64,000 nucleotides of DNA, from the NCBI RefSeq assembly GCF_000682775.1, contig NZ_AWFI01000001.1, positions 744,001 to 808,000 of the forward strand, in the 5' to 3' direction. The position numbers and the translations under genes are program-made. This document shows, in pieces, positions 1-64,000 of this stretch. How positions within the stretch are numbered: position 1 is the stretch's first letter; the number at the start of each line of letters is the position of its first letter. The stretch is from Hyphomonas sp. L-53-1-40 (GTDB lineage: Bacteria; Pseudomonadota; Alphaproteobacteria; Caulobacterales; Hyphomonadaceae). The notes under the pieces are model-generated. The model did not search any database and had not been told where the DNA came from. It was given only the letters and a program-made list of their open reading frames with translations.

Positions 1-51
1 GTAGCACTTCCCCTCTTGGAAACCCGCCCTCATGGGCGTACATGCCCGGCC

Positions 52-780
52 ATGACTGACGAGACCGAGACCCAAGAGACCCCGAAGCCGAAACGCTTCT
101 ACGAGAGTGCCAAGCCGGAGCAGATCCCCGGCGGCTGGACCGTGGAACTGGATGGCCGCTCCATCAAGACACCTGCGCGCGTCGCCTTGAAGCTGCCGAC
201 CGAAAAGCTGGCCAAGGCGGTTGCCGCTGAATGGAATGCGCAGGACGCCGAGATCGACCTGATGTCGATGCATTTGACGCGCCTCGCCAATGTCGCGATC
301 GACCGTGTGCCGGAGACCCGATACGAGATGGCGGATGAACTGGCCCGCTATTGCGAGACGGATCTGGTCTGCCACATCGCCGAGGAGCCCGAGGAACTGG
401 CTGAGCTGGAAGAGGCCCATTGGGCCCCGCTGCGCGCCTGGGCCGGGCAGGCGCTGGACGTCATTCTCGTTCCGGTCGAAGGCATCATTGCCTCGCCCCA
501 GCCGGATGCTTCGCTGGAAGCGGCGCGGACCTATGCGCTCGGTCTTGATGACTTTGCCCTGACAGGCCTTCTGTTCGGATGCGGCCTTTACGGGTCTGCC
601 GTGCTCGCCATGGCTGTGGTCGAGGGCGAATTGACCGCCACGGATGCGTTCGAGGTCGCCCGCATTGATGAGGCTTGGCAGGCCCGGCACTGGGGCGAAG
701 ACGATGAAGCCAAGGCCGCCACGGCCCTGCGCCGTATCGAATCGAAAGCGCTGGAAACCTGGCTCGTCGGCCTCGGCTGA
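52..780 (+). CDS. ATP12-family F1-ATPase assembly chaperone
   Basis: The protein matches the ATP12 family, which helps assemble the alpha subunit into the F1 sector of ATP synthase. It has about 242 residues, the usual size for alphaproteobacterial members. Recognisable features are the N-terminal beta region (KRFYESAK, then GGWTVELDGRSIKTPAR), the helical centre ELARYCETDLVCHIAE, and the C-terminal helix with FEVARIDEAWQARHWGEDDEA. The start is placed at the ATG at 52 because the upstream TTG at 16 adds residues unlike the family N-terminus. The gene reads toward a small exported protein with a gap of about 130 bases. The family call is confident; its role as an assembly factor comes from mitochondrial homologues. 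Confidence 0.9.
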   Translation: MTDETETQETPKPKRFYESAKPEQIPGGWTVELDGRSIKTPARVALKLPTEKLAKAVAAEWNAQDAEIDLMSMHLTRLANVAIDRVPETRYEMADELARYCETDLVCHIAEEPEELAELEEAHWAPLRAWAGQALDVILVPVEGIIASPQPDASLEAARTYALGLDDFALTGLLFGCGLYGSAVLAMAVVEGELTATDAFEVARIDEAWQARHWGEDDEAKAATALRRIESKALETWLVGLG

Positions 781-910
781 TCCCCCTGCGCAACAGGTCG
801 CATCCCAGTTGAACGAAGATGAACCGCAGCGAAACCTGCGATGAACGCCGCGCTCAGGCCGTGTTCCTGTGGCGCGTGGTCTGCTCGGCACATGATGAAG
901 AAAATCATGA

Positions 911-1423
911 ATGTCCGAGTGGCTGGGGGGGGCTGCGTCCGCCCTCATCGCCGCCCCCGCAATGGCCGACCCGGCCCGGGGCAACGTCGCCCAACTTGAG
1001 ACCCGGTTTGGCGCGACAGGCCTGTCGATCCAAATCGGCCACAATGCCCCGGCGGGCCGTCATGGCCGGTATCGCGCCAATCAATGGGGCCAGTCGCTCC
1101 GGGAGGAACGCCAGCTGCGTCGCAACGCCGTTCAGGCCTGCCGCGCCGCGATCAGTCGCACGGCATGGCGGGCCGGCTTCCACGATGTCGATTTCGATGA
1201 TGACCGCCGAATCCAGCAGATCGGCCCGAACGGCTTCCGCATCCGCTTTGATGATGTGGAATTCGAGAACCGCCGCCGCGAGCGGGAACGCGACGTCACC
1301 TGTCTCGTTAGGCGGGGACAGGTCGCCCGGCTCGACGGTATTCCGCAAACGGGTCAGGCGCGCATTCGCGGCCAGAACGGCCACAGCCGCTCGGCACCCC
1401 TGGCGGCGGGCCGAGCAGAATGA
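911..1423 (+). CDS. Small exported protein of unknown function; signal peptide possibly disturbed by a G8 tract
   Basis: I do not recognise the family. As read, the protein has 170 residues with a short hydrophobic start ([11 protein letters not shown] followed by D, a plausible signal-peptidase site) and an Arg-rich body. Two cysteines (in QACRAA and VTCLVR) could form a disulfide in the periplasm. The start is doubtful. A run of eight G (925-932) lies just inside the gene, and if it were seven, the upstream frame beginning at ATG 892 ([13 protein letters not shown]) would join this one and give a textbook Lys-containing signal peptide. This could be a real or phase-variable frameshift, or a base-calling slip. 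A hairpin terminator follows directly, which supports a real transcription unit. Confidence 0.55.
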
Positions 1424-1437
1424 TCGCCCTGCCGCGG

Positions 1438-1471
1438 CGCCCCGGACCAGACATCCGGGGCGTTTGCGTTT
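1438..1471 (+). terminator. Rho-independent terminator after the small exported protein
   Basis: Perfect 9-bp arms CGCCCCGGA and TCCGGGGCG surround a 7-base loop and are followed by TTTGCGTTTT. It sits 15 bases after the preceding stop codon and ahead of the carboxylase gene, so it separates the two transcription units. Confidence 0.75.
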
Positions 1472-1557
1472 TCAAGGGCCTAACGCCGCACTTGCCTTTG
1501 TTGCGCTGCCGTATAATCACGGGGGAGCAAACAGAAACAGAAGGCCGGGAGAGCCCC

Positions 1558-3090
1558 ATGAAGGACGTGATCGAAGCGCTGGAAGCCAAACGCGAAGAGG
1601 CCCGTCAGGGCGGTGGCGCTGCAAGAATCGAACGCCAGCACGCCAAAGGCAAGCTCAGCGCGCGGGAGCGTATCGAAGTGCTGCTGGATGAAGGCAGCTT
1701 CGAAGAATACGACATGTTCGTTGAGCATCAGTGCTCCGATTTCGGCATGGATGAGCAGAAGATTCCCGGCGACGGTGTTGTCACCGGTCAGGGCACCATC
1801 AATGGCCGCCTCGTCTATGTCTTCTCGAAAGACTTCACCGTGTTCGGTGGCTCCCTGTCGAAAACCCATGCCGCCAAGATCGTGAAGGTCCAGAAGGCCG
1901 CCGTGATGAATGGCGCGCCAGTGGTCGGCATCTTCGATGCGGGCGGCGCGCGCATTCAGGAAGGCGTCGACAGTCTTGCCGGCTATGCCGACATCTTCAT
2001 GGAAAACGTCCTCTCTTCCGGCGTGATCCCGCAAATCTCCGTCATCATGGGCCCATGCGCCGGCGGCGACGTCTATTCGCCTGCGTTGACCGACTTCATC
2101 TTCATGGTGAAGGATACGTCCTACATGTACGTCACCGGCCCGGACGTGGTGAAGACCGTGACGAACGAGGAAGTCACCCACGAATCCCTCGGCGGGGCAT
2201 CCGTCCATGCGGCCAAGTCCGGCGTGGTCGATGGCGCGTTTGAGAACGACATCGAGGCGCTGGTCCAGATGCGCCGCCTGATCGACTTCCTGCCCGGATC
2301 GAACCGCGAAGACCCGCCGGTCCGCACGGTTTATGATTCCGCCGAGCGCGTGGAAGACAGCCTCGACACGCTGATCCCGCCCAACCCGAACTCGCCCTAC
2401 GACATGCGCGAGCTGATCGAGAAAGTGGCCGATGAAGGCGACTTCTTCGAGATCAGCCCGAAATTCGGCGCCAACATCCTCTGTGGCTTCGGCCGCATTG
2501 AGGGCTCCACGGTCGGCTTTGTCGCCAACCAGCCGATGACGCTGGCCGGCGTGCTGGACATTGACGCCTCCCGCAAGGCGTCGCGCTTTGTCCGCTTCTG
2601 CGACTGTTTCAACATTCCGGTTGTCACCTTCGTGGACGTGCCGGGCTTCATGCCGGGCACCAAGCAGGAATATGGCGGCCTCATCAAGCATGGCGCGAAA
2701 CTTCTGTTCGCCTATGCCGAGGCGACTGTGCCCAAGGTCACCGTCATCACCCGCAAGGCCTATGGCGGCGCCTATGACGTGATGAGCTCCAAGCATCTGC
2801 GCGGCGATGTGAACTATGCCTGGCCGACGGCCGAGATCGCCGTGATGGGCGCCAAGGGCGCGGTCGAGATCATCTTCCGCAAGGATCTTGGCGACGAGGA
2901 AAAGATCGCTGCGCACACCAAGATGTATGAGGACAATTTCGCGAACCCCTACGTCGCCGCGCGCAAGGGCTATATCGACGATATCATCATGCCGCACTCA
3001 ACCCGCCGCCGCATCGCCAAATCCCTCCGGGCCCTGGCCAACAAGCAGCTGGAAAACCCTTGGAAGAAGCACGACAATATTCCGTTGTAG
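1558..3090 (+). CDS. pccB: Acyl-CoA (propionyl-CoA) carboxylase beta subunit, carboxyltransferase
   Basis: This is the carboxyltransferase subunit of a biotin-dependent acyl-CoA carboxylase. It moves carboxyl from biotin to propionyl-CoA or a related acyl-CoA to give methylmalonyl-CoA. It has 510 residues, as expected for PccB. Typical segments are [20 protein letters not shown] near the N-terminus, [37 protein letters not shown] and the C-terminal [15 protein letters not shown] with [15 protein letters not shown]. The start is the ATG at 1558, which has a GGGAG ribosome-binding site; the open frame reaches further upstream through the terminator, which is unlikely to be coding. The alpha (biotin) subunit is not in the window. 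The exact acyl substrate cannot be read from the sequence. Confidence 0.95.
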
Positions 3091-3092
3091 AC

Positions 3093-3947
3093 ATGAGCGA
3101 TGAAGAACTTAAACGCCGGCAGGAGGTTACATTCCTTCAAGCAGAGGGGATAAGCCCTCTGCCGGAATTGACTTCAGGTACGGACGTGACGAGTCGCTTC
3201 AGATCATTCGCGTACGACGTTTTGATCGATGCTTTCGGGTATAGCAAGCGACAGAGCACTTCGAGCCGACGGCCAACAAACAACACCAAGTTTGTGTGGA
3301 AAGCCTACTTTTCTAGATTTTCTGACGATATTCCGATTGCACCGCATCAGTTCAATAGTTTCATTAAAGAATATATTTCGAGTGGTGATAAGCTGCTGGA
3401 CCTTTTGCAATTTTGCGCTCGATACGAAATTCTCTCGTCCGACCAGTTCTCTATAATTACCAATATGCTTCGGGGGGAGTTGATAGGCTATCAGTTCGTC
3501 GGCAAGTACGGCGAACGCACGGTAACTCTGATGCCAATTAGCGATGAAGCTGAGGCAGATGCTAATCAGGCTGACTATTCTGCTTTGGAAAGTCATCCCA
3601 GTGCGCAGGAACATTTTCGGCAGGCAGTTGAAGAAATCAAGTTGGGGCACTTTCGCGGTAGCGTGACCGAGAGCATCAATGGGGTTGAAAGCGTCATTAA
3701 GGCACTCTCAGGAAAAGCCACTGTGACCCTTGGCGATGGTCTGAAGCATCTAGACAAGCAAAGCCCGCTAAATAAGACGCTAAAGGCAGGCCTTGAAAAA
3801 ATCTATGGATGGACGAACAGTCCAAACGGTATGCGGCATGCATTATCTGATGATGCAGTCCAGGTTTCTGAGGCTGAAGCGCGGTTTATGCTCTCCGCGT
3901 GCCTTGCGTTTGCCGCGTGGCTCAAACGTTCATTCCCTGAAGAGTGA
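3093..3947 (+). CDS. AbiJ-like protein with C-terminal HEPN-type domain; candidate defence gene
   Basis: The 284-residue protein has a C-terminal block (GMRHALSDD, then EAEARFMLSACLAFAAWL, residues about 246-275) typical of the HEPN-like C-terminal domain shared by AbiJ-type abortive infection proteins and relatives. HEPN proteins often act as RNases in toxin or phage-defence systems; whether this one is active is not shown. The N-terminal 150 residues are not recognised. The first ATG (3093) lies two bases after the pccB stop; a TTG start at 3060 would overlap pccB. The gene is visibly AT-richer than the genes on either side, consistent with transfer, and no partner toxin, antitoxin or transposase is adjacent. 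The domain relation is moderately confident; the function is inference. Confidence 0.65.
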   Translation: MSDEELKRRQEVTFLQAEGISPLPELTSGTDVTSRFRSFAYDVLIDAFGYSKRQSTSSRRPTNNTKFVWKAYFSRFSDDIPIAPHQFNSFIKEYISSGDKLLDLLQFCARYEILSSDQFSIITNMLRGELIGYQFVGKYGERTVTLMPISDEAEADANQADYSALESHPSAQEHFRQAVEEIKLGHFRGSVTESINGVESVIKALSGKATVTLGDGLKHLDKQSPLNKTLKAGLEKIYGWTNSPNGMRHALSDDAVQVSEAEARFMLSACLAFAAWLKRSFPEE

Positions 3948-4118
3948 CCTTTTCGCCAATCGACGGGCCTCGTTCACCTCAAAATCCGAAGCATCTAGCT
4001 CCTGAAGACGTAGTTCCGACGCACAGCCAGACCAAGAAAGACCGGCCCTTGACCTCACCCTAACTTGAGCAATTACAAGACAGGCCTCTCACGAGCTCCG
4101 TGCATGAAAGGCCTGTCC

Positions 4119-4529
4119 ATGATCCTCAACCAGATTACCATTCCCTGCCTCGATTACTCCGCCAGCGTCGCTTTTTATGAGGCGCTTGGGATGGTGCGGA
4201 TCGTGGAGGCTCAGCCGCGCTATGCCCGGTTCGAGAGCGCGGATGGCAGCGGCGCGACGCTGTCGCTCCATACAGTCAGCGCGACGGTCAGTGCGTCTGG
4301 GGGCTCCGGCACGGTGATCTATTTCGATCATCCGTCTGCCGACGCGCTGAAAGCGCATGTCGAAGAGTTGAAAGCGCAAGGTCTCGTCTTTGACAGCGAG
4401 CCCACCGACGAATCCTGGGGCTGGCGCGAGGCGCGGCTGCGCGACCCGGCGGGCAATGAAGTCTGCCTGATGTTCGCTGGCACAGCCCGCCGCTTTCCGG
4501 ACTGGCGCGTGGATGGCCGCACCGGTTGA
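4119..4529 (+). CDS. VOC-superfamily (glyoxalase/bleomycin-resistance-like) protein
   Basis: A single-module vicinal-oxygen-chelate protein of 136 residues. It shows the family pattern: N-terminal ITIPCLDYSASVAFYEALGM, a central GTVIYFDHPSADALKAHVEEL and the C-terminal WGWREARLRDPAGNEVCLMF, where the Arg-Asp-Pro-x-Gly-Asn turn and a downstream acidic or Cys position normally shape the metal site. The start at 4119 has an AAAGG ribosome-binding site; an ATG at 4104 is the alternative. VOC proteins cover glyoxalases, dioxygenases and drug-binding proteins, and nothing here fixes the substrate. The gene is followed by a GC-rich hairpin and a convergent small gene. Confidence 0.8.
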   Translation: MILNQITIPCLDYSASVAFYEALGMVRIVEAQPRYARFESADGSGATLSLHTVSATVSASGGSGTVIYFDHPSADALKAHVEELKAQGLVFDSEPTDESWGWREARLRDPAGNEVCLMFAGTARRFPDWRVDGRTG

Positions 4530-4546
4530 GCCATATGAGAGCACGA

Positions 4547-4572
4547 GGCCAGGCGTGGGGATACGCCCGGCC
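4547..4572. terminator. Hairpin between convergent genes
   Basis: Ten-base arms GGCCAGGCGT and ACGCCCGGCC (one mismatch) face each other 17 bases after the VOC stop and before the convergent small gene ends. There is no T-tract on either side, so termination is a guess from position and symmetry. Confidence 0.35.
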
Positions 4573-4601
4573 CTCGCTCATTCAAGCCTGTGGCGGCGGC
4601 C

Positions 4602-4730
4602 TCAGCGCTTCTTCTTCTCGACGCCCAGCATGGAGTCGGCTTTCAGCGTCGGGTTCGACGCATTGGTCTTGGGCTTTTCCGCTTTCGGCTTGCGGATTTC
4701 CTTGTTCGATTTCTTCTGACCTTTGGCCAT
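4602..4730 (-). CDS. 42-residue lysine-rich basic protein, unknown function
   Basis: A short reading frame encodes 42 residues starting MAKGQKKSNKEIRKPK and ending MLGVEKKKR. The start ATG (complement of 4728-4730) has a very good ribosome-binding site, AAAGGAGA, seven bases upstream. Strong basic charge and lack of hydrophobic residues suggest a nucleic-acid or ribosome-associated, or intrinsically disordered, protein. I recall similar small basic hypothetical proteins in alphaproteobacteria but cannot name a function. The ribosome-binding site and clean codon use are the main evidence for a real gene. Confidence 0.7.
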   Translation of the reverse strand: MAKGQKKSNKEIRKPKAEKPKTNASNPTLKADSMLGVEKKKR

Positions 4731-4739
4731 GAGGGTCTC

Positions 4740-5240
4740 CTTTGGCATTCGCGATTGGGTGCGGCGCAGGAAACCGGGCGCCGGCGATCCGGGCAGAGCA
4801 GCGCGCGTTTGCGACGCGGGCTGAAACAGTCAGTGGCAGAAGGAGCTCGCCGGACAGGTGCGCCCGGAATGGCGCAGCGGCATGGGAGTCAGATAGGCGC
4901 GCATTGCAGCGAATGTAAGGCGTGTCCGCGCGGTGAGGTTTCGTACCTTCGGCTAGCCGCGCCGACCCGCCCGCGCTGATGCTTCGACTTCGCTCAGCAT
5001 TAGCGCTATAGGGTGGGCGATGCCTGATGGACTCATCCTGAGCGAAGTCGAAGGATGACTGGTTGCGGTCAAACCCGCATCCGGGTCCCGGATAAATCCT
5101 GCAGATTTTCCTGAATGACAAGATTGGTAGCTGACGGAGCGCAATCCTGTCCCCCCTCAAATCAGCCCATCCTGCCGCAGGCATTGCCCCGAAAACAAAC
5201 TTATCCTCCTCCTCTGTGGACGGATGTAGAATAGACGGTG
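4740..5240. other. Intergenic stretch with an inverted repeat; no gene seen
   Basis: About 500 bases separate the small basic protein gene from the next frame. Apart from the REP-like inverted repeat inside it, I see no convincing gene, RNA or promoter. The overlapping frames on the minus strand here have no recognisable product. Confidence 0.5.
4982..5053. repeat. REP-like inverted repeat with CTTCGACTTCGCTCAG arms
   Basis: The 16-base arm CTTCGACTTCGCTCAG (4982-4997) recurs as its exact reverse complement CTGAGCGAAGTCGAAG (5038-5053), 40 bases apart. The unit TTCGACTTCGCTCAG with an adjoining ATGA-type end is a widespread dispersed palindromic motif in bacterial genomes. It could form a long hairpin in RNA or DNA. 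Only one pair is seen in this window. Confidence 0.75.
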
Positions 5241-5636
5241 ATGGACTGCTCGCTTTTCTCCCCGATCCGGAACCTGCCTTGGTATCTCTACCCGGTCTGG
5301 CCGCTGATCTTCCTGCGCATCCAGCGCGTGAGGGCATGGTTCCGGCGCGCGGGCGGGCCGGGCTCGCAAATGCTGTGGGGCGTGGATGCGCGGGGCAGGG
5401 TGACCATCCTGGCCCTGTCAGATGATTTGTCGGGCCGGCAACGCGCGCCCCTGCCGGGGGCAGAGCCCTCGCGCGCCCTGCATGCTGCGCTCAGCGGTGA
5501 GACATTCCATCTTCGCCACATGCCATGCCCCCGGCAGGGGCTGGAGTCTGTGGTCCATGCGCTCGTACCGTTATGGGCCGTTTATGGGCCAGTTATGGAC
5601 ACGCGCGGCGCGATATTGCCCATGCCGGACACCTGA
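5241..5636 (+). CDS. Hypothetical protein with hydrophobic N-terminus
   Basis: A 131-residue frame starting MDCSLFSPIRN. It has an aromatic, hydrophobic N-terminal stretch (LPWYLYPVWPLIFLRIQ, residues about 12-28), then a globular-looking part with MLWGVDARGRVTILALSDD. I do not recognise a family. The N-terminus could be a membrane anchor or amphipathic helix. The start could also be a GTG three bases upstream. There is no strong ribosome-binding site and the gene stands alone, so it may be species-specific or not expressed. The patterned WGVDARGRV segment looks more protein-like than the competing frames. Confidence 0.45.
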   Translation: MDCSLFSPIRNLPWYLYPVWPLIFLRIQRVRAWFRRAGGPGSQMLWGVDARGRVTILALSDDLSGRQRAPLPGAEPSRALHAALSGETFHLRHMPCPRQGLESVVHALVPLWAVYGPVMDTRGAILPMPDT

Positions 5637-5813
5637 CCCGGCCTTCTCCTCCAGACATTTCCATCCTGACCTCCAAGCGCCTTCACGGGCGTCGCCTCTG
5701 TTGGCAGCTGGCTCTCTCCGCCCGCTGCGGCGGGGCGCACTTAAGGCTGTTTTTTTTGAAGTTTCGGCTATAGTAGATGCCAGTCCCGCAACACGAACTG
5801 GAATATCTGCTGC

Positions 5814-6908
5814 ATGGAAGCCGCCCCGCACCCACAACAAGCGCTCCGGCTAGAGACCCTCCGCAAGTATGAAATCCTCGATACGCCGCGCGAGACGGAT
5901 TTCGATGAGATCGTGGAACTGGCCTCGAAGATCTGCAATGTGCCGATCTCGGTGGTCAATCTGATCGATGAAGAACGCCAATGGTTCAAGGCCGAAGTCG
6001 GCATCGGCGCGCGCGAAACCCCACTGGCCACCTCGATCTGCTCGCACGTCGTGCTCAGCTCCGACTTTGTCGAGATCAACGACACCCACAAGGATCCCCG
6101 CACGGCCGACAATGAACTCTGCATGCCCGCAGATGGCTTGCGCTTCTATGCCGGCGCGCTGCTCAAGGCAAAGAACGGCATGCCAATCGGAACGCTCTGC
6201 GTGCTGGACAACAAGCCCAATGCGCTGAATGATTTCCAGAAGGCCGCCCTTCACACGCTTGCCCGCCAGGTGATGCGCGAGCTGGATCTGCGCCTCGCGC
6301 TGAGGGAGCAGAAAGTCCTGCGCAACGAGATCGATCACCGCGTCAAGAACTCCCTCCAATCCGTCGCTTCGCTTGTGCGGGTCTACAAGGGCCGCGCGGA
6401 ACGGGGCGAGGACATGGCCGACGCCTTTGACGCCATCAGCCGCCGCATCGAAGCCACCGCTGCGCTCCACCAGATGCTGCATGACTCGCCGCTGGATGAC
6501 GCCGTCATGATGGATGATTTCCTCAAGGAAATTGCCAGCCTGCTGCAGGATTCCGCCCCGGACAATGTCACCATTTCCTGCGAAGCATCGCCGGTTGCCA
6601 TCTCGACCTCGGTGGCCAGTTCGATCGCCGTTATTGTCAGCGAGTTCGTGGCCAACTCCATCAAGCACGCCTTTGTCGACGGCCAGTCCGGCCATGTTGC
6701 CATTTCCGGCAAGTCCCTGGCGGACGGCACGCTCGAAATCACCTGCGAGGACAATGGCGACGCGAGCCCGGAATCGACCGCCACCAAGACATCCGCCAAT
6801 GGGCTCGGCAAGCGCATCATGAAAGCGTCCGCAAGCCAGATCGGCGCGACGTTCGAAAACGGTCCGGGCCCCAAAGGCTATCGGATGGTGTTGACCCTTC
6901 CAGGATAA
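5814..6908 (+). CDS. GAF-domain sensor histidine kinase of the HisKA_2/HWE type
   Basis: A soluble 364-residue kinase. Residues about 25-157 form a GAF sensor domain (YEILDTPRETDFDEIVELAS through MPIGTLCVLD). Then come the HisKA_2 dimerisation helix with EIDHRVKNSLQSV (phospho-accepting His175) and an ATPase domain with N-box VANSIKHAF (Asn281) and G1 box CEDNGD (Asp313). There are no transmembrane segments, so it senses a cytoplasmic cue. Kinases of this type feed the general stress response of alphaproteobacteria, and a PhyR regulator lies 430 bases downstream on the same strand; that pairing is my inference from neighbourhood. The start ATG at 5814 gives the usual short N-terminal extension before GAF. 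Confidence 0.9.
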   Translation: MEAAPHPQQALRLETLRKYEILDTPRETDFDEIVELASKICNVPISVVNLIDEERQWFKAEVGIGARETPLATSICSHVVLSSDFVEINDTHKDPRTADNELCMPADGLRFYAGALLKAKNGMPIGTLCVLDNKPNALNDFQKAALHTLARQVMRELDLRLALREQKVLRNEIDHRVKNSLQSVASLVRVYKGRAERGEDMADAFDAISRRIEATAALHQMLHDSPLDDAVMMDDFLKEIASLLQDSAPDNVTISCEASPVAISTSVASSIAVIVSEFVANSIKHAFVDGQSGHVAISGKSLADGTLEITCEDNGDASPESTATKTSANGLGKRIMKASASQIGATFENGPGPKGYRMVLTLPG

Positions 6909-7338
6909 GCCCGTTCGCACCTCTTGGTGGCTTACGCTTTGGGAGTGAACCGGCTCTCTCAGGCGCCTGAATGGCAGCTGGAACTGCTAAAACTTGCCCC
7001 TGTGCGACGCAGATGCAGGTGGGTGGGGCTCATCCTGTAGTAAATGCAGTAGAACGAGAGACGCGGACGCCGCTGAGTGGGGGCCTGCTGCCTCGGAACA
7101 ACAAGCTTGTGGAAGCGCCCACAACTCAATCGCTGTGATCCGGGTTGTGTTGAAAACACTGCAGAAATGGCGAGTGGATGACGGAAAAAACACGCGAGAG
7201 GGGAGCCGCCGGGAATTTGCGACATATATTGTTCTTAAGGCTCGGTTATGCATTTGTGCCGAACACGATGGTTAAGGCGGGTTGGCCATCCGTTGTGTCC
7301 AGTTTAGGACGCCATCGAACAAGGGGGACGAAAGTGCG
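6909..7338. other. Intergenic region before phyR; no gene recognised
   Basis: About 430 bases, AT-richer than the flanks. I looked for nepR and for an EcfG-type promoter (GGAAC with CGTT) and saw neither clearly. The short frames on both strands here have no recognisable product. It probably carries the phyR promoter and leader. Confidence 0.45.
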
Positions 7339-8115
7339 ATGCTCTCAGACTTGATATCATCTGAACTGCCTTATCTGCGGCGCTATGCGCGCGGACTTAT
7401 GGGAGAGCAGCAAAACGGCGACGAGGCTGTTGAGGATATGATCGAGTCGTTGATCTTCCGGATCTCGGTTGCTCCCGACCTTAAGTTCCAGAAGGCAGAC
7501 TTGTTTGCCGAACTCGACAAGTCGATCAGCAAGAGCGTTTCTGAACTGTCCGACGAGACCGGCATTGCCAAGATCATGAATGCGATGACCACGCTCCAGC
7601 GGCGCGCGCTGTTGTTGACGGTTGTGGAGGGCTTTTCCGTTCAGGAAGCCGCCCGCATTCTGTCCGTTACGACCACCGACGTCGAAGACATGCTCAGGGA
7701 AGCGGAAACGAATATCGCCAATGAGGTCAGCACAAGTGTCCTGATCATCGAAGACGAGTCGATGATTTCCTATCAATTGTCACAAATCGTCAAAGAGGCT
7801 GGCCATGAAGTCGTGGGAATTGCAACGACACAGACCGAGGCAGTTGAGCTGGCAGCAGAGCAGACATTTGGACTGATCCTGTCAGATTTGCGCCTTGCTG
7901 ACGGATCCGTTGGAATTGACGCTGTGAAGGAAATCTTCGCGAACATGAATTCCGAAGTGCCGGTCATCTACATCACCGCCTATCCGGAAATGTTGCTGCA
8001 GGGGCAGGACAACGAGCCCTCTTATCTGATCCCGAAGCCATTCGAGCCACTGCATGTGCGCACAGTGGTGGATCAGGCGATTCTTTCCGCGTTTCTTGGG
8101 CAGGAAACGGCCTGA
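7339..8115 (+). CDS. phyR: PhyR, anti-anti-sigma response regulator of the general stress response
   Basis: PhyR binds the anti-sigma factor NepR once phosphorylated and so frees the ECF sigma factor EcfG. The 258 residues show the diagnostic order: an N-terminal sigma-like domain (1 to about 120; TLQRRALLLTVVEGFSVQEA is its sigma4-like part) and a C-terminal receiver (about 132-250). Receiver landmarks are the acidic pair in VLIIEDES, phospho-acceptor Asp183 in LILSDLRLADGS, the TAYPE segment near 213 and Lys233 in IPKPFEP. The start at 7339 follows GGGGGAC; a start at 7282 would add unrelated residues. NepR and EcfG are not adjacent here, unlike in many relatives. The identification is secure. 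Confidence 0.95.
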   Translation: MLSDLISSELPYLRRYARGLMGEQQNGDEAVEDMIESLIFRISVAPDLKFQKADLFAELDKSISKSVSELSDETGIAKIMNAMTTLQRRALLLTVVEGFSVQEAARILSVTTTDVEDMLREAETNIANEVSTSVLIIEDESMISYQLSQIVKEAGHEVVGIATTQTEAVELAAEQTFGLILSDLRLADGSVGIDAVKEIFANMNSEVPVIYITAYPEMLLQGQDNEPSYLIPKPFEPLHVRTVVDQAILSAFLGQETA

Positions 8116-8148
8116 CTTGCGCTTGGGCAAATCAGGCCTGATCCGGTT

Positions 8149-10274
8149 TTAGAATGAGACTCTGATTCCCATGCGAATGTTTCGGCCCGGTGCCGGAACC
8201 GCATCCTTGAGAACAGACGTCGAATAACGCACTTCCTCGTCTGTCAGGTTGCGGCCTTCAACGAACAGCTGCGTGCCATCCTTGCCAAAGCCAGCTTCAG
8301 CCAGATCAATTGCAGCGCGCAGGCCTGTCGTGACATAGCCATCGGTAGGCAGAATGCCTGTGCCTGGATCATCCTGATCGGCTGGGAGAGGCCCCAATCA
8401 GCGTCCAGGGCAGCATGGAATGTAACCGGCGGCAGATAAGGCACGTCATTGCCATCATCCAGTTCGCCGTCAACAACATCCAGGCTGGCCGAGGTCACCC
8501 AGCTGGCACCAAGCAGACCTTCCGGGAACCGAGCTTCAGCCTCAATCTCTGCACCTGTAAATTTCGCGCCTTGTTGCTGGAACAGGAAGACGGGAAGTTC
8601 ATCCAGCTCATCAACTTCCAGACCATCTTCTATCGTGACGCCCGGCGTCAGATAGATGAAGCCGTCAAAGTCCGCATGGAACACGTTACCGCTGATGCTG
8701 AAGAGATCATTTTCCCAGCGGAGCGAGGCTTCGATATTCGTGCCTTTCTCCTTGTCGATTGAGGAGTCGCCGATTTGATACTGGCTCGTCGCAAGGTGTG
8801 GACCATCCGCGAACAGTTCACTTTCATTTGGTGCGCGTTCCGTATAGCTGACCTGGCCGCCGATCCACCAGCCCGATGCCACGTGTCTGTGGCCACCAGC
8901 GGATGCGCTGAAAAGATCAAAGCTCCGCTCGCCCTGAATATCATTGTCGAGCTCGGTATTGTCGAAGCGCAACCCGCCTTCCAGAACCGAATGATCGTCT
9001 AACTGCAAGGTCTCAAAGACGAATGCACCGAACGTTTTCGTTGAAGTTGGTGTCAGGAAAGCTTCGTCCCCATCTGCGCTGAAGTCCTTGTCGAGGAATT
9101 GGACACCGGCTGCGCCCTCAATCTCACCAAATTGATGGCCGAGCTCCAGGCGTCCTTCTGTCCCCTCCGTTGTGAACTTCGTTCCAGGTTCGCCTGGGCC
9201 TTCGAATTCGATATGCTCATAGTCAGCATAGGACAGGTTTCCCGAGATATGGGTCAGAGGCCCTGCATCCAGCTTCGCGCCACCACGAATATCGTAACGG
9301 GTTTGTTCCAGATCAATAAACGGGGACTCTGCCTCATGATCTTCCTCATGCTCGTCCTCGTCTTCATGGTCCTCGTCGTCGTGCTCTTCGTCCTCATGCT
9401 CATGATGTTCATGGCCAGGAATGCCATAGCTCGACGTTTGCTGACGGATTGCAAAGCCTAGGAATGCGTCTTCGCCAACCCACGAGATTCCCGCTGAGTA
9501 GGTTTCAGACTGGAGGAAGGAGTTCTCCATCGTGTCACGGACTTCCTCATGCTCCTCGTGCTCTTCGTGTTCCTCTTCGCTCTCTTCTTCATGCTCGGCT
9601 TCTTCAGCTGCGCGTACGGCGGCAGATTCTGCAAAGCCCGGAATATCGTAGTCGCCGAAGTCACGGGCAGAGGCTGATAGTGTCAGCACAAGAGGACCCG
9701 TCGTAAAGCGTGCCTTTCCGCCCGCTTCTGTACCTTCATTCACGCTATTGTTTGCGGCGAAGCCCTCGAAAGACACCGGCTCATCCGGCAGGCTTTCCAC
9801 TATCAGTCCATCGATGACGTTGACAACGCCGCCAATTGCCTGGCCGCCATAGGCTAAGGCTGCCGGACCGCGCAGGATTTCAATCTTCTCAGCGTCGATA
9901 CCATCAGTCGCGACCTGATGGTCCGGCGAGGCGGCAGATGCGTCGAGCGCGCCGATGCCATTCGTCAGAACCAGGACGCGCTCAGCGCCAAGCCCCCGCA
10001 AGACCGGACGGCTTGCGCCTTGTCCGAAAAAGGTCGTGGACACACCGGCTTCACCAGCAAGTGTATCGCCGAGTGTGCCAGAGAGCTTTTCGATGATTTC
10101 TCCGCGATTGATGGCAGTTGCATTACCGACCATTTCGTCGGTGTCACGTTGAGGGCCGACGCCGGTCACAATGACTGTATCAAGTGTCTCGGGTGCGTCC
10201 TGAGCGAAAGCAAGGGGGCTTGCGCCCAGCATAAGCGATGCCGCAACGACGCGGCGGGAGATAGGGGATTTCAT
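8149..10274 (-). pseudogene. ZnuD-like TonB-dependent receptor with His/Glu-rich loops, frameshifted near the C-terminus
   Basis: An outer-membrane receptor, probably for zinc or another divalent metal. It has a signal peptide (AASLMLGASPLAFAQD), a plug starting TVIVTGVG with VLRGLGAERVLVLTNGI, then barrel sequence. Two metal-binding-type loops stand out: residues about 223-246 (Glu/His repeats such as EEHEEHEEHEE) and about 287-316 (HEHHEHEDEEHDDEDHED). This resembles ZnuD. The first frame loses barrel character after DADWGLSQP near 8390. The correct C-terminus (GYVTTGLRAAIDLAE, then LFVEGRNLTDEEVRYST, ending in F) continues in another frame from about 8385 to 8149. One missing base or two extra bases explains it. 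It may be a true pseudogene or a sequence error. The start ATG at 10274 has GGAAC upstream. Confidence 0.85.
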
Positions 10275-10331
10275 GTTCCGGGAGTCCTTCAGACAATAGG
10301 GAATGCCACCCGCAGGCAGCAGAATTGGTCG

Positions 10332-10634
10332 CTATTGCTGAGAGGAAGGCGGACTTCGCGGCGGTGGAGCGCGGCCAGGCGGCCGAATCCATATTGGCTG
10401 CGAGAATTGCGGCTCTGTGACGGTAGTTCCGATGAGGAGGACGAAAGGACTCGTCGGCACATCGGGCAGCACAGTCTGAACATGTGCGACGGCGGCCAGA
10501 TCACAGGTGACTCCATAGTGATCGTGCGGCTGGTCAGCATGCGCCGCGGCATGCCCCAGCGCGAGCGCCTGAACGAAAACGAACAGGGCTGCGAGGAATG
10601 CCAAATGGTGTGTATGAGACTGCCGGGCGCGCAT
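10332..10634 (-). CDS. Small exported His-rich protein upstream of the metal receptor
   Basis: A 100-residue protein with an N-terminal signal sequence (HHLAFLAALFVFVQALALGHAA) followed by a His-rich stretch (AAHADQPHDHYGVTCDLAAVAH) and a Pro-rich tail (WIRPPGRAPPPRSPP). Such small DUF2946-like exported proteins often precede TonB-dependent metal receptors, and this one lies 57 bases upstream of the ZnuD-like receptor in the same orientation, so the two are probably co-transcribed. A role in periplasmic metal handling is inference from histidines and context. The start at 10634 is chosen because it begins a typical signal peptide; a GTG start at 10682 is possible. Confidence 0.65.
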   Translation of the reverse strand: MRARQSHTHHLAFLAALFVFVQALALGHAAAHADQPHDHYGVTCDLAAVAHVQTVLPDVPTSPFVLLIGTTVTEPQFSQPIWIRPPGRAPPPRSPPSSQQ

Positions 10635-10794
10635 GGTTATTCTGTTACATTTTCGTGAGCTGGGCCGCAAGCGCCAACGCACTTAAAAACATTACGATCC
10701 GCACTTCCTGCTTCAGCTTTCACGCTTCAGTAACCAAGGCAGCCCATCCTCGCGAAAGTTAATGAAAAGCCTTGAGCTGTTAAGAGGATGTAGC

Positions 10795-12381
10795 ATGTCG
10801 AAAAATGCTGTGCGCTGGGGCGCAGATGTTGGTTGCCAGAGCAAAGTCAAGCCGCTGGAAATCCGCAACGACCTTTCCGATCATGGGCTGAAGGGCAAGC
10901 GCGCCCAAGGGTATCTGGGGCTGAATCGCCAGTTCACGAAGGTTACGGCTAAGAAGGACGGCCGCGACGGCCTTCCGGCGTCGGATGCGTCGACCCCTGA
11001 TCAGTGGAGTGAATGCGAGCAGCAGATCGCTGAACGCGCAGAAGATGTGCGCCGCGGTCTCGGGACATGGCTGACCACGACAGCGGCGTCGGTGCGCAAT
11101 TATATCAGCGACTATACGCCGATAGACATTTATCCGGACCAGCTGCGCGAGGCGATCAAGTCCGAAGAGAACGAATACCGTCACTACGAGCTGGACGATG
11201 TGCATGATGCGAAGGAGACTCATTCGGCAGCAATCATCGAGCTTCAACAATTCAAGCTGCGTCATGGAGACCGGATCGGGGATCGCACGCCGGACATCAA
11301 GAAGAACGTCGAACAAGCCGTTGCGATCCTGATCTTCATCATGATCCTCGAGGGCGGTTTCAACGCGCTTCTGTTCAAGGACGCACAGGCCAATGGCCTG
11401 ATGGGCGGCCTGATGATTGCCTTCGGCGTGTCTTCGGTAAATGTTGTGTTTGGCGTGATCGCAGGCTTCTTTGGCCTGCGCTACCTCAACCATCCGGCGC
11501 TTCCGGCGAAGATCATGGGCGGTGCCATAGCGATGGTCTTCGTTCTGGCCGGCATCTTCCTCAATTTCTTTGTCGCGCATTTTCGCGACGCAGTCGAAAC
11601 GGGACTGCTTGCGGCAACAGAGGCAGGTACGCTCGGAACTTTCTCAATGTTCTCCATTGCGCCCGGCGACGTCGTCATGTCGATGTTCCCGAACATCTTT
11701 GGCCTGGAAAGCTTCCTCGCCCTTGGCCTACTCTTCATGGGGCTCGCTGTATTCGGGCTGGCTGTCTATGAGGGCTATGACCGTATTTCTGATCGCTACC
11801 CTGGCTATGGCCGTGTCTGGCGCAAGGAGCGCCGCGCCTATGAGCGTCGCCAGGAAGTCCGTAATGGCGTACGGGATGATCTGTCCGATTATTTCTCTAG
11901 CTGCCGTCTGTGGTTCGAAACTCAGCAATCTCGCCACGTCTCAGCCAAGCGTGAGATCGAAAAGGCCATGAACCTGCTCGAAACCCGCCGCGATTATGCG
12001 TCTGCGATAGCTGCCCGCGCCGCCGATCAGGAGCGCAGCCTGAAAGTCGCCTATCGTCAGGCCCATCGCCGCGCGCGCAACGCCAATCGTGACCGTCTGG
12101 GCGATCAGGCCCCGTGCCCGGAATATTTTAGTGAAATCGTCACACCACAATTGCCGCCATTCGATTATTCCAAGGAGCGGGATCAGGCGAACAAGGCGAT
12201 TGCCGCGATTGACAACAATATCAAAGCGCTGAACCAGACCCGCGAATGGCTAGAACAGCACATCCAGCAGGTCCAGAAAGGCCTGTCCTCAATCGAGAAG
12301 AAAGTTGCTGACGAAATCGGCAAAGTCCGCGAGGCCAAGGGATCTACTCACGTTCCCGTGGACCAGGCTCGCCGGGCCTAG
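10795..12381 (+). CDS. Unrecognised four-helix membrane protein with coiled-coil C-terminus
   Basis: I do not recognise the family. The 528-residue protein has a charged N-terminal domain (1 to about 170) and four membrane helices: about 174-194 (AVAILIFIMILEGGFNALLF), 203-231, 240-262 and 304-326 (SFLALGLLFMGLAVFGLAVY). A long basic, helical C-terminal region follows, with heptad-like character at about 370-420 and 460-515. Helix one carries a buried Glu (ILEGGFNALLF) and helix two has several Gly and Asn, suggesting a channel or signalling membrane core rather than a transporter. The start at 10795 has AAGAGGA upstream; an ATG at 10762 is possible. Only 15 bases separate it from the next gene, so the two form an operon and probably one complex. 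Confidence 0.8.
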   Translation: MSKNAVRWGADVGCQSKVKPLEIRNDLSDHGLKGKRAQGYLGLNRQFTKVTAKKDGRDGLPASDASTPDQWSECEQQIAERAEDVRRGLGTWLTTTAASVRNYISDYTPIDIYPDQLREAIKSEENEYRHYELDDVHDAKETHSAAIIELQQFKLRHGDRIGDRTPDIKKNVEQAVAILIFIMILEGGFNALLFKDAQANGLMGGLMIAFGVSSVNVVFGVIAGFFGLRYLNHPALPAKIMGGAIAMVFVLAGIFLNFFVAHFRDAVETGLLAATEAGTLGTFSMFSIAPGDVVMSMFPNIFGLESFLALGLLFMGLAVFGLAVYEGYDRISDRYPGYGRVWRKERRAYERRQEVRNGVRDDLSDYFSSCRLWFETQQSRHVSAKREIEKAMNLLETRRDYASAIAARAADQERSLKVAYRQAHRRARNANRDRLGDQAPCPEYFSEIVTPQLPPFDYSKERDQANKAIAAIDNNIKALNQTREWLEQHIQQVQKGLSSIEKKVADEIGKVREAKGSTHVPVDQARRA

Positions 12382-12396
12382 AAGGAGACATAAGGG

Positions 12397-13173
12397 ATGC
12401 CACGTCGCAGAAGTGACAAAGGCCCATGGTTCTGGCGTGGAATGATTGCGCTGATGCTGGGTGTCGTATTTGCCTTGTTCGCCGTTGTGGCGTTCAACCA
12501 GCCGCCATCCCTGATGGCCGACTCCAGCTGCCGTATGGACCGCAAGGACCCGGCCCATACGATCATCCTGATTGACCAGTCAGACCCGTTCAATCCGAAT
12601 GATCTGGATTGGGTCTATGAGTTCGTGGACGCTGAAGCCCGCGCCCTGCCCAAATACGGACGTTTAACGGTCATGACGCCGAACGCGGCAAGCCCTTATG
12701 ATCCAAAGCTTGTTTACTACGCGTGTTCGTCGGGGAGCGCTGCAGAGGCCAACCCGATTTTCCAGAACCCGAAAATGATCGAGCAAACCTGGCAGACCCA
12801 GTTCTATGCGCCACTTCTGGAGAATGTTGAAGCAGCACTGACCGACACGCGCCAGCCCAGCTCTCCGCTCGTTGAAGCTGTGTACTCGATCGCCGACCGC
12901 GCTGATTTCCAGGCCGGTGAAACCAATCGCCGGATCGTGCTGGTGTCCGACCTGATGCAGCATTCCGAAGGGTTCAGCTTTTACCGCCTCGGTGCCGATT
13001 ATGAGGCCTATCTGGACTCAGATCTGGCCAAGATGAGTCCGGCTCTGGAAAACGTCGATGTCGTTGCCCGTATCGTGCCACGTCAGATATATGACCTGCC
13101 CATGGCCGACGTTAAGGCGTTCTGGCGTGCCTATTTCAGCGAGGCTGGCGCGGATTATGGCTCGGTGAACTGA
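12397..13173 (+). CDS. Membrane-anchored VWA-like protein, partner of the upstream membrane protein
   Basis: A 258-residue protein with one N-terminal membrane helix (about 12-34, then the periplasm) and a domain that reads like a von Willebrand factor A fold. The first strand TIILIDQSDPF gives Asp60-x-Ser62, there are Ser/Thr residues near 151-156 (TRQPSSPLVEAVYSIA), and RRIVLVSDLMQHS supplies Asp185, so the metal-site positions are partly present. A single cysteine pair (DSSCRMD and YYACSSG) could form a disulfide. It has a strong ribosome-binding site (AAGGAGA) 15 bases after the preceding gene, implying translational coupling. No known system I can name has this pair. The VWA call is from motif pattern only. 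Confidence 0.75.
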   Translation: MPRRRSDKGPWFWRGMIALMLGVVFALFAVVAFNQPPSLMADSSCRMDRKDPAHTIILIDQSDPFNPNDLDWVYEFVDAEARALPKYGRLTVMTPNAASPYDPKLVYYACSSGSAAEANPIFQNPKMIEQTWQTQFYAPLLENVEAALTDTRQPSSPLVEAVYSIADRADFQAGETNRRIVLVSDLMQHSEGFSFYRLGADYEAYLDSDLAKMSPALENVDVVARIVPRQIYDLPMADVKAFWRAYFSEAGADYGSVN

Positions 13174-13268
13174 TCTAACCGAGCCGGTTCAGGTCTCGCG
13201 ATCGAGGATGTTTGGCCCTATTATTGCAAGCTGAAGCCCAAAGAAGGCGCAATAAAGGGAAGAAACTC

Positions 13269-15191
13269 ATGCTCAGCCTCCGCAAAGCAAGTCTTGCCGT
13301 GATGGCATCGGCCGCCCTGTTGGCCGGGTGTTCGTCGGTTCCTGTGCCTGAGGAAGATGGCATGGCCAGCGGCGCCAGCGTGGTGACGCCGAAGCAGCAG
13401 GAATATCTGGTAGCGTTCAACGCGCCGCGCGGGCCGGTTCGTGCGACCCAGACCGGCATTCGCCCCGGATATAATTTTGTCGGCGTCGCCGAAACCGATC
13501 TCACCGAAACCCTTGAATGGCAGATCGTTGCGCCGAATGGGGTTGTGGTCGAGCAGGGGCGCACAATTCCCTACGGGTTTGACAGCGGCTCTGGCGCCAA
13601 CGTCCAACTGGTCGTGACCAGCGGACTGCGCACGCCGGCGACTAACCTCGTGCTGGTTGTGGAGGGTGTTGGAAAAAGCCATCCATTTGACGTTTCGGAA
13701 GATATCTTCCGCGACCTCAAATACGATACGTTGAGATACTTCTACCACAACCGTGCCGGCGTTCCGATTGAATCCGAGTATGCTGGCGGCGACCAGTGGG
13801 CACGCCCTGCCGGGCACGAAAAGGAAGTGCTGACCTGCTTTCATGGCAAGGACATGTACAAGATCAACTGGCCCCGCTGTGACTATACGCTGGATGTCTC
13901 CGGCGGGTGGTATGATGCCGGTGACCAGAGCAAATATGTGGTGAATAGCGGCATCAGCGTCTGGACATTGCTGAATGCCTATGAGCGCGGCACATCTGGA
14001 TTTGAGGATGGCGCGACGAACATTCCGGAATCCGGCAACGGCCTGAATGATCTGTTGGATGAGGCGCGCTACAATCTCGACTACATGCTCGCCATGCAGG
14101 CCCCTGATGGCGCTGAAGCAGCCATCGTCCAGGGCAACATGAAAGGCAAGTGGCAGACCAAGGCACCGAAGATGACGGATGTATCTGGTATGGTGCATCA
14201 CAAATCGGGCAATACCGAGTGGCCATCAATGCCGATGATGCCCCATAAAAACACTGGTCCCCGTGCCCTGTTCGCACCCTCCACGGCGGCGACCCTGCAT
14301 GTGGCGGCCGTTGGCGCACAGTGTGCCCGTGTGTTCCGCGGCGTCGATGATGCGTATGCCGACAAATGTCTCGCGGCAGCCAAGCGCGCCTATGCCGCGG
14401 CGCAGCGGATTCCAGATGCATATGCCTATGGAAATTTCCCCGGCACGGGGCCCTACGGCTCGACCGACATTCGCGGTGAGTTCTATTGGGCCGCTGCTGA
14501 AATGTATGTGACCACGGGCGAAACCGCCTATGCCGATGATCTAAAGACTTATCAGGGCAGGTTGGATGCATGGCCAGTCAGCGGTCTTCAGGAGCCCAAT
14601 TGGGGCGACACGATGGGCCTCGGTATTCTGTCATTGGCGCGCTTCGCTCCGGACGAATCCCTGCGGGATGAAGCGGCTGAAGGTTTGCTGCAGACAGCAG
14701 ATGCGTACCTCACCCAAATTCGGTTTGAAGGATACCAGATCCCCCTCAATCGCGGCGTCTGGCCGTGGGGATCGGTTGGTACTCTGGCCAATCGCGGTCT
14801 TATTCTTGGCACTGCCTACGACCTGACCGGCAACGTTCAGTATCGCGATGGCGCGCTGGACCTGTTGGACTACATCCTTGGCCGAAACCCCCGCGATATC
14901 TCGTACATTTCCGGCCATGGTGAGAATGCCTTCAAGGCTCCGCATCACCGTCATTGGGCAGGTGCACAGTATCGGGGATTCCCGCTTCCGCCTCCGGGCG
15001 CTGTGTCGGGCGGACCGAACAACACCAATCCTGCCGGTCCGGTTTCCAGGGCTATCATTGATGAATGCCACGCCCAGACCTGCTACGCCGACCATGTAGA
15101 CGCGTATGAGCTGAACGAAGTGGCGATCAACTGGCAGGCTGCAACGTTCTGGCTGGCGGCCTGGGCCGACGACATTGACCGTGCGAAATAG
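13269..15191 (+). CDS. Glycoside hydrolase family 9 (endoglucanase-type) lipoprotein
   Basis: A secreted or surface lipoprotein with a GH9 catalytic domain, expected to cleave beta-1,4-glucans or related oligosaccharides. The 640 residues start with a lipoprotein signal (ASAALLAGC, lipidated Cys21), then an Ig-like N-terminal CelD_N domain (about 45-135), then the (alpha/alpha)6 barrel. SGGWYDAGDQSKYVVNSG holds the conserved Asp216/Asp219 pair, and ELNEVAINWQAATFW near the C-terminus holds the catalytic Glu617. The start at 13269 has AGGGAAG upstream and gives the lipoprotein signal directly. It is a single gene between the membrane/VWA-like pair and convergent xthA. Substrate specificity is not certain, as some GH9 enzymes act on chitosan-type or mixed oligosaccharides. 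Confidence 0.9.
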   Translation: MLSLRKASLAVMASAALLAGCSSVPVPEEDGMASGASVVTPKQQEYLVAFNAPRGPVRATQTGIRPGYNFVGVAETDLTETLEWQIVAPNGVVVEQGRTIPYGFDSGSGANVQLVVTSGLRTPATNLVLVVEGVGKSHPFDVSEDIFRDLKYDTLRYFYHNRAGVPIESEYAGGDQWARPAGHEKEVLTCFHGKDMYKINWPRCDYTLDVSGGWYDAGDQSKYVVNSGISVWTLLNAYERGTSGFEDGATNIPESGNGLNDLLDEARYNLDYMLAMQAPDGAEAAIVQGNMKGKWQTKAPKMTDVSGMVHHKSGNTEWPSMPMMPHKNTGPRALFAPSTAATLHVAAVGAQCARVFRGVDDAYADKCLAAAKRAYAAAQRIPDAYAYGNFPGTGPYGSTDIRGEFYWAAAEMYVTTGETAYADDLKTYQGRLDAWPVSGLQEPNWGDTMGLGILSLARFAPDESLRDEAAEGLLQTADAYLTQIRFEGYQIPLNRGVWPWGSVGTLANRGLILGTAYDLTGNVQYRDGALDLLDYILGRNPRDISYISGHGENAFKAPHHRHWAGAQYRGFPLPPPGAVSGGPNNTNPAGPVSRAIIDECHAQTCYADHVDAYELNEVAINWQAATFWLAAWADDIDRAK

Positions 15192-15194
15192 GCG

Positions 15195-15971
15195 CTAGTC
15201 TTCGAAGACGCCGATGACCGGCACATGGTCTGATGGCTTCTCGAGCTCGCGGGCCTTGCGATAGATCTCTACCGATTGGAGCCTGTCGCAAGCCTGAGGC
15301 GAGCAGAGCAGATGGTCGATCCGGATGCCGTGATCCTTTTTGAAAGCGCCGCCCTGATAATCCCAGAACGTGTACTGGTGTGCACGATTATCGGTCAGTT
15401 CAAAAGAATCCGCCAGACCCAGATATTTCAGTTTTCGGAATTCAGCGCGCGTCTGGGGCAGGGCGAGTGCGTCGTCCTGCCAGACGGTTTCGTCCCAGCA
15501 ATCGGCAGGTGTGGGGATGCAATTATAGTCGCCGCAGAGGACAAAGGCTTCGTCCAACTTCAGCAGCTCACGCGCATGTTGCTCCAGCGCTTCCATCCAT
15601 TCCATCTTGTAGTCATACTTCGGGCCGGGGGCAGGGTTTCCATTCGGCAGGTATAGACCGCCCACACGGATTGGGGTTTCACTGAGGATCAGCGCCTCGA
15701 TATAGCGCGCCTGTTCGTCCTCAATGGTCGGTAGGCCCTTGGTGACGTCCTCGATCTCGTGCTTGGAGAGCAGGGCGACGCCGTTGTAGCTTTTCTGCCC
15801 CAGCACGGCGCAGTTCCAGCCGCGTTCTTCCAGTTCGAGATAGGGAAACGCGTCGGTCTCGCACTTGATTTCCTGAAGGCAGACCACATCGCAATTGATG
15901 GCATCGAGCACTTCCAACACTGTGGGAAGGCGTGCCTTGATCGAGTTGACATTCCATGTGGCGATACGCAT
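15195..15971 (-). CDS. xthA: Exodeoxyribonuclease III
   Basis: An AP endonuclease/3'-5' exonuclease of base excision repair. It has 258 residues, as usual. Landmarks are the start [16 protein letters not shown], the metal-binding Glu in [10 protein letters not shown], the [17 protein letters not shown] segment with the catalytic Asp and Asn, and the C-terminal [10 protein letters not shown] with the catalytic His. It starts at ATG 15971, diverging from tatA, and converges on the GH9 gene only three bases away. No anomalies are seen. Confidence 0.95.
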
Positions 15972-16051
15972 GGCTGCTCTTTAGCAGCTTCGTTCCATTG
16001 TTCCAGCGTGAGCTGCTGTATATATTCAGGGAATTCTTTAAGGAGAGAGGC

Positions 16052-16267
16052 ATGTCGCCAAGCTGGATTCAATTGCTGATCGTCGTGGTCGTTGCCCTCC
16101 TTCTGTTCGGTGGTCGTGGTCGCATCTCCTCCATCATGGGCGATATGGCCAAGGGTATCGGGGCCTTTCGCAAGGGCCTGAAGGATGAGGAAGAGACCAA
16201 ATCCGTCGACAACGACGACATGGTCAATGTTACCCCAAAGAAAGACGAGACGAAGGCCTCGTCATAA
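16052..16267 (+). CDS. tatA: Twin-arginine translocase subunit TatA
   Basis: A pore-forming subunit of the Tat pathway for folded proteins. The 71 residues contain one membrane helix ([17 protein letters not shown]), the hinge and the amphipathic helix with the conserved Phe-Arg-Lys-Gly (GAFRKGLKD), then a charged tail. The start ATG at 16052 follows AAGGAGAGAGG, a strong ribosome-binding site; the longer upstream frame is not needed. It is the first gene of a tatABC operon and lies 24 bases before tatB. Confidence 0.95.
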
Positions 16268-16291
16268 GCTGCCGAGTGGAGGGCGCTTAGC

Positions 16292-16690
16292 ATGCTGCCC
16301 GGAATCGGGTTTTCCGAACTCCTGTTGTTGGGCCTTGCGGCGCTGATCATTGTCGGCCCCAAGGATCTGCCCATGATGATGCGCCGGGTCGGCCAGTTCG
16401 TCGGCAAGGGCCGCGCCATGGCACGTGAATTCCAGGCAGCCTTCGAAGATATTGCCCGCCAGAGCGAACTCGACGAACTCCGCAAGGAGATCGAAGATCT
16501 GAAGAAAGACAACACGATGCAGAAGGCGCAGGACGATTTGGCCGCCTTTGAGGCGGATGTGAATTCTGCGGTCATGGAAAAGAGCCCGCCGCCCAAACCC
16601 GCCGCGCCAGCAGTGGAAACAGTGTCTGAGCCGAATTCCGAGCCAGCAACACCACCGGCCTTGCCGAAAACCGGGGATGATGCTGCGTGA
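16292..16690 (+). CDS. tatB: Twin-arginine translocase subunit TatB
   Basis: Substrate-receptor partner of TatC. The 132 residues start MLPGIGFSELLLLGLAALII with the conserved Glu near position 8, followed by VGPKDLPMMMRRVGQFVGKG, typical of TatB rather than TatA. A long acidic/coiled segment (DELRKEIEDLKKDNTMQKA) and a Pro-rich tail follow. It has a GAGGGCG ribosome-binding site and overlaps tatC by four bases (GTGA), so the genes are translationally coupled. Confidence 0.95.
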   Translation: MLPGIGFSELLLLGLAALIIVGPKDLPMMMRRVGQFVGKGRAMAREFQAAFEDIARQSELDELRKEIEDLKKDNTMQKAQDDLAAFEADVNSAVMEKSPPPKPAAPAVETVSEPNSEPATPPALPKTGDDAA

Positions 16691-17508
16691 CCCACGTGCC
16701 GCCGAAGGACGAACAGCCAGACTTCACCGATGATGAAGTCGAGGCGAGCCGGGCTCCGCTGCTGGAGCATCTGGTCGAGCTGCGCGCGCGCCTGATCAAG
16801 GCTTTGCTGGCGCTGTCGGTCGCCTCGATTGTCTGCTTCTTCTTCGCCGAGCCGATCTATGACTTCCTGCTGGCGCCATTTGCGCGCGTGGCCGAAGGCA
16901 TTCGCGGGGCGCCGCTGGAGTTGATCTTTACTGGCCCGATGGAGTTCTTCTTTGCCAAGCTGAAACTCGCCGTGTTCGCCGGCATTTTCCTGTCCTTCCC
17001 GTTTATCGCCTGGCAGGTCTACCAGTTCGTGGCACCGGGCCTTTACAAGAATGAGCGCGGGGCCTTCTGGCCGTATCTGGTCTTTGCACCCTTGCTGTTC
17101 ACGCTCGGCGCGGCGTTTGTCTATTTCCTGATGCTGCCCATGCTGGCGCGGTTCTCGGTGTCGCAGGAGAATATCGACAGCACGGTCGCAACCATCAAAT
17201 TATTGCCCCGCGTATCGGAGTATCTCTCGCTGGTAATGGCGTTGATGCTGGCCTTTGGCCTGTCGTTCCAGCTGCCGGTGATCCTCAGCCTGCTGGGGCG
17301 GATCGGGATCGTTTCTTCTGACGCGCTCGCCAAGGGTCGGAAATATGCCATTGTCGGCATTCTCTGCTTCGCGGCCTTTTTCACCCCGCCGGATGTGATT
17401 TCGCAGATCCTGCTGACCGTTCCAGTCCTGATGCTCTACGAAATCTCTATCTGGTGCGTGAAACTGATCGAGAAGAAGCAGGCCGAAGAGGATGCTGCGA
17501 GGGAGTAA
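16687..17508 (+). CDS. tatC: Twin-arginine translocase subunit TatC
   Basis: The polytopic core of the Tat translocase, which recognises twin-arginine signals. It has 273 residues with six membrane helices. The family signature LLEHLVELRARLIKALLAL is at the N-terminus, with the conserved Glu, and FTGPMEFFFAKLKLAVFAGI follows with the conserved Pro-Met-Glu and Phe. It starts with GTG inside the end of tatB. About 150 bases without a clear gene separate it from serS. Confidence 0.95.
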   Translation: MTHVPPKDEQPDFTDDEVEASRAPLLEHLVELRARLIKALLALSVASIVCFFFAEPIYDFLLAPFARVAEGIRGAPLELIFTGPMEFFFAKLKLAVFAGIFLSFPFIAWQVYQFVAPGLYKNERGAFWPYLVFAPLLFTLGAAFVYFLMLPMLARFSVSQENIDSTVATIKLLPRVSEYLSLVMALMLAFGLSFQLPVILSLLGRIGIVSSDALAKGRKYAIVGILCFAAFFTPPDVISQILLTVPVLMLYEISIWCVKLIEKKQAEEDAARE

Positions 17509-17664
17509 GAAGTCGCCCTTCGATTTCCCCGAGCAGGCCCAAGCGCACGCGCAGGACGCGGCCCCAAGGTCTGATTCCCAAAATGACTAAGCATATCCCC
17601 CGGTTGCAGGCAGGCCCGGCGCGGATTAGAGCAATGACCGACTGACCACACAGGACCATCAGAC

Positions 17665-19134
17665 ATGTTCGACATCCGCGCCATCCGCGAAAACCCCGAG
17701 GCTTTCCGCGCCGCCTGGAACCGGAAGAAGCCGGAGCTTGGCAATGTGGTGGACGATATTCACGTGCATGACGCGGCCCTGCGCACGGCTGTGACCGACA
17801 AGCAGGAAGCGGAAAAGCTGCGCAATGAGACCTCCAAGCTTATCGGCCGGGCCAAAGCCTCGGGTGATGAGGCGGAGTTCGAGCGCCTGCGCAAGATCGT
17901 GGCCGACGCCAAGGACACGATCGAGGCTGCCCGCAAGCTGCTCGACGATCTGCTCTATGGCCTGCCGAACATTCCGCTGGCCGAAGTGCCCGAAGGCCAG
18001 GACGAGGATGGCAATGTCGAAAAGGCCCGCTGGGGCGAACCGAAATCCTATGGTTTCGAGGTGAAAGACCATGCCGATCTCGGCGAAGCGCTTGGCATGA
18101 TGGATTTCGAGACGGCCGCCAAGATGAGTGGCGCACGTTTTGTGCTGCTCAAGGGCAAGCTCGCCCGGTTCGAGCGCGCACTCGCGGCCTTCATGCTGGA
18201 CGTGCAGACCGAAGAGCATGGGTACACGGAATGCTCGCCGCCGCTGTTGGTGAAGGATCAGGCGCTGGTTGGTACGGGACAGCTGCCGAAATTTGAGGAA
18301 GACCTTTTTAAAACATCGGCGATTACGCAAATTGGACTGGAGCAATATGCCGCCGAGAGCGCAAAAGTTGCTGCTGACAACATTGAAATGCACATCCTCT
18401 CAGATGATGAGATAAAAAATGCTGATGTGAACGCCGTATTGGCTGGGTTTCGGCAGGAACGCGAGGGCTTCGAAAACAAAGAGGCTTCGAGCCATTTAGA
18501 GCGTTTAAAAGAGTTATTCGGTCAAAACCACTATCTCATCCCAACCGCCGAAGTTCCGCTGACGAACATTGTCCGTGAAAGCATCATCGAGCCCGGCGAG
18601 CTACCAAAGCGCTTCACGGCCCACACGCCGTGTTTCCGCTCGGAAGCGGGCAGCGCGGGGCGCGACACCAAAGGCATGATCCGGTTGCACCAGTTCAACA
18701 AGGTCGAGATGGTCTCTGTCGTCGCGAACGAGGAAGAAGGACTGGCCGAACTCGAACGCATGACCGAATGCGCCGAGGCGATCCTGAAAAAGCTCGACCT
18801 GCCATTCCGCCGGATGCTGCTCTGCGCAGGCGACATGGGCGCAGGGGCGCGCAAGACCTATGACCTCGAAGTCTGGTTGCCGAGCCAGGACACCTATCGC
18901 GAGATCAGCTCATGCTCCTATTGCGGCGACTATCAGGCCCGCCGCATGGGCGCACGCTATCGCCCGGAAGCCGGCGCCAAGCCCGAATTCGTCCACACGC
19001 TGAACGGCTCCGGCCTGGCGGTTGGGCGGACTCTGGTCGCGATTCTCGAGAACTACCAGAATGAAGACGGCTCCATCACCGTGCCGGAAGCGCTGCGCGG
19101 ATACATGGGCGAGCTGAAGGTGATTTCGGCATGA
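17665..19134 (+). CDS. serS: Seryl-tRNA synthetase with an internal 70-codon insertion
   Basis: Class II synthetase that charges tRNA-Ser. Its 489 residues are about 60 more than the usual 425-430. The N-terminal coiled-coil arm (about 30-100) and the catalytic motifs are intact: [29 protein letters not shown] (motif 2), and [20 protein letters not shown] (motif 3). The extra length is a helical, AT-rich block between DLFKT and [10 protein letters not shown] (see the separate entry). The next gene, surE, overlaps by four bases (ATGA). The enzyme is probably functional because all motifs and the reading frame are preserved. The start ATG at 17665 gives [18 protein letters not shown], a standard N-terminus. 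Confidence 0.95.
18316..18525 (+). other. AT-rich in-frame insertion of 70 codons inside serS
   Basis: Between the conserved DLFKT and [13 protein letters not shown] segments, where E. coli SerRS has about 16 residues, there are about 70. The block runs from [15 protein letters not shown] to KELFGQ, looks helical and charged, and keeps the frame. By hand count the 240 bases at 18301-18540 are about 45% GC, against about 60% in the 120 bases before. No clear inverted or direct repeats border it, so its origin is open. Confidence 0.75.
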
Positions 19135-19892
19135 GAATCCTGCTGACGAATGATGACGGCATCAACGCGCCGGGCCTTGCGGTGCTGGAAGACATTGCGC
19201 GGGAAATTTCCGACGATGTCTGGATCGCCGCGCCGGAAGAGGAACAGTCCGGCAAGGGCCGCGCCATTTCGCTGACCCATCCGGTCCGTACGCGCGAAGT
19301 GGGCGACAAGGCCTGGGCCGTGGCGGGCACGCCGTCCGACTGCGTCCTGCTGGCGACGCACAATCTGATGCCGGAAAAGCCGGACCTTGTGCTGTCCGGC
19401 GTCAATCGCGGCCAGAACATTGCCGAGGATACGAGCTTCTCCGGAACGATCGCGGCGGCGCTGTTCGGCATGCAGCTCGGCATTCCGTCCATCGCACTCA
19501 GCCAGTCGCAGAGCTTCCGGGAGCGCGGCTCCCTGCCTTGGGACACCGCCCGGGCCTGGGGCAGCAAGGCGATCAAACCGCTGATCGAGCATGGTTGGCC
19601 TGGCGATGCAGTGATGAACGTGAACTTCCCGGATGTTGAGCCCGATGAGGTGAAGGGCATCCAGATCACCCGTCAGGGCTTCCGCGACGAATCGATCATC
19701 CATACTGACCGCCGCGAAGACCTGCGGGGCAATGATTATTACTGGATCGGGTACAAGGGCAAACTCTCCAAACCGGATGCTGGCACCGATTTGCGGGCGA
19801 TCTATGACGGCTATGTCTCCATCTCCCCGCTTCATGTGGACTTGACGCATGAAGTATTCCTCCGGACGCTGCGGGAGCTATGGAAGAGCTGA
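19131..19892 (+). CDS. surE: 5'/3'-nucleotidase SurE
   Basis: A metal-dependent nucleoside-monophosphate phosphatase linked to stationary-phase survival. It has 253 residues. The start [16 protein letters not shown] holds the Asp-Asp metal ligands, and the family's conserved [12 protein letters not shown] and [18 protein letters not shown] follow. It overlaps serS by four bases and pcm by 13, matching the common surE-pcm arrangement. The reading frame is intact. Confidence 0.95.
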
Positions 19893-20533
19893 TCGCCGAC
19901 CCGTTCCGTGCCGCCCGACTTGTCCTGCGCTTGCGTCAGGAGGGGGTCACGGATGATGGCGTGCTGAGAGCGATGGAAACGGTCGACCGGGGAGCCTTTG
20001 TCGATGATCCCGCCCTGAAAGACCTTGCCTTTGCTGACTGCGTGGTGCCCATCCCGTGCGGCCAGACAATCCCGCGCCCGGCGGCGACCGGGCAATTGCT
20101 TCAGGCGCTGGGCCTCGGCCGCGAGCGCAAGGCGCGTCTTCTGGTGATTGGCATGGGGTCTGGATATATCGCCGCATTGGCCGGTCAGCTTGCCGCGGAT
20201 GTGTTTGGCGTCGAGCGGTACAACAAGCTGACCGATCATGCGCGTCAACGGATTGTGAGCCTTGGCCTCGACAATCTTGCGGTGCGCCACGGCGATGGCC
20301 TGCTCGGCTGGGCTGAGCGCGGGCCATATGAACGCGTCCTCATCACGGGGCAAGTGGATGCGATCCCTCAGGCTCTGTTCGACCAGCTCAAGCCTGGCGG
20401 ATTGGTGATCACACCGATGCAACACGAAGGGCGCCAGCAGATTGCGCGCATGGCGCGCGACGGCACGACTGAATGGTTCAGCCTGTCGCATGAGTTGGCG
20501 CCTATAGTGCCGGGATGTTCCCAGGCGCTATAG
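19880..20533 (+). CDS. pcm: Protein-L-isoaspartate O-methyltransferase
   Basis: This enzyme repairs isoaspartyl damage in proteins using S-adenosylmethionine. It has 217 residues. The SAM-binding motif is VIGMGSGYIAALAGQLA (with Gly-x-Gly), preceded by the substrate-side IPCGQTIPRPAATGQLLQAL, and followed by VFGVERYNKL and the C-terminal LKPGGLVITPM. It starts at ATG 19880 inside the end of surE. The motif normally reads GTGSGY; here it is GMGSGY, which should not prevent binding. Confidence 0.93.
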   Translation: MEELIADPFRAARLVLRLRQEGVTDDGVLRAMETVDRGAFVDDPALKDLAFADCVVPIPCGQTIPRPAATGQLLQALGLGRERKARLLVIGMGSGYIAALAGQLAADVFGVERYNKLTDHARQRIVSLGLDNLAVRHGDGLLGWAERGPYERVLITGQVDAIPQALFDQLKPGGLVITPMQHEGRQQIARMARDGTTEWFSLSHELAPIVPGCSQAL

Positions 20534-20627
20534 TTGCAGTGGTTTCATCTGCAGGGCTTGTTTGCCAATGCAACTGCCCACAGCTATAGGAGCAACACAT
20601 TTTCAGGGGTCGATGGGAGAGAACCAA

Positions 20628-20999
20628 ATGCTGACCAGACTTGCCACGCTGACCGCAGGCGCCGCCATTGTAACACTGCCGGCCTTGGCGCAGGCCGCGC
20701 CAAGCGCGTCGGGTCCGAGCATCATGAGCCAGGTGCTCTTGTTCCTGCCGTTGATCCTGATCTTCTACTTCCTGCTGATCCGCCCGCAGCAACAGCGCGC
20801 GAAGAAGCACAAGGCCCTGATCGAGAACATCAAGAAGGGCGATACGATCGTCACGTCCGGCGGCATCGTCGGCAAGGTGACCAAGGCGGGCGACGAGGAA
20901 GTCACGGTCGAACTGGCCGAAGGCGTTCGCGTCCAGATCATCAAGCAGATGGTGATCGACGTTCGTGGCAAGAACCAGCCTGTCGCCGCCAACGATTAA
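20628..20999 (+). CDS. yajC: Preprotein translocase subunit YajC
   Basis: An accessory membrane subunit of the SecDF complex. The 123 residues have an N-terminal hydrophobic stretch, the membrane helix VLLFLPLILIFYFLLIRPQQ, then the conserved QQQRAKKHKALIENIKKGDT, VTSGGIVGKV and a hydrophilic C-terminus. The start ATG at 20628 follows GGGAGAG; the open frame upstream is unlike the family. It precedes secD by 48 bases, the classic yajC-secD-secF order. Confidence 0.95.
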   Translation: MLTRLATLTAGAAIVTLPALAQAAPSASGPSIMSQVLLFLPLILIFYFLLIRPQQQRAKKHKALIENIKKGDTIVTSGGIVGKVTKAGDEEVTVELAEGVRVQIIKQMVIDVRGKNQPVAAND

Positions 21000-21047
21000 G
21001 GGCCTGCAGGGCCCGCTTGCGGCCCTTCGCATGACAAGGAATTCCGC

Positions 21048-22655
21048 ATGCTTCAGTTTCCACCTTGGAAGGTCGCGCTTGTTCTTCTGACGCTGGCATG
21101 GGGTGTCGTCATGGCGCTGCCGAATGTCGTGAACATGGATGATGCGCCGGGTTTCATGCCCAAAAAGGGCGTTAATCTCGGCCTAGACCTTCAGGGCGGC
21201 GTATACCTGATGATGGAAATCAATCCAGACGAGGTGATTGCCAACCGTCTGGAAGTGTTTGCCGGTGATGTGCGCAGCGCGTTTACCAATGTGACGCCGT
21301 CCGAGCGTATTGGCCATCTGCCAGACGTGAAGGGGCGCCAGCTGGAGATTACGCTGACGCGTCCTGACGCCGAAGGCAACTTTCCGATGGACGAGGCGCT
21401 CCGTCGTATGCGCAAGCTGAACGGCAATGTGGAAGGCGCGATTGGCGGCGCGAAGACGTACGAAATCGAACAGCTCGGCACAGACCGGATTCTCGTCACT
21501 GTTCCCGCCGCATCAGAAGAAGCGTTGATGAAAGACGCTCTGGGCAAGACGATGACCATCGTTCGTCGCCGCGTCGATCCCGACGGTGTTTCCGAAATCT
21601 CGATCACGCCGCAGGGCAATGACCGGATCATTCTTGAGGCGCCAGGCGAGCCCGACCCGCAACGCTTGAAGGATTTGCTCAGCCGTGACGGCAAGATGAC
21701 GTTCAATCTTGTTGATGACAGCCCATCCGCGATCACCTCGGCGCAGGCAGGCGTGGCGCGCGCGGGCTATCGCTTGCTGGAAGGGCCGACGACCGGGGCG
21801 CTGCTTGTGCGGAATATTCCTGAAGTGACCGGCGCAGATATTGCCAACGCAGCGCAAGGTTTTGACGAAGGTAACCGGCCACAGATTACGTTCCGCCTCA
21901 ACAGCAATGGTGCGCGGAAATTCTACGACACGACCCGCAACAATTCGGGCAAGCTGTTCGCGATTGTTCTGGATGACGTGATCATGTCTGCGCCGCGCAT
22001 CAATGAACCAATCCCTGGCGGGAATGTTCGCATCACGGGTGATTTCACCCAGGAGGAGGCCACGGACCTCGCCGCGATCATTGAAGCCGGTGAAATGCCG
22101 GCCAAGGTGCAATTCCTGGATCAGCGCACGGTTAGCGCTACGCTGGGGCATGACTCCATTCGCGCCGGTACACGCGCATCCATGATCGGTCTCGCCCTTG
22201 TCGCGATCTTCATGATCATCGCTTACGGCCTGATGGGGGGCTTCGCTGTCGGTTCGTTGGCAGCGAACATCGTACTGATCCTTGGTGGATTGTCTGGTCT
22301 TGGTGCAACGCTTACCTTGCCGGGCATTGCGGGTATCATCCTGACCATCGGCATGGCGGTGGATGCCAACGTGCTTGTGTTCGAGCGTATCCGCGAAGAA
22401 CAACGTGCAGGGCGGTCACCTTTGACAGCTGTTCAGGCGGGCTATGAGCGCGCTTTCTCTACCATTCTCGATGCCAACGTCACCACGCTGATCGCGGCTA
22501 TCATTCTTTACCTTCTGGGCTCCGGTCCAGTGAAGGGCTTCGCTGTGACGTTGGCCATCGGTATTGTCACATCGGTGTTCACCGCCTTTGTCGTGACCCG
22601 CTGGTTCACGGTCATGTGGTTGAAAACCTTCCGTCCCAAGAAGCTCGCGGTCTAG
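21048..22655 (+). CDS. secD: Protein translocase subunit SecD
   Basis: Part of the SecDF complex, which uses the proton gradient to pull exported proteins across the inner membrane. It has 535 residues. After the first helix (LVLLTLAWGVVMALPNVV) comes NLGLDLQGGVYLMMEI, then a large periplasmic domain with RRVDPDGVSEISI, and five C-terminal helices with GMAVDANVLVFERIREE, the conserved Asp-Ala-Asn motif. It is followed by secF after 18 bases. No anomaly is seen. Confidence 0.96.
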   Translation: MLQFPPWKVALVLLTLAWGVVMALPNVVNMDDAPGFMPKKGVNLGLDLQGGVYLMMEINPDEVIANRLEVFAGDVRSAFTNVTPSERIGHLPDVKGRQLEITLTRPDAEGNFPMDEALRRMRKLNGNVEGAIGGAKTYEIEQLGTDRILVTVPAASEEALMKDALGKTMTIVRRRVDPDGVSEISITPQGNDRIILEAPGEPDPQRLKDLLSRDGKMTFNLVDDSPSAITSAQAGVARAGYRLLEGPTTGALLVRNIPEVTGADIANAAQGFDEGNRPQITFRLNSNGARKFYDTTRNNSGKLFAIVLDDVIMSAPRINEPIPGGNVRITGDFTQEEATDLAAIIEAGEMPAKVQFLDQRTVSATLGHDSIRAGTRASMIGLALVAIFMIIAYGLMGGFAVGSLAANIVLILGGLSGLGATLTLPGIAGIILTIGMAVDANVLVFERIREEQRAGRSPLTAVQAGYERAFSTILDANVTTLIAAIILYLLGSGPVKGFAVTLAIGIVTSVFTAFVVTRWFTVMWLKTFRPKKLAV

Positions 22656-22673
22656 GCCCGGAGGAGATACGAT

Positions 22674-23657
22674 ATGCTACTCAAATACTGGCCCCAAAAG
22701 ACCAATCTGAGCTTCATGAACCTTCGCCTGATTGGCGCAGTTGTCTCAGCGGTGCTGATTGCATCCTCCATCTTCTTCCTCGCGACGCGGGGGCTGAACT
22801 TCGGCGTCGACTTTGCAGGCGGTACAGTGATGGAGTTGGAGCAAACGGACACGATCACCGTGGAAGGTGTGCGTCAGGCAATGCCGCTCAACGCTGATGT
22901 GAACAGTGCGGTCGGCACCGATGCGCGCAGTATCGTGGTCGTGAAATACGGCGAAGCAGATGCGTCCATTCTCGGGGAAGAATTTCAGGCGCTCTCTGCC
23001 AGCGACCAGGCCGAACGCGCGACGGGTGCGACCAACGAACTGGTGACAGAAACGCTGAAAGAGGCGCTGGGCATAACTGACGAGCAGATCCTCCGCAATG
23101 ACTCGGTGGGCCCCAAGGTTTCGCAGGAATTGTTTAGGGACGGGATCACGGCGCTGATTGCAGCCCTTGCGCTGATGCTGGTCTATATCTGGTTCCGGTT
23201 CGAGTGGCAGTTCTCGGTCGGCGCCGTGGCGGCGCTCGCACATGACGTGATCATCACGCTCGGCGTATTTGCGTTCCTTCAGATGGAATTCAATCTGACC
23301 ACTATTGCGGCCCTGCTGACAATCATTGGTTACTCGATGAACGACACGGTCGTTGTGTTTGACCGGGTGCGTGAAGAGAAGCGCAAGTACAAGAAGATGG
23401 CCGACAAGGAGGTCATCGACCTTGCGCTGAATGGCACGCTATCACGGACCTTGCTCACCTCTGGCACGACCCTGTTGGCTTTGATGGCGATCTTCTTTCT
23501 GGGCGGTCCAGTCCTGCGCGGCATGAGCTTCGCGTTGATCTGGGGCGTATTTATCGGGACGTACTCGTCCATCTTCATCGCCTCGACCATCGTTCTGGCG
23601 TTGGGCATGGATCTCAACAAGAAACCGATTGAGGATGTTCCGGGCTTTCAGGGCTGA
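22674..23657 (+). CDS. secF: Protein translocase subunit SecF
   Basis: Partner of SecD. The 327 residues carry the family's GLNFGVDFAGGTVMELEQT after the first helix, then the periplasmic domain, and the conserved GYSMNDTVVVFDRVREEKR and LNGTLSRTLLTSGTTLLALM in the membrane region. It has a GGAGGAG-like ribosome-binding site (GGAGGAGATACG). It ends 18 bases before a convergent gene. Confidence 0.96.
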   Translation: MLLKYWPQKTNLSFMNLRLIGAVVSAVLIASSIFFLATRGLNFGVDFAGGTVMELEQTDTITVEGVRQAMPLNADVNSAVGTDARSIVVVKYGEADASILGEEFQALSASDQAERATGATNELVTETLKEALGITDEQILRNDSVGPKVSQELFRDGITALIAALALMLVYIWFRFEWQFSVGAVAALAHDVIITLGVFAFLQMEFNLTTIAALLTIIGYSMNDTVVVFDRVREEKRKYKKMADKEVIDLALNGTLSRTLLTSGTTLLALMAIFFLGGPVLRGMSFALIWGVFIGTYSSIFIASTIVLALGMDLNKKPIEDVPGFQG

Positions 23658-23674
23658 TCGCCCGGGCCCCCGGC

Positions 23675-24238
23675 CTAATTGTCCAGGACGATAACCTTGT
23701 CCATCAGCGCGTCGATGGCTTGCTGTGGCGTATCGCTGTGAACCAGTGATGCACGGAAGCCTTCCGGTGTGAACTTGCCGTCGATGATGTGTTCCATCAG
23801 TTCGAAGAAGGGCGACCAGAATCCGTCTTCGTCGAGGAAGGCCATTGGCTTGGCATGCAGGCCGAGGCGTGCCCAAGACAAGATTTCGACCGCCTCTTCC
23901 AGCGTTCCGATCCCGCCTGGCAAAACGATGAAGGCATCAGATTCATCAAACATCATTTGCTTGCGGGTGTGCATATCGTCGACGATACGGTGCTCAACAT
24001 CCTCGTAGATCCGTTCCTTGTTGAGCAGGAAGCGCGGCATGATGCCCAGCACATCGCCTGCGGCTTCATGGGCTGATCGCGCGCACGCACCCATCAGGCC
24101 AACGCCGCCGCCGCCATAGACAAGGCGGATATCGCGTTTGGCCAGTTCGCGGCCCAGTTCTTCGGCCAGTTTGATATAGCCCGGCTGAACATCGTCGGAC
24201 GCGCCGCAATAAACGCAGATGGATTTGATATTCGTCAT
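23675..24238 (-). CDS. LOG-family nucleotide phosphoribohydrolase
   Basis: A lonely-guy family enzyme, expected to release a base from nucleoside 5'-monophosphates (in plants, cytokinin precursors). Its 187 residues have the signature PGGIGTLEEAVEILSW, with the TIGR00730-type Rossmann start SICVYCGASDD and LVYGGGGVGLMGACA. HTRKQMMFDESDAFIVLPGG is also typical. The start at ATG 24238 is chosen because the upstream frame is not conserved-looking. The gene diverges from the exporter gene at 24393. The biological substrate in bacteria is uncertain. Confidence 0.92.
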   Translation of the reverse strand: MTNIKSICVYCGASDDVQPGYIKLAEELGRELAKRDIRLVYGGGGVGLMGACARSAHEAAGDVLGIMPRFLLNKERIYEDVEHRIVDDMHTRKQMMFDESDAFIVLPGGIGTLEEAVEILSWARLGLHAKPMAFLDEDGFWSPFFELMEHIIDGKFTPEGFRASLVHSDTPQQAIDALMDKVIVLDN

Positions 24239-24392
24239 GCGGGGTTCGCCTTTCAAACTTGCCTCAGCGAGGCGTGCCGTTGCCCTATATGGGGCCTCGT
24301 ATTCCTCGACCAGTGACAATTTCAGGACGTTTCGCTGTTCGGCGCAACATGCAGGGTTTGCTGATCTGTCATTTTGTTCCCATATGCGGGCG

Positions 24393-26231
24393 ATGACGAA
24401 TCCTCACGCTGCCGCCGCTGACCATGACAAGATCGAAAGCGCTGATGGCGGGATCGGCGTCTCCATTCTCCGAATCCTGAAGCTGCTCGCGCGTCCGGAA
24501 CTGTCGAAATGGCGGCCAATCATGGTGATCGCAATCTTGATCACACTCGCCGCTTCGGTTTTGGAGGTGATTTCACCCCTGCTGCTAGGTCATGCAATCA
24601 ACCGCGCGGTTCCGGAAGGTGGCGAAGCGGCAGCCTTCGGCGCGGCTGCATATTGGCTCGCGATCGGGATTGGCGTCCGTTTTCTTGCTGCGGCCATGCC
24701 ACAGGTGCGCGACTGGCTGTTTTCTCCCGTTAGTCAGGACGCACAACGCGTCGCCAGCGTGGATGCGTTTGGCCATGCGCAGTCTCTTTCTCTGAACTTC
24801 CACCAGACTCGGCGGACCGGCGCACTCAATCGGGTCATCGAGCGCGGTGCCAGTGCCATCGACTATTTGATTCGCTTCCTCGCCTTCAATATAGGGCCGA
24901 CCTTCGTGCGGCTGGTGCTCGCCTCCATCGCGCTCGGCGTCGCTTATGATTACCGCCTGTCCCTGATCGCGGTCTTTACGATAATCATCTATGTCATCGC
25001 CACAGTAATCATCACCGAATGGCGCGTGCGTCAGCGCCGCCGGATGAATGAAGCCGACACCCATTTCCGGGCGACCTCCGTCGACATTCTGACCAATTTC
25101 GAAACCGTGAAGGCATTTGCTGCTGAACGCCGCGAAACCGGTCGGTTCAATGAGGCGATGCGCAACTACAACCATCGATATGTAGATGCAGTCCGGTCGA
25201 TGTATGTCCTGAACGCAACGCAAGCGGTGGTAATGAATGCTGGCTTGTTGGCGGTGCTCGTCCTATCGGCATGGAATGTCATCCAGGGAACCATGTTGGT
25301 CGGCGACCTGACGGCCGTCATGCTTATGCTGCTGTCACTTTATGCGCCGCTAAATATTCTCGGTTGGGCCTGGCGGGAGATCAAGCAGGGCGCGGTGGAC
25401 CTCGAAAAGCTCTACGGGCTGCTTGCCATGAAAACCGAAGTGTCTGATGCGCCAGATGCGATGCCATTGTCTAAGCCGACCGGACATGTCGAATTCCGCA
25501 ATGTGGGTTTCAACCATGAAGGCCGTGCGGTTGGCGTGCAGGATGTCAGTTTTGACTTGCTGCCCGGTCGCAAGGTTGCGTTTGTCGGCACATCTGGCGC
25601 GGGAAAGTCTACGCTGCTTAAGCTCCTGTTCCGCTTCTACGATGTCGATCAGGGCAGCGTGCTTGTTGATGGGCACGATGTGAGATCGCTGACACAGGAA
25701 TCCCTGCGCAAGGCGCTTGGGCTCGTGCCTCAGGACGTTGTTCTGTTCAATGACACGATCCGGTCCAACATCGCTTACGCGCGTCCCGATGCCAGCGACG
25801 AGGAGCTGCGGGATGCTGCGCGCCGGGCGCAATTACTCGATTTCATCGAATCGCTTCCCGAAGGCTGGAAGACACGCGTTGGCGAGCGGGGCCTGAAACT
25901 GTCTGGAGGTGAGAAACAGCGCGTCGGAATTGCCCGCGTGATTCTGGCCGATCCGTCCATCCTCGTGCTGGACGAGGCCACGTCAGCGCTGGACAGTGCG
26001 ACGGAAGAGGCCGTGCAAGACGCGCTTGAGGATGCCGCCGAGGGGCGTACGACATTGATGGTCGCCCACCGCCTGTCTACCGTGAAATCTGCTGACGAGA
26101 TCATCGTTCTCGATGCCGGGCGAGTGATTGAGCGCGGCACACATGCAGACCTGCTGGCAAAAGGCGGCAAATATGCTGATATGTGGGAAAGACAGGCCAA
26201 GAGCGCGGAGATCGCGCTCGCTGCGGAATAG
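24393..26231 (+). CDS. ATM1-type ABC exporter (permease-ATPase fusion)
   Basis: A half-transporter of the ATM1/heavy-metal-tolerance family, linked to export of glutathione-type or iron-sulfur-related compounds and metals. It has 612 residues: six membrane helices (about 50-340), then an ATPase domain. Walker A GTSGAGKST is near residue 399, the signature LSGGEKQRVGIARVI near 503 and Walker B ILVLDEATSALDS near 522. RLSLNFHQTRRTGAL-type coupling sequence (SLSLNFHQTRRTGALNR) and VPQDVVLFNDTIRSNIAY are characteristic of ATM1. The first start codons are ATG at 24384 and 24393; I take 24393. It is 15 bases upstream of the next gene, so probably co-transcribed. Confidence 0.9.
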   Translation: MTNPHAAAADHDKIESADGGIGVSILRILKLLARPELSKWRPIMVIAILITLAASVLEVISPLLLGHAINRAVPEGGEAAAFGAAAYWLAIGIGVRFLAAAMPQVRDWLFSPVSQDAQRVASVDAFGHAQSLSLNFHQTRRTGALNRVIERGASAIDYLIRFLAFNIGPTFVRLVLASIALGVAYDYRLSLIAVFTIIIYVIATVIITEWRVRQRRRMNEADTHFRATSVDILTNFETVKAFAAERRETGRFNEAMRNYNHRYVDAVRSMYVLNATQAVVMNAGLLAVLVLSAWNVIQGTMLVGDLTAVMLMLLSLYAPLNILGWAWREIKQGAVDLEKLYGLLAMKTEVSDAPDAMPLSKPTGHVEFRNVGFNHEGRAVGVQDVSFDLLPGRKVAFVGTSGAGKSTLLKLLFRFYDVDQGSVLVDGHDVRSLTQESLRKALGLVPQDVVLFNDTIRSNIAYARPDASDEELRDAARRAQLLDFIESLPEGWKTRVGERGLKLSGGEKQRVGIARVILADPSILVLDEATSALDSATEEAVQDALEDAAEGRTTLMVAHRLSTVKSADEIIVLDAGRVIERGTHADLLAKGGKYADMWERQAKSAEIALAAE

Positions 26232-26246
26232 AAAAGGCTGGCGGGC

Positions 26247-27110
26247 ATGACCGAAGACCTCGAACGGAAGACGACGCCCTGGATGACCGGCGGGCTCGAT
26301 TGGGAGGGCGTTGCGGCTGCGTTGGCCTCCCTTCTGGTCGGCCTGTTGCTAAGTTGGGTCTGGGATCCACTCTTCTGGGTTGGGTTTGCCGGGATGATCG
26401 CTGCCTTGATGGCGGCGCGCTGGGCCAAGCGAACCGCGCCAGATCTTGCCAGCGGCATTGTGGCGCCGTGCGATGGGGTGGTGGTATCAGTGACCCCAGC
26501 CGATCCGCCGGGCGAATTGCGCATGGCCGGCGCGGAAACCACACGCATCCGGATATCTTCGTCGCCGGCCACAACGAACCGACTCTACGCGCCGATTGCT
26601 GGCAGTCTGGAAAGCCTCATTACGGAAGACGGCGAACAAACTGTCCCATTTGCCATGCGCCCTGATGCAGACGGATTGGCGATTTCATACCTGTTGTTTG
26701 AAAGCCGTGCACAGCAGGTAGGTGTGCGCATCGCGACAGGCGGTCTTGGCCCACGTCAGGAATTGGAAGCTGAATCGGGCGATATCATGCGACTTGGACG
26801 CGTGTTCGGAAAACGACGGCTGGGCGGTTGGTGCGATGTGTATGTTCCGGCCAAAACCGGCCAGTTGATCTGGCCTGGTCAGACATTGATCGGGGGGGAA
26901 ACCGTGCTGGGCCGTCTGGAATCCGATCGCGACGAAGGCTCTTTCGAGACGATGTCGGGAGAGGCAGGTGAATTGCCATTAGGCGTGACGGAGGATGAAT
27001 CGGTCGAGGATGACGATTATCCGGAGCCCGACGAGGCAGATACACCTGACGATCCGGCTGTTATGCTGGCGCGGTTGAAGGAAGCCACGAAGAACAAACC
27101 TGAAGACTAG
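26247..27110 (+). CDS. Phosphatidylserine decarboxylase-like protein lacking the autocleavage motif
   Basis: A 287-residue protein with two N-terminal membrane helices (about 22-57) and a domain that follows phosphatidylserine decarboxylase (PSD). GIVAPCDGVVVSV parallels the usual VSPADGxV, SSPATTNRLYAPIAGSL parallels the segment with the His motif, and RLGRVFGKRRLGGWCDVYVP parallels the FGSRVDVYLP end. The Ser that autocleaves to form the pyruvoyl cofactor is missing; the family Gly-Ser position reads GKRRLGG. The last 50 residues are very acidic. So it is a PSD relative, probably without decarboxylase activity. It follows the ABC exporter by 15 bases and overlaps the convergent DUF2842 gene by four bases. 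Confidence 0.75.
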   Translation: MTEDLERKTTPWMTGGLDWEGVAAALASLLVGLLLSWVWDPLFWVGFAGMIAALMAARWAKRTAPDLASGIVAPCDGVVVSVTPADPPGELRMAGAETTRIRISSSPATTNRLYAPIAGSLESLITEDGEQTVPFAMRPDADGLAISYLLFESRAQQVGVRIATGGLGPRQELEAESGDIMRLGRVFGKRRLGGWCDVYVPAKTGQLIWPGQTLIGGETVLGRLESDRDEGSFETMSGEAGELPLGVTEDESVEDDDYPEPDEADTPDDPAVMLARLKEATKNKPED

Positions 27111-27322
27111 TCTTCCTGTCGCGGCGCATCGCGATTCATCCATGCGAAGATCGGCTTGAACGGGATGATCCAACCGATTCCTGCAAATACGTAGAACAGC
27201 ATTTCAGCCCATTTCGGCCAGCCTGAGACAATCGGACCGACCGAGCCAACCATGATAATCCAGCAGACCATGAAGGCCAGCAGGATCAAGCTCGCGACGA
27301 TTTTCCTGGTCGGATAGCTCAT
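27107..27322 (-). CDS. DUF2842 small membrane protein
   Basis: A 71-residue protein with two membrane helices (about 10-30 and 42-60). It matches DUF2842, a family of alphaproteobacterial inner-membrane proteins of unknown role: start MSYPTRKIVASLILLAFM, then WPKWAEMLFYVFAGIGWIIP and the short C-terminal PIFAWMNRDA. The start ATG at 27322 is preferred over the upstream frame. Its stop codon overlaps that of the convergent PSD-like gene within a 14-base palindrome (GAAGACTAGTCTTC). Confidence 0.85.
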   Translation of the reverse strand: MSYPTRKIVASLILLAFMVCWIIMVGSVGPIVSGWPKWAEMLFYVFAGIGWIIPFKPIFAWMNRDAPRQED

Positions 27323-27395
27323 GGTTATGTCTCTCAATTCCACGTGCGACTTTGCCGCCTCTTGCGCGGGCGTCTGCTTGGATCATGTATCTCAC

Positions 27396-28442
27396 ATGAG
27401 CGAAACGTCAAAAATCAGCCCCTCCGCCATCTGGATACGCCGTTGGCTGATCCTTGTCGGTCTGATGGTCTATGCCATGATCCTGATTGGTGGGGCCACA
27501 CGCCTTACGGATTCCGGCCTCTCCATCACCGAATGGAACCCGGTCAGTGGTGCGTTGCCGCCGCTCTCAGAAGGTGCGTGGCAAACCGAGTTCGCGAAGT
27601 ACCAGCAAACCGCTGAATACCAGTTCGTGAATCAGGGCATGTCGATGGCGGAGTTCCAGAAAATATTCTGGTGGGAGTGGGGGCATCGCTTCTTCGGGCG
27701 CATGATTGGCTTGGTGGCTGTTGTGGGTTTTGCGATCTTTGCCGTTCGCGGTTGGCTGACCAAACATCTTACTTGGCATCTGATCGCATTGATCGGACTC
27801 GGTGGTTTGCAGGGTGCCATAGGCTGGTGGATGGTGGCGAGCGGCATCGGCGAAACCACGCGCGTGGACGTCGCGCCCTATCGGTTGATGACCCATTTCA
27901 CACTTGCGCTGTTAATTATCGCCTACATCACCTGGCTCTGGCACGATCTTGGCGAAAAGGGGCGACCGGCGGTCGCTGGGCTCACCCGAAGCGTCGCCCT
28001 AATACTTCTGGTCGCGATTTTCATCCAGATGGCTGCCGGAGCCTTGGTCGCCGGCCTTGATGCGGGCCGGTCCTACAATGATTGGCCGTTGATGGCGGGA
28101 GAGATCATGCCGTCACACTATGTGGAAGAAGGCCTTGGTGTGCGCAGCCTGTTTGAAGGCCGCGCTGCAACGCAATTCAATCACCGCATTCTGGCGTATG
28201 CCATCTGGGCCGGATCATTGGCATCCGCCTGGGCGTTCCGGAGCACGCCGTTGCGACAGGAATTCCGTTGGTTGGCTGTGCTCGTGACCCTACAGGCAGT
28301 ATGGGGAATTCTCACGCTTGTGCACGCCGCCCCGATGAACCTGGCTCTGGTTCATCAGGGTCTTGGCGTGATCGTTACGCTGATGGCAGTGCGTCTTGTC
28401 TGGCAATCGCGTGGGACGTCTAGCGAGAATCGTCCAGCGTAA
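27396..28442 (+). CDS. ctaA: Heme A synthase (COX15/CtaA)
   Basis: Converts heme O to heme A for cytochrome c oxidase. The 348-residue, roughly eight-helix membrane protein has the COX15 landmarks LIGGATRLTDSGLSITEWNP, FWWEWGHRFFGRMIGLV, ALVAGLDAGRSYNDWPLMAG with the conserved Asp, and NHRILAYAIWAG, plus several membrane histidines that ligate heme. The start ATG at 27396 is preferred, since residues before it are unlike the family. The last 23 bases overlap the 3' end of the convergent lipoprotein gene. Confidence 0.94.
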   Translation: MSETSKISPSAIWIRRWLILVGLMVYAMILIGGATRLTDSGLSITEWNPVSGALPPLSEGAWQTEFAKYQQTAEYQFVNQGMSMAEFQKIFWWEWGHRFFGRMIGLVAVVGFAIFAVRGWLTKHLTWHLIALIGLGGLQGAIGWWMVASGIGETTRVDVAPYRLMTHFTLALLIIAYITWLWHDLGEKGRPAVAGLTRSVALILLVAIFIQMAAGALVAGLDAGRSYNDWPLMAGEIMPSHYVEEGLGVRSLFEGRAATQFNHRILAYAIWAGSLASAWAFRSTPLRQEFRWLAVLVTLQAVWGILTLVHAAPMNLALVHQGLGVIVTLMAVRLVWQSRGTSSENRPA

Positions 28443-29391
28443 GGGCGCTTGGATCTACGAACACCGCCTGATGCTGGTCCGGGGCGGTTTCGCCCGCGAT
28501 GACGATCACACCGCCTGGATATCCACCACTCATCATCGTGCCCATGGCAGCCATCGCATCCGGCGCATCCGGCGCAATAACGGTAATGCCATCCCGAACG
28601 GTGATTTCGGTGTTGGTCATGCCCAAATCTGTTGAGACCTGAAGCCCACTGCCGTCTTCGATGGAGAGCAGGGCGTCAAAATCGCCACGTGTGAGCGACG
28701 CTGCGCTTTTGGCACGCGGGGAGGCAACCAGTGTGTCGCTCGTATAGGCGCAGGACCTGATCCCAAAATCTGTGAAGGTCGATTCGCTGGCATCCCAGGA
28801 AAACTCGCCATTCTCTTCCCGCACGATGCCGGTCTGAAGTACGCGATCATTGGTCGAGGTCCAGTAAGCCACTCGCATGATACCTGTTGCCTGCATCGGA
28901 CCGGAGCAAACGCCGGCAATGGAGCTTGTATTTGGAACGGGCAGGTCGACCTGAGCCGGGGCGAGGAGGCCTTCGCCGTATAGATATGCTTTCAGCTGAC
29001 CCTCGCGGGTGATTCCCGGGAATATGGTCACTGTACTGCCGCCAAGCGTGGCGCTCTGGCCGCTGGCGAGGTCAGTTAGCCTGAAGTTGGCAGGTTCCCC
29101 CAGAATTTCGCCATTCATGTTGAACAATTGCAGGCCGCCACGCTCATAGGCGACTGCCAGCAGACCTCCGAGGCCTCCGGAGAGCGCCACAGCGTTCACT
29201 TTGCCTTCCAGTGGGCGCGTGGACCATACAGCGGGAAGCTCCACACCCGCAGCGATTTCAGAGGCAGAAGCCGGTACTTCGGGGGCTTCGGCTTTCTTCG
29301 AGCATCCAACTGCTGTAAAAAGCAGGGCGAGGCCAAGCCCTGCGTTGACAACCGGGGAAGTGGCGCTTAAACGCCAGCGCTTGAATTGCAT
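28420..29391 (-). CDS. Putative lipoprotein, unknown function
   Basis: A 323-residue lipoprotein. The signal peptide ends in [13 protein letters not shown], with Cys30 as the lipidation site. The rest is rich in beta-strand-like repeats (for example [22 protein letters not shown] and [14 protein letters not shown]), suggesting a beta-propeller-like fold. Cysteines in IAGVCSGPM and [10 protein letters not shown] may form a disulfide. I do not recognise a specific family. It faces ctaA tail to tail, overlapping by 23 bases, and is divergent from rplM. Confidence 0.7.
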
Positions 29392-29429
29392 TCCATGAAC
29401 TCCGAAAGCGAGAGGCTCTTAGTAGAGCG

Positions 29430-29894
29430 ATGAAAACCTATAACGCACCAGCCAACGTAGAGCACAACTGGGTCGTGATCGACGCGACCGATGTCGTCGT
29501 CGGACGCCTTGCTTCATATGTCGCCAAGCGCCTGCGCGGCAAGCACCGTGCTGACTTTACACCTCACATCGATACGGGCGATCACGTCGTCATTATCAAT
29601 GCTGACAAGGTGAAATTCACCGGTCGCAAGATGACGGACAAAGTGTACTACCGCCACACCGGTTATCCGGGCGGCATCAAGTCCACGACGCCGGAAAAAA
29701 TTCTCAATGGTCGTTTCCCTGAGCGCGCGCTTGAACTCGCCGTGAAGCGGATGATGCCAAAAGAAAGCCCGCTGGCCCGCAAGCAGTTCTCGAAACTGCA
29801 CGTCTATGGCGGCGCGGAGCACCCACACGAGGCCCAGAAGCCCGACACTGTCGACTTCAAAGCCATGAACCGCAAGAACATCAAGGCGGCCTGA
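29430..29894 (+). CDS. rplM: 50S ribosomal protein L13
   Basis: Large-subunit ribosomal protein, 154 residues. Landmarks are [36 protein letters not shown] and [10 protein letters not shown], which are standard for L13. It is followed by rpsI after five bases, the usual rplM-rpsI pair, with a shared terminator after rpsI. Confidence 0.97.
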
Positions 29895-29899
29895 TCAAC

Positions 29900-30385
29900 A
29901 TGACTGACACTGCAAACTCCCTCCAGGATCTTGGCGCCATGTCCGGCGCAACCGAAGCTGAAGCTCCGGCTGCTCCAATCGAGCCGAAGATCGACGCTCA
30001 GGGCCGTGCTTACGGCACCGGTCGCCGCAAAGAGGCCGTCGCCCGCGTCTGGATCAAGCCCGGCACTGGCAAGATCACGATCAATGGTCGCGATCAGGAA
30101 CAGTACTTCGCGCGCCCTGTGCTGCGCATGGTAATTGCTCAGCCACTGGTCGAAGCTGGCCGCGAAGGCGAGTTTGACATCATTGCAACTGTGAAGGGCT
30201 CCGGCCTTTCCGGTCAGGCAGGCGCTGTGCGTCACGGCCTGTCGCGTGCCCTCGTCAACTACGAGCCAGGCCTGCGCGCCGTGCTGAAGCCATTCGGCTT
30301 CATGACCCGCGACCCACGCGTTGTCGAACGCAAGAAGTATGGTCGTGCGAAAGCACGCCGCAGCTTCCAGTTCTCGAAGCGCTAG
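29900..30385 (+). CDS. rpsI: 30S ribosomal protein S9
   Basis: Small-subunit ribosomal protein with its C-terminus in the decoding region. Of 161 residues, the first 30 are an alanine-rich extension; the S9 core starts with [20 protein letters not shown], followed by the conserved [20 protein letters not shown] and the C-terminal [11 protein letters not shown]. The final Lys-Arg is the conserved tail that reaches the P site. It is the second gene of the rplM-rpsI operon. Confidence 0.97.
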
Positions 30386-30412
30386 GCCGCACACCGAATA
30401 TCATTATTCAGG

Positions 30413-30446
30413 CGGGCGCTTCGGAAACGGAGCGCCCGTTTTGTTT
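30413..30446 (+). terminator. Rho-independent terminator of rplM-rpsI
   Basis: Perfect 8-bp arms CGGGCGCT and AGCGCCCG around a 10-base loop, followed by TTTTGTTTTG. It lies 28 bases after rpsI and ends ahead of argC. Confidence 0.85.
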
Positions 30447-30472
30447 TGTCCGGAATCGGGAACACACAGATT

Positions 30473-31420
30473 ATGCTGCCCAAAGTATTCATTGATGGCG
30501 AAGCCGGCACGACCGGCCTTCAGATTGCCGAGCGACTGCGGGCTCGCACGGACCTTGAGCTGATTTCCATTGATCCGGACAAGCGCAAGGACAATATCGA
30601 GCGTGCGCGCCTGATGGATGCATCCGACGCGGTCATCCTCTGTTTGCCCGATGATGCAGCGCGTCTTGGAGTGTCCCTCGTGAACAGTCCGAACACGGTG
30701 ATCATTGATGCATCTACAGCGCACCGGGTTGCGAGTGGATGGACTTACGGATTTCCGGAAATGGACAAGGGGCAGCGCGCCGCGATCCAGGCGTCCCGGC
30801 GGATCTCCAATCCAGGCTGCTATCCCACAGGTGTGATTGCGCTGTTGCGTCCGCTGGTCTCAAAATGGCTGGTGCCAACCTCTTGGCCCATCGTGGTCTC
30901 TGCTGTGTCGGGCTATACCGGCGGCGGCAAGGCCATGATCGCCGAGTTCGAGGATGAGGCGTCCGAAACGTATTCTGAAGACAATCACCGCATCTATGCG
31001 ATGGGACAGAAGCACAAGCATCCCCCTGAGATGAAGAAATATTCCCGGCTAGAGCACGCTCCCGTCTTCATGCCGGCAGTGGGGCGTTATGCGCAGGGTA
31101 TGATCGTTGAAATCGGCCTGCCGCTCTGGGCCATTCCGGGTAAGCCACGCCGTGCGCAAATTCACGCGGCACTGACCTCAGCCTATGAAGGCGAGCGATT
31201 TGTAAGTGTGGCCTCCCTCGCAGACTGCGATGCCTTGAAGAGTGTCGAGCCAGAGGCCTGCAACGGAACCAATCGGATCGATCTGTACGTCTTCGGAACG
31301 GATGACGAGGCGCGACTGGTGGCGCGTTTTGACAATCTCGGTAAGGGCGCTTCTGGTGCGGCGGTTCAGAACCTCAACATTGCGTTGGGGCTGGACGAGG
31401 ATGCCGGGTTGACGGCTTGA
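30473..31420 (+). CDS. argC: N-acetyl-gamma-glutamyl-phosphate reductase, type 2
   Basis: NADPH-dependent step of arginine biosynthesis. The 315-residue, short alphaproteobacterial form (type 2) shows KVFIDGEAGTTGLQIAERL (nucleotide-binding start), the active-site Cys in ISNPGCYPTGVIALLRP, and SGYTGGGKAMIAEFE. The start ATG at 30473 gives MLPKVFIDG, a standard N-terminus; the upstream frame lies within the terminator region. It converges with phaC, with stop codons two bases apart. Confidence 0.95.
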   Translation: MLPKVFIDGEAGTTGLQIAERLRARTDLELISIDPDKRKDNIERARLMDASDAVILCLPDDAARLGVSLVNSPNTVIIDASTAHRVASGWTYGFPEMDKGQRAAIQASRRISNPGCYPTGVIALLRPLVSKWLVPTSWPIVVSAVSGYTGGGKAMIAEFEDEASETYSEDNHRIYAMGQKHKHPPEMKKYSRLEHAPVFMPAVGRYAQGMIVEIGLPLWAIPGKPRRAQIHAALTSAYEGERFVSVASLADCDALKSVEPEACNGTNRIDLYVFGTDDEARLVARFDNLGKGASGAAVQNLNIALGLDEDAGLTA

Positions 31421-31422
31421 GC

Positions 31423-33252
31423 TTACTTGAGCCTGATATCCTCGAGACGGACTCTGGCATAAGTGCCCGGCGCAGCGCCGAGGCCCATGTCTTTCGGTTG
31501 CTTCGCAACGACCTTGCGACCGGACTTCGGACGTAGCCAGTCCCACCAGGTCGGCCACCAGGAGCCTGCATGCTCCTCCGCACCTTCGAGCCATTCCGCG
31601 CCAGTTTCCGGCAGCGCGCCATTATTGGTCCAATGGCAGTACTTTCCGGAATCCGGATGGTTCACCACGCCGGCAATGTGGCCTGAGGCGGCGAGGATGA
31701 AATTGGTCTTGCCGCCAAACACCTTGGCGGTGCGGTAGACACTTTCCATGGGGCAGATGTGATCGTCGCGGCTGGCCTGCACCATGATCGGAATATCGAC
31801 CTTTTTCAGGTCCACTGTTTCGCCGAGTACCTTGAACTTGCCGCGCGCCAGCTTGTTTTCGGCGTAGCAGTCCTTGAGGTATTTGCGGTGTACCTTGCCC
31901 GGAATATTGGTCTGGTCAGCGTTCCAATACAGCAAATCGAACGGCCGCGGCTCCTTGCCCAGCATGTACTGGTCAATGACGTAGCGCCAGACCAGATCAA
32001 TCGGGCGCAGCCAGTTGAAGGTTTCGTACATCATCGTTCCGGGCATGATGCCGTTATGTTCCTCGATGATGGAATTGATGTAGCCGCGACCGTTTTCGTC
32101 GGTGAAGACTTTGAGGTCTCCGGCAAGACTGAAATCGGACTGCGAGGCGAAGAAGGTTGCTGATTTGATACGGTCGTCGTCGTTAGCGGCCATATGGCCG
32201 AGGGCCGAAGAGAGTAGAGTGCCCCCGATGCAATACCCAACGGTGTTGAGGCCTTTCTGCCCTGTCGCCTGAAGCGTGGCTTCGACGGCGGCATAGATGC
32301 CACTCTTCACATAGTCATTCCACGTGTAGTCGCGGGTCACTTCGTCTGCCGAGCGCCACGAGACGACAAAGACTGACAGGCCCTTGTCGAGCAGCCAGCG
32401 GATCATCGAGTTTTCTTCGCGCAGATCGAGGATGTAGAATTTGTTGATCCAGGGCGGGAAGATCAGCAGAGGGCGGGCATAGGTTTGCTCGCCAGTTGGC
32501 TTGTACTGGATCAGTTCGATCAAATCATTCCGGAACACAACTTCACCGGGCGCCGTCGCGATGTTTTCGCCGAGTTTGAACGGCGTCTCGTCGGTTTGGG
32601 TGATGTAGAGTTTGCCATTGCCCTTTTTTACATCGTCGCGGGCCATCCGGATGCCCGCGAGTACGCTCTCGCCGCCACTTTCGAAGAAGTTGCGCAGGGC
32701 TTGAGGATTGCTGCCGAGATGATTGGTTGGCGCGAGACTGTCGGCCAATTGCTGGCTGAAGAATTTTGCGCGCAGGTGAATATTGTCCGGCAGGTCGTCC
32801 TTCACATGGTCGGCCAGGCCCATAAGCCATCTGGCGTTGAGGTCATAGGCCTTGCGGATGAACTTGAAGCCGGGATTGCGATCCCATTCAGGGTCGGAAA
32901 AGCGTTTGTCCCGGACCGCATTGGCGGCCCCGGTCATACCTTCCAGTGCCATTTCCTGCCAGAGTTCCATCCAGCCCTGCATGAGCTGCATGTTGGCATT
33001 CATCAACGCAGCGGGATTTTTCGCAAAGCCTTGGCCAACGGCTCGGAAAGCTTCGCCCACACCCATGGGGTCGCCATTCGTCACAGTGCCGAGTGGCCCG
33101 GATCCTGACAGGACATCTAGCAACAGGGCGTGAGATTCTGTATTGGCCAGCGCCAGCGTGGTCAGCAGGGACTGCATTTGCACGGGGTTTTGCTGGGCGA
33201 GAATCTCGGCGAGCAGTGGCTGGCTGTCTTTATTGTTCTTGCGGTCGACCAT
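31423..33252 (-). CDS. phaC: Class I poly(3-hydroxyalkanoate) synthase
   Basis: Polymerises hydroxyacyl-CoA into storage polyester granules. It has about 609 residues, as for class I enzymes. The lipase-like box GYCIGGTLLSSALG near residue 338 holds the active-site Cys. The catalytic Asp and His lie in ASRDDHICPMESVY and ASGHIAGVVNHPDSGKY. PPWINKFYILDLREENSMIR and YINSIIEEHN are also typical. I start it at ATG 33252 instead of the upstream TTG. No granule-associated genes (phasin, phaA or phaB) sit next to it. Confidence 0.95.
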   Translation of the reverse strand: MVDRKNNKDSQPLLAEILAQQNPVQMQSLLTTLALANTESHALLLDVLSGSGPLGTVTNGDPMGVGEAFRAVGQGFAKNPAALMNANMQLMQGWMELWQEMALEGMTGAANAVRDKRFSDPEWDRNPGFKFIRKAYDLNARWLMGLADHVKDDLPDNIHLRAKFFSQQLADSLAPTNHLGSNPQALRNFFESGGESVLAGIRMARDDVKKGNGKLYITQTDETPFKLGENIATAPGEVVFRNDLIELIQYKPTGEQTYARPLLIFPPWINKFYILDLREENSMIRWLLDKGLSVFVVSWRSADEVTRDYTWNDYVKSGIYAAVEATLQATGQKGLNTVGYCIGGTLLSSALGHMAANDDDRIKSATFFASQSDFSLAGDLKVFTDENGRGYINSIIEEHNGIMPGTMMYETFNWLRPIDLVWRYVIDQYMLGKEPRPFDLLYWNADQTNIPGKVHRKYLKDCYAENKLARGKFKVLGETVDLKKVDIPIMVQASRDDHICPMESVYRTAKVFGGKTNFILAASGHIAGVVNHPDSGKYCHWTNNGALPETGAEWLEGAEEHAGSWWPTWWDWLRPKSGRKVVAKQPKDMGLGAAPGTYARVRLEDIRLK

Positions 33253-33324
33253 TCGTCCCAATATCGCCTTGTTTAGCCGCCTCTAACTATTCTACGGAAT
33301 AATTGTGATTTAATGAGTTTAACC

Positions 33325-33762
33325 ATGAAAAACACGGCGATTCCCCTGACAAGTGTATGTTGTCTGCTATTGGCAGCATGTACGGGGTCGTTTTCGAAGG
33401 TTCGGACCGCCATCGACCAGGCACCGGACTGGTATGATGCGCGCCGTGTCGAAATTCGTGGCGAAGGCTATCCGGAGATTGTCGATATTCCGACAATTGA
33501 AAAGGGGAATACGCCGGGGCAAACACTCGAAACATCGAAAGCGCGCGGCGCTGAGTTGCGCGCAGTATTTGCGGAGAACGCGCGAGCGGTCGCGCCCGCA
33601 AATGCCGCTGCCGAGATCGAAGACCTCAGGGAATCGGTTCGGCGCGGATTTGCGGGCTTTGAGGCCAACTCCAACTTCCTGACGGATGAGGAGATTGAGG
33701 CCATACGATCCGCTTTTGATGTTCCACGAGTTACGAGGGGCCTACGGGCCGCCAACAGATGA
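33325..33762 (+). CDS. Putative lipoprotein, unknown function
   Basis: A protein of about 145 residues with an N-terminal lipoprotein signal (SVCCLLLAACTGSFSK). After the Cys it contains VRTAIDQAPDWYDARRVEIRG and EEIEAIRSAFDVPRV. I do not recognise a family; a DUF-type periplasmic lipoprotein is likely. The start could be ATG 33313 instead. It overlaps the aminotransferase gene by four bases (ATGA) and is divergent from phaC, so it probably leads the alaC-hom operon. Confidence 0.65.
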   Translation: MKNTAIPLTSVCCLLLAACTGSFSKVRTAIDQAPDWYDARRVEIRGEGYPEIVDIPTIEKGNTPGQTLETSKARGAELRAVFAENARAVAPANAAAEIEDLRESVRRGFAGFEANSNFLTDEEIEAIRSAFDVPRVTRGLRAANR

Positions 33763-34967
33763 ATACAGATTTCCACAAGATCCGCCGACTTCCCCCATAC
33801 GTTTTCGAACAAGTGAACCGCACCAAGGCGGCGCTGCGCGCGCAAGGTGCGGATATTATCGATCTCGGTATGGGCAATCCCGACATGCCAACGCCAGAGC
33901 ATATTGTCGACAAACTGTGCGAGACGGCCCGTCGCCCTGACGTGAATGGCTACTCTGCTTCGCGCGGTATCAAGGGCCTGCGCCGCGCTGTGACCAATTA
34001 CTACCAGCGTCGCTTCGATGTGTCCCTCGATATGGACCGGGAAGTCATCGTGACGCTCGGATCCAAGGAGGGGTTTGCAAACCTCGCTCAAGCCATTTCG
34101 GCGCCGGGCGATGTCATTTTGTCGCCAGACCCATCCTATCCGCTGCACTCGTTCGGATTCATAATCGCCGGGGCATCCATTCGCAGCGTGCCCGCGCACA
34201 CGCCGGAAGAGTACTTGTCCAATCTGAGTAAGGCTGTGAAGTATTGCGTGCCGCCTCCGACCGCGATGGTGCTGTGCTTTCCGTCCAACCCAACAGCAGA
34301 AGTCTGTGACCTAGATTTCTACAAGGAAGCCGTGAAGTTTGCGCGCAAGCACGATTTGATCGTCTTGTCCGATCTTGCTTACAACGAAATCTATTTTGAC
34401 GAGCCGACCCCTTCGATCCTTCAGGTGGATGGTGCAAAGGACATCGCCGTTGAATTCACCACCATGTCGAAGACCTATTCCATGGCTGGATGGCGGATCG
34501 GGTTTGTGGCCGGCAACGAGAAGCTTGTTGGCGCACTGGGGCGCGTGAAATCCTATCTCGACTACGGTGCATACACGCCGATCCAGGTCGCGGCGGCAGC
34601 TGCGCTGGACGGCCCTCAGGATTGTGTCGACGAATTTCGCCAGATCTATCGGTCACGCCGCGACGTGCTGGTGGAGAGCTTCACGCGGGCCGGCTGGCCC
34701 ATCCCGTCGCCGAAAGCCTCGATGTTTGCCTGGGCTCCGATCCCTGAGCCCCTCAAGGAAATGGGTAGTCTCGAATTCTCGCTACAGCTGATCAATGAAG
34801 CACATGTGGCCGTCGCGCCGGGTGCCGGATTTGGGGAGCAAGGCGATGGGCATGTCCGGATTGCGCTGGTCGAGAATGAGCAGCGTATCCGGCAGGCGGC
34901 GCGCAATATCCGCAAATTCCTGCAGTCCCGCGGGATCAAGGATATCCAGCCTGCCGCGGCAGAGTAG
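33759..34967 (+). CDS. alaC: AlaC-type pyridoxal-phosphate aminotransferase
   Basis: A class I/II aminotransferase of the AlaC branch (glutamate-pyruvate transaminase and related). It has 402 residues. Recognisable segments are DIIDLGMGNPDMPTP, YSASRGIKGLRRAV, the PLP-binding Lys in TTMSKTYSMAGWRIGFV, and the phosphate-contacting C-terminal GDGHVRIALVENE. Substrate assignment between alanine, glutamate and LL-diaminopimelate-type amino acids is from family resemblance. The gene lies just upstream of homoserine dehydrogenase, a common pairing in alphaproteobacteria. Confidence 0.88.
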   Translation: MNTDFHKIRRLPPYVFEQVNRTKAALRAQGADIIDLGMGNPDMPTPEHIVDKLCETARRPDVNGYSASRGIKGLRRAVTNYYQRRFDVSLDMDREVIVTLGSKEGFANLAQAISAPGDVILSPDPSYPLHSFGFIIAGASIRSVPAHTPEEYLSNLSKAVKYCVPPPTAMVLCFPSNPTAEVCDLDFYKEAVKFARKHDLIVLSDLAYNEIYFDEPTPSILQVDGAKDIAVEFTTMSKTYSMAGWRIGFVAGNEKLVGALGRVKSYLDYGAYTPIQVAAAAALDGPQDCVDEFRQIYRSRRDVLVESFTRAGWPIPSPKASMFAWAPIPEPLKEMGSLEFSLQLINEAHVAVAPGAGFGEQGDGHVRIALVENEQRIRQAARNIRKFLQSRGIKDIQPAAAE

Positions 34968-35047
34968 CGCGCGCCCTCGACGCATTCGACCAAACCCGCT
35001 ATGCGCTGCCCCTGAAAGTCAGACACTCAAATTGAAAGGGTGACCAA

Positions 35048-36331
35048 TTGGGGCCGTTGAGAATAGGTATTGCGGGTTTGGGCCACGTCGGATGTGGTCT
35101 CATCGAACTGGTTGAGCGGCAGGAGCGCCTGCGTATTCCGGGTAAGATCGAGATTGCAGGTGTGAGCGCGCGTAGCCAGTCTCGCAACCGGCCCGTCGAT
35201 ACAAGCAAGTATCGCTGGTTCGATGATGCTGCGACTCTGGCTGAAGACCCGGAAGTCGACGTATTCGTCGAATTGATCGGAGGATCTGACGGTCCGGCGA
35301 AGTTTGCGGTCGAAGAGGCCCTTAAGGCAGGTAAGCCGGTGGTCACCGCCAACAAGGCCCTGATGGCCAAGCATGGCATGGCGTTGGCCAAGCTGGCTGA
35401 AGAAAAGCAGGTCGACCTGTTGTTCGAGGCTGCTGTCGCTGGTGGTATTCCAGTCGTGCGCGTGTTGCGTGACAGTCTGGCAGGGGTCGAAATCAAACGC
35501 GTGGCGGGTATCCTGAACGGTACATGCAACTTCTTGACAACAGAAATGCTGGCAACTGGCCGCGCTTATGATGAGGTGCTCGCCGAAGCTCAGAAGCTTG
35601 GATATGCCGAGGCTGACCCCACGTTGGATATTTCTGGCATGGATGCTGCGCACAAGGCAGCGATCCTCTCTGCCATTGCCTTCTCTGCCGACCTCGACTT
35701 TTCCAAGGTGGAAGTCTCTGGTGTAGATGGGGTCGAGCTGCTTGATTTGCGCCTTGCTGATCGCCTCGGGTTGCGGATCAAGCTGATCGCAGAGGGCGTT
35801 TTGACCGATGACGGGGTTGTGTGCCGGGTTGAGCCAATGGCCTTGCCTGTGTCGCATCCGCTTGCCCGCATCGATGGCTCCCTGAACACGGTGCGTATCG
35901 AAGGTGATCCTGTGGGTGCCGTCACCTTGACGGGCCCTGGCGCGGGCGCTGGCCCCACCGCGAGCGCCGTGATGGGAGATGTCGCAAAGCTGTTCCGCCC
36001 GGCGATCCGTCCGGCCTTTGGACGCGCAGAACACCACATGGCGCGGCCCTTCACAACTGGGCGCAAGGATGAGGTGACCCAGTTCTTCCTGCGGGTACGA
36101 CTGGCTGACAAGCCGGGCGCGCTGGCGGCACTTTCGGAGTCTTTGGCCGCTGAAGGCGTATCCGTCGACAAGCTGCTTCAAGATTCAGCAGATGATACTG
36201 GTGCAAGCCCGATTGCGATTGTCACACACCGATGCGAACGATCAAATATGGACGCGGCCTTGGCGCGATTGGAAAAATTTGCAATTGCTGTTGATCCGCC
36301 GCGCCTGATCAGGATCGAGTCGGCAAGCTAA
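35048..36331 (+). CDS. hom: Homoserine dehydrogenase
   Basis: Reduces aspartate semialdehyde to homoserine on the path to threonine and methionine. It has 427 residues. Landmarks are the Rossmann start RIGIAGLGHVGCGLIELV, the catalytic region with VAGILNGTCNFLTTEM and YAEADPTLDISGMDAAHKAAIL, and a C-terminal ACT domain (VRLADKPGALAALSESLA, about 350-420) for allosteric control. The start is TTG at 35048, with GAAAGGG seven bases upstream; no in-frame ATG fits better. It follows alaC by 80 bases. Confidence 0.94.
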   Translation: MGPLRIGIAGLGHVGCGLIELVERQERLRIPGKIEIAGVSARSQSRNRPVDTSKYRWFDDAATLAEDPEVDVFVELIGGSDGPAKFAVEEALKAGKPVVTANKALMAKHGMALAKLAEEKQVDLLFEAAVAGGIPVVRVLRDSLAGVEIKRVAGILNGTCNFLTTEMLATGRAYDEVLAEAQKLGYAEADPTLDISGMDAAHKAAILSAIAFSADLDFSKVEVSGVDGVELLDLRLADRLGLRIKLIAEGVLTDDGVVCRVEPMALPVSHPLARIDGSLNTVRIEGDPVGAVTLTGPGAGAGPTASAVMGDVAKLFRPAIRPAFGRAEHHMARPFTTGRKDEVTQFFLRVRLADKPGALAALSESLAAEGVSVDKLLQDSADDTGASPIAIVTHRCERSNMDAALARLEKFAIAVDPPRLIRIESAS

Positions 36332-36388
36332 TTGCTTTAGATAGGCGCAGAGCCTTTATGTTTTGCGCGTTCGGAGAATTGAGAATTC

Positions 36389-37342
36389 ATGAAAAATAGC
36401 GTTCTGACGCCCAGCCTTGCCGATTCCATGGTCCGTGTTACGGAATCTGCTGCCATAGCCGCCGCCAAACTGGTTGGCCGTGGAGATGAGAAGAAAGCCG
36501 ATGCAGCTGCTGTGGATGCGATGCGCACGGCATTCAACGAGGTTGATTTCCAGGGTCGCGTGGTCATCGGCGAAGGTGAACGCGACGAAGCGCCCATGCT
36601 GTATATCGGGGAAGAAGTCGGCACTGGTAAAGGAGCCGAGATCGACATCGCCCTTGATCCGCTGGAAGGCACCACACTAACCGCAAAAGCCATGGCCAAT
36701 GCGCTGGCCGTGCTGGCCATCGCGCCGCGTGGCGGCCTGCTGTATGCGCCAGACACCTATATGGACAAGATTGCCGTAGGCCCTGGCTATCCGGAAGGCA
36801 TTATCAGTCTGGATGCGACACCTGCCGAGAACATTCAGGCGCTGGCCAAGCACAAGGGCATGGATGTCACCGACATGACGGCTTGTGTGCTGGACCGCCC
36901 GCGTCATGAAGGCATCATTGAGAGCCTGCGCTCGGTTGGCGCGCGAGTGGCTCTGATCACCGATGGCGATGTGGCCGGCGTAATCGCGACGACCAACCCG
37001 CACACCGGCATTGACCTCTACGTCGGTCAAGGTGGAGCGCCCGAAGGTGTGCTCGCGGCAGCGGCCCTCAAATGTGTTGGTGGTCAGATGCTGGGACGCC
37101 TCGTGTTCCGCAATGATGATGAGCGCAAACGCGCTGAGCGCACGGGCATCACCGACTTCGACCGCACTTACTCCCTGAATGAACTCGCTTCGGGTGACAC
37201 AGTATTCTGTGCGACGGGCGTGACCGATGGATCGATGCTCAGCGGCGTGAAATCCGCAGACGGGCGCGTGCACACTCACACACTCGTCATGACATCGGTC
37301 GACGGCATGGTGCGTTATGTGCGCTCCGACCATAAGGTCTGA
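36389..37342 (+). CDS. glpX: Class II fructose-1,6-bisphosphatase
   Basis: Gluconeogenic phosphatase, 317 residues. The family landmarks are GRVVIGEGERDEAPMLYIGE, with metal-binding Glu residues, DIALDPLEGTTLTAKAM, with Asp/Glu ligands, and KGMDVTDMTACVLDRPRHEG. It lies between hom and recJ in the same direction with 57 and 65 bases of spacing. No anomaly. Confidence 0.95.
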   Translation: MKNSVLTPSLADSMVRVTESAAIAAAKLVGRGDEKKADAAAVDAMRTAFNEVDFQGRVVIGEGERDEAPMLYIGEEVGTGKGAEIDIALDPLEGTTLTAKAMANALAVLAIAPRGGLLYAPDTYMDKIAVGPGYPEGIISLDATPAENIQALAKHKGMDVTDMTACVLDRPRHEGIIESLRSVGARVALITDGDVAGVIATTNPHTGIDLYVGQGGAPEGVLAAAALKCVGGQMLGRLVFRNDDERKRAERTGITDFDRTYSLNELASGDTVFCATGVTDGSMLSGVKSADGRVHTHTLVMTSVDGMVRYVRSDHKV

Positions 37343-37407
37343 GCCGGGCGTTTCCCGTGACAGCCTAGATGCGTTAGAATCTTCGGGAAGCGATTCCCGG
37401 AGAACCC

Positions 37408-39201
37408 ATGGCTGACCCAGCCCTAAAGCAAGATACGACGCTGTTCGATGTGCAGAGATCGGCTACAGGCCGGTTCTGGACACTGGAGGCCGTCGATGAG
37501 GCATTGGTGCGGCGGCTCCAGCCGAGCGTCGGCGGATCTGACTTGTTGGCGCGGTTGCTCGCCACCAGAGATGTGACGCCAGACGAGGCGGCGACTTATC
37601 TGTCCCCGACCTTGCGGGAGACATTCCCTGATCCGTCGAGTTTTTCCGACATGGACAAGGCGGCCGAGATTGTGCTCGACGCGATTCTCGCAAAGAAGCG
37701 CGTCACGGTCTTTGCAGACTATGACGTCGATGGCGGTACCAGCTCCGCAATTCTCGCTCGATATTTCCGGGCATGGGGTGAAGACCTCGGGCTTTACGTA
37801 CCGGATCGCCTGGAAGAGGGATATGGTCCATCGCCCGAAGCCTTTCGACACTTGAAAGAAAAGGGCGCGGAACTTGTCATTACCGTTGATTGCGGCGCAG
37901 CCGCGGTCAATGCGCTGGAAGAGGCAGAGGCTATCGGTCTGCCCATTGTGGTCATCGATCACCATTTGATGGCTGGGCATAACCCTCCAGCTGCTGCGCT
38001 GGTCAATCCGAACCGGCCCGACTGCAATTCCGGTTGCGGTCATCTCGCTGCGGCGGGCGTTGTTTTCGTTTTTGCGGCCGCATTGAACCGATTGGCGCGG
38101 GAGCGAGGCATTGCCCCTCCTGAAGGTCTACCGGACATCATGGCGTTTCTTGACCTCGCAGCGCTTGGAACGCTTTGTGACATGTCACCGCTACGCGGTG
38201 TGAACCGAGCCTTCGTGCGACAAGGGCTCAGCATTCTGTCCCGCGGTCAGAATGAAGGCCTGCGCGCGCTGGCCGAAGTATCCGGGATCAGCAAAGTGGA
38301 CAGTGTGTACCACGCCACGTTCATGCTGGGGCCGCGCCTTAATGCAGGCGGTCGTGTGGGCGATCCGTGGATAGCCGCGAAACTTCTGGCTACGGATGAC
38401 CGGGCAGAGGCAATTGCGCTCGCTGAGCGGCTGCACGCGCTCAATGACGAACGCAAGGCCGTCGAAGCGGCGATTCTCGATCAGGCCACCGCACAGGCTG
38501 AGCAGGCACTGCAACATAATCCGGACCGGGGTATCCTTGTTGCCAGTGGCGAAGGGTGGCACCCTGGTGTGATCGGCATCGTCGCCGGGCGTTTAAAGGA
38601 ACGGTTTCACCTGCCCAGCATCGTGATTGGGTGGGGACAAGGACTGGGTCCTGTCGCCAAGGGGTCGGGGCGGTCGGTAGCCGGTGTGAACATTGGGGAC
38701 GCGATTGCTGCCGCGGCGCGTGAAGGAGTTATTCTGTCGGGGGGCGGCCATGCTATGGCCGGTGGCCTGAGTCTGGAGCCCGAGCAAATTCCTGCCTTCG
38801 ATGCTTGGATGGTCGGCCATATGGCTCAGTTTACTGCAGAGCGCGCTGCGGCACTGGAACTCGCCGTGGATGCCATCCTGTCGCCAGGCGCCGCATCTCC
38901 TGCGCTGGTCGACCAGATTGCCGGTATTGGCCCGTTTGGCGTCGGATCTCCCGAGCCTGTTTTCGCGCTGCAATCGGTGCATGTGACGGGCGTGCGGCAG
39001 GTTGGTGTAAATCATCTGAAGTTCACCGCCGAAGATTCCAGTGGGCGTCTTGATTGCATTGCATGGCGTAGTGCTGACCAGCCTTTGGGGGAGGTCATTC
39101 GTCCGAACGCGCGGCTCCATGTTGTTGGAAAATTGAAGGCGGATGAGTGGAATGGTCGTCGTCGGGTACAGCTGGATGTCAGTGATGCAGCTGAGGCATG
39201 A
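37408..39201 (+). CDS. recJ: Single-stranded-DNA-specific exonuclease RecJ
   Basis: A 5'-3' single-strand DNA exonuclease of recombination and mismatch repair. It has 597 residues. Landmarks are FADYDVDGGTSSAILARYF (first DHH-family motif), ELVITVDCGAAAVNALEEA, VVIDHHLMAGH near residue 184 and the DHHA1 segment KGSGRSVAGVNIGDAI followed by LSGGGHAMAGG. It ends about 80 bases before the tRNA-Glu gene. No anomaly. Confidence 0.95.
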   Translation: MADPALKQDTTLFDVQRSATGRFWTLEAVDEALVRRLQPSVGGSDLLARLLATRDVTPDEAATYLSPTLRETFPDPSSFSDMDKAAEIVLDAILAKKRVTVFADYDVDGGTSSAILARYFRAWGEDLGLYVPDRLEEGYGPSPEAFRHLKEKGAELVITVDCGAAAVNALEEAEAIGLPIVVIDHHLMAGHNPPAAALVNPNRPDCNSGCGHLAAAGVVFVFAAALNRLARERGIAPPEGLPDIMAFLDLAALGTLCDMSPLRGVNRAFVRQGLSILSRGQNEGLRALAEVSGISKVDSVYHATFMLGPRLNAGGRVGDPWIAAKLLATDDRAEAIALAERLHALNDERKAVEAAILDQATAQAEQALQHNPDRGILVASGEGWHPGVIGIVAGRLKERFHLPSIVIGWGQGLGPVAKGSGRSVAGVNIGDAIAAAAREGVILSGGGHAMAGGLSLEPEQIPAFDAWMVGHMAQFTAERAAALELAVDAILSPGAASPALVDQIAGIGPFGVGSPEPVFALQSVHVTGVRQVGVNHLKFTAEDSSGRLDCIAWRSADQPLGEVIRPNARLHVVGKLKADEWNGRRRVQLDVSDAAEA

Positions 39202-39279
39202 TTTATCTGCAGAAACCCGGCTCAAAGCGCTTTACGAGTCAGAAATGAGCAGCTATATCGCCTGTCTTCGAGCCGGTGC

Positions 39280-39354
39280 GGTCCCTTCGTCTATCGGTTA
39301 GGACGCCAGGTTTTCAACCTGGAAAGAGGGGTTCGATTCCCCTAGGGACTGCCA
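39280..39354 (+). tRNA. tRNA-Glu (anticodon TTC)
   Basis: A full cloverleaf of 75 bases including the encoded CCA. The acceptor pairs GGTCCCT with AGGGACT (first pair G-U), the anticodon arm is CCAGG-TTTTCAA-CCTGG with TTC at positions 34-36, and the T arm is GAGGG-GTTCGAT-TCCCC-like. Discriminator G precedes CCA. The gene stands immediately before integrase and insertion-sequence debris, so it is a likely integration target. Confidence 0.95.
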
Positions 39355-39511
39355 CGGCTTGAATTCCATTGAAAAACAACGTGTTACGCGATGCAAAATC
39401 GCCGATTTTCAACACACTTTTCAACATGATTCAACGCAGTTGGAACGCACGTCCTCGGGGGTCATTTGATCGTCGGGAGATCCTGTCATGCGCAGGCGAA
39501 GGTATCGTTGT

Positions 39512-40065
39512 ATGAGTTATGTGTATGCGAGGTCGAACGGACTATTCGAGATCCGCTATCCGATCCCGGTATACGTCGTGAACTACTTTCCAAAACCCAG
39601 CGGGAAGGGTTTCAGGACGCACATTATCAAGTCACTCGGAACCCGCGACAAGTCAGTCGCGACTTCGACGGCTATTGCCGAAGTCTCAGCGTTTGAGAGC
39701 ATGTTCTCAGTGCTGCGGGAAGGGGTAGCCTCAGACGAGTTCCGCGCATTCTGCCGTGTAGCCTATGAGCAAGAAAGCGCACTGGTCGTGAAGCGACGAC
39801 TGGATTCTGAAACGAGCCAACAGCCATATCTTGAAAAAGAATTATCCAGTCTCAGGGAAATCCTTAGACAGGGGGATCTAGATGAGCTGGAGGCAGTCGT
39901 GGGCTGGTTCGTAGACTTCTATTTCGAGTCAACAGCAAATTCTTCGGCGGTGGTTCCGACAGATACACCTATGCGCAATGCTCTCTTGACGGCTGCAGCC
40001 GGTGTTCTGGCGGACGCATATACTCAAGCCAACGCCAGTATTCGTGGAGTTTCCAAACTTCCAAA
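39512..40065 (+). pseudogene. Truncated phage-type integrase (N-terminal part only)
   Basis: The first 185 or so residues match the N-terminal arm of a tyrosine recombinase (MSYVYARSNGLFEIRYPIP, HIIKSLGTRDKSVATSTAIA). The frame then runs into insertion-sequence sequence near 40065 and the catalytic domain is absent. Its position 158 bases after tRNA-Glu fits a tRNA-targeting element. The exact break point is estimated from where the frame stops making integrase-like sense. Confidence 0.7.
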
Positions 40066-40287
40066 CCAGACTCACCGGTCTCAGAGTAGGCTTTGCGCCA
40101 TCGATAGAATGTTGCTCGTCCAATCCCGAAATACCGGCACGTCTTGCTTACATCACCGATCTTGTCAGCATGCTCCAAAACCCGGAGTTTGCGTTGTATC
40201 TCGCGCTGATCTCTGTTCATTGAAAACACCTTTCTTCCCCATTGGGGAGAATAAAGAAGGTGTCTCGCTGAATTGTACATATCTACA
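40066..40287 (-). mobile_element. IS481-like insertion sequence remnant (5' end of transposase)
   Basis: On the minus strand an end starting TGTAGATATGTACAATTC (around 40287) leads into a transposase start, MNRDQREIQRKLRVLEH, followed by SKTCRYFGIGRATFYRWRKA, a helix-turn-helix typical of IS481-family transposases. The frame breaks off after ETGESGL near 40066, where integrase sequence begins. Only the 5' part of the element remains; the catalytic DDE domain is absent. Confidence 0.7.
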
Positions 40288-40550
40288 GTCCTTCGACCAG
40301 GTGTAATACAAGCCCTGAGCGATCCCCTCGCGCCGACAAAGCTCCGCAATGGAATACTCTCCGCGCAGTCCTGCGAGAACAATCCGGATCTTCTCTTCGG
40401 CTGAAAACTTCCGCCGCGTCTGTCGCTTGATCTCTTTGACGTGTCGTTCCGCCGATCCTTCGGCCTTTGGTTTCTGCCTCATCGTCTTTCCTTCCAAGGA
40501 AATGATGAGCCACAAACCCTCACTTAGCAATTTAGCCGATCTGTCTCATG
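40288..40550 (-). mobile_element. IS3-family orfA remnant interrupted by the IS481-like element
   Basis: On the minus strand, ATG 40482 begins a 64-residue OrfA-like protein: MRQKPKAEGSAERHVKEIKR, then RRKFSAEEKIRIVLAGLRGE and CRREGIAQGLYYTWSK. It is cut exactly at the IS481-like end near 40288, so that element inserted into it. OrfB is absent. The outer border near 40550 is a guess. Both pieces are dead fragments, a nested relic. Confidence 0.7.
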
Positions 40551-40760
40551 GTCGCTGACGGGGAACACTTATGTTATCAGACCACTGAGTAGAGAAACGC
40601 TACTTTTTCGATCGGCGTGGTGCTGGAGCACTAAAAGAGAGCGGGTTATAGGGCCTCTTCCGATCCTGCTATCCATTGCCCAAGTCAACTGGAAGCGCCC
40701 TGGCGCTTAGCCAACCGACAAGGAGGTGAGGGAGGTTCGAACGAATTTTCCGCGGAGGCG

Positions 40761-41507
40761 TCAAGCACCGATGCCATTCTGGAGGAAGCGCGCACGGTTT
40801 TCGTGAGATTTGCGGCGAGCATCTTCAATGGCCTGTTGTTCGGAAACGTCCAGCAGGGCTTTCAAGAGGCGTGAGAAGTGTCCACGCATTGCCAGTCGGG
40901 CGGCTTGTGGGTCTCGGTCGCGCAGAGCTTCCAAGACTTCGGTGTGCTCGCTTACACGATGGGAGCTGTCCTCGTGACAAACGGCCGAATAGACGCGTTT
41001 CACAGCATCGACTTCTGTTCGCATCCGCCACAAGGTCTTCAGCATAAACACGTTAGCCTCATTGCCGGTCGCCTTGGCGATCAACATGTGGAAGTCGCGA
41101 TCTGCCTTTTCGCCGTCGGGTGAATCGTGCGGGGCCTCGGCCATGCGTTGGACTGTGGCTTCAAGTTCGGCAATCTGATCGTCCGTGATGGCAGTTGCCG
41201 CCAGCGCCGCGCATTCGGATTCGAAGATCAGACGGGTTTGCGTCAATTCGAATGGCGTAACATTCGGGAGAGCGAGGCCGTTGGAGGCCAGTGAGTCACG
41301 CACATAGACGCCAGACCCAACCTTGATTTCTACCTTGCCCACGGCCTCCAAGGAGATCTCAGCTTCGCGAACAACCACGCGACTGACGTTGAAACGTTCC
41401 GCGAGTTCGCGCTCACCGGGCAAGCGAGTTCCGGGTGGATAGGCGCCTGAATCGATCATGTCCAGAATCGCTCGGGCGACGGTATGGTACAGTCGTTTCT
41501 CTGTCAT
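40761..41507 (-). CDS. FadR-subfamily GntR transcriptional regulator of the alginate locus
   Basis: A 248-residue regulator. Residues about 5-70 form the winged helix (YHTVARAILDMIDSGAYPPG, LPGERELAERFNVSRVVVRE), and the rest is an FCD-type helical effector domain with metal-binding-type histidines (ADRDFHMLIAKATGN, RVSEHTEVLEAL, RGHFSRLLKALL). Regulators of this type control uronate and alginate genes, usually as repressors released by a sugar acid. The gene sits at the edge of the alginate locus, transcribed away from it, with a TGGT-N3-ACCA site about 110 bases upstream. Start ATG 41507. Confidence 0.88.
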   Translation of the reverse strand: MTEKRLYHTVARAILDMIDSGAYPPGTRLPGERELAERFNVSRVVVREAEISLEAVGKVEIKVGSGVYVRDSLASNGLALPNVTPFELTQTRLIFESECAALAATAITDDQIAELEATVQRMAEAPHDSPDGEKADRDFHMLIAKATGNEANVFMLKTLWRMRTEVDAVKRVYSAVCHEDSSHRVSEHTEVLEALRDRDPQAARLAMRGHFSRLLKALLDVSEQQAIEDARRKSHENRARFLQNGIGA

Positions 41508-41615
41508 GCGGGGCCTTCCCGTGGTGTCGAATAAACGAACCAGCAAGCATGCTTACGAGTTCGAATTATACTAAAAATAGCCACCGTCCTGTTGAAATAC
41601 AAGGGGTTTACAAAA

Positions 41616-41626
41616 TGGTCTTACCA
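41616..41626. promoter_or_regulatory. TGGT-N3-ACCA palindrome upstream of the GntR gene (candidate operator)
   Basis: TGGTCTTACCA is a palindrome with half-sites TGGT and ACCA spaced by three bases, the form bound by FadR-type GntR proteins. It lies about 110 bases upstream of the regulator start. The same pattern occurs at 48025-48035 in the divergent receptor/lyase promoter. Confidence 0.55.
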
Positions 41627-41642
41627 GTTTGAGGTTAAGAAA

Positions 41643-41671
41643 CACTGGCGACGGGTATCCCGCCGCCAGTG
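41643..41671 (-). terminator. Terminator of the first TonB receptor gene
   Basis: Arms CACTGGCGACGGG and CCCGCCGCCAGTG (one mismatch) around a TAT loop lie just downstream of the receptor stop. Read on the minus strand they are followed by TTTCTT. The hairpin separates the receptor from the regulator gene. Confidence 0.65.
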
Positions 41672-41678
41672 ATCACAA

Positions 41679-44600
41679 CTAGAAACGCGCGCGGATGCCG
41701 AAGAACACCCGAGGACCATAATAGTTTACTTCACCCAGATTATCATTGGTGAAGAAATACTGCTCTTTCGGGCTATCAAACAAGTTGATTGCCTCGACAG
41801 AGGCGCGCCAATTATCATTGATCCGGTAAGATGCGCGCGCTTCCCACACACCGACGTCTCCTACGTAACGCAGACGCGTGCCGTTGGACGTGTATGGCTG
41901 GAAGTACTCACTCCGATACTTGTAGATGATCGACCCGTCGAAAGGTCCTTTTTGATAATAGAGTTGGCCCGAGAAGGTCTGTTCGGAAAATCCTGGAATG
42001 TTGCCCGGTGCAAGAATGCCGGCATTGGTCTGGACAAAATTACCGTTTTCATCCCGATAGCCCTGATCGCCATAAAGGCTGTCTTCGAACTCAAAATCAG
42101 AGTCAGCGAGATTGTAGCTGATCTTGAAGCCGAGACCGTCAAGCACCTCTGGCAGGTTTTGAAAGCGATGAGATGCCGTCAATTCTATGCCGTAAAGGGA
42201 ACTCGTGTCCTCGTTCGTTGACAGGAGAGTCACCGGCACCGTGACTTGCTGTCCATCGATCGTGAACGTCTCCTGGGTAACGGCGTTTTCGAAGCCACCT
42301 GTGAAATCCTTGGCATACAGAGTGACCGCCAGGATCGTATCCTCATTCGGGTACCACTCAGCCGCGACGTCGTAGTTCCAGGATGTCAGGGGGTCAAAGC
42401 TTGGATTACCTGAAGCATTGACGCCGGTGATCAGCTCTTCAAGCGTGGTCGGACCATCATCCGTATCAGTGCTGAATGAACGCGAAAAGTTCATGTCGGC
42501 CGGATCCGCGCGTGACAGGCCTCGATAGACAGCTCCTCGAAGTAGCACGTCGTCTCTGAGTTCCATAATCATGTTCAGACTTGGCAAGACTTCCGTATAG
42601 TCGCCTCCGCCGGCGATTCTCTCGACTGTTGAGGTGTCCTCAAGCAGGTCAATTGTGCCATCAGTGTTCGTAATGATCGACAGAGCATTTCGGAAACCAA
42701 GCGATTCCACATCAGTGTTTACGACGCGTACGCCGAAGTTTCCGCGAAACGGCTTGCTGCCAAGCTCGGTGTCGAAATTGGCCATCGCGTAGAAAGCGGT
42801 CGTTTTTTCGGTAACGTCCGTCGTCCCGTTGTTGCCGTATTCCTGGTCAGGGTAGGCGAAGCTGACGCCCTCAGCATCCAATATGTAGTTGAGCAGGCAT
42901 TGATTGTTGAAGGTCGCCCAGCTGTTCGTCTGGTTCACGATGTCTCCGGAGCTGTCGAATTGAGTGACAAGCGCGCCAGATGCGCTGCTCAGGAAATCGC
43001 TTTCAGCGAAGTTTTTCGCGCAAGGGATGTTCGAAGGGTCGAGATCACTTGTTGTTACTTCGGTGCGCGTGCCGGCAAGGTTCACATATTCGAGTTCAGA
43101 CTTCCGAACGCCGAAGTCGAGACGGTTGATCGCCCCCCAGTCGACATCATAGTTTGCATCCAGCCGCAGGGCTTGAACGGTATTGCGGCGGTCTACGTCG
43201 CTGTCGATTCGGGCACGTACACCGTCGGTGAAGTTGGAAATGTCATTGACGTCAAAATCTACTACCGAGAAATTGACGAAACCATCGCCGTTTCGGGCCC
43301 ACGACACATTCTCGCGTCCGCCGGAACCTGGGCCTCCTTGACTTGAGACGCGCATGGATACCTGAAGCTCTTCACGGGTTGTCTCGGAGAAAGAATAGTC
43401 GGCTGAAACGGTAAGCTTTTCTGTGACATCGAATGCTCCGTTCAGGCCATACCCAAAGTACTCTTCCGTGCGGGAATAGATTTCACCATTGGATTCGATG
43501 TCCGACTGGGTTTCCAAGAATTGGACCACGCCATTCGGCTGAGCAATCAGGCTTTCAAGCGAGACGTCTTCGGTGCTCCGCTTCATATTGGAGAAATTGA
43601 GGTCGTGGCGGTCCTCCGACTGAACGCGCTCAGACCACTGGGCGTCGAAGTTCAGATCCCAGCGGTCATTCGGCTGCCATTGCAGCGCGACAAAGGCGGA
43701 GTCGCGCTCATCGCGGGTGTCATTCTGACGGAAACCACGCGAACTGCCAGCCCAAGCGTAGGCCAAACCATCATCGACTGCCAGTCCGGTGGCTGGATCA
43801 ATGGTTGTATTGTAGCCATCATTGTTGCTGGAGTTTGGTCCCAGATCTTCGCAATCACCGTTGCTGCCATTGGCGTAACCGCGCAGATCGGGGTCATTAG
43901 GGTCAGCGATACAGGCAAACATGGACGTGCCGCTTGGACTGGACGAACGCATTTCTTGTTCCGGCTGGGAGATATCGCTGCGCTGCAGTCCGGCGGAGAA
44001 CCCGATGTCTCCCATTCCGTTTACTTCGAATTGGTCGACATAGCTGAGCGTGCCGCGATAGCCGAGGTCTCCTGCCATCGAGTCGCTGATGTTCTGTTGG
44101 TCGGGATTGTAATTGCCCTTCAGGTCGACCTGAAAGCGGCGCTCGCCATATTCAAGCGGTTTGAGGGTTTCAAGCGCAATGAGCCCAGCGACACCGCCTT
44201 CTATCAGGCTTGCATCCTGAGTCTTGTAGATTGCGAGCTTGTTCATAAGCTCTGAAGGGAATTGAGAGAAATTTACGGAGCGGTCGCCGGAGCCATTTGT
44301 CGCTTCTCGGCCGTTGAAAGTTGTTGCGCTCAAGAACGGCCCGAGGCCCCGGATAGAGATCTCGGTGGCGCCGCCGTTCTCGCGATGGGATGCCGCCCCG
44401 GTGATGGATTCCAGGGCTTCACCAATGGACAATGCTGGCAAGTCGCCGATGTCGGTCGCGGACAAGCCATCAACGATAGTTGTGGATGTGCGTTTGATGT
44501 CAATTGTGTTTTGAATGGTTTGGCGTGACCCAGTGACGGTCACCGTGTCCAGGGTCTGCCGCTCTTCATCTGCTGTGATCTCAACCGGCTCATCCGCATC

Positions 44601-44708
44601 TTGGGCGACGGCCAATCCTGAGAAAGGAATGGCAACGGAACTGACTAGCGCAAGCCTGAAAGCATTCCGGGTAAATTGAGTGATTGTCTGTGCTCTTTGT
44701 CCTGACAT
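41679..44708 (-). CDS. TonB-dependent outer-membrane receptor (alginate locus, first)
   Basis: A 1009-residue receptor. The signal peptide (FRLALVSSVAIPFSGLAVAQ) is followed by a plug with TLDTVTVTGSRQTIQ and LPALSIGEALESITGAASHR and a 22-strand-type barrel ending in an aromatic residue (VFFGIRARF). Such large receptors with short N-termini import oligosaccharides in alphaproteobacteria. The start ATG at 44708 has GAGGAGGA upstream. It lies directly behind the second receptor and ahead of the regulator, and is in an alginate gene set, so alginate oligomers are the likely cargo; that is inference. Confidence 0.88.
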   Translation of the reverse strand: MSGQRAQTITQFTRNAFRLALVSSVAIPFSGLAVAQDADEPVEITADEERQTLDTVTVTGSRQTIQNTIDIKRTSTTIVDGLSATDIGDLPALSIGEALESITGAASHRENGGATEISIRGLGPFLSATTFNGREATNGSGDRSVNFSQFPSELMNKLAIYKTQDASLIEGGVAGLIALETLKPLEYGERRFQVDLKGNYNPDQQNISDSMAGDLGYRGTLSYVDQFEVNGMGDIGFSAGLQRSDISQPEQEMRSSSPSGTSMFACIADPNDPDLRGYANGSNGDCEDLGPNSSNNDGYNTTIDPATGLAVDDGLAYAWAGSSRGFRQNDTRDERDSAFVALQWQPNDRWDLNFDAQWSERVQSEDRHDLNFSNMKRSTEDVSLESLIAQPNGVVQFLETQSDIESNGEIYSRTEEYFGYGLNGAFDVTEKLTVSADYSFSETTREELQVSMRVSSQGGPGSGGRENVSWARNGDGFVNFSVVDFDVNDISNFTDGVRARIDSDVDRRNTVQALRLDANYDVDWGAINRLDFGVRKSELEYVNLAGTRTEVTTSDLDPSNIPCAKNFAESDFLSSASGALVTQFDSSGDIVNQTNSWATFNNQCLLNYILDAEGVSFAYPDQEYGNNGTTDVTEKTTAFYAMANFDTELGSKPFRGNFGVRVVNTDVESLGFRNALSIITNTDGTIDLLEDTSTVERIAGGGDYTEVLPSLNMIMELRDDVLLRGAVYRGLSRADPADMNFSRSFSTDTDDGPTTLEELITGVNASGNPSFDPLTSWNYDVAAEWYPNEDTILAVTLYAKDFTGGFENAVTQETFTIDGQQVTVPVTLLSTNEDTSSLYGIELTASHRFQNLPEVLDGLGFKISYNLADSDFEFEDSLYGDQGYRDENGNFVQTNAGILAPGNIPGFSEQTFSGQLYYQKGPFDGSIIYKYRSEYFQPYTSNGTRLRYVGDVGVWEARASYRINDNWRASVEAINLFDSPKEQYFFTNDNLGEVNYYGPRVFFGIRARF

Positions 44709-44873
44709 TTCGTCCTCCTCGGGGATTGGCTTTCCTGCTCGGGAAATTTTATTGCCATCAAATTGTGGTCTATTGCGAGGAACGCCGAAGAAGTTTCGGC
44801 GTCCCTGATTGTGTCAGCGCTTGCGAGATATCCGTGATGGACCGGCAAAGCGCGTTCGTCTCAAACCTTGGTT

Positions 44874-47800
44874 CTAGAAGTTATACGTCGCACCAAATGT
44901 GATCCGACGGTCCGTAAGCCCCTGGAAGCACAGGAGTGCGCCGTCGTTCACGCAGTACTGTTTCACTTCGGACTCTGTGAGGTTCACGCCCTCAATACCA
45001 AGGCTGAGGTTTTCGTTCACATCATAGGTGACGCTGGCATTGAGTTGCCCTCTTGCAGCCTGCACAACCGGGAAGCCCCACGGAAAGCTCGAAGTGCTGC
45101 CAAAGTCTGTTGACCGATACGCGTCACGCCACGTGTATCGGGCGCGCGCCGACAAGCCGTACTTCTCGTAATATATAGTCGTGTTGTAGGCATTCTCGGA
45201 TAGATCAATCTCCGTCACGCGAAGCTGAACGTCGGTTGCGCCCAGCGAGTCGAATACGGTTGTCGCACGAGATGTTGGGGTCCAGAATTCTTCTCCACCA
45301 TCAAACTCAAGATGGGTGAAGTTAGCCAGAAGGCCGAAACCAGATGCCCAACCAAGCCGATCCTCAAATTCAGAGAGATCATACTGGAAGGCGACTTCGT
45401 AGCCCTTCTGCGTGTTCTCACCGTCACCATTGACGATTTGCGACGATGGCACACACAGACCGACGCCTTGAAGTCGGTTTCCACTGGCATCCAGTGGCGC
45501 GAATACGTTCCAGTCTGCGATCGGGTTGTACACGCCGCCACCTTCACAAGGGGCTGTCACATCCCGAACAAGCGTGGGTGAACCATCGGCGAGGGTAGCT
45601 GGCGTTTCGACCGGGTTTTCTTGTTGGCCCACAAACAGGCCCGTTCGCGTCTTGTGGAAATAGCCGACGCTAACGACCGCTGAAGGTGCAAAGTACCATT
45701 CTGCTGATATGTCGAACGATTCGACCTCCTGTGGCTTCAGGCCTGGATTGCCGATACTGACCGGCGGATTTGGGCTCGTGCTGTATGTGACGGACGTCGA
45801 AAGGTCGTTGAAGTCTGGGCGCCGAATGTCTTTCGAATAGCCAAAGCGGAGCAACACGTCCTCCGTGGGACTTGCAACTAGGTTGAACCGTGGAAGCACG
45901 AAGTCATAGCTGCCGGATGTCGACGTCGGCGTGGCGATACCATTGGTTATCGTGTTGCCGGTGGAGGTGACTTCAGTTTCCAGATAGCGAATGCCGGCAT
46001 TGCCCCGGAATATCCCGTACTCGAAGTTTGCCTGCGCGTAGAGTGCGTTCGTTTCTTCTTCGATATCGAAGAACGCAGCTTGGCTGGACGTCGGTGAATC
46101 GATGGATTGAGAGCCACCATGCCCAAGGATCGCAGCATTCAGAGCTGCAAGCACCTGATCTGGACTTGAATTAGCAAGTTCGGGGTCGATCAGCAGAAAG
46201 TCGCGGACATATAGAGCTCTTCCGTCTGCGGAGTTGAAATTATTTGGTCCAGCCACAAGGATATCGGCAAACAGATCACCTGTTGGGCTATCCGCTAAAG
46301 TTCTTAATCCCAGGTTCGACGTGATATCGTCGTTTAGGCTCGAAGACTTGTTATAGCGATAACCGAAGTCGACAGATTTGATTACGTCTCCGAAGCCGCC
46401 AAGTCCGTCAAAGTCATAGTCGAAGTCGGCTCGAAAGGCGTCTTCGCTGTTTTCCGCCCGACTCTCACTGATGTTCACGTCGCGCAGTACGACGTTAGCG
46501 GGATCGAGCAGCTCGGCAGTCGTCGGGCCGCCCAGAGCAGGTTCCTGCGAAATCCCCCAAGTTAGAGCACCGCGAAGATCGTAAACGAACGGTGTGCCAT
46601 TTTCATTGCTGGAATTGGTCGCCGCATTCGGGTTGATGAAGTTGAGCGTCGTGTTGAAGCTTGGGGTCGTGGTGTCGGATGACGAGCTCGATACTTCGAA
46701 ACGGCTCCCGAGACGATCGGTGATCTGCCATTCCGTGCCCAGCCTGAAAATCTGGCTTTCTGTCAGGCGCGAATTGGTGTCACTTGAGAAGCGCAAATTG
46801 CCGTCGCTGCCATCGGACTGGATTGGAATTACGCCTGTAAGTGCGCCCTCGATGCTGCCCGTCGTTTGACCGTCGAGTGAACCGAAATTGATCGTCTCAA
46901 ACGAATCCGGAGCCGCAATGCCTATCAGGTCCGAGACACCTGATGCCTGAATACGCGAACTCTCTTGAAGGCGCTCTTGATCGTTCAGGATTGTGTCAAA
47001 GAAGAATTTCAGATTGTCGTTTGGAGCCCACTCCAAAGTACCCGCGAAATTCGTCGTCTCGTACTCGAAGTTATCATAGTCTTGTATCAAGAACTGGATA
47101 GGCAGGTAGTCAAAGCTTTGGGCGCTCGCAAGTCCACTATCGGCTGCTACGAAATTGTCGCGGTCGACACGAGGACGAAAGGCGGAAACGTCCTGCTCTG
47201 TATAGCTGATGCTTGCTACAGCGCCGAATTCGCCCGCGGACGTCGACCATTTGTTCCCAAAGGTGCCAGACAGTCTTGGCGTGATGCCGTCAGTTGTGAG
47301 GCTGCTGTCCTCCCCCTGGATGCGCACACTGAGCAAACGTTCAGAAAGGTCCAGCGGACGCAATGTCCGCAGGTTGATGGTTCCGCCGACTGAGCCTTCA
47401 ATAGTCTTGGCCTCTGGGGCTTTGGTCACTTCAACAGCGGCGATCATGGATGCTGATACATCCTCGAAGCTGATTCCGCCTCGACCGGCGCCAGAGCCTA
47501 CGGTTGAAACACCGTTGATTTCTGTCCGGTTGGCGTTTGTCCCCCGGATCTGCACGCCCGTACCCACACCGGCTTCCCGGGTGATTTGGACACCACTAAT
47601 ATTTTCCAGGACTTCCGCCAGATTTTGATCCGGAAGTTTGCCAATATCCTCAGCTTGGATCACTTCAATCAGATTGTCGGAATTCCGCTTTTCATTCAAT
47701 GCGCTCGCAAGAGAAGAGCGGATCCCTGTTACGATAACCGTGTCTTGGCGCGCTTCGTCGTCGATACTCGTGTCGGTTACGGTGACCGGCGCGTCTTGTG

Positions 47801-47906
47801 CCGATGCAATAGTTCCAAAAGGCAGGGCCACACCAGCGAGTAACGCGGTGCGCCAAAAGTAGCGTGCTTTCCGATGAGCGGATTCACCCTGTGCGTGATC
47901 GTACAT
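44874..47906 (-). CDS. TonB-dependent outer-membrane receptor (alginate locus, second)
   Basis: About 1010 residues from ATG 47906, which has GGGAGGAA upstream. It has a signal peptide (TALLAGVALPFGTIASAQ), TonB-box-like DTVIVTGIRSSLASAL and the plug QAEDIGKLPDQNLAEVLENISGV-type segment, then a barrel ending in TFGATYNF. It differs from the first receptor in sequence, so the pair probably splits cargo by size. It is transcribed divergently from the PL6 lyase with the operators between them. Cargo assignment to alginate oligomers is inference. Confidence 0.88.
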   Translation of the reverse strand: MYDHAQGESAHRKARYFWRTALLAGVALPFGTIASAQDAPVTVTDTSIDDEARQDTVIVTGIRSSLASALNEKRNSDNLIEVIQAEDIGKLPDQNLAEVLENISGVQITREAGVGTGVQIRGTNANRTEINGVSTVGSGAGRGGISFEDVSASMIAAVEVTKAPEAKTIEGSVGGTINLRTLRPLDLSERLLSVRIQGEDSSLTTDGITPRLSGTFGNKWSTSAGEFGAVASISYTEQDVSAFRPRVDRDNFVAADSGLASAQSFDYLPIQFLIQDYDNFEYETTNFAGTLEWAPNDNLKFFFDTILNDQERLQESSRIQASGVSDLIGIAAPDSFETINFGSLDGQTTGSIEGALTGVIPIQSDGSDGNLRFSSDTNSRLTESQIFRLGTEWQITDRLGSRFEVSSSSSDTTTPSFNTTLNFINPNAATNSSNENGTPFVYDLRGALTWGISQEPALGGPTTAELLDPANVVLRDVNISESRAENSEDAFRADFDYDFDGLGGFGDVIKSVDFGYRYNKSSSLNDDITSNLGLRTLADSPTGDLFADILVAGPNNFNSADGRALYVRDFLLIDPELANSSPDQVLAALNAAILGHGGSQSIDSPTSSQAAFFDIEEETNALYAQANFEYGIFRGNAGIRYLETEVTSTGNTITNGIATPTSTSGSYDFVLPRFNLVASPTEDVLLRFGYSKDIRRPDFNDLSTSVTYSTSPNPPVSIGNPGLKPQEVESFDISAEWYFAPSAVVSVGYFHKTRTGLFVGQQENPVETPATLADGSPTLVRDVTAPCEGGGVYNPIADWNVFAPLDASGNRLQGVGLCVPSSQIVNGDGENTQKGYEVAFQYDLSEFEDRLGWASGFGLLANFTHLEFDGGEEFWTPTSRATTVFDSLGATDVQLRVTEIDLSENAYNTTIYYEKYGLSARARYTWRDAYRSTDFGSTSSFPWGFPVVQAARGQLNASVTYDVNENLSLGIEGVNLTESEVKQYCVNDGALLCFQGLTDRRITFGATYNF

Positions 47907-47994
47907 ACCAAATTCCTCCCTATACGTATTATCATGGCCCCATCTTGATGTGAGGCGCTTACGAAGATACCAACACCGCACTCTAGAGAATGTC

Positions 47995-48037
47995 AACCAA
48001 TCTGGTTTACATCGTCGTCAAAATTGGTAGGACCAAT
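47995..48037. promoter_or_regulatory. Two palindromes in the divergent receptor/lyase promoter (candidate GntR operators)
   Basis: ATTGGTAGGACCAAT (48023-48037) is a perfect palindrome with TGGT-N3-ACCA core, matching the site upstream of the GntR gene. AACCAATCTGGTT (47995-48007) is built from the same half-sites in the opposite order. Their centres are 29 bases apart, close to three helical turns, which would suit cooperative binding or one regulator on both promoters. Confidence 0.6.
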
Positions 48038-48210
48038 GATGCAATAATTGAATATATAGCATTTATATCACGCGATATTGCACCAAACGCCCAATAGTTT
48101 CGTCGGCTCACCTCAGGTGCGTGAGAGAATTGGTATAGATGATTGGTTGACAAAAAAAACTGCGCAGATAGCGTTGAGAAAAGCCGAGGATGCGGCGCAG
48201 GGAGGAAAAC

Positions 48211-50448
48211 ATGGTTGGAAGAGGGGCGGTTGCCGCTTTTGCGGTATTGGCGTTCACCGGGTGCATGGCACACGGACAACGCACTGTTCCGGTCGCCGAA
48301 GTTGCGGGTCCGGAAGCGCTAAGAGTCGTTTTGGTCACGACGCCGCAGGATTTTTCCGAGGCTGTAAAGCGAGCTAATCCGGGTGATAAAATCGTCTTGG
48401 CCAATGGCGTCTGGGCTGATTTTGATGCAGTTTTTCATGCAGAAGGAACTGCCAATTCACCTATTCATCTCGTTGCTGAAACGCCCGGCAAGGTGATTCT
48501 ATCTGGTCAGTCGAGCTTGCGGCTCGCGGGCAACTATCTCATCGTGTCGGGGCTCGTGTTCCGGGACGGGTACACGCCACGAAGTGAAGTCATCAGCTTT
48601 CGGCGGGACAGCAACCATCTTGCGAACAATTCCCGCGTCACGAACACGGTTATCGATAGTTACAGCAATCCAGACCGCACGCAGCGTGACCTGTGGGTAG
48701 GTATGTACGGCCGAAACAACACGTTTGATTTTAACCACCTTGAAAACAAGACAAATGCTGGGCCGACCATGGCCGTCCGGCTCAATACCGAAGAAAGCCA
48801 GGAAAACGGGCATCGCATCGCCAATAACTATTTCGGGCCCCGGCCAGTGCTGGGGTCCAATGGTGGCGAAACCCTCCGTATCGGTACAAGCCACTACTCG
48901 TTGACTCATTCAGGAACTGTCGTTGAAGATAACTTCTTCGACCGGTGCAGCGGCGAAGTGGAGATTATTTCGAACAAGTCAGGTGGTAACATCTATCGTG
49001 GGAACACGTTTCATGCGTCGCGGGGGACACTGACCTTGCGCCATGGCAATGGCACCCTGATTGAGAACAACCTGTTCGATGGTGCGGGCGAACCATATAC
49101 AGGCGGCGTTCGCGTAATCAACGCTGAACAAACCATTCGCAATAACTATTTTAAGGATCTCACGGGCATCCGCTTTTCTGGCGCGCTGGTCATCATGAAT
49201 GGTGTGCCCAACTCTCCTATTAATCGATACCATCAGGTCAATGGCGCCGTAATCGAGCGCAACACGTTCGACCAGGTATCGTCCATCGAGTTGGGTGAGG
49301 GGTCGGATTCGGAACGATCAGCTGTCCCTGTGAATTCCAAGCTTCAGAACAATATCGTTTTGGGAAAAGGCGGCGTCAATCCATTCCATTTGCATGATGA
49401 GGTGTCGGGCATTGCGTTTGCCGACAATCTCGGTTCCGGCGGTTGGCCCGAAGCGATCGCTTCTGGGTTCTCGAAGTTGGAGTCCCCGACGCAGATTGGA
49501 GAGCGTGGCTGGATCCAGCCCTCGGCCGGGGCGGGCGCTGTAGGACCTTATGGTGTCGCACTGTCAGCGACCGGCGTAGACTGGTACCCCAAAGCAAGCG
49601 CTGCGTCCCCATTCGAGGGCGGGGCGGTGGTGAGTCTGAAGCCTGGAACAGATGTTCTTTTCGACGCCCTGCAGGAGGCCAATGCGGGCGACCAGTTTAT
49701 TCTTGAGCCGGGTGACTATCTGGAGTCCCGGATTATCACATTGTCCGTGCCCGTCTCCATAAAAGCCGAAGATCGTGGTTCAGCCAGACTATCGTTCGAG
49801 CGTCCGCAATTGTTTAAACTGACCGGCAATGGCGGCCTGCAACTTGATGGCGTGACGGTTACCGGACGCAGCGCACCTGATGGATCAGGCAATAGTCTCG
49901 TTGGTACAAGCTCGAGCGATGGTAGCAATAACCATCTATTGGATCTGAAAAATTCAAGATTCGAAGACTTCGATGTAAATCGTGGCTTCTCTGTGGTTGC
50001 GGCTTCGAAGGGATCATTCTTTGATCGGATCGATGTGGAAAACTCCGAATTCGAGAATATTTCAGGCCCCGTTTTCAAGCTGGATGCGGAGACGGACGAC
50101 TACGGAATTTACAACGCCGAATATCTTGAAATTTCCGATAGCTCTTTTACCCGTATCGGGAAGACGGTTGCTTCAGTTTATCGTGGTGGCACCGATGAAA
50201 GCACATTTGGACCGCATGTTCTTGTCACCGGATCCAGTTTTGAAACGATCGGGTCTGGCGATGTGCCCATAATGGACTTGCATGGGATTCAGTATGTCAA
50301 GTTCAGTGGCAACAACGTGATCGCGGCAAATCCTGTTGCCTTGACCCTGACGACCGGCAAGCCGGAGCTCGATTTCTCAGCCAATAAGCTTGATGGAGCC
50401 CCCGCCGATACATTTGCGACGACAGTCGATCTGAGGGGGAAGAACTGA
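48211..50448 (+). CDS. Polysaccharide lyase family 6 (alginate lyase) lipoprotein
   Basis: Cleaves alginate by beta-elimination. The 745 residues start with a lipoprotein-like signal ending TGC (Cys18), then a right-handed parallel beta-helix with repeats such as GNYLIVSGLVFRDGY and GTLIENNLFDG. The PL6 catalytic pair is present as Lys256 (EIISNKSGG) and Arg277 (TLRHGNG), 21 residues apart as in known PL6 enzymes. A second beta-helix-like half (about 480-745) suggests the two-domain type. The start at ATG 48211 has GGAGGAAAAC. It overlaps PL17 by one base, leading the operon. Confidence 0.93.
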   Translation: MVGRGAVAAFAVLAFTGCMAHGQRTVPVAEVAGPEALRVVLVTTPQDFSEAVKRANPGDKIVLANGVWADFDAVFHAEGTANSPIHLVAETPGKVILSGQSSLRLAGNYLIVSGLVFRDGYTPRSEVISFRRDSNHLANNSRVTNTVIDSYSNPDRTQRDLWVGMYGRNNTFDFNHLENKTNAGPTMAVRLNTEESQENGHRIANNYFGPRPVLGSNGGETLRIGTSHYSLTHSGTVVEDNFFDRCSGEVEIISNKSGGNIYRGNTFHASRGTLTLRHGNGTLIENNLFDGAGEPYTGGVRVINAEQTIRNNYFKDLTGIRFSGALVIMNGVPNSPINRYHQVNGAVIERNTFDQVSSIELGEGSDSERSAVPVNSKLQNNIVLGKGGVNPFHLHDEVSGIAFADNLGSGGWPEAIASGFSKLESPTQIGERGWIQPSAGAGAVGPYGVALSATGVDWYPKASAASPFEGGAVVSLKPGTDVLFDALQEANAGDQFILEPGDYLESRIITLSVPVSIKAEDRGSARLSFERPQLFKLTGNGGLQLDGVTVTGRSAPDGSGNSLVGTSSSDGSNNHLLDLKNSRFEDFDVNRGFSVVAASKGSFFDRIDVENSEFENISGPVFKLDAETDDYGIYNAEYLEISDSSFTRIGKTVASVYRGGTDESTFGPHVLVTGSSFETIGSGDVPIMDLHGIQYVKFSGNNVIAANPVALTLTTGKPELDFSANKLDGAPADTFATTVDLRGKN

Positions 50449-52670
50449 TGCGCAAGATCGCCCAGTCCATTTCACGCGCGTGTGCATTCAGCTTTGGGGC
50501 AATACTTGTTGCCAGCTGCGCGTCCCCCAGCCTTTCCTCACCGTCGGTGTCCGAGCCTCTGGTTACGGAAACCAGACGGGACAACATGTTCACGCAGACT
50601 ATCGCATCGCTTCGAGAGGCTGTTGATAAGCGGCGTGTTGCGGGCGTGCCTGTACCGATCCCTGCCGACCCGGGTGGAGGCTACACGCACGAGCAACACA
50701 AGCAGAACGGCAAAACCGTTTATGAAGCTGGAATGCTATATGAACTAACGGGCGAGATCGAGTATCTGGACTTCGCAGCCGATATTCTGGCGGATTATGC
50801 AGACCTGTATCCAACGCTGGATTTGCACCCTGAGGTGAAGCCTTCCACGCCGAGCCGTCTGTTCTGGCAGGGGTTAAACGAAGCTGTATGGCTGGTCTAT
50901 GTCTCGCAGGGCTATGCCGCGATCCGTGACGACCTCAGTGACGCGCAACGCTCAGATATCGAGACGAATTTGCTCCGCCCAATGGCTGACTTCTTATCGG
51001 AAGGTTCGCCCCAAACGTTTAACCGGATTCATAATCACGGCACCTGGGCCGCAGCTGCAGTTGGGATGACCGGCTATACACTGGATGATCGGGACCTTGT
51101 CGACAAGGCACTCTACGGGCTCGATAAATCTGGAGACGCGGGCTTTCTAAAGCAGGTCGAGGAGTTGTTCTCCCCGGACGGGTACTACGCTGAGGGACCA
51201 TATTATCAGCGGTATGCATTGATGCCGTTCATCCTCTTCGCGCAGGCGATTGATCGCAACGATCCGGACATGGAGATCTTCAACTATCGAGATCAGGTCT
51301 TGGTGAAGGCGATCACTGCGACAATCCAGCAGAGCTATGCTGGCAAATTTTTTCCGATTAATGACGCCATTCGTGAGAAGGGCCTGAGTACCAATGAGTT
51401 GCGATATGGTGTGGCCATCGCTTACGACCTGACGGGTGAACCATCTCTGCTGAGCATAGCACTGCAGCAGGGGAGCGTGGTGCCGACACCGGAAGGCCGT
51501 GCGGTCGCTGAAGCGATTGCGGCAGGTGAGGCGGGTCCATTCCCGTTCAAGACGTTACAGTTGAGGGACGGGCCCCAGGGAGATCGCGGGGCCTTGGTCA
51601 TTCTGAGAAACGGTTCGGCCGATGATGATGCGGCTATCGTGTTCAAACCAACATCGCAGGGGTTAGGGCATGGCCATTTCGATCGTCTGGGGCTGATCTA
51701 CTACGACAATGGCGATGAGATTGTGGCGGACTATGGCGCAGCCCGTTTCCTCAATGTCGCGCCCAAGAATGGGGGGCGGTACCTACCTGAGAATACAAGC
51801 TGGGCCAAGCAGACCGTCGCCCATAACACACTTGTTGTGGACCAACGAAGCCAATTTGGCGGCGATTGGAGGCTTGCTGAAGAGCGGCCGTCTGAAGTTC
51901 TCGCATTTGACGATACGCCGGGGGCGAGCTTTGCCGCGGCGCAGATTACCGGCGCATATGATGGCGTGGATGTCAGGCGAGTGGTCGCCATGGTAGATCG
52001 CCCCGGCGGTGGGAGTTATGTGATTGATATTGTGCTTGGTGAAAGTGATGGGACGCACACCTACGATCTCCCAGTCCATTTCAAAGGCCAGTTGATCGAG
52101 ACGAATTTACCTTTTGAATATTCGACCGATCTGTTGGTGCCAATGGGCGATGATGACGGCTATGAGCACCTCTGGAAGACAGCGGAAACTCGTGTTGTGC
52201 CAGCCAACGCCCACTCGGAAGTGTCCATTTTGGTGCGCGACCAGTTCTACACGCTGACCCTGGCAACAACTGGCGAAGCGACGGCGTACCTCACTCGCTT
52301 GGGTGCAAATGATCCGGATAACAATCTCCGGAACGAGCAAGCCATGATCTTTCGCACGCAGGGCAAGTCTACGGCCTTCGCATCTGTCTATGAGCGCCAT
52401 GGCCGTTATGACAATGACGAGGAGGTCACAGTTTTCTCCGGGAGTTCCATTGCTCAAATCGACATCCATGAGCGTGAAGGGATTTACATCATTTCCGTAA
52501 GTCCGGAGACCACTAACCCAATCATGGTGTTCGTTGCAAAAGAGAGCGGCGAATCCAGCAGTCATGTGGTCCGCGTGGGACAGAAAACATACAAATGGCA
52601 AGGCCCGGTTGGTTTGTTCGCGTCGTCTGGGCCAAGTCGCAATGATAAGTCCGGGGGGGAACTCGAATGA
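50448..52670 (+). CDS. Polysaccharide lyase family 17 (oligoalginate lyase) lipoprotein
   Basis: An exolytic lyase giving unsaturated monouronate from oligomers. The 740 residues have a lipoprotein signal (SFGAILVASCASPS), an (alpha/alpha)n-barrel and a C-terminal heparinase II/III-like beta domain. Catalytic residues by position are Asn196 and His197 in HNHGTW, Tyr253 in GPYYQRY, and His408 in GLGHGHFDRLGL. The spacing from Asn196 to Tyr253 to His408 equals that of Alg17c (201, 258, 413). The start ATG overlaps the PL6 stop, and the end overlaps the cupin gene by four bases (ATGA). Confidence 0.95.
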   Translation: MRKIAQSISRACAFSFGAILVASCASPSLSSPSVSEPLVTETRRDNMFTQTIASLREAVDKRRVAGVPVPIPADPGGGYTHEQHKQNGKTVYEAGMLYELTGEIEYLDFAADILADYADLYPTLDLHPEVKPSTPSRLFWQGLNEAVWLVYVSQGYAAIRDDLSDAQRSDIETNLLRPMADFLSEGSPQTFNRIHNHGTWAAAAVGMTGYTLDDRDLVDKALYGLDKSGDAGFLKQVEELFSPDGYYAEGPYYQRYALMPFILFAQAIDRNDPDMEIFNYRDQVLVKAITATIQQSYAGKFFPINDAIREKGLSTNELRYGVAIAYDLTGEPSLLSIALQQGSVVPTPEGRAVAEAIAAGEAGPFPFKTLQLRDGPQGDRGALVILRNGSADDDAAIVFKPTSQGLGHGHFDRLGLIYYDNGDEIVADYGAARFLNVAPKNGGRYLPENTSWAKQTVAHNTLVVDQRSQFGGDWRLAEERPSEVLAFDDTPGASFAAAQITGAYDGVDVRRVVAMVDRPGGGSYVIDIVLGESDGTHTYDLPVHFKGQLIETNLPFEYSTDLLVPMGDDDGYEHLWKTAETRVVPANAHSEVSILVRDQFYTLTLATTGEATAYLTRLGANDPDNNLRNEQAMIFRTQGKSTAFASVYERHGRYDNDEEVTVFSGSSIAQIDIHEREGIYIISVSPETTNPIMVFVAKESGESSSHVVRVGQKTYKWQGPVGLFASSGPSRNDKSGGELE

Positions 52671-53023
52671 CCACTATACTCCAATCTGAAGTGTTCATGA
52701 ACAGTCCCGTGGAGGAAGCAACTGATCTCGGCGGAGGAATTCGCCGAACCTTGCTTGGATACGACGACAAGATCCTGATGGCGAAAGTCTGGTTCGAGGC
52801 GGAGGCAGTAGGCGCGGTTCATACTCATCCGCATTCCCAGGTGACATATGTCGTATCCGGACAGTTTGCAGCCGAAGTAGGCGGGCAAACACAGTTATTG
52901 GGAGAGGGCGGATGCTTCTTTGTGCCGTCGATGGCGCCGCACGGTGTCGTCTGTGTCGAGCCAGGTATCCTGATTGATGTCTTCAGCCCTGCGCGTGAAG
53001 ATTTTCTGGCGGTAGAGGAGTAA
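52667..53023 (+). CDS. kdgF: KdgF-like cupin, uronate ring-opening helper
   Basis: A single-cupin protein of 118 residues. KdgF speeds conversion of 4,5-unsaturated monouronate to the linear keto sugar DEH. Metal ligands are His52, His54 (or His56) and Gln58 in HTHPHSQ, and His92 in SMAPHGVV, matching the KdgF pattern. It overlaps the PL17 gene by four bases and precedes the MFS gene by four. In alginate loci this cupin recurs between lyase and transporter, which supports the call. Confidence 0.88.
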   Translation: MTTILQSEVFMNSPVEEATDLGGGIRRTLLGYDDKILMAKVWFEAEAVGAVHTHPHSQVTYVVSGQFAAEVGGQTQLLGEGGCFFVPSMAPHGVVCVEPGILIDVFSPAREDFLAVEE

Positions 53024-53027
53024 GACG

Positions 53028-54335
53028 ATGAAACTCAAGGGCTTAAGATGGTGGGTTGTAACGCTGGTTGCGCTGGCTACCGTGATCAACTACATCGACC
53101 GACAATCACTAAATGTGCTTTGGCCGCAAATCGCCGAGGATTTGTACCCAAATCATAGTGAGGATGAGACCAAGCAATATTTCGCGCTGATCTCGACGAT
53201 TTTCGTATTCTCGTATGCCTTCGGGCAAGCAATCTTTGGTCGGATATTTGACTGGATTGGTACGCGGCTTGGATTCGCGCTGTCGATTGGTGTCTGGTCG
53301 ATAGCAACTGCGCTGCATGCCGTTGCAAATGGACTGGCAACATTCAGCTTGTTCCGAGGCATCTTGGGCGTGGCCGAGGCCGGGAACTGGCCTGGCGCGA
53401 CAAAGGCGAACGCGGAATGGTTCCCTACCCGGGAGCGCGCGCTGGCGCAGGGCATATTCAATTCAGGTGCCGCTATTGGCGGTATCATCGCGATCCCGCT
53501 GATCGCATTCCTGTCAGTATATTTTTCTTGGCAGGTCATTTTCATTCTCGTCGGCCTCACAGGTCTGCTGTGGTTGATTCCCTGGTTTGTGTTGGTGAAA
53601 ATGCCCCCCAAAGAGCATCCTTGGTTGAGCGATGCCGAGCGCGACTACATTCTCACCGGACAGCGCGAAGATGCAGCCGACGGGGCAGACGACTCTGACG
53701 ACTATAATCCCAAGATCGGCGAAATGCTGAGTCGTCGGCAAAGCTGGGGCGTGATCTTGTCATCCGCCTTCATCGATCCGATCTGGTGGCTATTCGTCTT
53801 CTGGATTCCGATCTACCTGTCGCAGGTATATGGAATGGATGTAAAGCAGATCGGCATTTATGGCTGGGTGCCTTATGTCGGCGCGATGTTTGGCGCCTGG
53901 TTTGGTGGATTGCTTGCCCAGAACAGGTTGAAGGCGGGCTGGTCAGTAAACGCGACACGGAAACTGACGATCACGCTTGGCGGTCTTGTAATGTTGCCGT
54001 CCTTGCTTGCGATGATCGCGCCCGGCAGCCCGACCAATGCTGTACTGTTGATGGCCGTCATCCTGTTCGGCTTCCAGACTGCAATCGGCAACATTCAGAC
54101 GCTGCCGAGTGACTTTCTCGGCGGAAAGTCAGTTGGCACGCTTTCCGGATTTTCGGGCATGGCGGCCAAACTGGCTGCGGCTGGTCTTACCTATCTGGTG
54201 CCGTGGTTGACGCTTGGCGGAAACTACGCGCCAGCCTTCGTCATCGGTGCAGCACTTGCCGTACTCAGTGTTGCCAGCGTCTGGATATTCTGTGGCGAGA
54301 TCAAACCTCTCAAGCCACGCGCATCCTCCCAATAA
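53028..54335 (+). CDS. MFS hexuronate-type transporter
   Basis: A major facilitator permease of 435 residues with 12 predicted membrane helices, of the ExuT/DgoT-like anion-cation symporter branch. The start MKLKGLRWWVVTLVALATVI leads to INYIDRQSLNVLWPQI, with the conserved Asp-Arg, and FGRIFDWIGTRLGFALSIGV forms the cytoplasmic loop signature. It follows kdgF by four bases. In this setting it should import the linear or ring monouronate; the exact cargo is inferred. Confidence 0.9.
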   Translation: MKLKGLRWWVVTLVALATVINYIDRQSLNVLWPQIAEDLYPNHSEDETKQYFALISTIFVFSYAFGQAIFGRIFDWIGTRLGFALSIGVWSIATALHAVANGLATFSLFRGILGVAEAGNWPGATKANAEWFPTRERALAQGIFNSGAAIGGIIAIPLIAFLSVYFSWQVIFILVGLTGLLWLIPWFVLVKMPPKEHPWLSDAERDYILTGQREDAADGADDSDDYNPKIGEMLSRRQSWGVILSSAFIDPIWWLFVFWIPIYLSQVYGMDVKQIGIYGWVPYVGAMFGAWFGGLLAQNRLKAGWSVNATRKLTITLGGLVMLPSLLAMIAPGSPTNAVLLMAVILFGFQTAIGNIQTLPSDFLGGKSVGTLSGFSGMAAKLAAAGLTYLVPWLTLGGNYAPAFVIGAALAVLSVASVWIFCGEIKPLKPRASSQ

Positions 54336-54372
54336 CTCAATCAAGACATTTCATTTCAAGAAGGATTCAATC

Positions 54373-55125
54373 ATGAAACTCAAAGACAGCGTTGCCATCG
54401 TCACCGGCGGCTCGAGAGATATCGGCCGCAGCGTTTCAGTAAAGCTGGCGCGGGAAGGCGCGAAAGTTGCGGTGAACTATTTCAGCGATGAAAAAGCCGG
54501 GCAGGACACGCTCAAGCAGATTCAGGACGAAGGCGGTCAAGCCATTCTGGTGAAGGGCGACATGACGAAAGAGGCAGATGTGGCAAACCTCGTTGCGGAA
54601 ACGCAAGCAGCCTTCGGGAACGAAATTCATACTCTGGTCAACGTTGTTGGGGGGCTGGTCGCCCGGAAAAACCTGGACGAAATGGACGAAGACTTCTTCA
54701 ACAAGGTCATGCACCTCAATCTGAACCCGGTCTTCCTGTCGATGAAAGCGGTGGTGCCGCACATGAAGGAGGGGGCGTCGGTGATCAATCTGTCTTCCCA
54801 GGCTGGCCGAGATGGCGGCGGCCCTGGCGCGAGCGTTTACGCAGCTTCCAAAGGTGCCGTGTCAACTTTTACACGAGGCATGGCCAAGGAACTCGGTCCG
54901 AGAGGTATTCGCGTCAATGCGCTTTGCCCCGGTATGATCGCAACGAGTTTTCACGATACTTTCACCAAGGACGAAGTGCGCGAGAAGGTTGCTGGTTCGA
55001 CACCTTTGCGCCGTCAAGGGCATCCGGACGAGGTCGCTGATGTCGTCGCATATATGGCGTCGGAGGAAAGCTCGTTCCTGACAGGGGTAAATCTCGATGT
55101 GAATGGCGGTTTGTTGTTCTCGTAG
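54373..55125 (+). CDS. SDR-family oxidoreductase, probable DEH reductase
   Basis: A short-chain dehydrogenase of 250 residues. It has the cofactor motif TGGSRDIGRSVSVKLA and NVVGG, catalytic Ser in INLSSQAG and Tyr-x3-Lys in YAASKGA, and the C-terminal SSFLTGVNLDVNGGLLF. In alginate pathways an SDR reduces DEH to 2-keto-3-deoxygluconate, and its position between the permease and KdgK fits that step. Which of NADH or NADPH it prefers is not clear from the sequence. The start ATG at 54373 follows AAGAAGGA; upstream sequence is the end of the permease gene. Confidence 0.85.
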   Translation: MKLKDSVAIVTGGSRDIGRSVSVKLAREGAKVAVNYFSDEKAGQDTLKQIQDEGGQAILVKGDMTKEADVANLVAETQAAFGNEIHTLVNVVGGLVARKNLDEMDEDFFNKVMHLNLNPVFLSMKAVVPHMKEGASVINLSSQAGRDGGGPGASVYAASKGAVSTFTRGMAKELGPRGIRVNALCPGMIATSFHDTFTKDEVREKVAGSTPLRRQGHPDEVADVVAYMASEESSFLTGVNLDVNGGLLFS

Positions 55126-55150
55126 TGGGACGATCCTCCCTCCCAATACG

Positions 55151-55200
55151 ATCAGGGGCCAATGCGTTTATATTAGAAGGCGCATTGGTCCCGTCCTGAT
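55151..55200. repeat. Long imperfect hairpin before kdgK
   Basis: ATCAGG-GGCCAATGCG faces CGCATTGG-TCCCG-TCCTGAT across a 14-base loop. One arm has a few extra bases. There is no T-tract. It may act as an RNA processing or attenuation element between the reductase and kinase genes, or as a partial terminator; I cannot tell. Confidence 0.5.
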
Positions 55201-55219
55201 TTCAAGAGAGTAAACTGAT

Positions 55220-56239
55220 ATGTCTGCCACCATTGTGACGCTCGGCGAATTGATGATGCGTTTGACGCCACCGCGAAAGCTCAGACTAAGACAGACTTCC
55301 AGTTTGGACCTCTGTCATGGTGGCGCGGAAGCGAACGTCGCGAATGCGCTCGCAAATCTCGACCTGTCCTCACGTTTTGTTACCGCGCTGCCTTATACGG
55401 AGCTCGGCACGCAGGCGCTAATGACGCTGAGAGCAAATCGTGTTGATACTGAGTTCGTTTCGCGACTTGATGGTCGTATGGGCCTCTACTTTATGGAAGA
55501 GGGGGCAGATGCCCGGTCGGGTTGTGTAATCTATGATCGTGCGGATACGGCGTTCAGCCGTTTGAGCGCTGACGACATTGATTGGGATCGCGTATTCGAT
55601 GGAGCGGACTGGTTCCATATTAGCGGCATCACGCCAGCCATATCAGCGTCGACTTTGGCGCTCACGCAGAAAAGTATCGCGGCCGCGAAAGCTCGTGGCA
55701 TACATGTTTCCTTGGATCTGAATTATCGGGCGCGCCTCTGGAACTACGGCGTGGACCCGATTGATGTCTTGCCCGCCATGGTGGCTCAGGTGGATTCCCT
55801 GATTGCGGGACGTGGCGATTGCATGCCGTGTATCGGAATTGATGGAGATGGCGAAAACGGGTCGGACGACTGGGCGAGTTCACTGAGCGAGAAACTCAAG
55901 CGTGAATTTCCAAATCTCGCGAATGTGGCGATCACCATCCGTGCATCAAGTAGCGCAGACCAGCACGATTGGAAGGCCTGTCTCAGGGATGATAGCGGCA
56001 TCGTTTTCTCCCGAGAATATGCGCTGAAGAATATCGTCGACCGGGTTGGTACAGGGGACGCCTTCTGTGCCGGGTTGATCTATGGCTTGCTTATGGAGCC
56101 GACCGCTCAGGCAGCTGTTGAATTTGGTGCTGCCGCAAACTGCTTGAAGCATTCTATTGTTGGCGATGTTGCGATTGTGACAGCCAGCGAGGTGCGCTCC
56201 GTCGCTGTAGATGGCGGGTCAGGCAGGCTACGCCGTTAA
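55220..56239 (+). CDS. kdgK: 2-keto-3-deoxygluconate kinase, PfkB family
   Basis: Phosphorylates KDG to KDPG, which an aldolase splits to pyruvate and glyceraldehyde-3-phosphate. The 339-residue PfkB sugar kinase shows ATIVTLGELMMRLTPP at the start, the LCHGGAEANVANALANLDLS sugar-side segment and the C-terminal DRVGTGDAFCAGLIYGLLME with catalytic Asp. It is the last gene of the locus; the next 430 bases are non-coding. KDPG aldolase is not in this window. Confidence 0.92.
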   Translation: MSATIVTLGELMMRLTPPRKLRLRQTSSLDLCHGGAEANVANALANLDLSSRFVTALPYTELGTQALMTLRANRVDTEFVSRLDGRMGLYFMEEGADARSGCVIYDRADTAFSRLSADDIDWDRVFDGADWFHISGITPAISASTLALTQKSIAAAKARGIHVSLDLNYRARLWNYGVDPIDVLPAMVAQVDSLIAGRGDCMPCIGIDGDGENGSDDWASSLSEKLKREFPNLANVAITIRASSSADQHDWKACLRDDSGIVFSREYALKNIVDRVGTGDAFCAGLIYGLLMEPTAQAAVEFGAAANCLKHSIVGDVAIVTASEVRSVAVDGGSGRLRR

Positions 56240-56670
56240 ATGTCCTAAAGTTCGTATGGGGAGATTGTTGCCGTTGTCAGTGTTCACGGTATGTGGTCAG
56301 CAGGTGCCCATATCTCTTTGTGCCCCTGCTTGGAAATAGAGGCATTTTACTACAAGCCGTTTCGTAAAGATGCTGCTAGTTGGAGGGTTGAGTTTGGAGC
56401 GCCGCCAATAAAAACCCGACATCCCGATTATGAGTAAAGGCCTTCAATTCAGACCGCCTCTACAATTTTCCAAGCTTTCAAAAAGAATATTGGTAAAACA
56501 AACAGCGCTGTACGCGCAGGATCCCGTGTCTCTCCCTGGAAGCTGCCAACTTCTCTCCACATTGCCGCGTTAAGCGTGTGCATTGCTGCAGAAAGCCATT
56601 CTTTGATGTGAAGATCGCGTGACAAGCGCGTTAACACATTTTAGGTTGCCTGATTGGGGAATACGGGTTG
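56240..56670. other. AT-rich gap after the alginate locus; no gene recognised
   Basis: About 430 bases between kdgK and the cold-shock gene. It is AT-richer than the flanks and holds short frames on both strands without recognisable product. No copy of the tRNA-Glu 3' end was seen here, so a right attachment site is not confirmed. Confidence 0.5.
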
Positions 56671-57195
56671 ATGACGAGAATAGCCGCCAAATCAGAATCA
56701 GAGCCTGCATCCATGGAGGATGCCGTGCGCGTAATTGGCCATGTGAAATGGTTCGATAGTGCCAAGGGCTACGGATTTATTGTCGCCGAGTCGACGTCTG
56801 ACGCAAGTCTGACGGGAGACGTGATGCTGCATGTGACATGCCTGAGGGGGTATGGTGAGTCCTCTGCCGATGAGGGTGCGCGCATCGTTTGTGACGCTGT
56901 GAAAGGCGACCGCGGTTGGCAAACCGCTAATATAATTGAGATGGAACGCCCTCGGGCCACTGTGGCCAAGGAGAAAGGTGTTGAGCGTGACTACGAGACG
57001 GTCACGCTGAAATGGTTCAATCGCACCCGCGGCTATGGGTTCGTTCAGCGCGAAGGCGATGATACGGACATCTTTGTGCATGCCGTCGTTCTGCGCAAAG
57101 CCGGGTACGAAGATATCGAGCCTGGGACCGATCTGGATGTCTGCATTGAAACCGGTTCAAAAGGTGAGCATGTTAGCCACATTAAACGCGGGTAA
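56671..57195 (+). CDS. Cold-shock protein with two cold-shock domains
   Basis: A 174-residue protein with two cold-shock RNA-binding domains. The first spans about residues 20-90 (GHVKWFDSAKGYGFIVAE with the RNP1-type start), the second about 110-174 (LKWFNRTRGYGFVQREGDDTDIFVHAVVLR). Such double-domain CspA-type proteins are typical of alphaproteobacteria. The first domain's motif is less conserved (VMLHVTCLR), so the second may be the stronger RNA binder. The start ATG at 56671 follows GGGGAATACGGG; an ATG at 56713 is possible. Confidence 0.9.
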   Translation: MTRIAAKSESEPASMEDAVRVIGHVKWFDSAKGYGFIVAESTSDASLTGDVMLHVTCLRGYGESSADEGARIVCDAVKGDRGWQTANIIEMERPRATVAKEKGVERDYETVTLKWFNRTRGYGFVQREGDDTDIFVHAVVLRKAGYEDIEPGTDLDVCIETGSKGEHVSHIKRG

Positions 57196-57247
57196 GCAGC
57201 AGCCAAGACAGCTTGCCGCCTTGCGGGCACCCGTCTAAACAAGCCTC

Positions 57248-57703
57248 ATGATACGTTTTATCGCTTCTGCTCTCGCATCGCTCGTCCTGTTCTTGCCTGC
57301 GGCTTTCGCCCAGCTGGAAACCGGGCCTCTCACGATCATGTCGGGAGAGATTGAGCACAGCTTCACCGTCGAATTGGCGAACGACCCGGAAGAAGTTCAG
57401 ACGGGCCTCATGAATCGGGAAGAGCTGGCAGAGAACGCTGGCATGCTGTTCGATTTCGGCCAGCCGCGCGAAGCCAATATGTGGATGAAGAATACGCTGA
57501 TCTCTCTGGACATGCTGTTCATTGATCCTGATGGCAAAGTGCTCGCAATTGCTCGTGAAACTGTTCCAGGGTCGCTGCGTCGGATCAATCCGGGCGTACC
57601 GGTGAAGGGTGTGCTGGAACTGGCGGGCGGGCGTGCCGCTGAACTGGGGATTGAGCCCGGCGATACCGTACACCACGATATATTTGGAAACATGGGTGAG
57701 TGA
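57248..57703 (+). CDS. DUF192 exported protein
   Basis: A 151-residue exported protein with signal peptide IRFIASALASLVLFLPAAFA and a DUF192 domain. The hallmarks are VQTGLMNREELAENAGMLFDFG, the conserved MWMKNTLISLDMLFID and NPGVPVKGVLELAGGRA, ending in a small beta barrel. The function is not known. Its stop lies inside the start of the thioesterase frame, so the two genes overlap by eight bases and are probably co-translated. Confidence 0.9.
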   Translation: MIRFIASALASLVLFLPAAFAQLETGPLTIMSGEIEHSFTVELANDPEEVQTGLMNREELAENAGMLFDFGQPREANMWMKNTLISLDMLFIDPDGKVLAIARETVPGSLRRINPGVPVKGVLELAGGRAAELGIEPGDTVHHDIFGNMGE

Positions 57704-58127
57704 GGCGGTTGAGCCGCTGAAACAACCGCCGCCGGGATTCGTGCCAACGCCATCCCGCGGGAAATTTACCCTACACAATGGTCCCACGTATCGTGCGTCC
57801 GGATCTGGCGATGTGCGCACCGGTATGTGGGTACTGGATCGACACTGCAATGGCATGGGATTCCTTCACGGCGGAATGACCTGCGCTTTTTCCGATAGTG
57901 CGCTGGCATGGGCTGTCTGGAGCGCGACCGGCAAGATGTCGGTTACGCTCAAGCTGACCATGGAGTTCATGGACATCGTTCGGGAGGGCTGCTGGCTGGA
58001 AGCGCATCCGCATGTTACGCTGATAGACGGTGACCATGTTCACGTTACAGCGAGGCTGGTGAAGGACGATGGGGGCATTGCGGCGCGCGCTGACGCCATA
58101 TTCAGGACATTGCGTCGGAAGAGCTGA
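57696..58127 (+). CDS. PaaI-type hotdog thioesterase
   Basis: A hotdog-fold acyl-CoA thioesterase-like protein of 143 residues. It has HCNGMGFLHGGMTCAFSDSALAWAV, with the HGG motif at the catalytic helix start, and SVTLKLTMEFMDIVREG. It starts with GTG at 57696 inside the end of the DUF192 gene. The acyl-CoA substrate is unknown. The longer open frame upstream (57609) reads through the DUF192 gene and is rejected. Confidence 0.85.
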   Translation: MSEAVEPLKQPPPGFVPTPSRGKFTLHNGPTYRASGSGDVRTGMWVLDRHCNGMGFLHGGMTCAFSDSALAWAVWSATGKMSVTLKLTMEFMDIVREGCWLEAHPHVTLIDGDHVHVTARLVKDDGGIAARADAIFRTLRRKS

Positions 58128-58228
58128 TTTGTTGCGCCTGCGTCAGACCGGCGCGCGTCAGCTCGTCAAGTTTGACCCGCCTCCAAACTATATTAGAAGA
58201 ATCGCATATATCATCCGGAGCGGCCCTC

Positions 58229-59647
58229 ATGGAATTTGATGCACTCATCTTGTCGCGACTTCAGTTTGCTTTTGTCGTAGCCTTTCACATTCTCTTTCCT
58301 GCCTTCACGATCGGTCTCGCGGCTTTTCTCGCTGTATGCGAAGGCTTGTGGCTGAGGACGGGCAGGGAAGTCTTCAAGCGACTTTATCTGCATTGGGTGA
58401 AAATCTTCGCGCTCGCTTTCGCCATGGGCGTCGTATCCGGGGTCGTGATGAGCTACCAATTTGGTACGAATTGGAGCCTGTTTTCCGAGATCACCGGCAG
58501 CGTCATGGGGCCCATGTTGGCCTATGAAGTGCTGACCGCTTTCTTCCTGGAAGCAACATTCCTTGGCGTGATGCTATTTGGCTGGCAAAAAGTTGGTCGG
58601 AAGCTGCACTTTGCTGCGACATGCGCTGTTGCAATCGGCACCACGATTTCGGCTTTCTGGATCCTCGCGGCAAACAGCTGGATGCAGACGCCAGCTGGCT
58701 TTGCGATTGATGCAGAGACCGGCAATTTCTATGCAACCAGTTGGATTGAGGCGATCTTCAATCCGAGCCTGCCAAGCCGGCTCGCACACATGTTGCTGGC
58801 TGCCTATACTACGACAGCGGCGGTAATTCTCGCTGCCGGTGCGTGGCAGACTCTGAAAGGCCGGACGACCGAGCCGACCAAGTGGCAAATTCGTATGGCG
58901 TCAGGCACTCTGGCCATCCTGCTTCCGATCCAGATCATGGTTGGACACTGGTCGGGCGAAGTTGCGCACAAGTACCAACCCGCCAAGATCGCAGTGGTAG
59001 AGGGATGGTGTGAAACCAAGGAAGTGCAGGGCACGGTTCTGATTGCGTGGCCGGATGATTCCGAATGTGGCCATGCGGGCATAACGGTTCCGGGCACCAG
59101 TTCATTCCTTTTCCCCGGCCTGGAAGAGGGAGAAATGCTGCACGGCATGGACCACTTTCCGGAATCCGAACGGCCACCGCTATGGCTCGTCTTCTATGCG
59201 TTTCGTATTATGGTAGGGGCGGGGCTCGGCATGCTGGCTATGGGCATTTGGGGCACCTTCCTCTGGTGGAGAAAAAAACTAGATACGCCAGGCCTTTTCC
59301 ACATCGCGGCTGTTCCGGCTGGCGCACTTGGCTTCATCGCTGTCGTGACCGGGTGGATTACTGCAGAGGTCGGTCGCCAGCCCTACACCGTCTATGGGCA
59401 TTTGCGCACGGTCGACAGCCTGTCACCGGTTTCTGCCGGGCAGGTGGCAACGTCTTTGCTCGTGTTCATGGTCGTCTACGCCATCATTTTCACGGCCGGT
59501 GTCGTCTATATGGCGCGTATTGCCACGCGGGGCTTTGATGACAGTCCCACAGACCCTGCTGGCCGTGAGCGGCGTCCTCCCGGCTCTCCAATGGGCGCAG
59601 TCGATGACAAGGCCGAGACACCCGACGACATTGTAGCGGCGGAATAG
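58229..59647 (+). CDS. cydA: Cytochrome bd-type ubiquinol oxidase subunit I
   Basis: Catalytic subunit of a cytochrome bd oxidase, an oxygen-reducing terminal oxidase with high oxygen affinity or cyanide tolerance. It has 472 residues. Landmarks are LQFAFVVAFHILFPAFTIGL, with a heme-ligating His, GVVSGVVMSYQFGTNW, the GRQPYTVYGHLRTVDSLSP segment and a short Q-loop of the CioA type. The start ATG at 58229 follows GGAGCGG. cydB follows after nine bases. Confidence 0.94.
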   Translation: MEFDALILSRLQFAFVVAFHILFPAFTIGLAAFLAVCEGLWLRTGREVFKRLYLHWVKIFALAFAMGVVSGVVMSYQFGTNWSLFSEITGSVMGPMLAYEVLTAFFLEATFLGVMLFGWQKVGRKLHFAATCAVAIGTTISAFWILAANSWMQTPAGFAIDAETGNFYATSWIEAIFNPSLPSRLAHMLLAAYTTTAAVILAAGAWQTLKGRTTEPTKWQIRMASGTLAILLPIQIMVGHWSGEVAHKYQPAKIAVVEGWCETKEVQGTVLIAWPDDSECGHAGITVPGTSSFLFPGLEEGEMLHGMDHFPESERPPLWLVFYAFRIMVGAGLGMLAMGIWGTFLWWRKKLDTPGLFHIAAVPAGALGFIAVVTGWITAEVGRQPYTVYGHLRTVDSLSPVSAGQVATSLLVFMVVYAIIFTAGVVYMARIATRGFDDSPTDPAGRERRPPGSPMGAVDDKAETPDDIVAAE

Positions 59648-59656
59648 GAGGCTGAC

Positions 59657-60712
59657 ATGGCTATCGACCTACCCTTCATTTGGGCCCTGATTCTCGCCAT
59701 CGGCGTCATGATGTACGTCTTGCTTGACGGGTTCGATCTCGGCGTTGGCATGTTCACCGCGATCGCGCAGTCTGAAGAAGAGCGGAACATGATGACCGCC
59801 ACCGTCGAGCCCGTTTGGGACGGCAATGAGACATGGCTGATCATTGGTGGTGGCGGCCTGTTTGCGGCGTTTCCCACCGCATACGCGATCATCATGCCAG
59901 CCTTCTATTTGCCTGTGCTTATCATGTTGGCTGCATTGATTTTCCGCGGCGTCGCGTTTGAATTCCGACACAAGGCCGTGCGTCGACCCACCCATATCTT
60001 CTGGAATGGCGCTTTCTATGGTGGATCGTTCACCGCCGCATTTTCACAGGGCATCATGCTTGGCGGGATGGTACAGGGCATTCATGTCGAGGGCGGTGCC
60101 TTCGCCGGCGGCGCTTTCGACTGGTTGACGCCATTCACCCTTCTGACCGGTATCTCTGTTGTCATCGGGTACATGTTGCTCGGCGCTTGCTGGCTGGTTC
60201 TCAAAACCGAAGGTGAGTTGCATGACAAGGCGCGCAAGTGGGGCCGAATGGCACTTGCTGGCGTGGCAATTTGTTTCCTGGCGGTCAGCTTCGCGACACT
60301 TTCAGTGGATGCATCCATTGGCGATCGGTGGGGCTTTTCCATGAGCCATATTGAGCCTGCACGCTTCCTGCCGCTCGCGCCTGTGCCTCTGGTCGGCATG
60401 GCACTTGTCGCTTGGCTGTGGAGAGACCTATCGATGAAACAGGGCGCGGTGGGGACAGCACCTGACTGGCGACCTTACCTTCTGGCGGCGGGCATCTTTG
60501 CCAGCGGCTATGTGGGGCTCGGCGTCAGCCTTTATCCCTTCATCGTACCGTACGAAATATCTATCCATGAGGCCGCTGCGCGGGACAATGCGCTCGTTCT
60601 GATGTTGGTGGGCGCCGTGATCATGCTGCCGATCATTCTAGCTTATACCGCGTACGTCTACAGCCTGTTCTGGGGCAAGGTGAAGCCAGGAGATGGCTAT
60701 CATGCGCATTGA
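59657..60712 (+). CDS. cydB: Cytochrome bd-type ubiquinol oxidase subunit II
   Basis: Partner of CydA; an eight- or nine-helix membrane protein of 351 residues. Landmarks are LIDGFDLGVG-like YVLLDGFDLGVGMFTAIAQ, VWDGNETWLIIGGGGLFAAFP and LIFRGVAFEFRHKAVRRPTH, all typical of CydB. It overlaps the next small gene by 11 bases, with ATGs at 60693 and 60702 inside its 3' end. Confidence 0.95.
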   Translation: MAIDLPFIWALILAIGVMMYVLLDGFDLGVGMFTAIAQSEEERNMMTATVEPVWDGNETWLIIGGGGLFAAFPTAYAIIMPAFYLPVLIMLAALIFRGVAFEFRHKAVRRPTHIFWNGAFYGGSFTAAFSQGIMLGGMVQGIHVEGGAFAGGAFDWLTPFTLLTGISVVIGYMLLGACWLVLKTEGELHDKARKWGRMALAGVAICFLAVSFATLSVDASIGDRWGFSMSHIEPARFLPLAPVPLVGMALVAWLWRDLSMKQGAVGTAPDWRPYLLAAGIFASGYVGLGVSLYPFIVPYEISIHEAAARDNALVLMLVGAVIMLPIILAYTAYVYSLFWGKVKPGDGYHAH

Positions 60713-60851
60713 TCCAGTACAGCCAGCAGACGACAACGACGAGCCGCCGCTCACCAAACGGCTGATCTGGTTCGTCGGCATAGCCCTTGTGTCGATGCTG
60801 GTGGTCGCTGTCGTGGCCTATACGTTGAGAGGCCTGTTGCTCATTGGCTGA
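60702..60851 (+). CDS. CydX-like/DUF2474 small membrane subunit of cytochrome bd oxidase
   Basis: A 49-residue frame overlapping the end of cydB. The start ATG at 60702 has AGGAG nine bases upstream. After a charged start (MRIDPVQPADDNDEPPLTKR) it has one membrane helix (LIWFVGIALVSMLVVAVVAY) and ends TLRGLLLIG. Third subunits of this size (CydX or DUF2474) stabilise bd oxidases. Position and topology support the call. It overlaps the 3' end of the convergent ligase gene by 11 bases. Confidence 0.75.
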   Translation: MRIDPVQPADDNDEPPLTKRLIWFVGIALVSMLVVAVVAYTLRGLLLIG

Positions 60852-62463
60852 TGCCCAGTTTGTCGAGCGCGAATGCCTTGATGGACTTATAGTCGGCCTT
60901 GCCGTTCGGCGCGCGGCCAAGATCATCTTTGAACAAAATGGACTTTGGGGCCTTGTAGCGGGCAATACGCGATTGCACAAAGCTGCGCAGTTCGTCTTCG
61001 CTGACCTCTGAATCTGTGGACACGACGGCCGTAACGGCGTTGCCCCACTTCTCATCGGGTACTCCGACGACGAGTGCGTCCTTGACAGCAGCATGTTCCT
61101 TCAGGGCCTCTTCGACCTCTTCTGGATAGACTTTTTCACCTGCCGTATTGATGCAATTTGACCCCCGGCCCAGCAATGAGATCGTGCCGTCCGCCTCCAC
61201 CGTGCACCAGTCACCCGGAATCGCGTAACGGACACCATTGATAGTTCGGAACGTCGTGGCGGTCTTCGCCTCGTCCTTGTAGTAGCCGAGAGGGACTGCG
61301 CCGCCTCGGGCGATAATCCCAGCTTCGCCGCTGCCGGGTACGATCTCACGATCATCTTCGGAGAATACCTTGCAGTTCGGGCCGATCTCGAATTTGGACG
61401 TCTGGGTGCCGCCTTCGAGCGTCGTTGTGGACGATCCGAAACCGACCGCTTCCGATGAGCCAAAGCTGTCCATCATGGCGGCTTGGGGCATATGCTTCAG
61501 GAGGCCTTGTTTGACTTCCGCGCTCCACATTACGCCAGACGATACGATTGTTTGCACAGAGCTGACATCCCAACGGCCAGGGTTGTCGTCGAGAGCCTTG
61601 AGCATCGGCTTTCCGAATGCGTCTCCGACGATCGCCATGCTCGTTACGCCATGTTCCGAGACGGTTTCCCACAAATTCTCAGGGTCAAAACTTGTGTTCT
61701 GTTCCAGCGTGATAATTGCGCCGCCGCCTAGCAGCGCACCCATCGCCGTGAATAGCCCTGTGCCATGCATCAGGGGACAGGCGGGCACCTGCCGCGCCGT
61801 TTTCCCCATAAGCTGAACCGCCATCCTGAACTCTTCCATAGTGGACGGGTAGGGAAGACCGGCTTTCTCTGCGCCTTCTCTAGACGCTTGTCGCCAGACG
61901 GATTGTGACCACATCACGCCTTTGGGCATTCCGGTGGTGCCGCCGGTGTAGAGGAAAAACAGATCTTCTGGTGACCGTTCGATGCCGAGAGGAGACGGGT
62001 CACCGTCGGCGGCGAGGCGGTCATAATCTAGCGCCCAGTCGGGTACGTCTCCGCCGCCAATCTGGACCCAGGCTTTCACCTTCGGCAGGCGATCGCGAAC
62101 CAGTTCGACCTGATCAGCAAATTGTGCATCAAAGAACACAATCGCAGCGTCCGAATTATCAAAAATGTAGAAGAGTTCGTCGGCGAGATAGCGATAGTTG
62201 ACGTTAACATGCGTGAAACGACCCTTGAAGCAGGCGGCTAGCGCTTCAGTGTATTCAGGTTGGTTACGTAGATAGAAGCCAGCTTTGTCGCCTGTTTCTA
62301 TCCCCATCTCGCGTAAATTCCGCGCAAGCCGGTTTGATCGGGCCGTGAAGTCTGGCCAGTATGTCCGCCGTGTCCCGTGGGCCAGAGCCAGGTCTTCCGG
62401 ACCAAGCATCTCGCCCACAGCATCAAGCATGTCACCGAAATTCATATCCGAAGCAGATGCCAC
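60841..62463 (-). CDS. Acyl-CoA synthetase (AMP-forming, FadD-like)
   Basis: Activates a carboxylic acid to its CoA thioester via an acyl-AMP. It has 540 residues. Motifs are the P-loop-like DLFFLYTGGTTGMPKGVMWS, the adenylate-binding DSFGSSEAVGFGSS, and the C-terminal hinge GRGSNCINTAGEKVYPEEVEEA followed by PNGKADYKSIK with the catalytic Lys. It starts with GTG at 62463, behind a GGGAGAG site; ATG at 62445 is possible. The fatty-acid or aromatic substrate is not readable. It faces cydX tail to tail. Confidence 0.9.
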   Translation of the reverse strand: MASASDMNFGDMLDAVGEMLGPEDLALAHGTRRTYWPDFTARSNRLARNLREMGIETGDKAGFYLRNQPEYTEALAACFKGRFTHVNVNYRYLADELFYIFDNSDAAIVFFDAQFADQVELVRDRLPKVKAWVQIGGGDVPDWALDYDRLAADGDPSPLGIERSPEDLFFLYTGGTTGMPKGVMWSQSVWRQASREGAEKAGLPYPSTMEEFRMAVQLMGKTARQVPACPLMHGTGLFTAMGALLGGGAIITLEQNTSFDPENLWETVSEHGVTSMAIVGDAFGKPMLKALDDNPGRWDVSSVQTIVSSGVMWSAEVKQGLLKHMPQAAMMDSFGSSEAVGFGSSTTTLEGGTQTSKFEIGPNCKVFSEDDREIVPGSGEAGIIARGGAVPLGYYKDEAKTATTFRTINGVRYAIPGDWCTVEADGTISLLGRGSNCINTAGEKVYPEEVEEALKEHAAVKDALVVGVPDEKWGNAVTAVVSTDSEVSEDELRSFVQSRIARYKAPKSILFKDDLGRAPNGKADYKSIKAFALDKLGISQ

Positions 62464-62557
62464 TTTGTTTCTCTCCCGTTTGTGTTTCTGGCAATCCTAA
62501 GCGGTTGCCGCAGCGGTAGAGAAGCTGGAATCGAACGCGTCGGAAGGAACATTTCGC

Positions 62558-62592
62558 AAAAAAAAAAGAGGCAGCACCGAAGTGCTGCCTCT
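62558..62592 (-). terminator. Rho-independent terminator of groL
   Basis: Read on the minus strand, AGAGGCAGCAC, loop TTCG and GTGCTGCCTCT are followed by a run of about ten T. It lies 29 bases after the groL stop and is a strong intrinsic terminator. Confidence 0.95.
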
Positions 62593-62620
62593 GACAATTT
62601 GGCTTTGAGGGCGGCTGGGC

Positions 62621-64000
62621 TTAGAAGCCCATGCCACCCATTCCGCCCATGCCGCCGCCCATGTCAGGCATGCCGCCGCCGGCACCTTCCTTCTTTGGCG
62701 CTTCAGCGATGGACGCTTCCGTCGTGATCAGCAGGCCAGCGACAGATGCAGCATTCTGCAGTGCAGAGCGCACAACTTTCACCGGGTCGATCACGCCCAT
62801 GGCGACGAGGTCACCATATTCTTCGGTCTGGGCGTTGAAGCCGAAGCCCTTGCCCTTGCCGCGACGGATCTGGTCGACAACGACCGAGCCTTCGACGCCA
62901 GCGTTTTCAGCGATCTGGCGAACCGGAGCTTCCAGAGCCTTGCGCACGATGTCGATACCGGCCTGCTCGTCAGCATTCAGGCCTTTGACGTCGATATTGC
63001 TTGCGGCAGCGAGAAGCGCCGTACCACCACCAGGGACGATACCTTCTTCAACAGCGGCGCGCGTGGCGTTCAGGGCGTCATCGACGCGATCCTTGCGCTC
63101 TTTCACTTCCACTTCAGTGGCACCGCCAACCTTGATAACAGCTACGCCGCCAGCCAGTTTGGCGAGACGCTCCTGGAGCTTCTCCTTGTCGTAATCGGAA
63201 GATGTGTCTTCGATCTGCTTGCGGATCTGCGACACGCGAGCTTCGAGGTCTTTCTTGGCGCCAGCGCCGTCCACGATGGTCGTGTCATCTTTCGTGATGG
63301 CGACTTTCTTCGCGGTGCCGAGCATGTCCATGGAGACGTTTTCGAGCTTGATGCCGAGATCTTCGGAAATGACCTGGCCGCCCGTGAGGACAGCGATGTC
63401 CTGCAGCATGGCTTTGCGGCGGTCGCCGAAGCCAGGAGCTTTCACAGCAGCGATCTTCAGGCCGCCACGCAGCTTGTTGACCACCAACGTAGCCAGCGCT
63501 TCACCGTCGACATCTTCAGCGATGATCAGGAGCGGTTTTTGGCTCTGAACAACGTTTTCGAGGATCGGCAGCATTGGCTGCAGGGAAGACAGCTTGCTTT
63601 CGTGCAGCAGGATGAACGGATCTTCGAGTTCCGCGATCATCTTGTCCGGATTGGTGATGAAGTATGGCGACAGGTAGCCACGATCGAACTGCATGCCTTC
63701 GACAACGTCGAGCTCGGTTTCGAGCGACTTGGCTTCTTCAACCGTGATGACGCCTTCATTGCCGACTTTGGCCATGGCTTCAGCGATCATTGCGCCAACT
63801 TCGGTGTCGCCGTTTGCGGAGATCGTGCCGACCTGAGCAATCTCTTCGTTCGACTTCACTTTCTTGGAGTGATGAGCGAGGTCTTTAACGACTTCGGCGG
63901 ATGCTTTGTCGATGCCGCGCTTCAGGTCCATTGGGTTCATGCCGGCAGCGACGCGCTTCAGGCCTTCGCGAACGATGGCTTGGGCGAGAACCGTGGCGGT
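62621..64000 (-). CDS. groL: Chaperonin GroEL, 3' part (start outside the window)
   Basis: The C-terminal 460 codons of GroEL; its N-terminus lies beyond the right edge. The frame shows [71 protein letters not shown] and the Gly/Met-rich tail ending in [11 protein letters not shown]. groES would be expected farther right on the same strand. It ends in a strong terminator. Confidence 0.97.

Follow-up and report, generated by a model that had tools for sequence, protein, structure and literature searches.

A linked pair of envelope proteins in Hyphomonas, a four-helix membrane protein and an anchored vWA-fold protein, with relatives joined to ZorAB-type motor genes and nucleases

We argue that two adjacent genes of Hyphomonas, here called A and B, are best read as an inner-membrane receptor and transducer that senses the state of the cell envelope. 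In four-gene operons of other Alphaproteobacteria (A-B-C-D) the same pair would govern a motor of the ZorAB type together with a nuclease in the periplasm. We hold this reading tentatively and put it somewhat short of an even chance. B would stand in the periplasm on its membrane anchor, and a metal coordinated by D60, S62, S156 and D185 would let its vWA domain take hold of a ligand. Most likely this would be an acidic group of a partner linked to peptidoglycan or the outer membrane, or else the outer loop of A. A would relay the bound or unbound state of B through its four-helix core, with Glu186 and Arg264, to its long cytoplasmic helices, and these would act on a putative partner. We infer the contact between A and B, metal binding, sensing, the direction of the signal, control of the motor and a part in defence or in excluding DNA. 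Least certain of all is what the pair does in Hyphomonas, where it stands alone. For the pair in the window, by which we mean the whole stretch of 64,000 nucleotides from Hyphomonas sp. L-53-1-40, we would claim only the receptor and transducer part.

The first-pass annotation had described a two-gene arrangement here. Both open reading frames lie where it placed them, and the short gap and the ribosome-binding site are confirmed (Table 1). There is an alternative in-frame ATG for A at 10762, but the family alignment favours the start given in the table. Measured against the two nearest relatives, whose A is 97% and whose B is 95% identical at the protein level, dN/dS comes to 0.02 (A) and 0.03-0.04 (B). 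It rises to at most 0.14 (A) and 0.16 (B) against more distant relatives. A is full-length or nearly so in 34 of the 37 Hyphomonas genomes. Since dN/dS is low and A is kept in nearly all genomes of the genus, A and B are not chance open reading frames. They are real genes under strong purifying selection, and the pair is near-core in Hyphomonas, not patchy.

Table 1. Coordinates of the gene pair and of its conserved features in the window
Feature	Coordinates	Strand	Basis
Gene A, inner-membrane protein of 528 aa with four TM helices	10795..12381	+	ORF, family alignment, positive-inside
Glu186 codon, TM1 of A	11350..11352	+	invariant in 47/47 aligned relatives; also in gammaproteobacterial A proteins
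Arg264 codon, outer end of TM3 of A	11584..11586	+	46/47; also in gammaproteobacterial A
Long coiled-coil-like helices, cytoplasmic C-terminus of A, residues ~339-519	11809..12351	+	AF2 helices 338-430, 459-516
A/B intergenic gap, 15 bases, ribosome-binding site AAGGAG at 12382-12387	12382..12396	+	sequence
Gene B, 258-aa, N-terminal membrane anchor and predicted periplasmic vWA-fold domain	12397..13173	+	ORF, AF2/Foldseek
N-terminal membrane anchor of B, residues 15-33 (predicted helix 10-33)	12439..12495	+	sequence, AF2
Putative metal-site loop 1 of B, D60-Q-S62	12574..12582	+	D 52/52; S or T 52/52
Putative metal-site loop 2 of B, S156-P-L	12862..12870	+	S/T 52/52
Putative metal-site loop 3 of B, S184-D185, end of strand 178-184	12946..12951	+	D185 52/52

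The genes within 6 kb of the pair include, by reading, those for a TonB receptor, a GH9-like protein, xth and tat. A constant third partner in Hyphomonas was considered and rejected, because the flanking genes recur only inside clades. The xth, tat, GH9 and TonB neighbours are thus local synteny. One of these runs, tatA-tatB-tatC-like beside the exonuclease III gene (xth) at 15956-17508, keeps its place next to the pair in some Hyphomonas clades only. The TonB-dependent receptor gene (8244-10274, minus strand) encodes His/Asp/Glu-rich loops. Its frame breaks near 8382-8388 and the match to a relative's receptor resumes in another frame, so that the C-terminal barrel is out of frame, through either a mutation or a sequencing error. 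Between this gene and A there is a 116-aa open reading frame (10332-10682, minus strand) that is divergent from A, pointing away from it, and is kept in the nearest relatives (L021, L022, L025, L026).

Protein A has the anatomy claimed for it earlier. The four hydrophobic helices lie at about residues 177-197, 203-226, 240-262 and 304-325, E186 is in the first, and the C-terminus is long and helical. The positive-inside rule predicts a topology with both ends in the cytoplasm, and the cytoplasmic part at each end is long and helical. Conserved Asn and Arg residues are also found in the membrane helices. AF2 predicts the membrane core poorly (pLDDT about 50), and a Foldseek search with this model gave no usable fold match. 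Sequence and profile searches of Pfam, NCBIfam, PHROGs, PADLOC and the PDB returned only weak coiled-coil-type matches for A and no match of substance for B, which bears out the description of the module as unrecognised. Matches of A or B to EzrA, LmuB, NDC80 and the like were set aside as weak coiled-coil or low-complexity. A was rejected as a homologue of MotA, TolQ or ExbB, given an hhalign probability of 0.3% against six members from the same genome, a small comparison profile. The weak match between A and C is coiled coil only.

Protein B gives a better model, with a mean pLDDT of 84.7 (32 close homologues). Its top Foldseek matches are vWA domains at E 8e-6 to 1e-3, with modest TM-scores of 0.36-0.42 by query and at most 0.57 by target. 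These matches include CMG2, TFIIH subunits, an integrin I domain, BatB (3ibs) and alpha2-delta. The model shows a Rossmann-like fold and places B in the vWA domain superfamily. The first-pass annotation had proposed an anchored VWA-like protein with Asp60-x-Ser62 and Asp185, and those residues now fall on invariant positions of the predicted metal site. Of the classical ligands the fifth, a Ser at position 64 that would be the last of DxSxS, is not conserved among the 52 diverse B proteins aligned, so the MIDAS motif DxSxS...T...D is counted as four of five ligands. W243 is invariant in the same set. C45 is kept in 50 of the 52 and C110 in 42, and the two may form a disulfide. The anchor of B has no Asp or Glu, so it is not a proton-binding helix of the MotB/ExbD type.

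One can imagine that A conducts ions or is gated, with Glu186 lying along the path, and that B is its vWA regulatory subunit. The alpha2-delta protein plays such a part in calcium channels. Its presence among the fold matches of B, together with the invariant buried Glu and the conserved Asn/Arg in the membrane helices of A, speaks for this idea. However, sequence and fold comparisons gave no similarity to any channel, the helices of A carry few other polar residues, and there is no pore model. We consider it improbable. The earlier suggestion was that the pair could be a sensor, channel or effector. Of these, a sensor or transducer would be the best fit.

A is present in 65 of 105 genomes of the family. 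B was found in 16 of 385 genomes sampled from the class and in 19 of 398 sampled from the phylum. Each of the 46 loci matched by the A profile has A adjoining B. Five gammaproteobacterial loci were missed by the first A profile, and in each a multi-helix relative of A of the same size adjoins B. hhalign identifies this gammaproteobacterial set as an A relative (98.1%, E 1e-13), and both the Glu and the Arg are present in it. A and B are therefore adjacent in every locus where both were examined. Whether the two genes co-occur outside this lineage had been raised at the outset. They do, far beyond it, and no characterised family of known function gave a clear match to both.

No phage record contains B, and a phage origin of the pair was rejected on that ground. 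The genome of the window carries a second, divergent A-B pair (C1:445985-447921, L111:3986-5922), with counterparts in several other genomes of the family. Two contigs labelled Acidobacteria or Sulfopaludibacter (L036, L055) carry A-B genes of the Hyphomonas type, and these assemblies are probably mis-binned or mislabelled. At L117:4961-7509 caspase-like and FGE-sulfatase-like genes, named by reading, are convergent with an A-B pair.

There are 3 architectures. In the first, which includes the window, A-B stands alone. In the second, a gene for an OmpA-domain Gly-zipper lipoprotein lies directly upstream of A-B. Its hosts are genomes of the phylum outside the class, which we take as Gammaproteobacteria, and one alphaproteobacterium. 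The third is A-B-C-D, found on plasmids of Rhizobium, Sinorhizobium, Microvirga and Paracoccus and in other alphaproteobacterial genomes. The first-pass annotation was right about the pair itself, but it did not have the four-gene operon or the upstream lipoprotein gene. The lipoproteins share their Gly-zipper/OmpA domain with the YiaD-like family (NF053611). They differ from it in an extra C-terminal stretch of about 250 aa and in forming a three-gene unit with A and B. On a tree of B with 53 rows, the 22 A-B-C-D rows fall on one side of a branch with support 96 and the 9 lipoprotein rows on another with support 99, and the architecture changes only twice. Some branches are long, so the deep placements are unsure. 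One locus (L120:3643-8296) has a divergent A-B, then an unknown gene, then C-like and D-like genes, and is possibly an older or diverged form of A-B-C-D.

C and D are related to ZorA and ZorB, the proteins of the Zorya motor. D carries an OmpA domain and one transmembrane helix, in which the Glu at position 30 is invariant (19/19). It matches PADLOC ZorB2 at E 6e-25, and against an alignment of ZorB2 from true Zorya II loci it scores 98.6% with hhalign (E 1e-15). C has about three transmembrane helices and a coiled-coil tail, and its match to ZorA2 covers the pore helices (hhalign 96.2%, E 2.6e-9). This supersedes a comparison of C with six MotA/ExbB proteins of the same genome, which was in register and weak. 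Both matches together make C and D a ZorAB-type 5:2 motor pair by homology, with putative ion flow.

A nuclease accompanies 14 of the 22 A-B-C-D loci, scored as SNase (PF00565) in 13 and as GmrSD-type HNH (PF07510) in one. Five loci have it as a C-terminal fusion to D (SNase in L113, L154, L203 and L204, HNH in L153). In nine others an SNase gene lies close by (L057, L058, L060, L061, L063, L114, L152, L155, L156); in L061 and L152 one gene intervenes and the SNase runs on the opposite strand. No SNase or HNH nuclease was found at loci of the other architectures, and the stand-alone pairs have no known effector. An early count gave 12/20 A-B-C-D loci with a nuclease against 0/23 other loci (Fisher p 8e-6). 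The loci in this count lack independence: L058 and L063 are almost copies of each other, and five changes of the nuclease label are required on the B tree. Genomes carry 1-5 SNase genes each, a background against which adjacency would seldom arise by chance, and in G773 the fusion to D is the only copy. The nuclease would lie outside the cytoplasm, since D carries an OmpA domain and the free SNases have, by reading, signal-like N-termini.

The comparison with Zorya is worth drawing out. The anti-phage Zorya systems, types I-III, have a ZorA-ZorB motor with the effectors ZorC/D, ZorE or ZorF/G (PMC11890865, PMC8565338). ZorAB requires peptidoglycan binding, ion flow and its tail, and it recruits a nuclease (PMC11890865). 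These requirements and the nuclease recruitment make the parallel with A-B-C-D reasonable. C resembles ZorA in its pore helices, D has the anatomy of ZorB in its transmembrane helix and OmpA peptidoglycan-binding domain, and a nuclease is added in both systems. The differences are that A and B are extra, and that the nuclease of A-B-C-D would be secreted or fused to the periplasmic end of D. ZorC/D, ZorE and ZorF/G are not annotated beside C/D in the plasmid loci (by annotation only), and a ZorE-like gene was seen, by reading, only in true Zorya II loci. The window pair differs further in having no motor at all. Searching the whole window genome with the C and D profiles at E<=1, without a positive control, gave no C/D-like gene, and none stands beside the pair. 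Without C and D the window pair is not a Zorya system. It also has no adjoining SNase or GmrSD-type HNH nuclease, so the roles of motor and nuclease cannot be transferred to it.

In A-B-C-D the same receptor would work with the ion-driven ZorA/ZorB-like motor, anchored to peptidoglycan by the OmpA domain of D. The output would be a nuclease on the periplasmic side, which would accord with destruction of DNA on its way in through the envelope. That a motor and a periplasmic nuclease are joined to the pair suggests gating of DNA destruction at the envelope. A bolder version, somewhat unlikely in our judgement, is that A-B-C-D with SNase or HNH is an undescribed form of ZorAB-driven immunity in the periplasm. 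The metal-dependent vWA receptor and its transducer would gate a peptidoglycan-anchored rotary motor that deploys the nuclease on incoming DNA, and the Hyphomonas pair would be the motor-less form of the receptor.

One could go further and take the pair itself, stand-alone forms included, as an anti-phage or anti-plasmid system, with A-B-C-D as its motor-driven, nuclease-armed version. The kinship of C/D with ZorA/ZorB and the nuclease linkage favour this. So does the patchy spread of A-B-C-D, several of whose loci are plasmid-borne and have HipA or Phd genes, recombinases or phage genes nearby. One A-B pair also lies in an operon-like run with HerA/TraG-like ATPase, AAA and radical-SAM proteins. 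However, the type in the window is near-core in its genus (34/37) and not patchy, the architecture is almost constant on the B tree, the stand-alone pairs have no adjoining nuclease or known effector, and B is in no phage record. We think this quite doubtful. The run just mentioned (L127:988-9694, Hyphomonas) reads HerA/TraG-like ATPase, A, B, a 389-aa protein, AAA (ClpB-like) and radical-SAM-like on the same strand, and it is possible that it is a separate defence or mobile system.

The recurrence of OmpA-domain partners, D in one architecture and the upstream lipoproteins in another, suggests that peptidoglycan or the outer membrane is sensed or held. A-B could also be a static or force-bearing Tol/Ton-like tether between the inner membrane and either peptidoglycan or the outer membrane, without sensing, and the motor of A-B-C-D would pull or turn it. 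OmpA-domain partners occur in two lineages, as a tether would have it, and near-core conservation in Hyphomonas suits a housekeeping role. There is also a published class of vWA proteins tethered to the inner membrane, encoded beside tolQ-like motor genes and proposed to transmit force, in which the transmembrane helix has an SHLS/His motif or an aspartate (PMC12204202). B resembles this class as a periplasmic vWA protein anchored by a single helix, and in A-B-C-D it is found beside a 5:2-type motor pair. However, its helix, RGMIALMLGVVFALFAVVAF, has neither the SHLS/His motif nor the membrane aspartate of the published families (PMC12204202). Its partner A is another kind of four-helix protein, not TolQ/MotA-like, and the acidic transmembrane residue (Glu30) is supplied by the separate ZorB-like D. 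Judged by these sequence features, the pair does not belong to that class of force transducers. A-B has no motor in most lineages, and the long cytoplasmic helices of A would be superfluous for a tether. We regard a tether as unlikely and prefer the receptor and transducer.

The membrane vWA proteins BatA/BatB and others linked to MoxR deserve the same comparison. B is likewise anchored and has the metal-site residues, and BatB is among its fold matches. The window pair differs in that no MoxR AAA+ ATPase gene adjoins it (neighbours within 6 kb, by reading), its membrane partner is another protein, and no sequence similarity was detected. The pair may work like Zorya, the tolQ-linked vWA proteins or the TolQ/MotA systems without belonging to any of them. 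Our literature search, which mostly did not reach subscription papers, found no paper on the pair or on a Zorya variant with vWA or SNase.

A and B represent families absent from the curated libraries searched, and they form an obligate pair with an almost intact predicted metal site and one invariant buried Glu. Through them an envelope module that is widespread but uncharacterised is tied to Zorya-like motors driven by ions. Where such a machine would act is hinted at by those nucleases that are fused, at its periplasmic end, to the motor subunit that binds peptidoglycan. It can now be tested whether ZorAB-type motors can drive the destruction of DNA outside the cytoplasm, and what stand-alone pairs of a vWA protein and a membrane protein sense.
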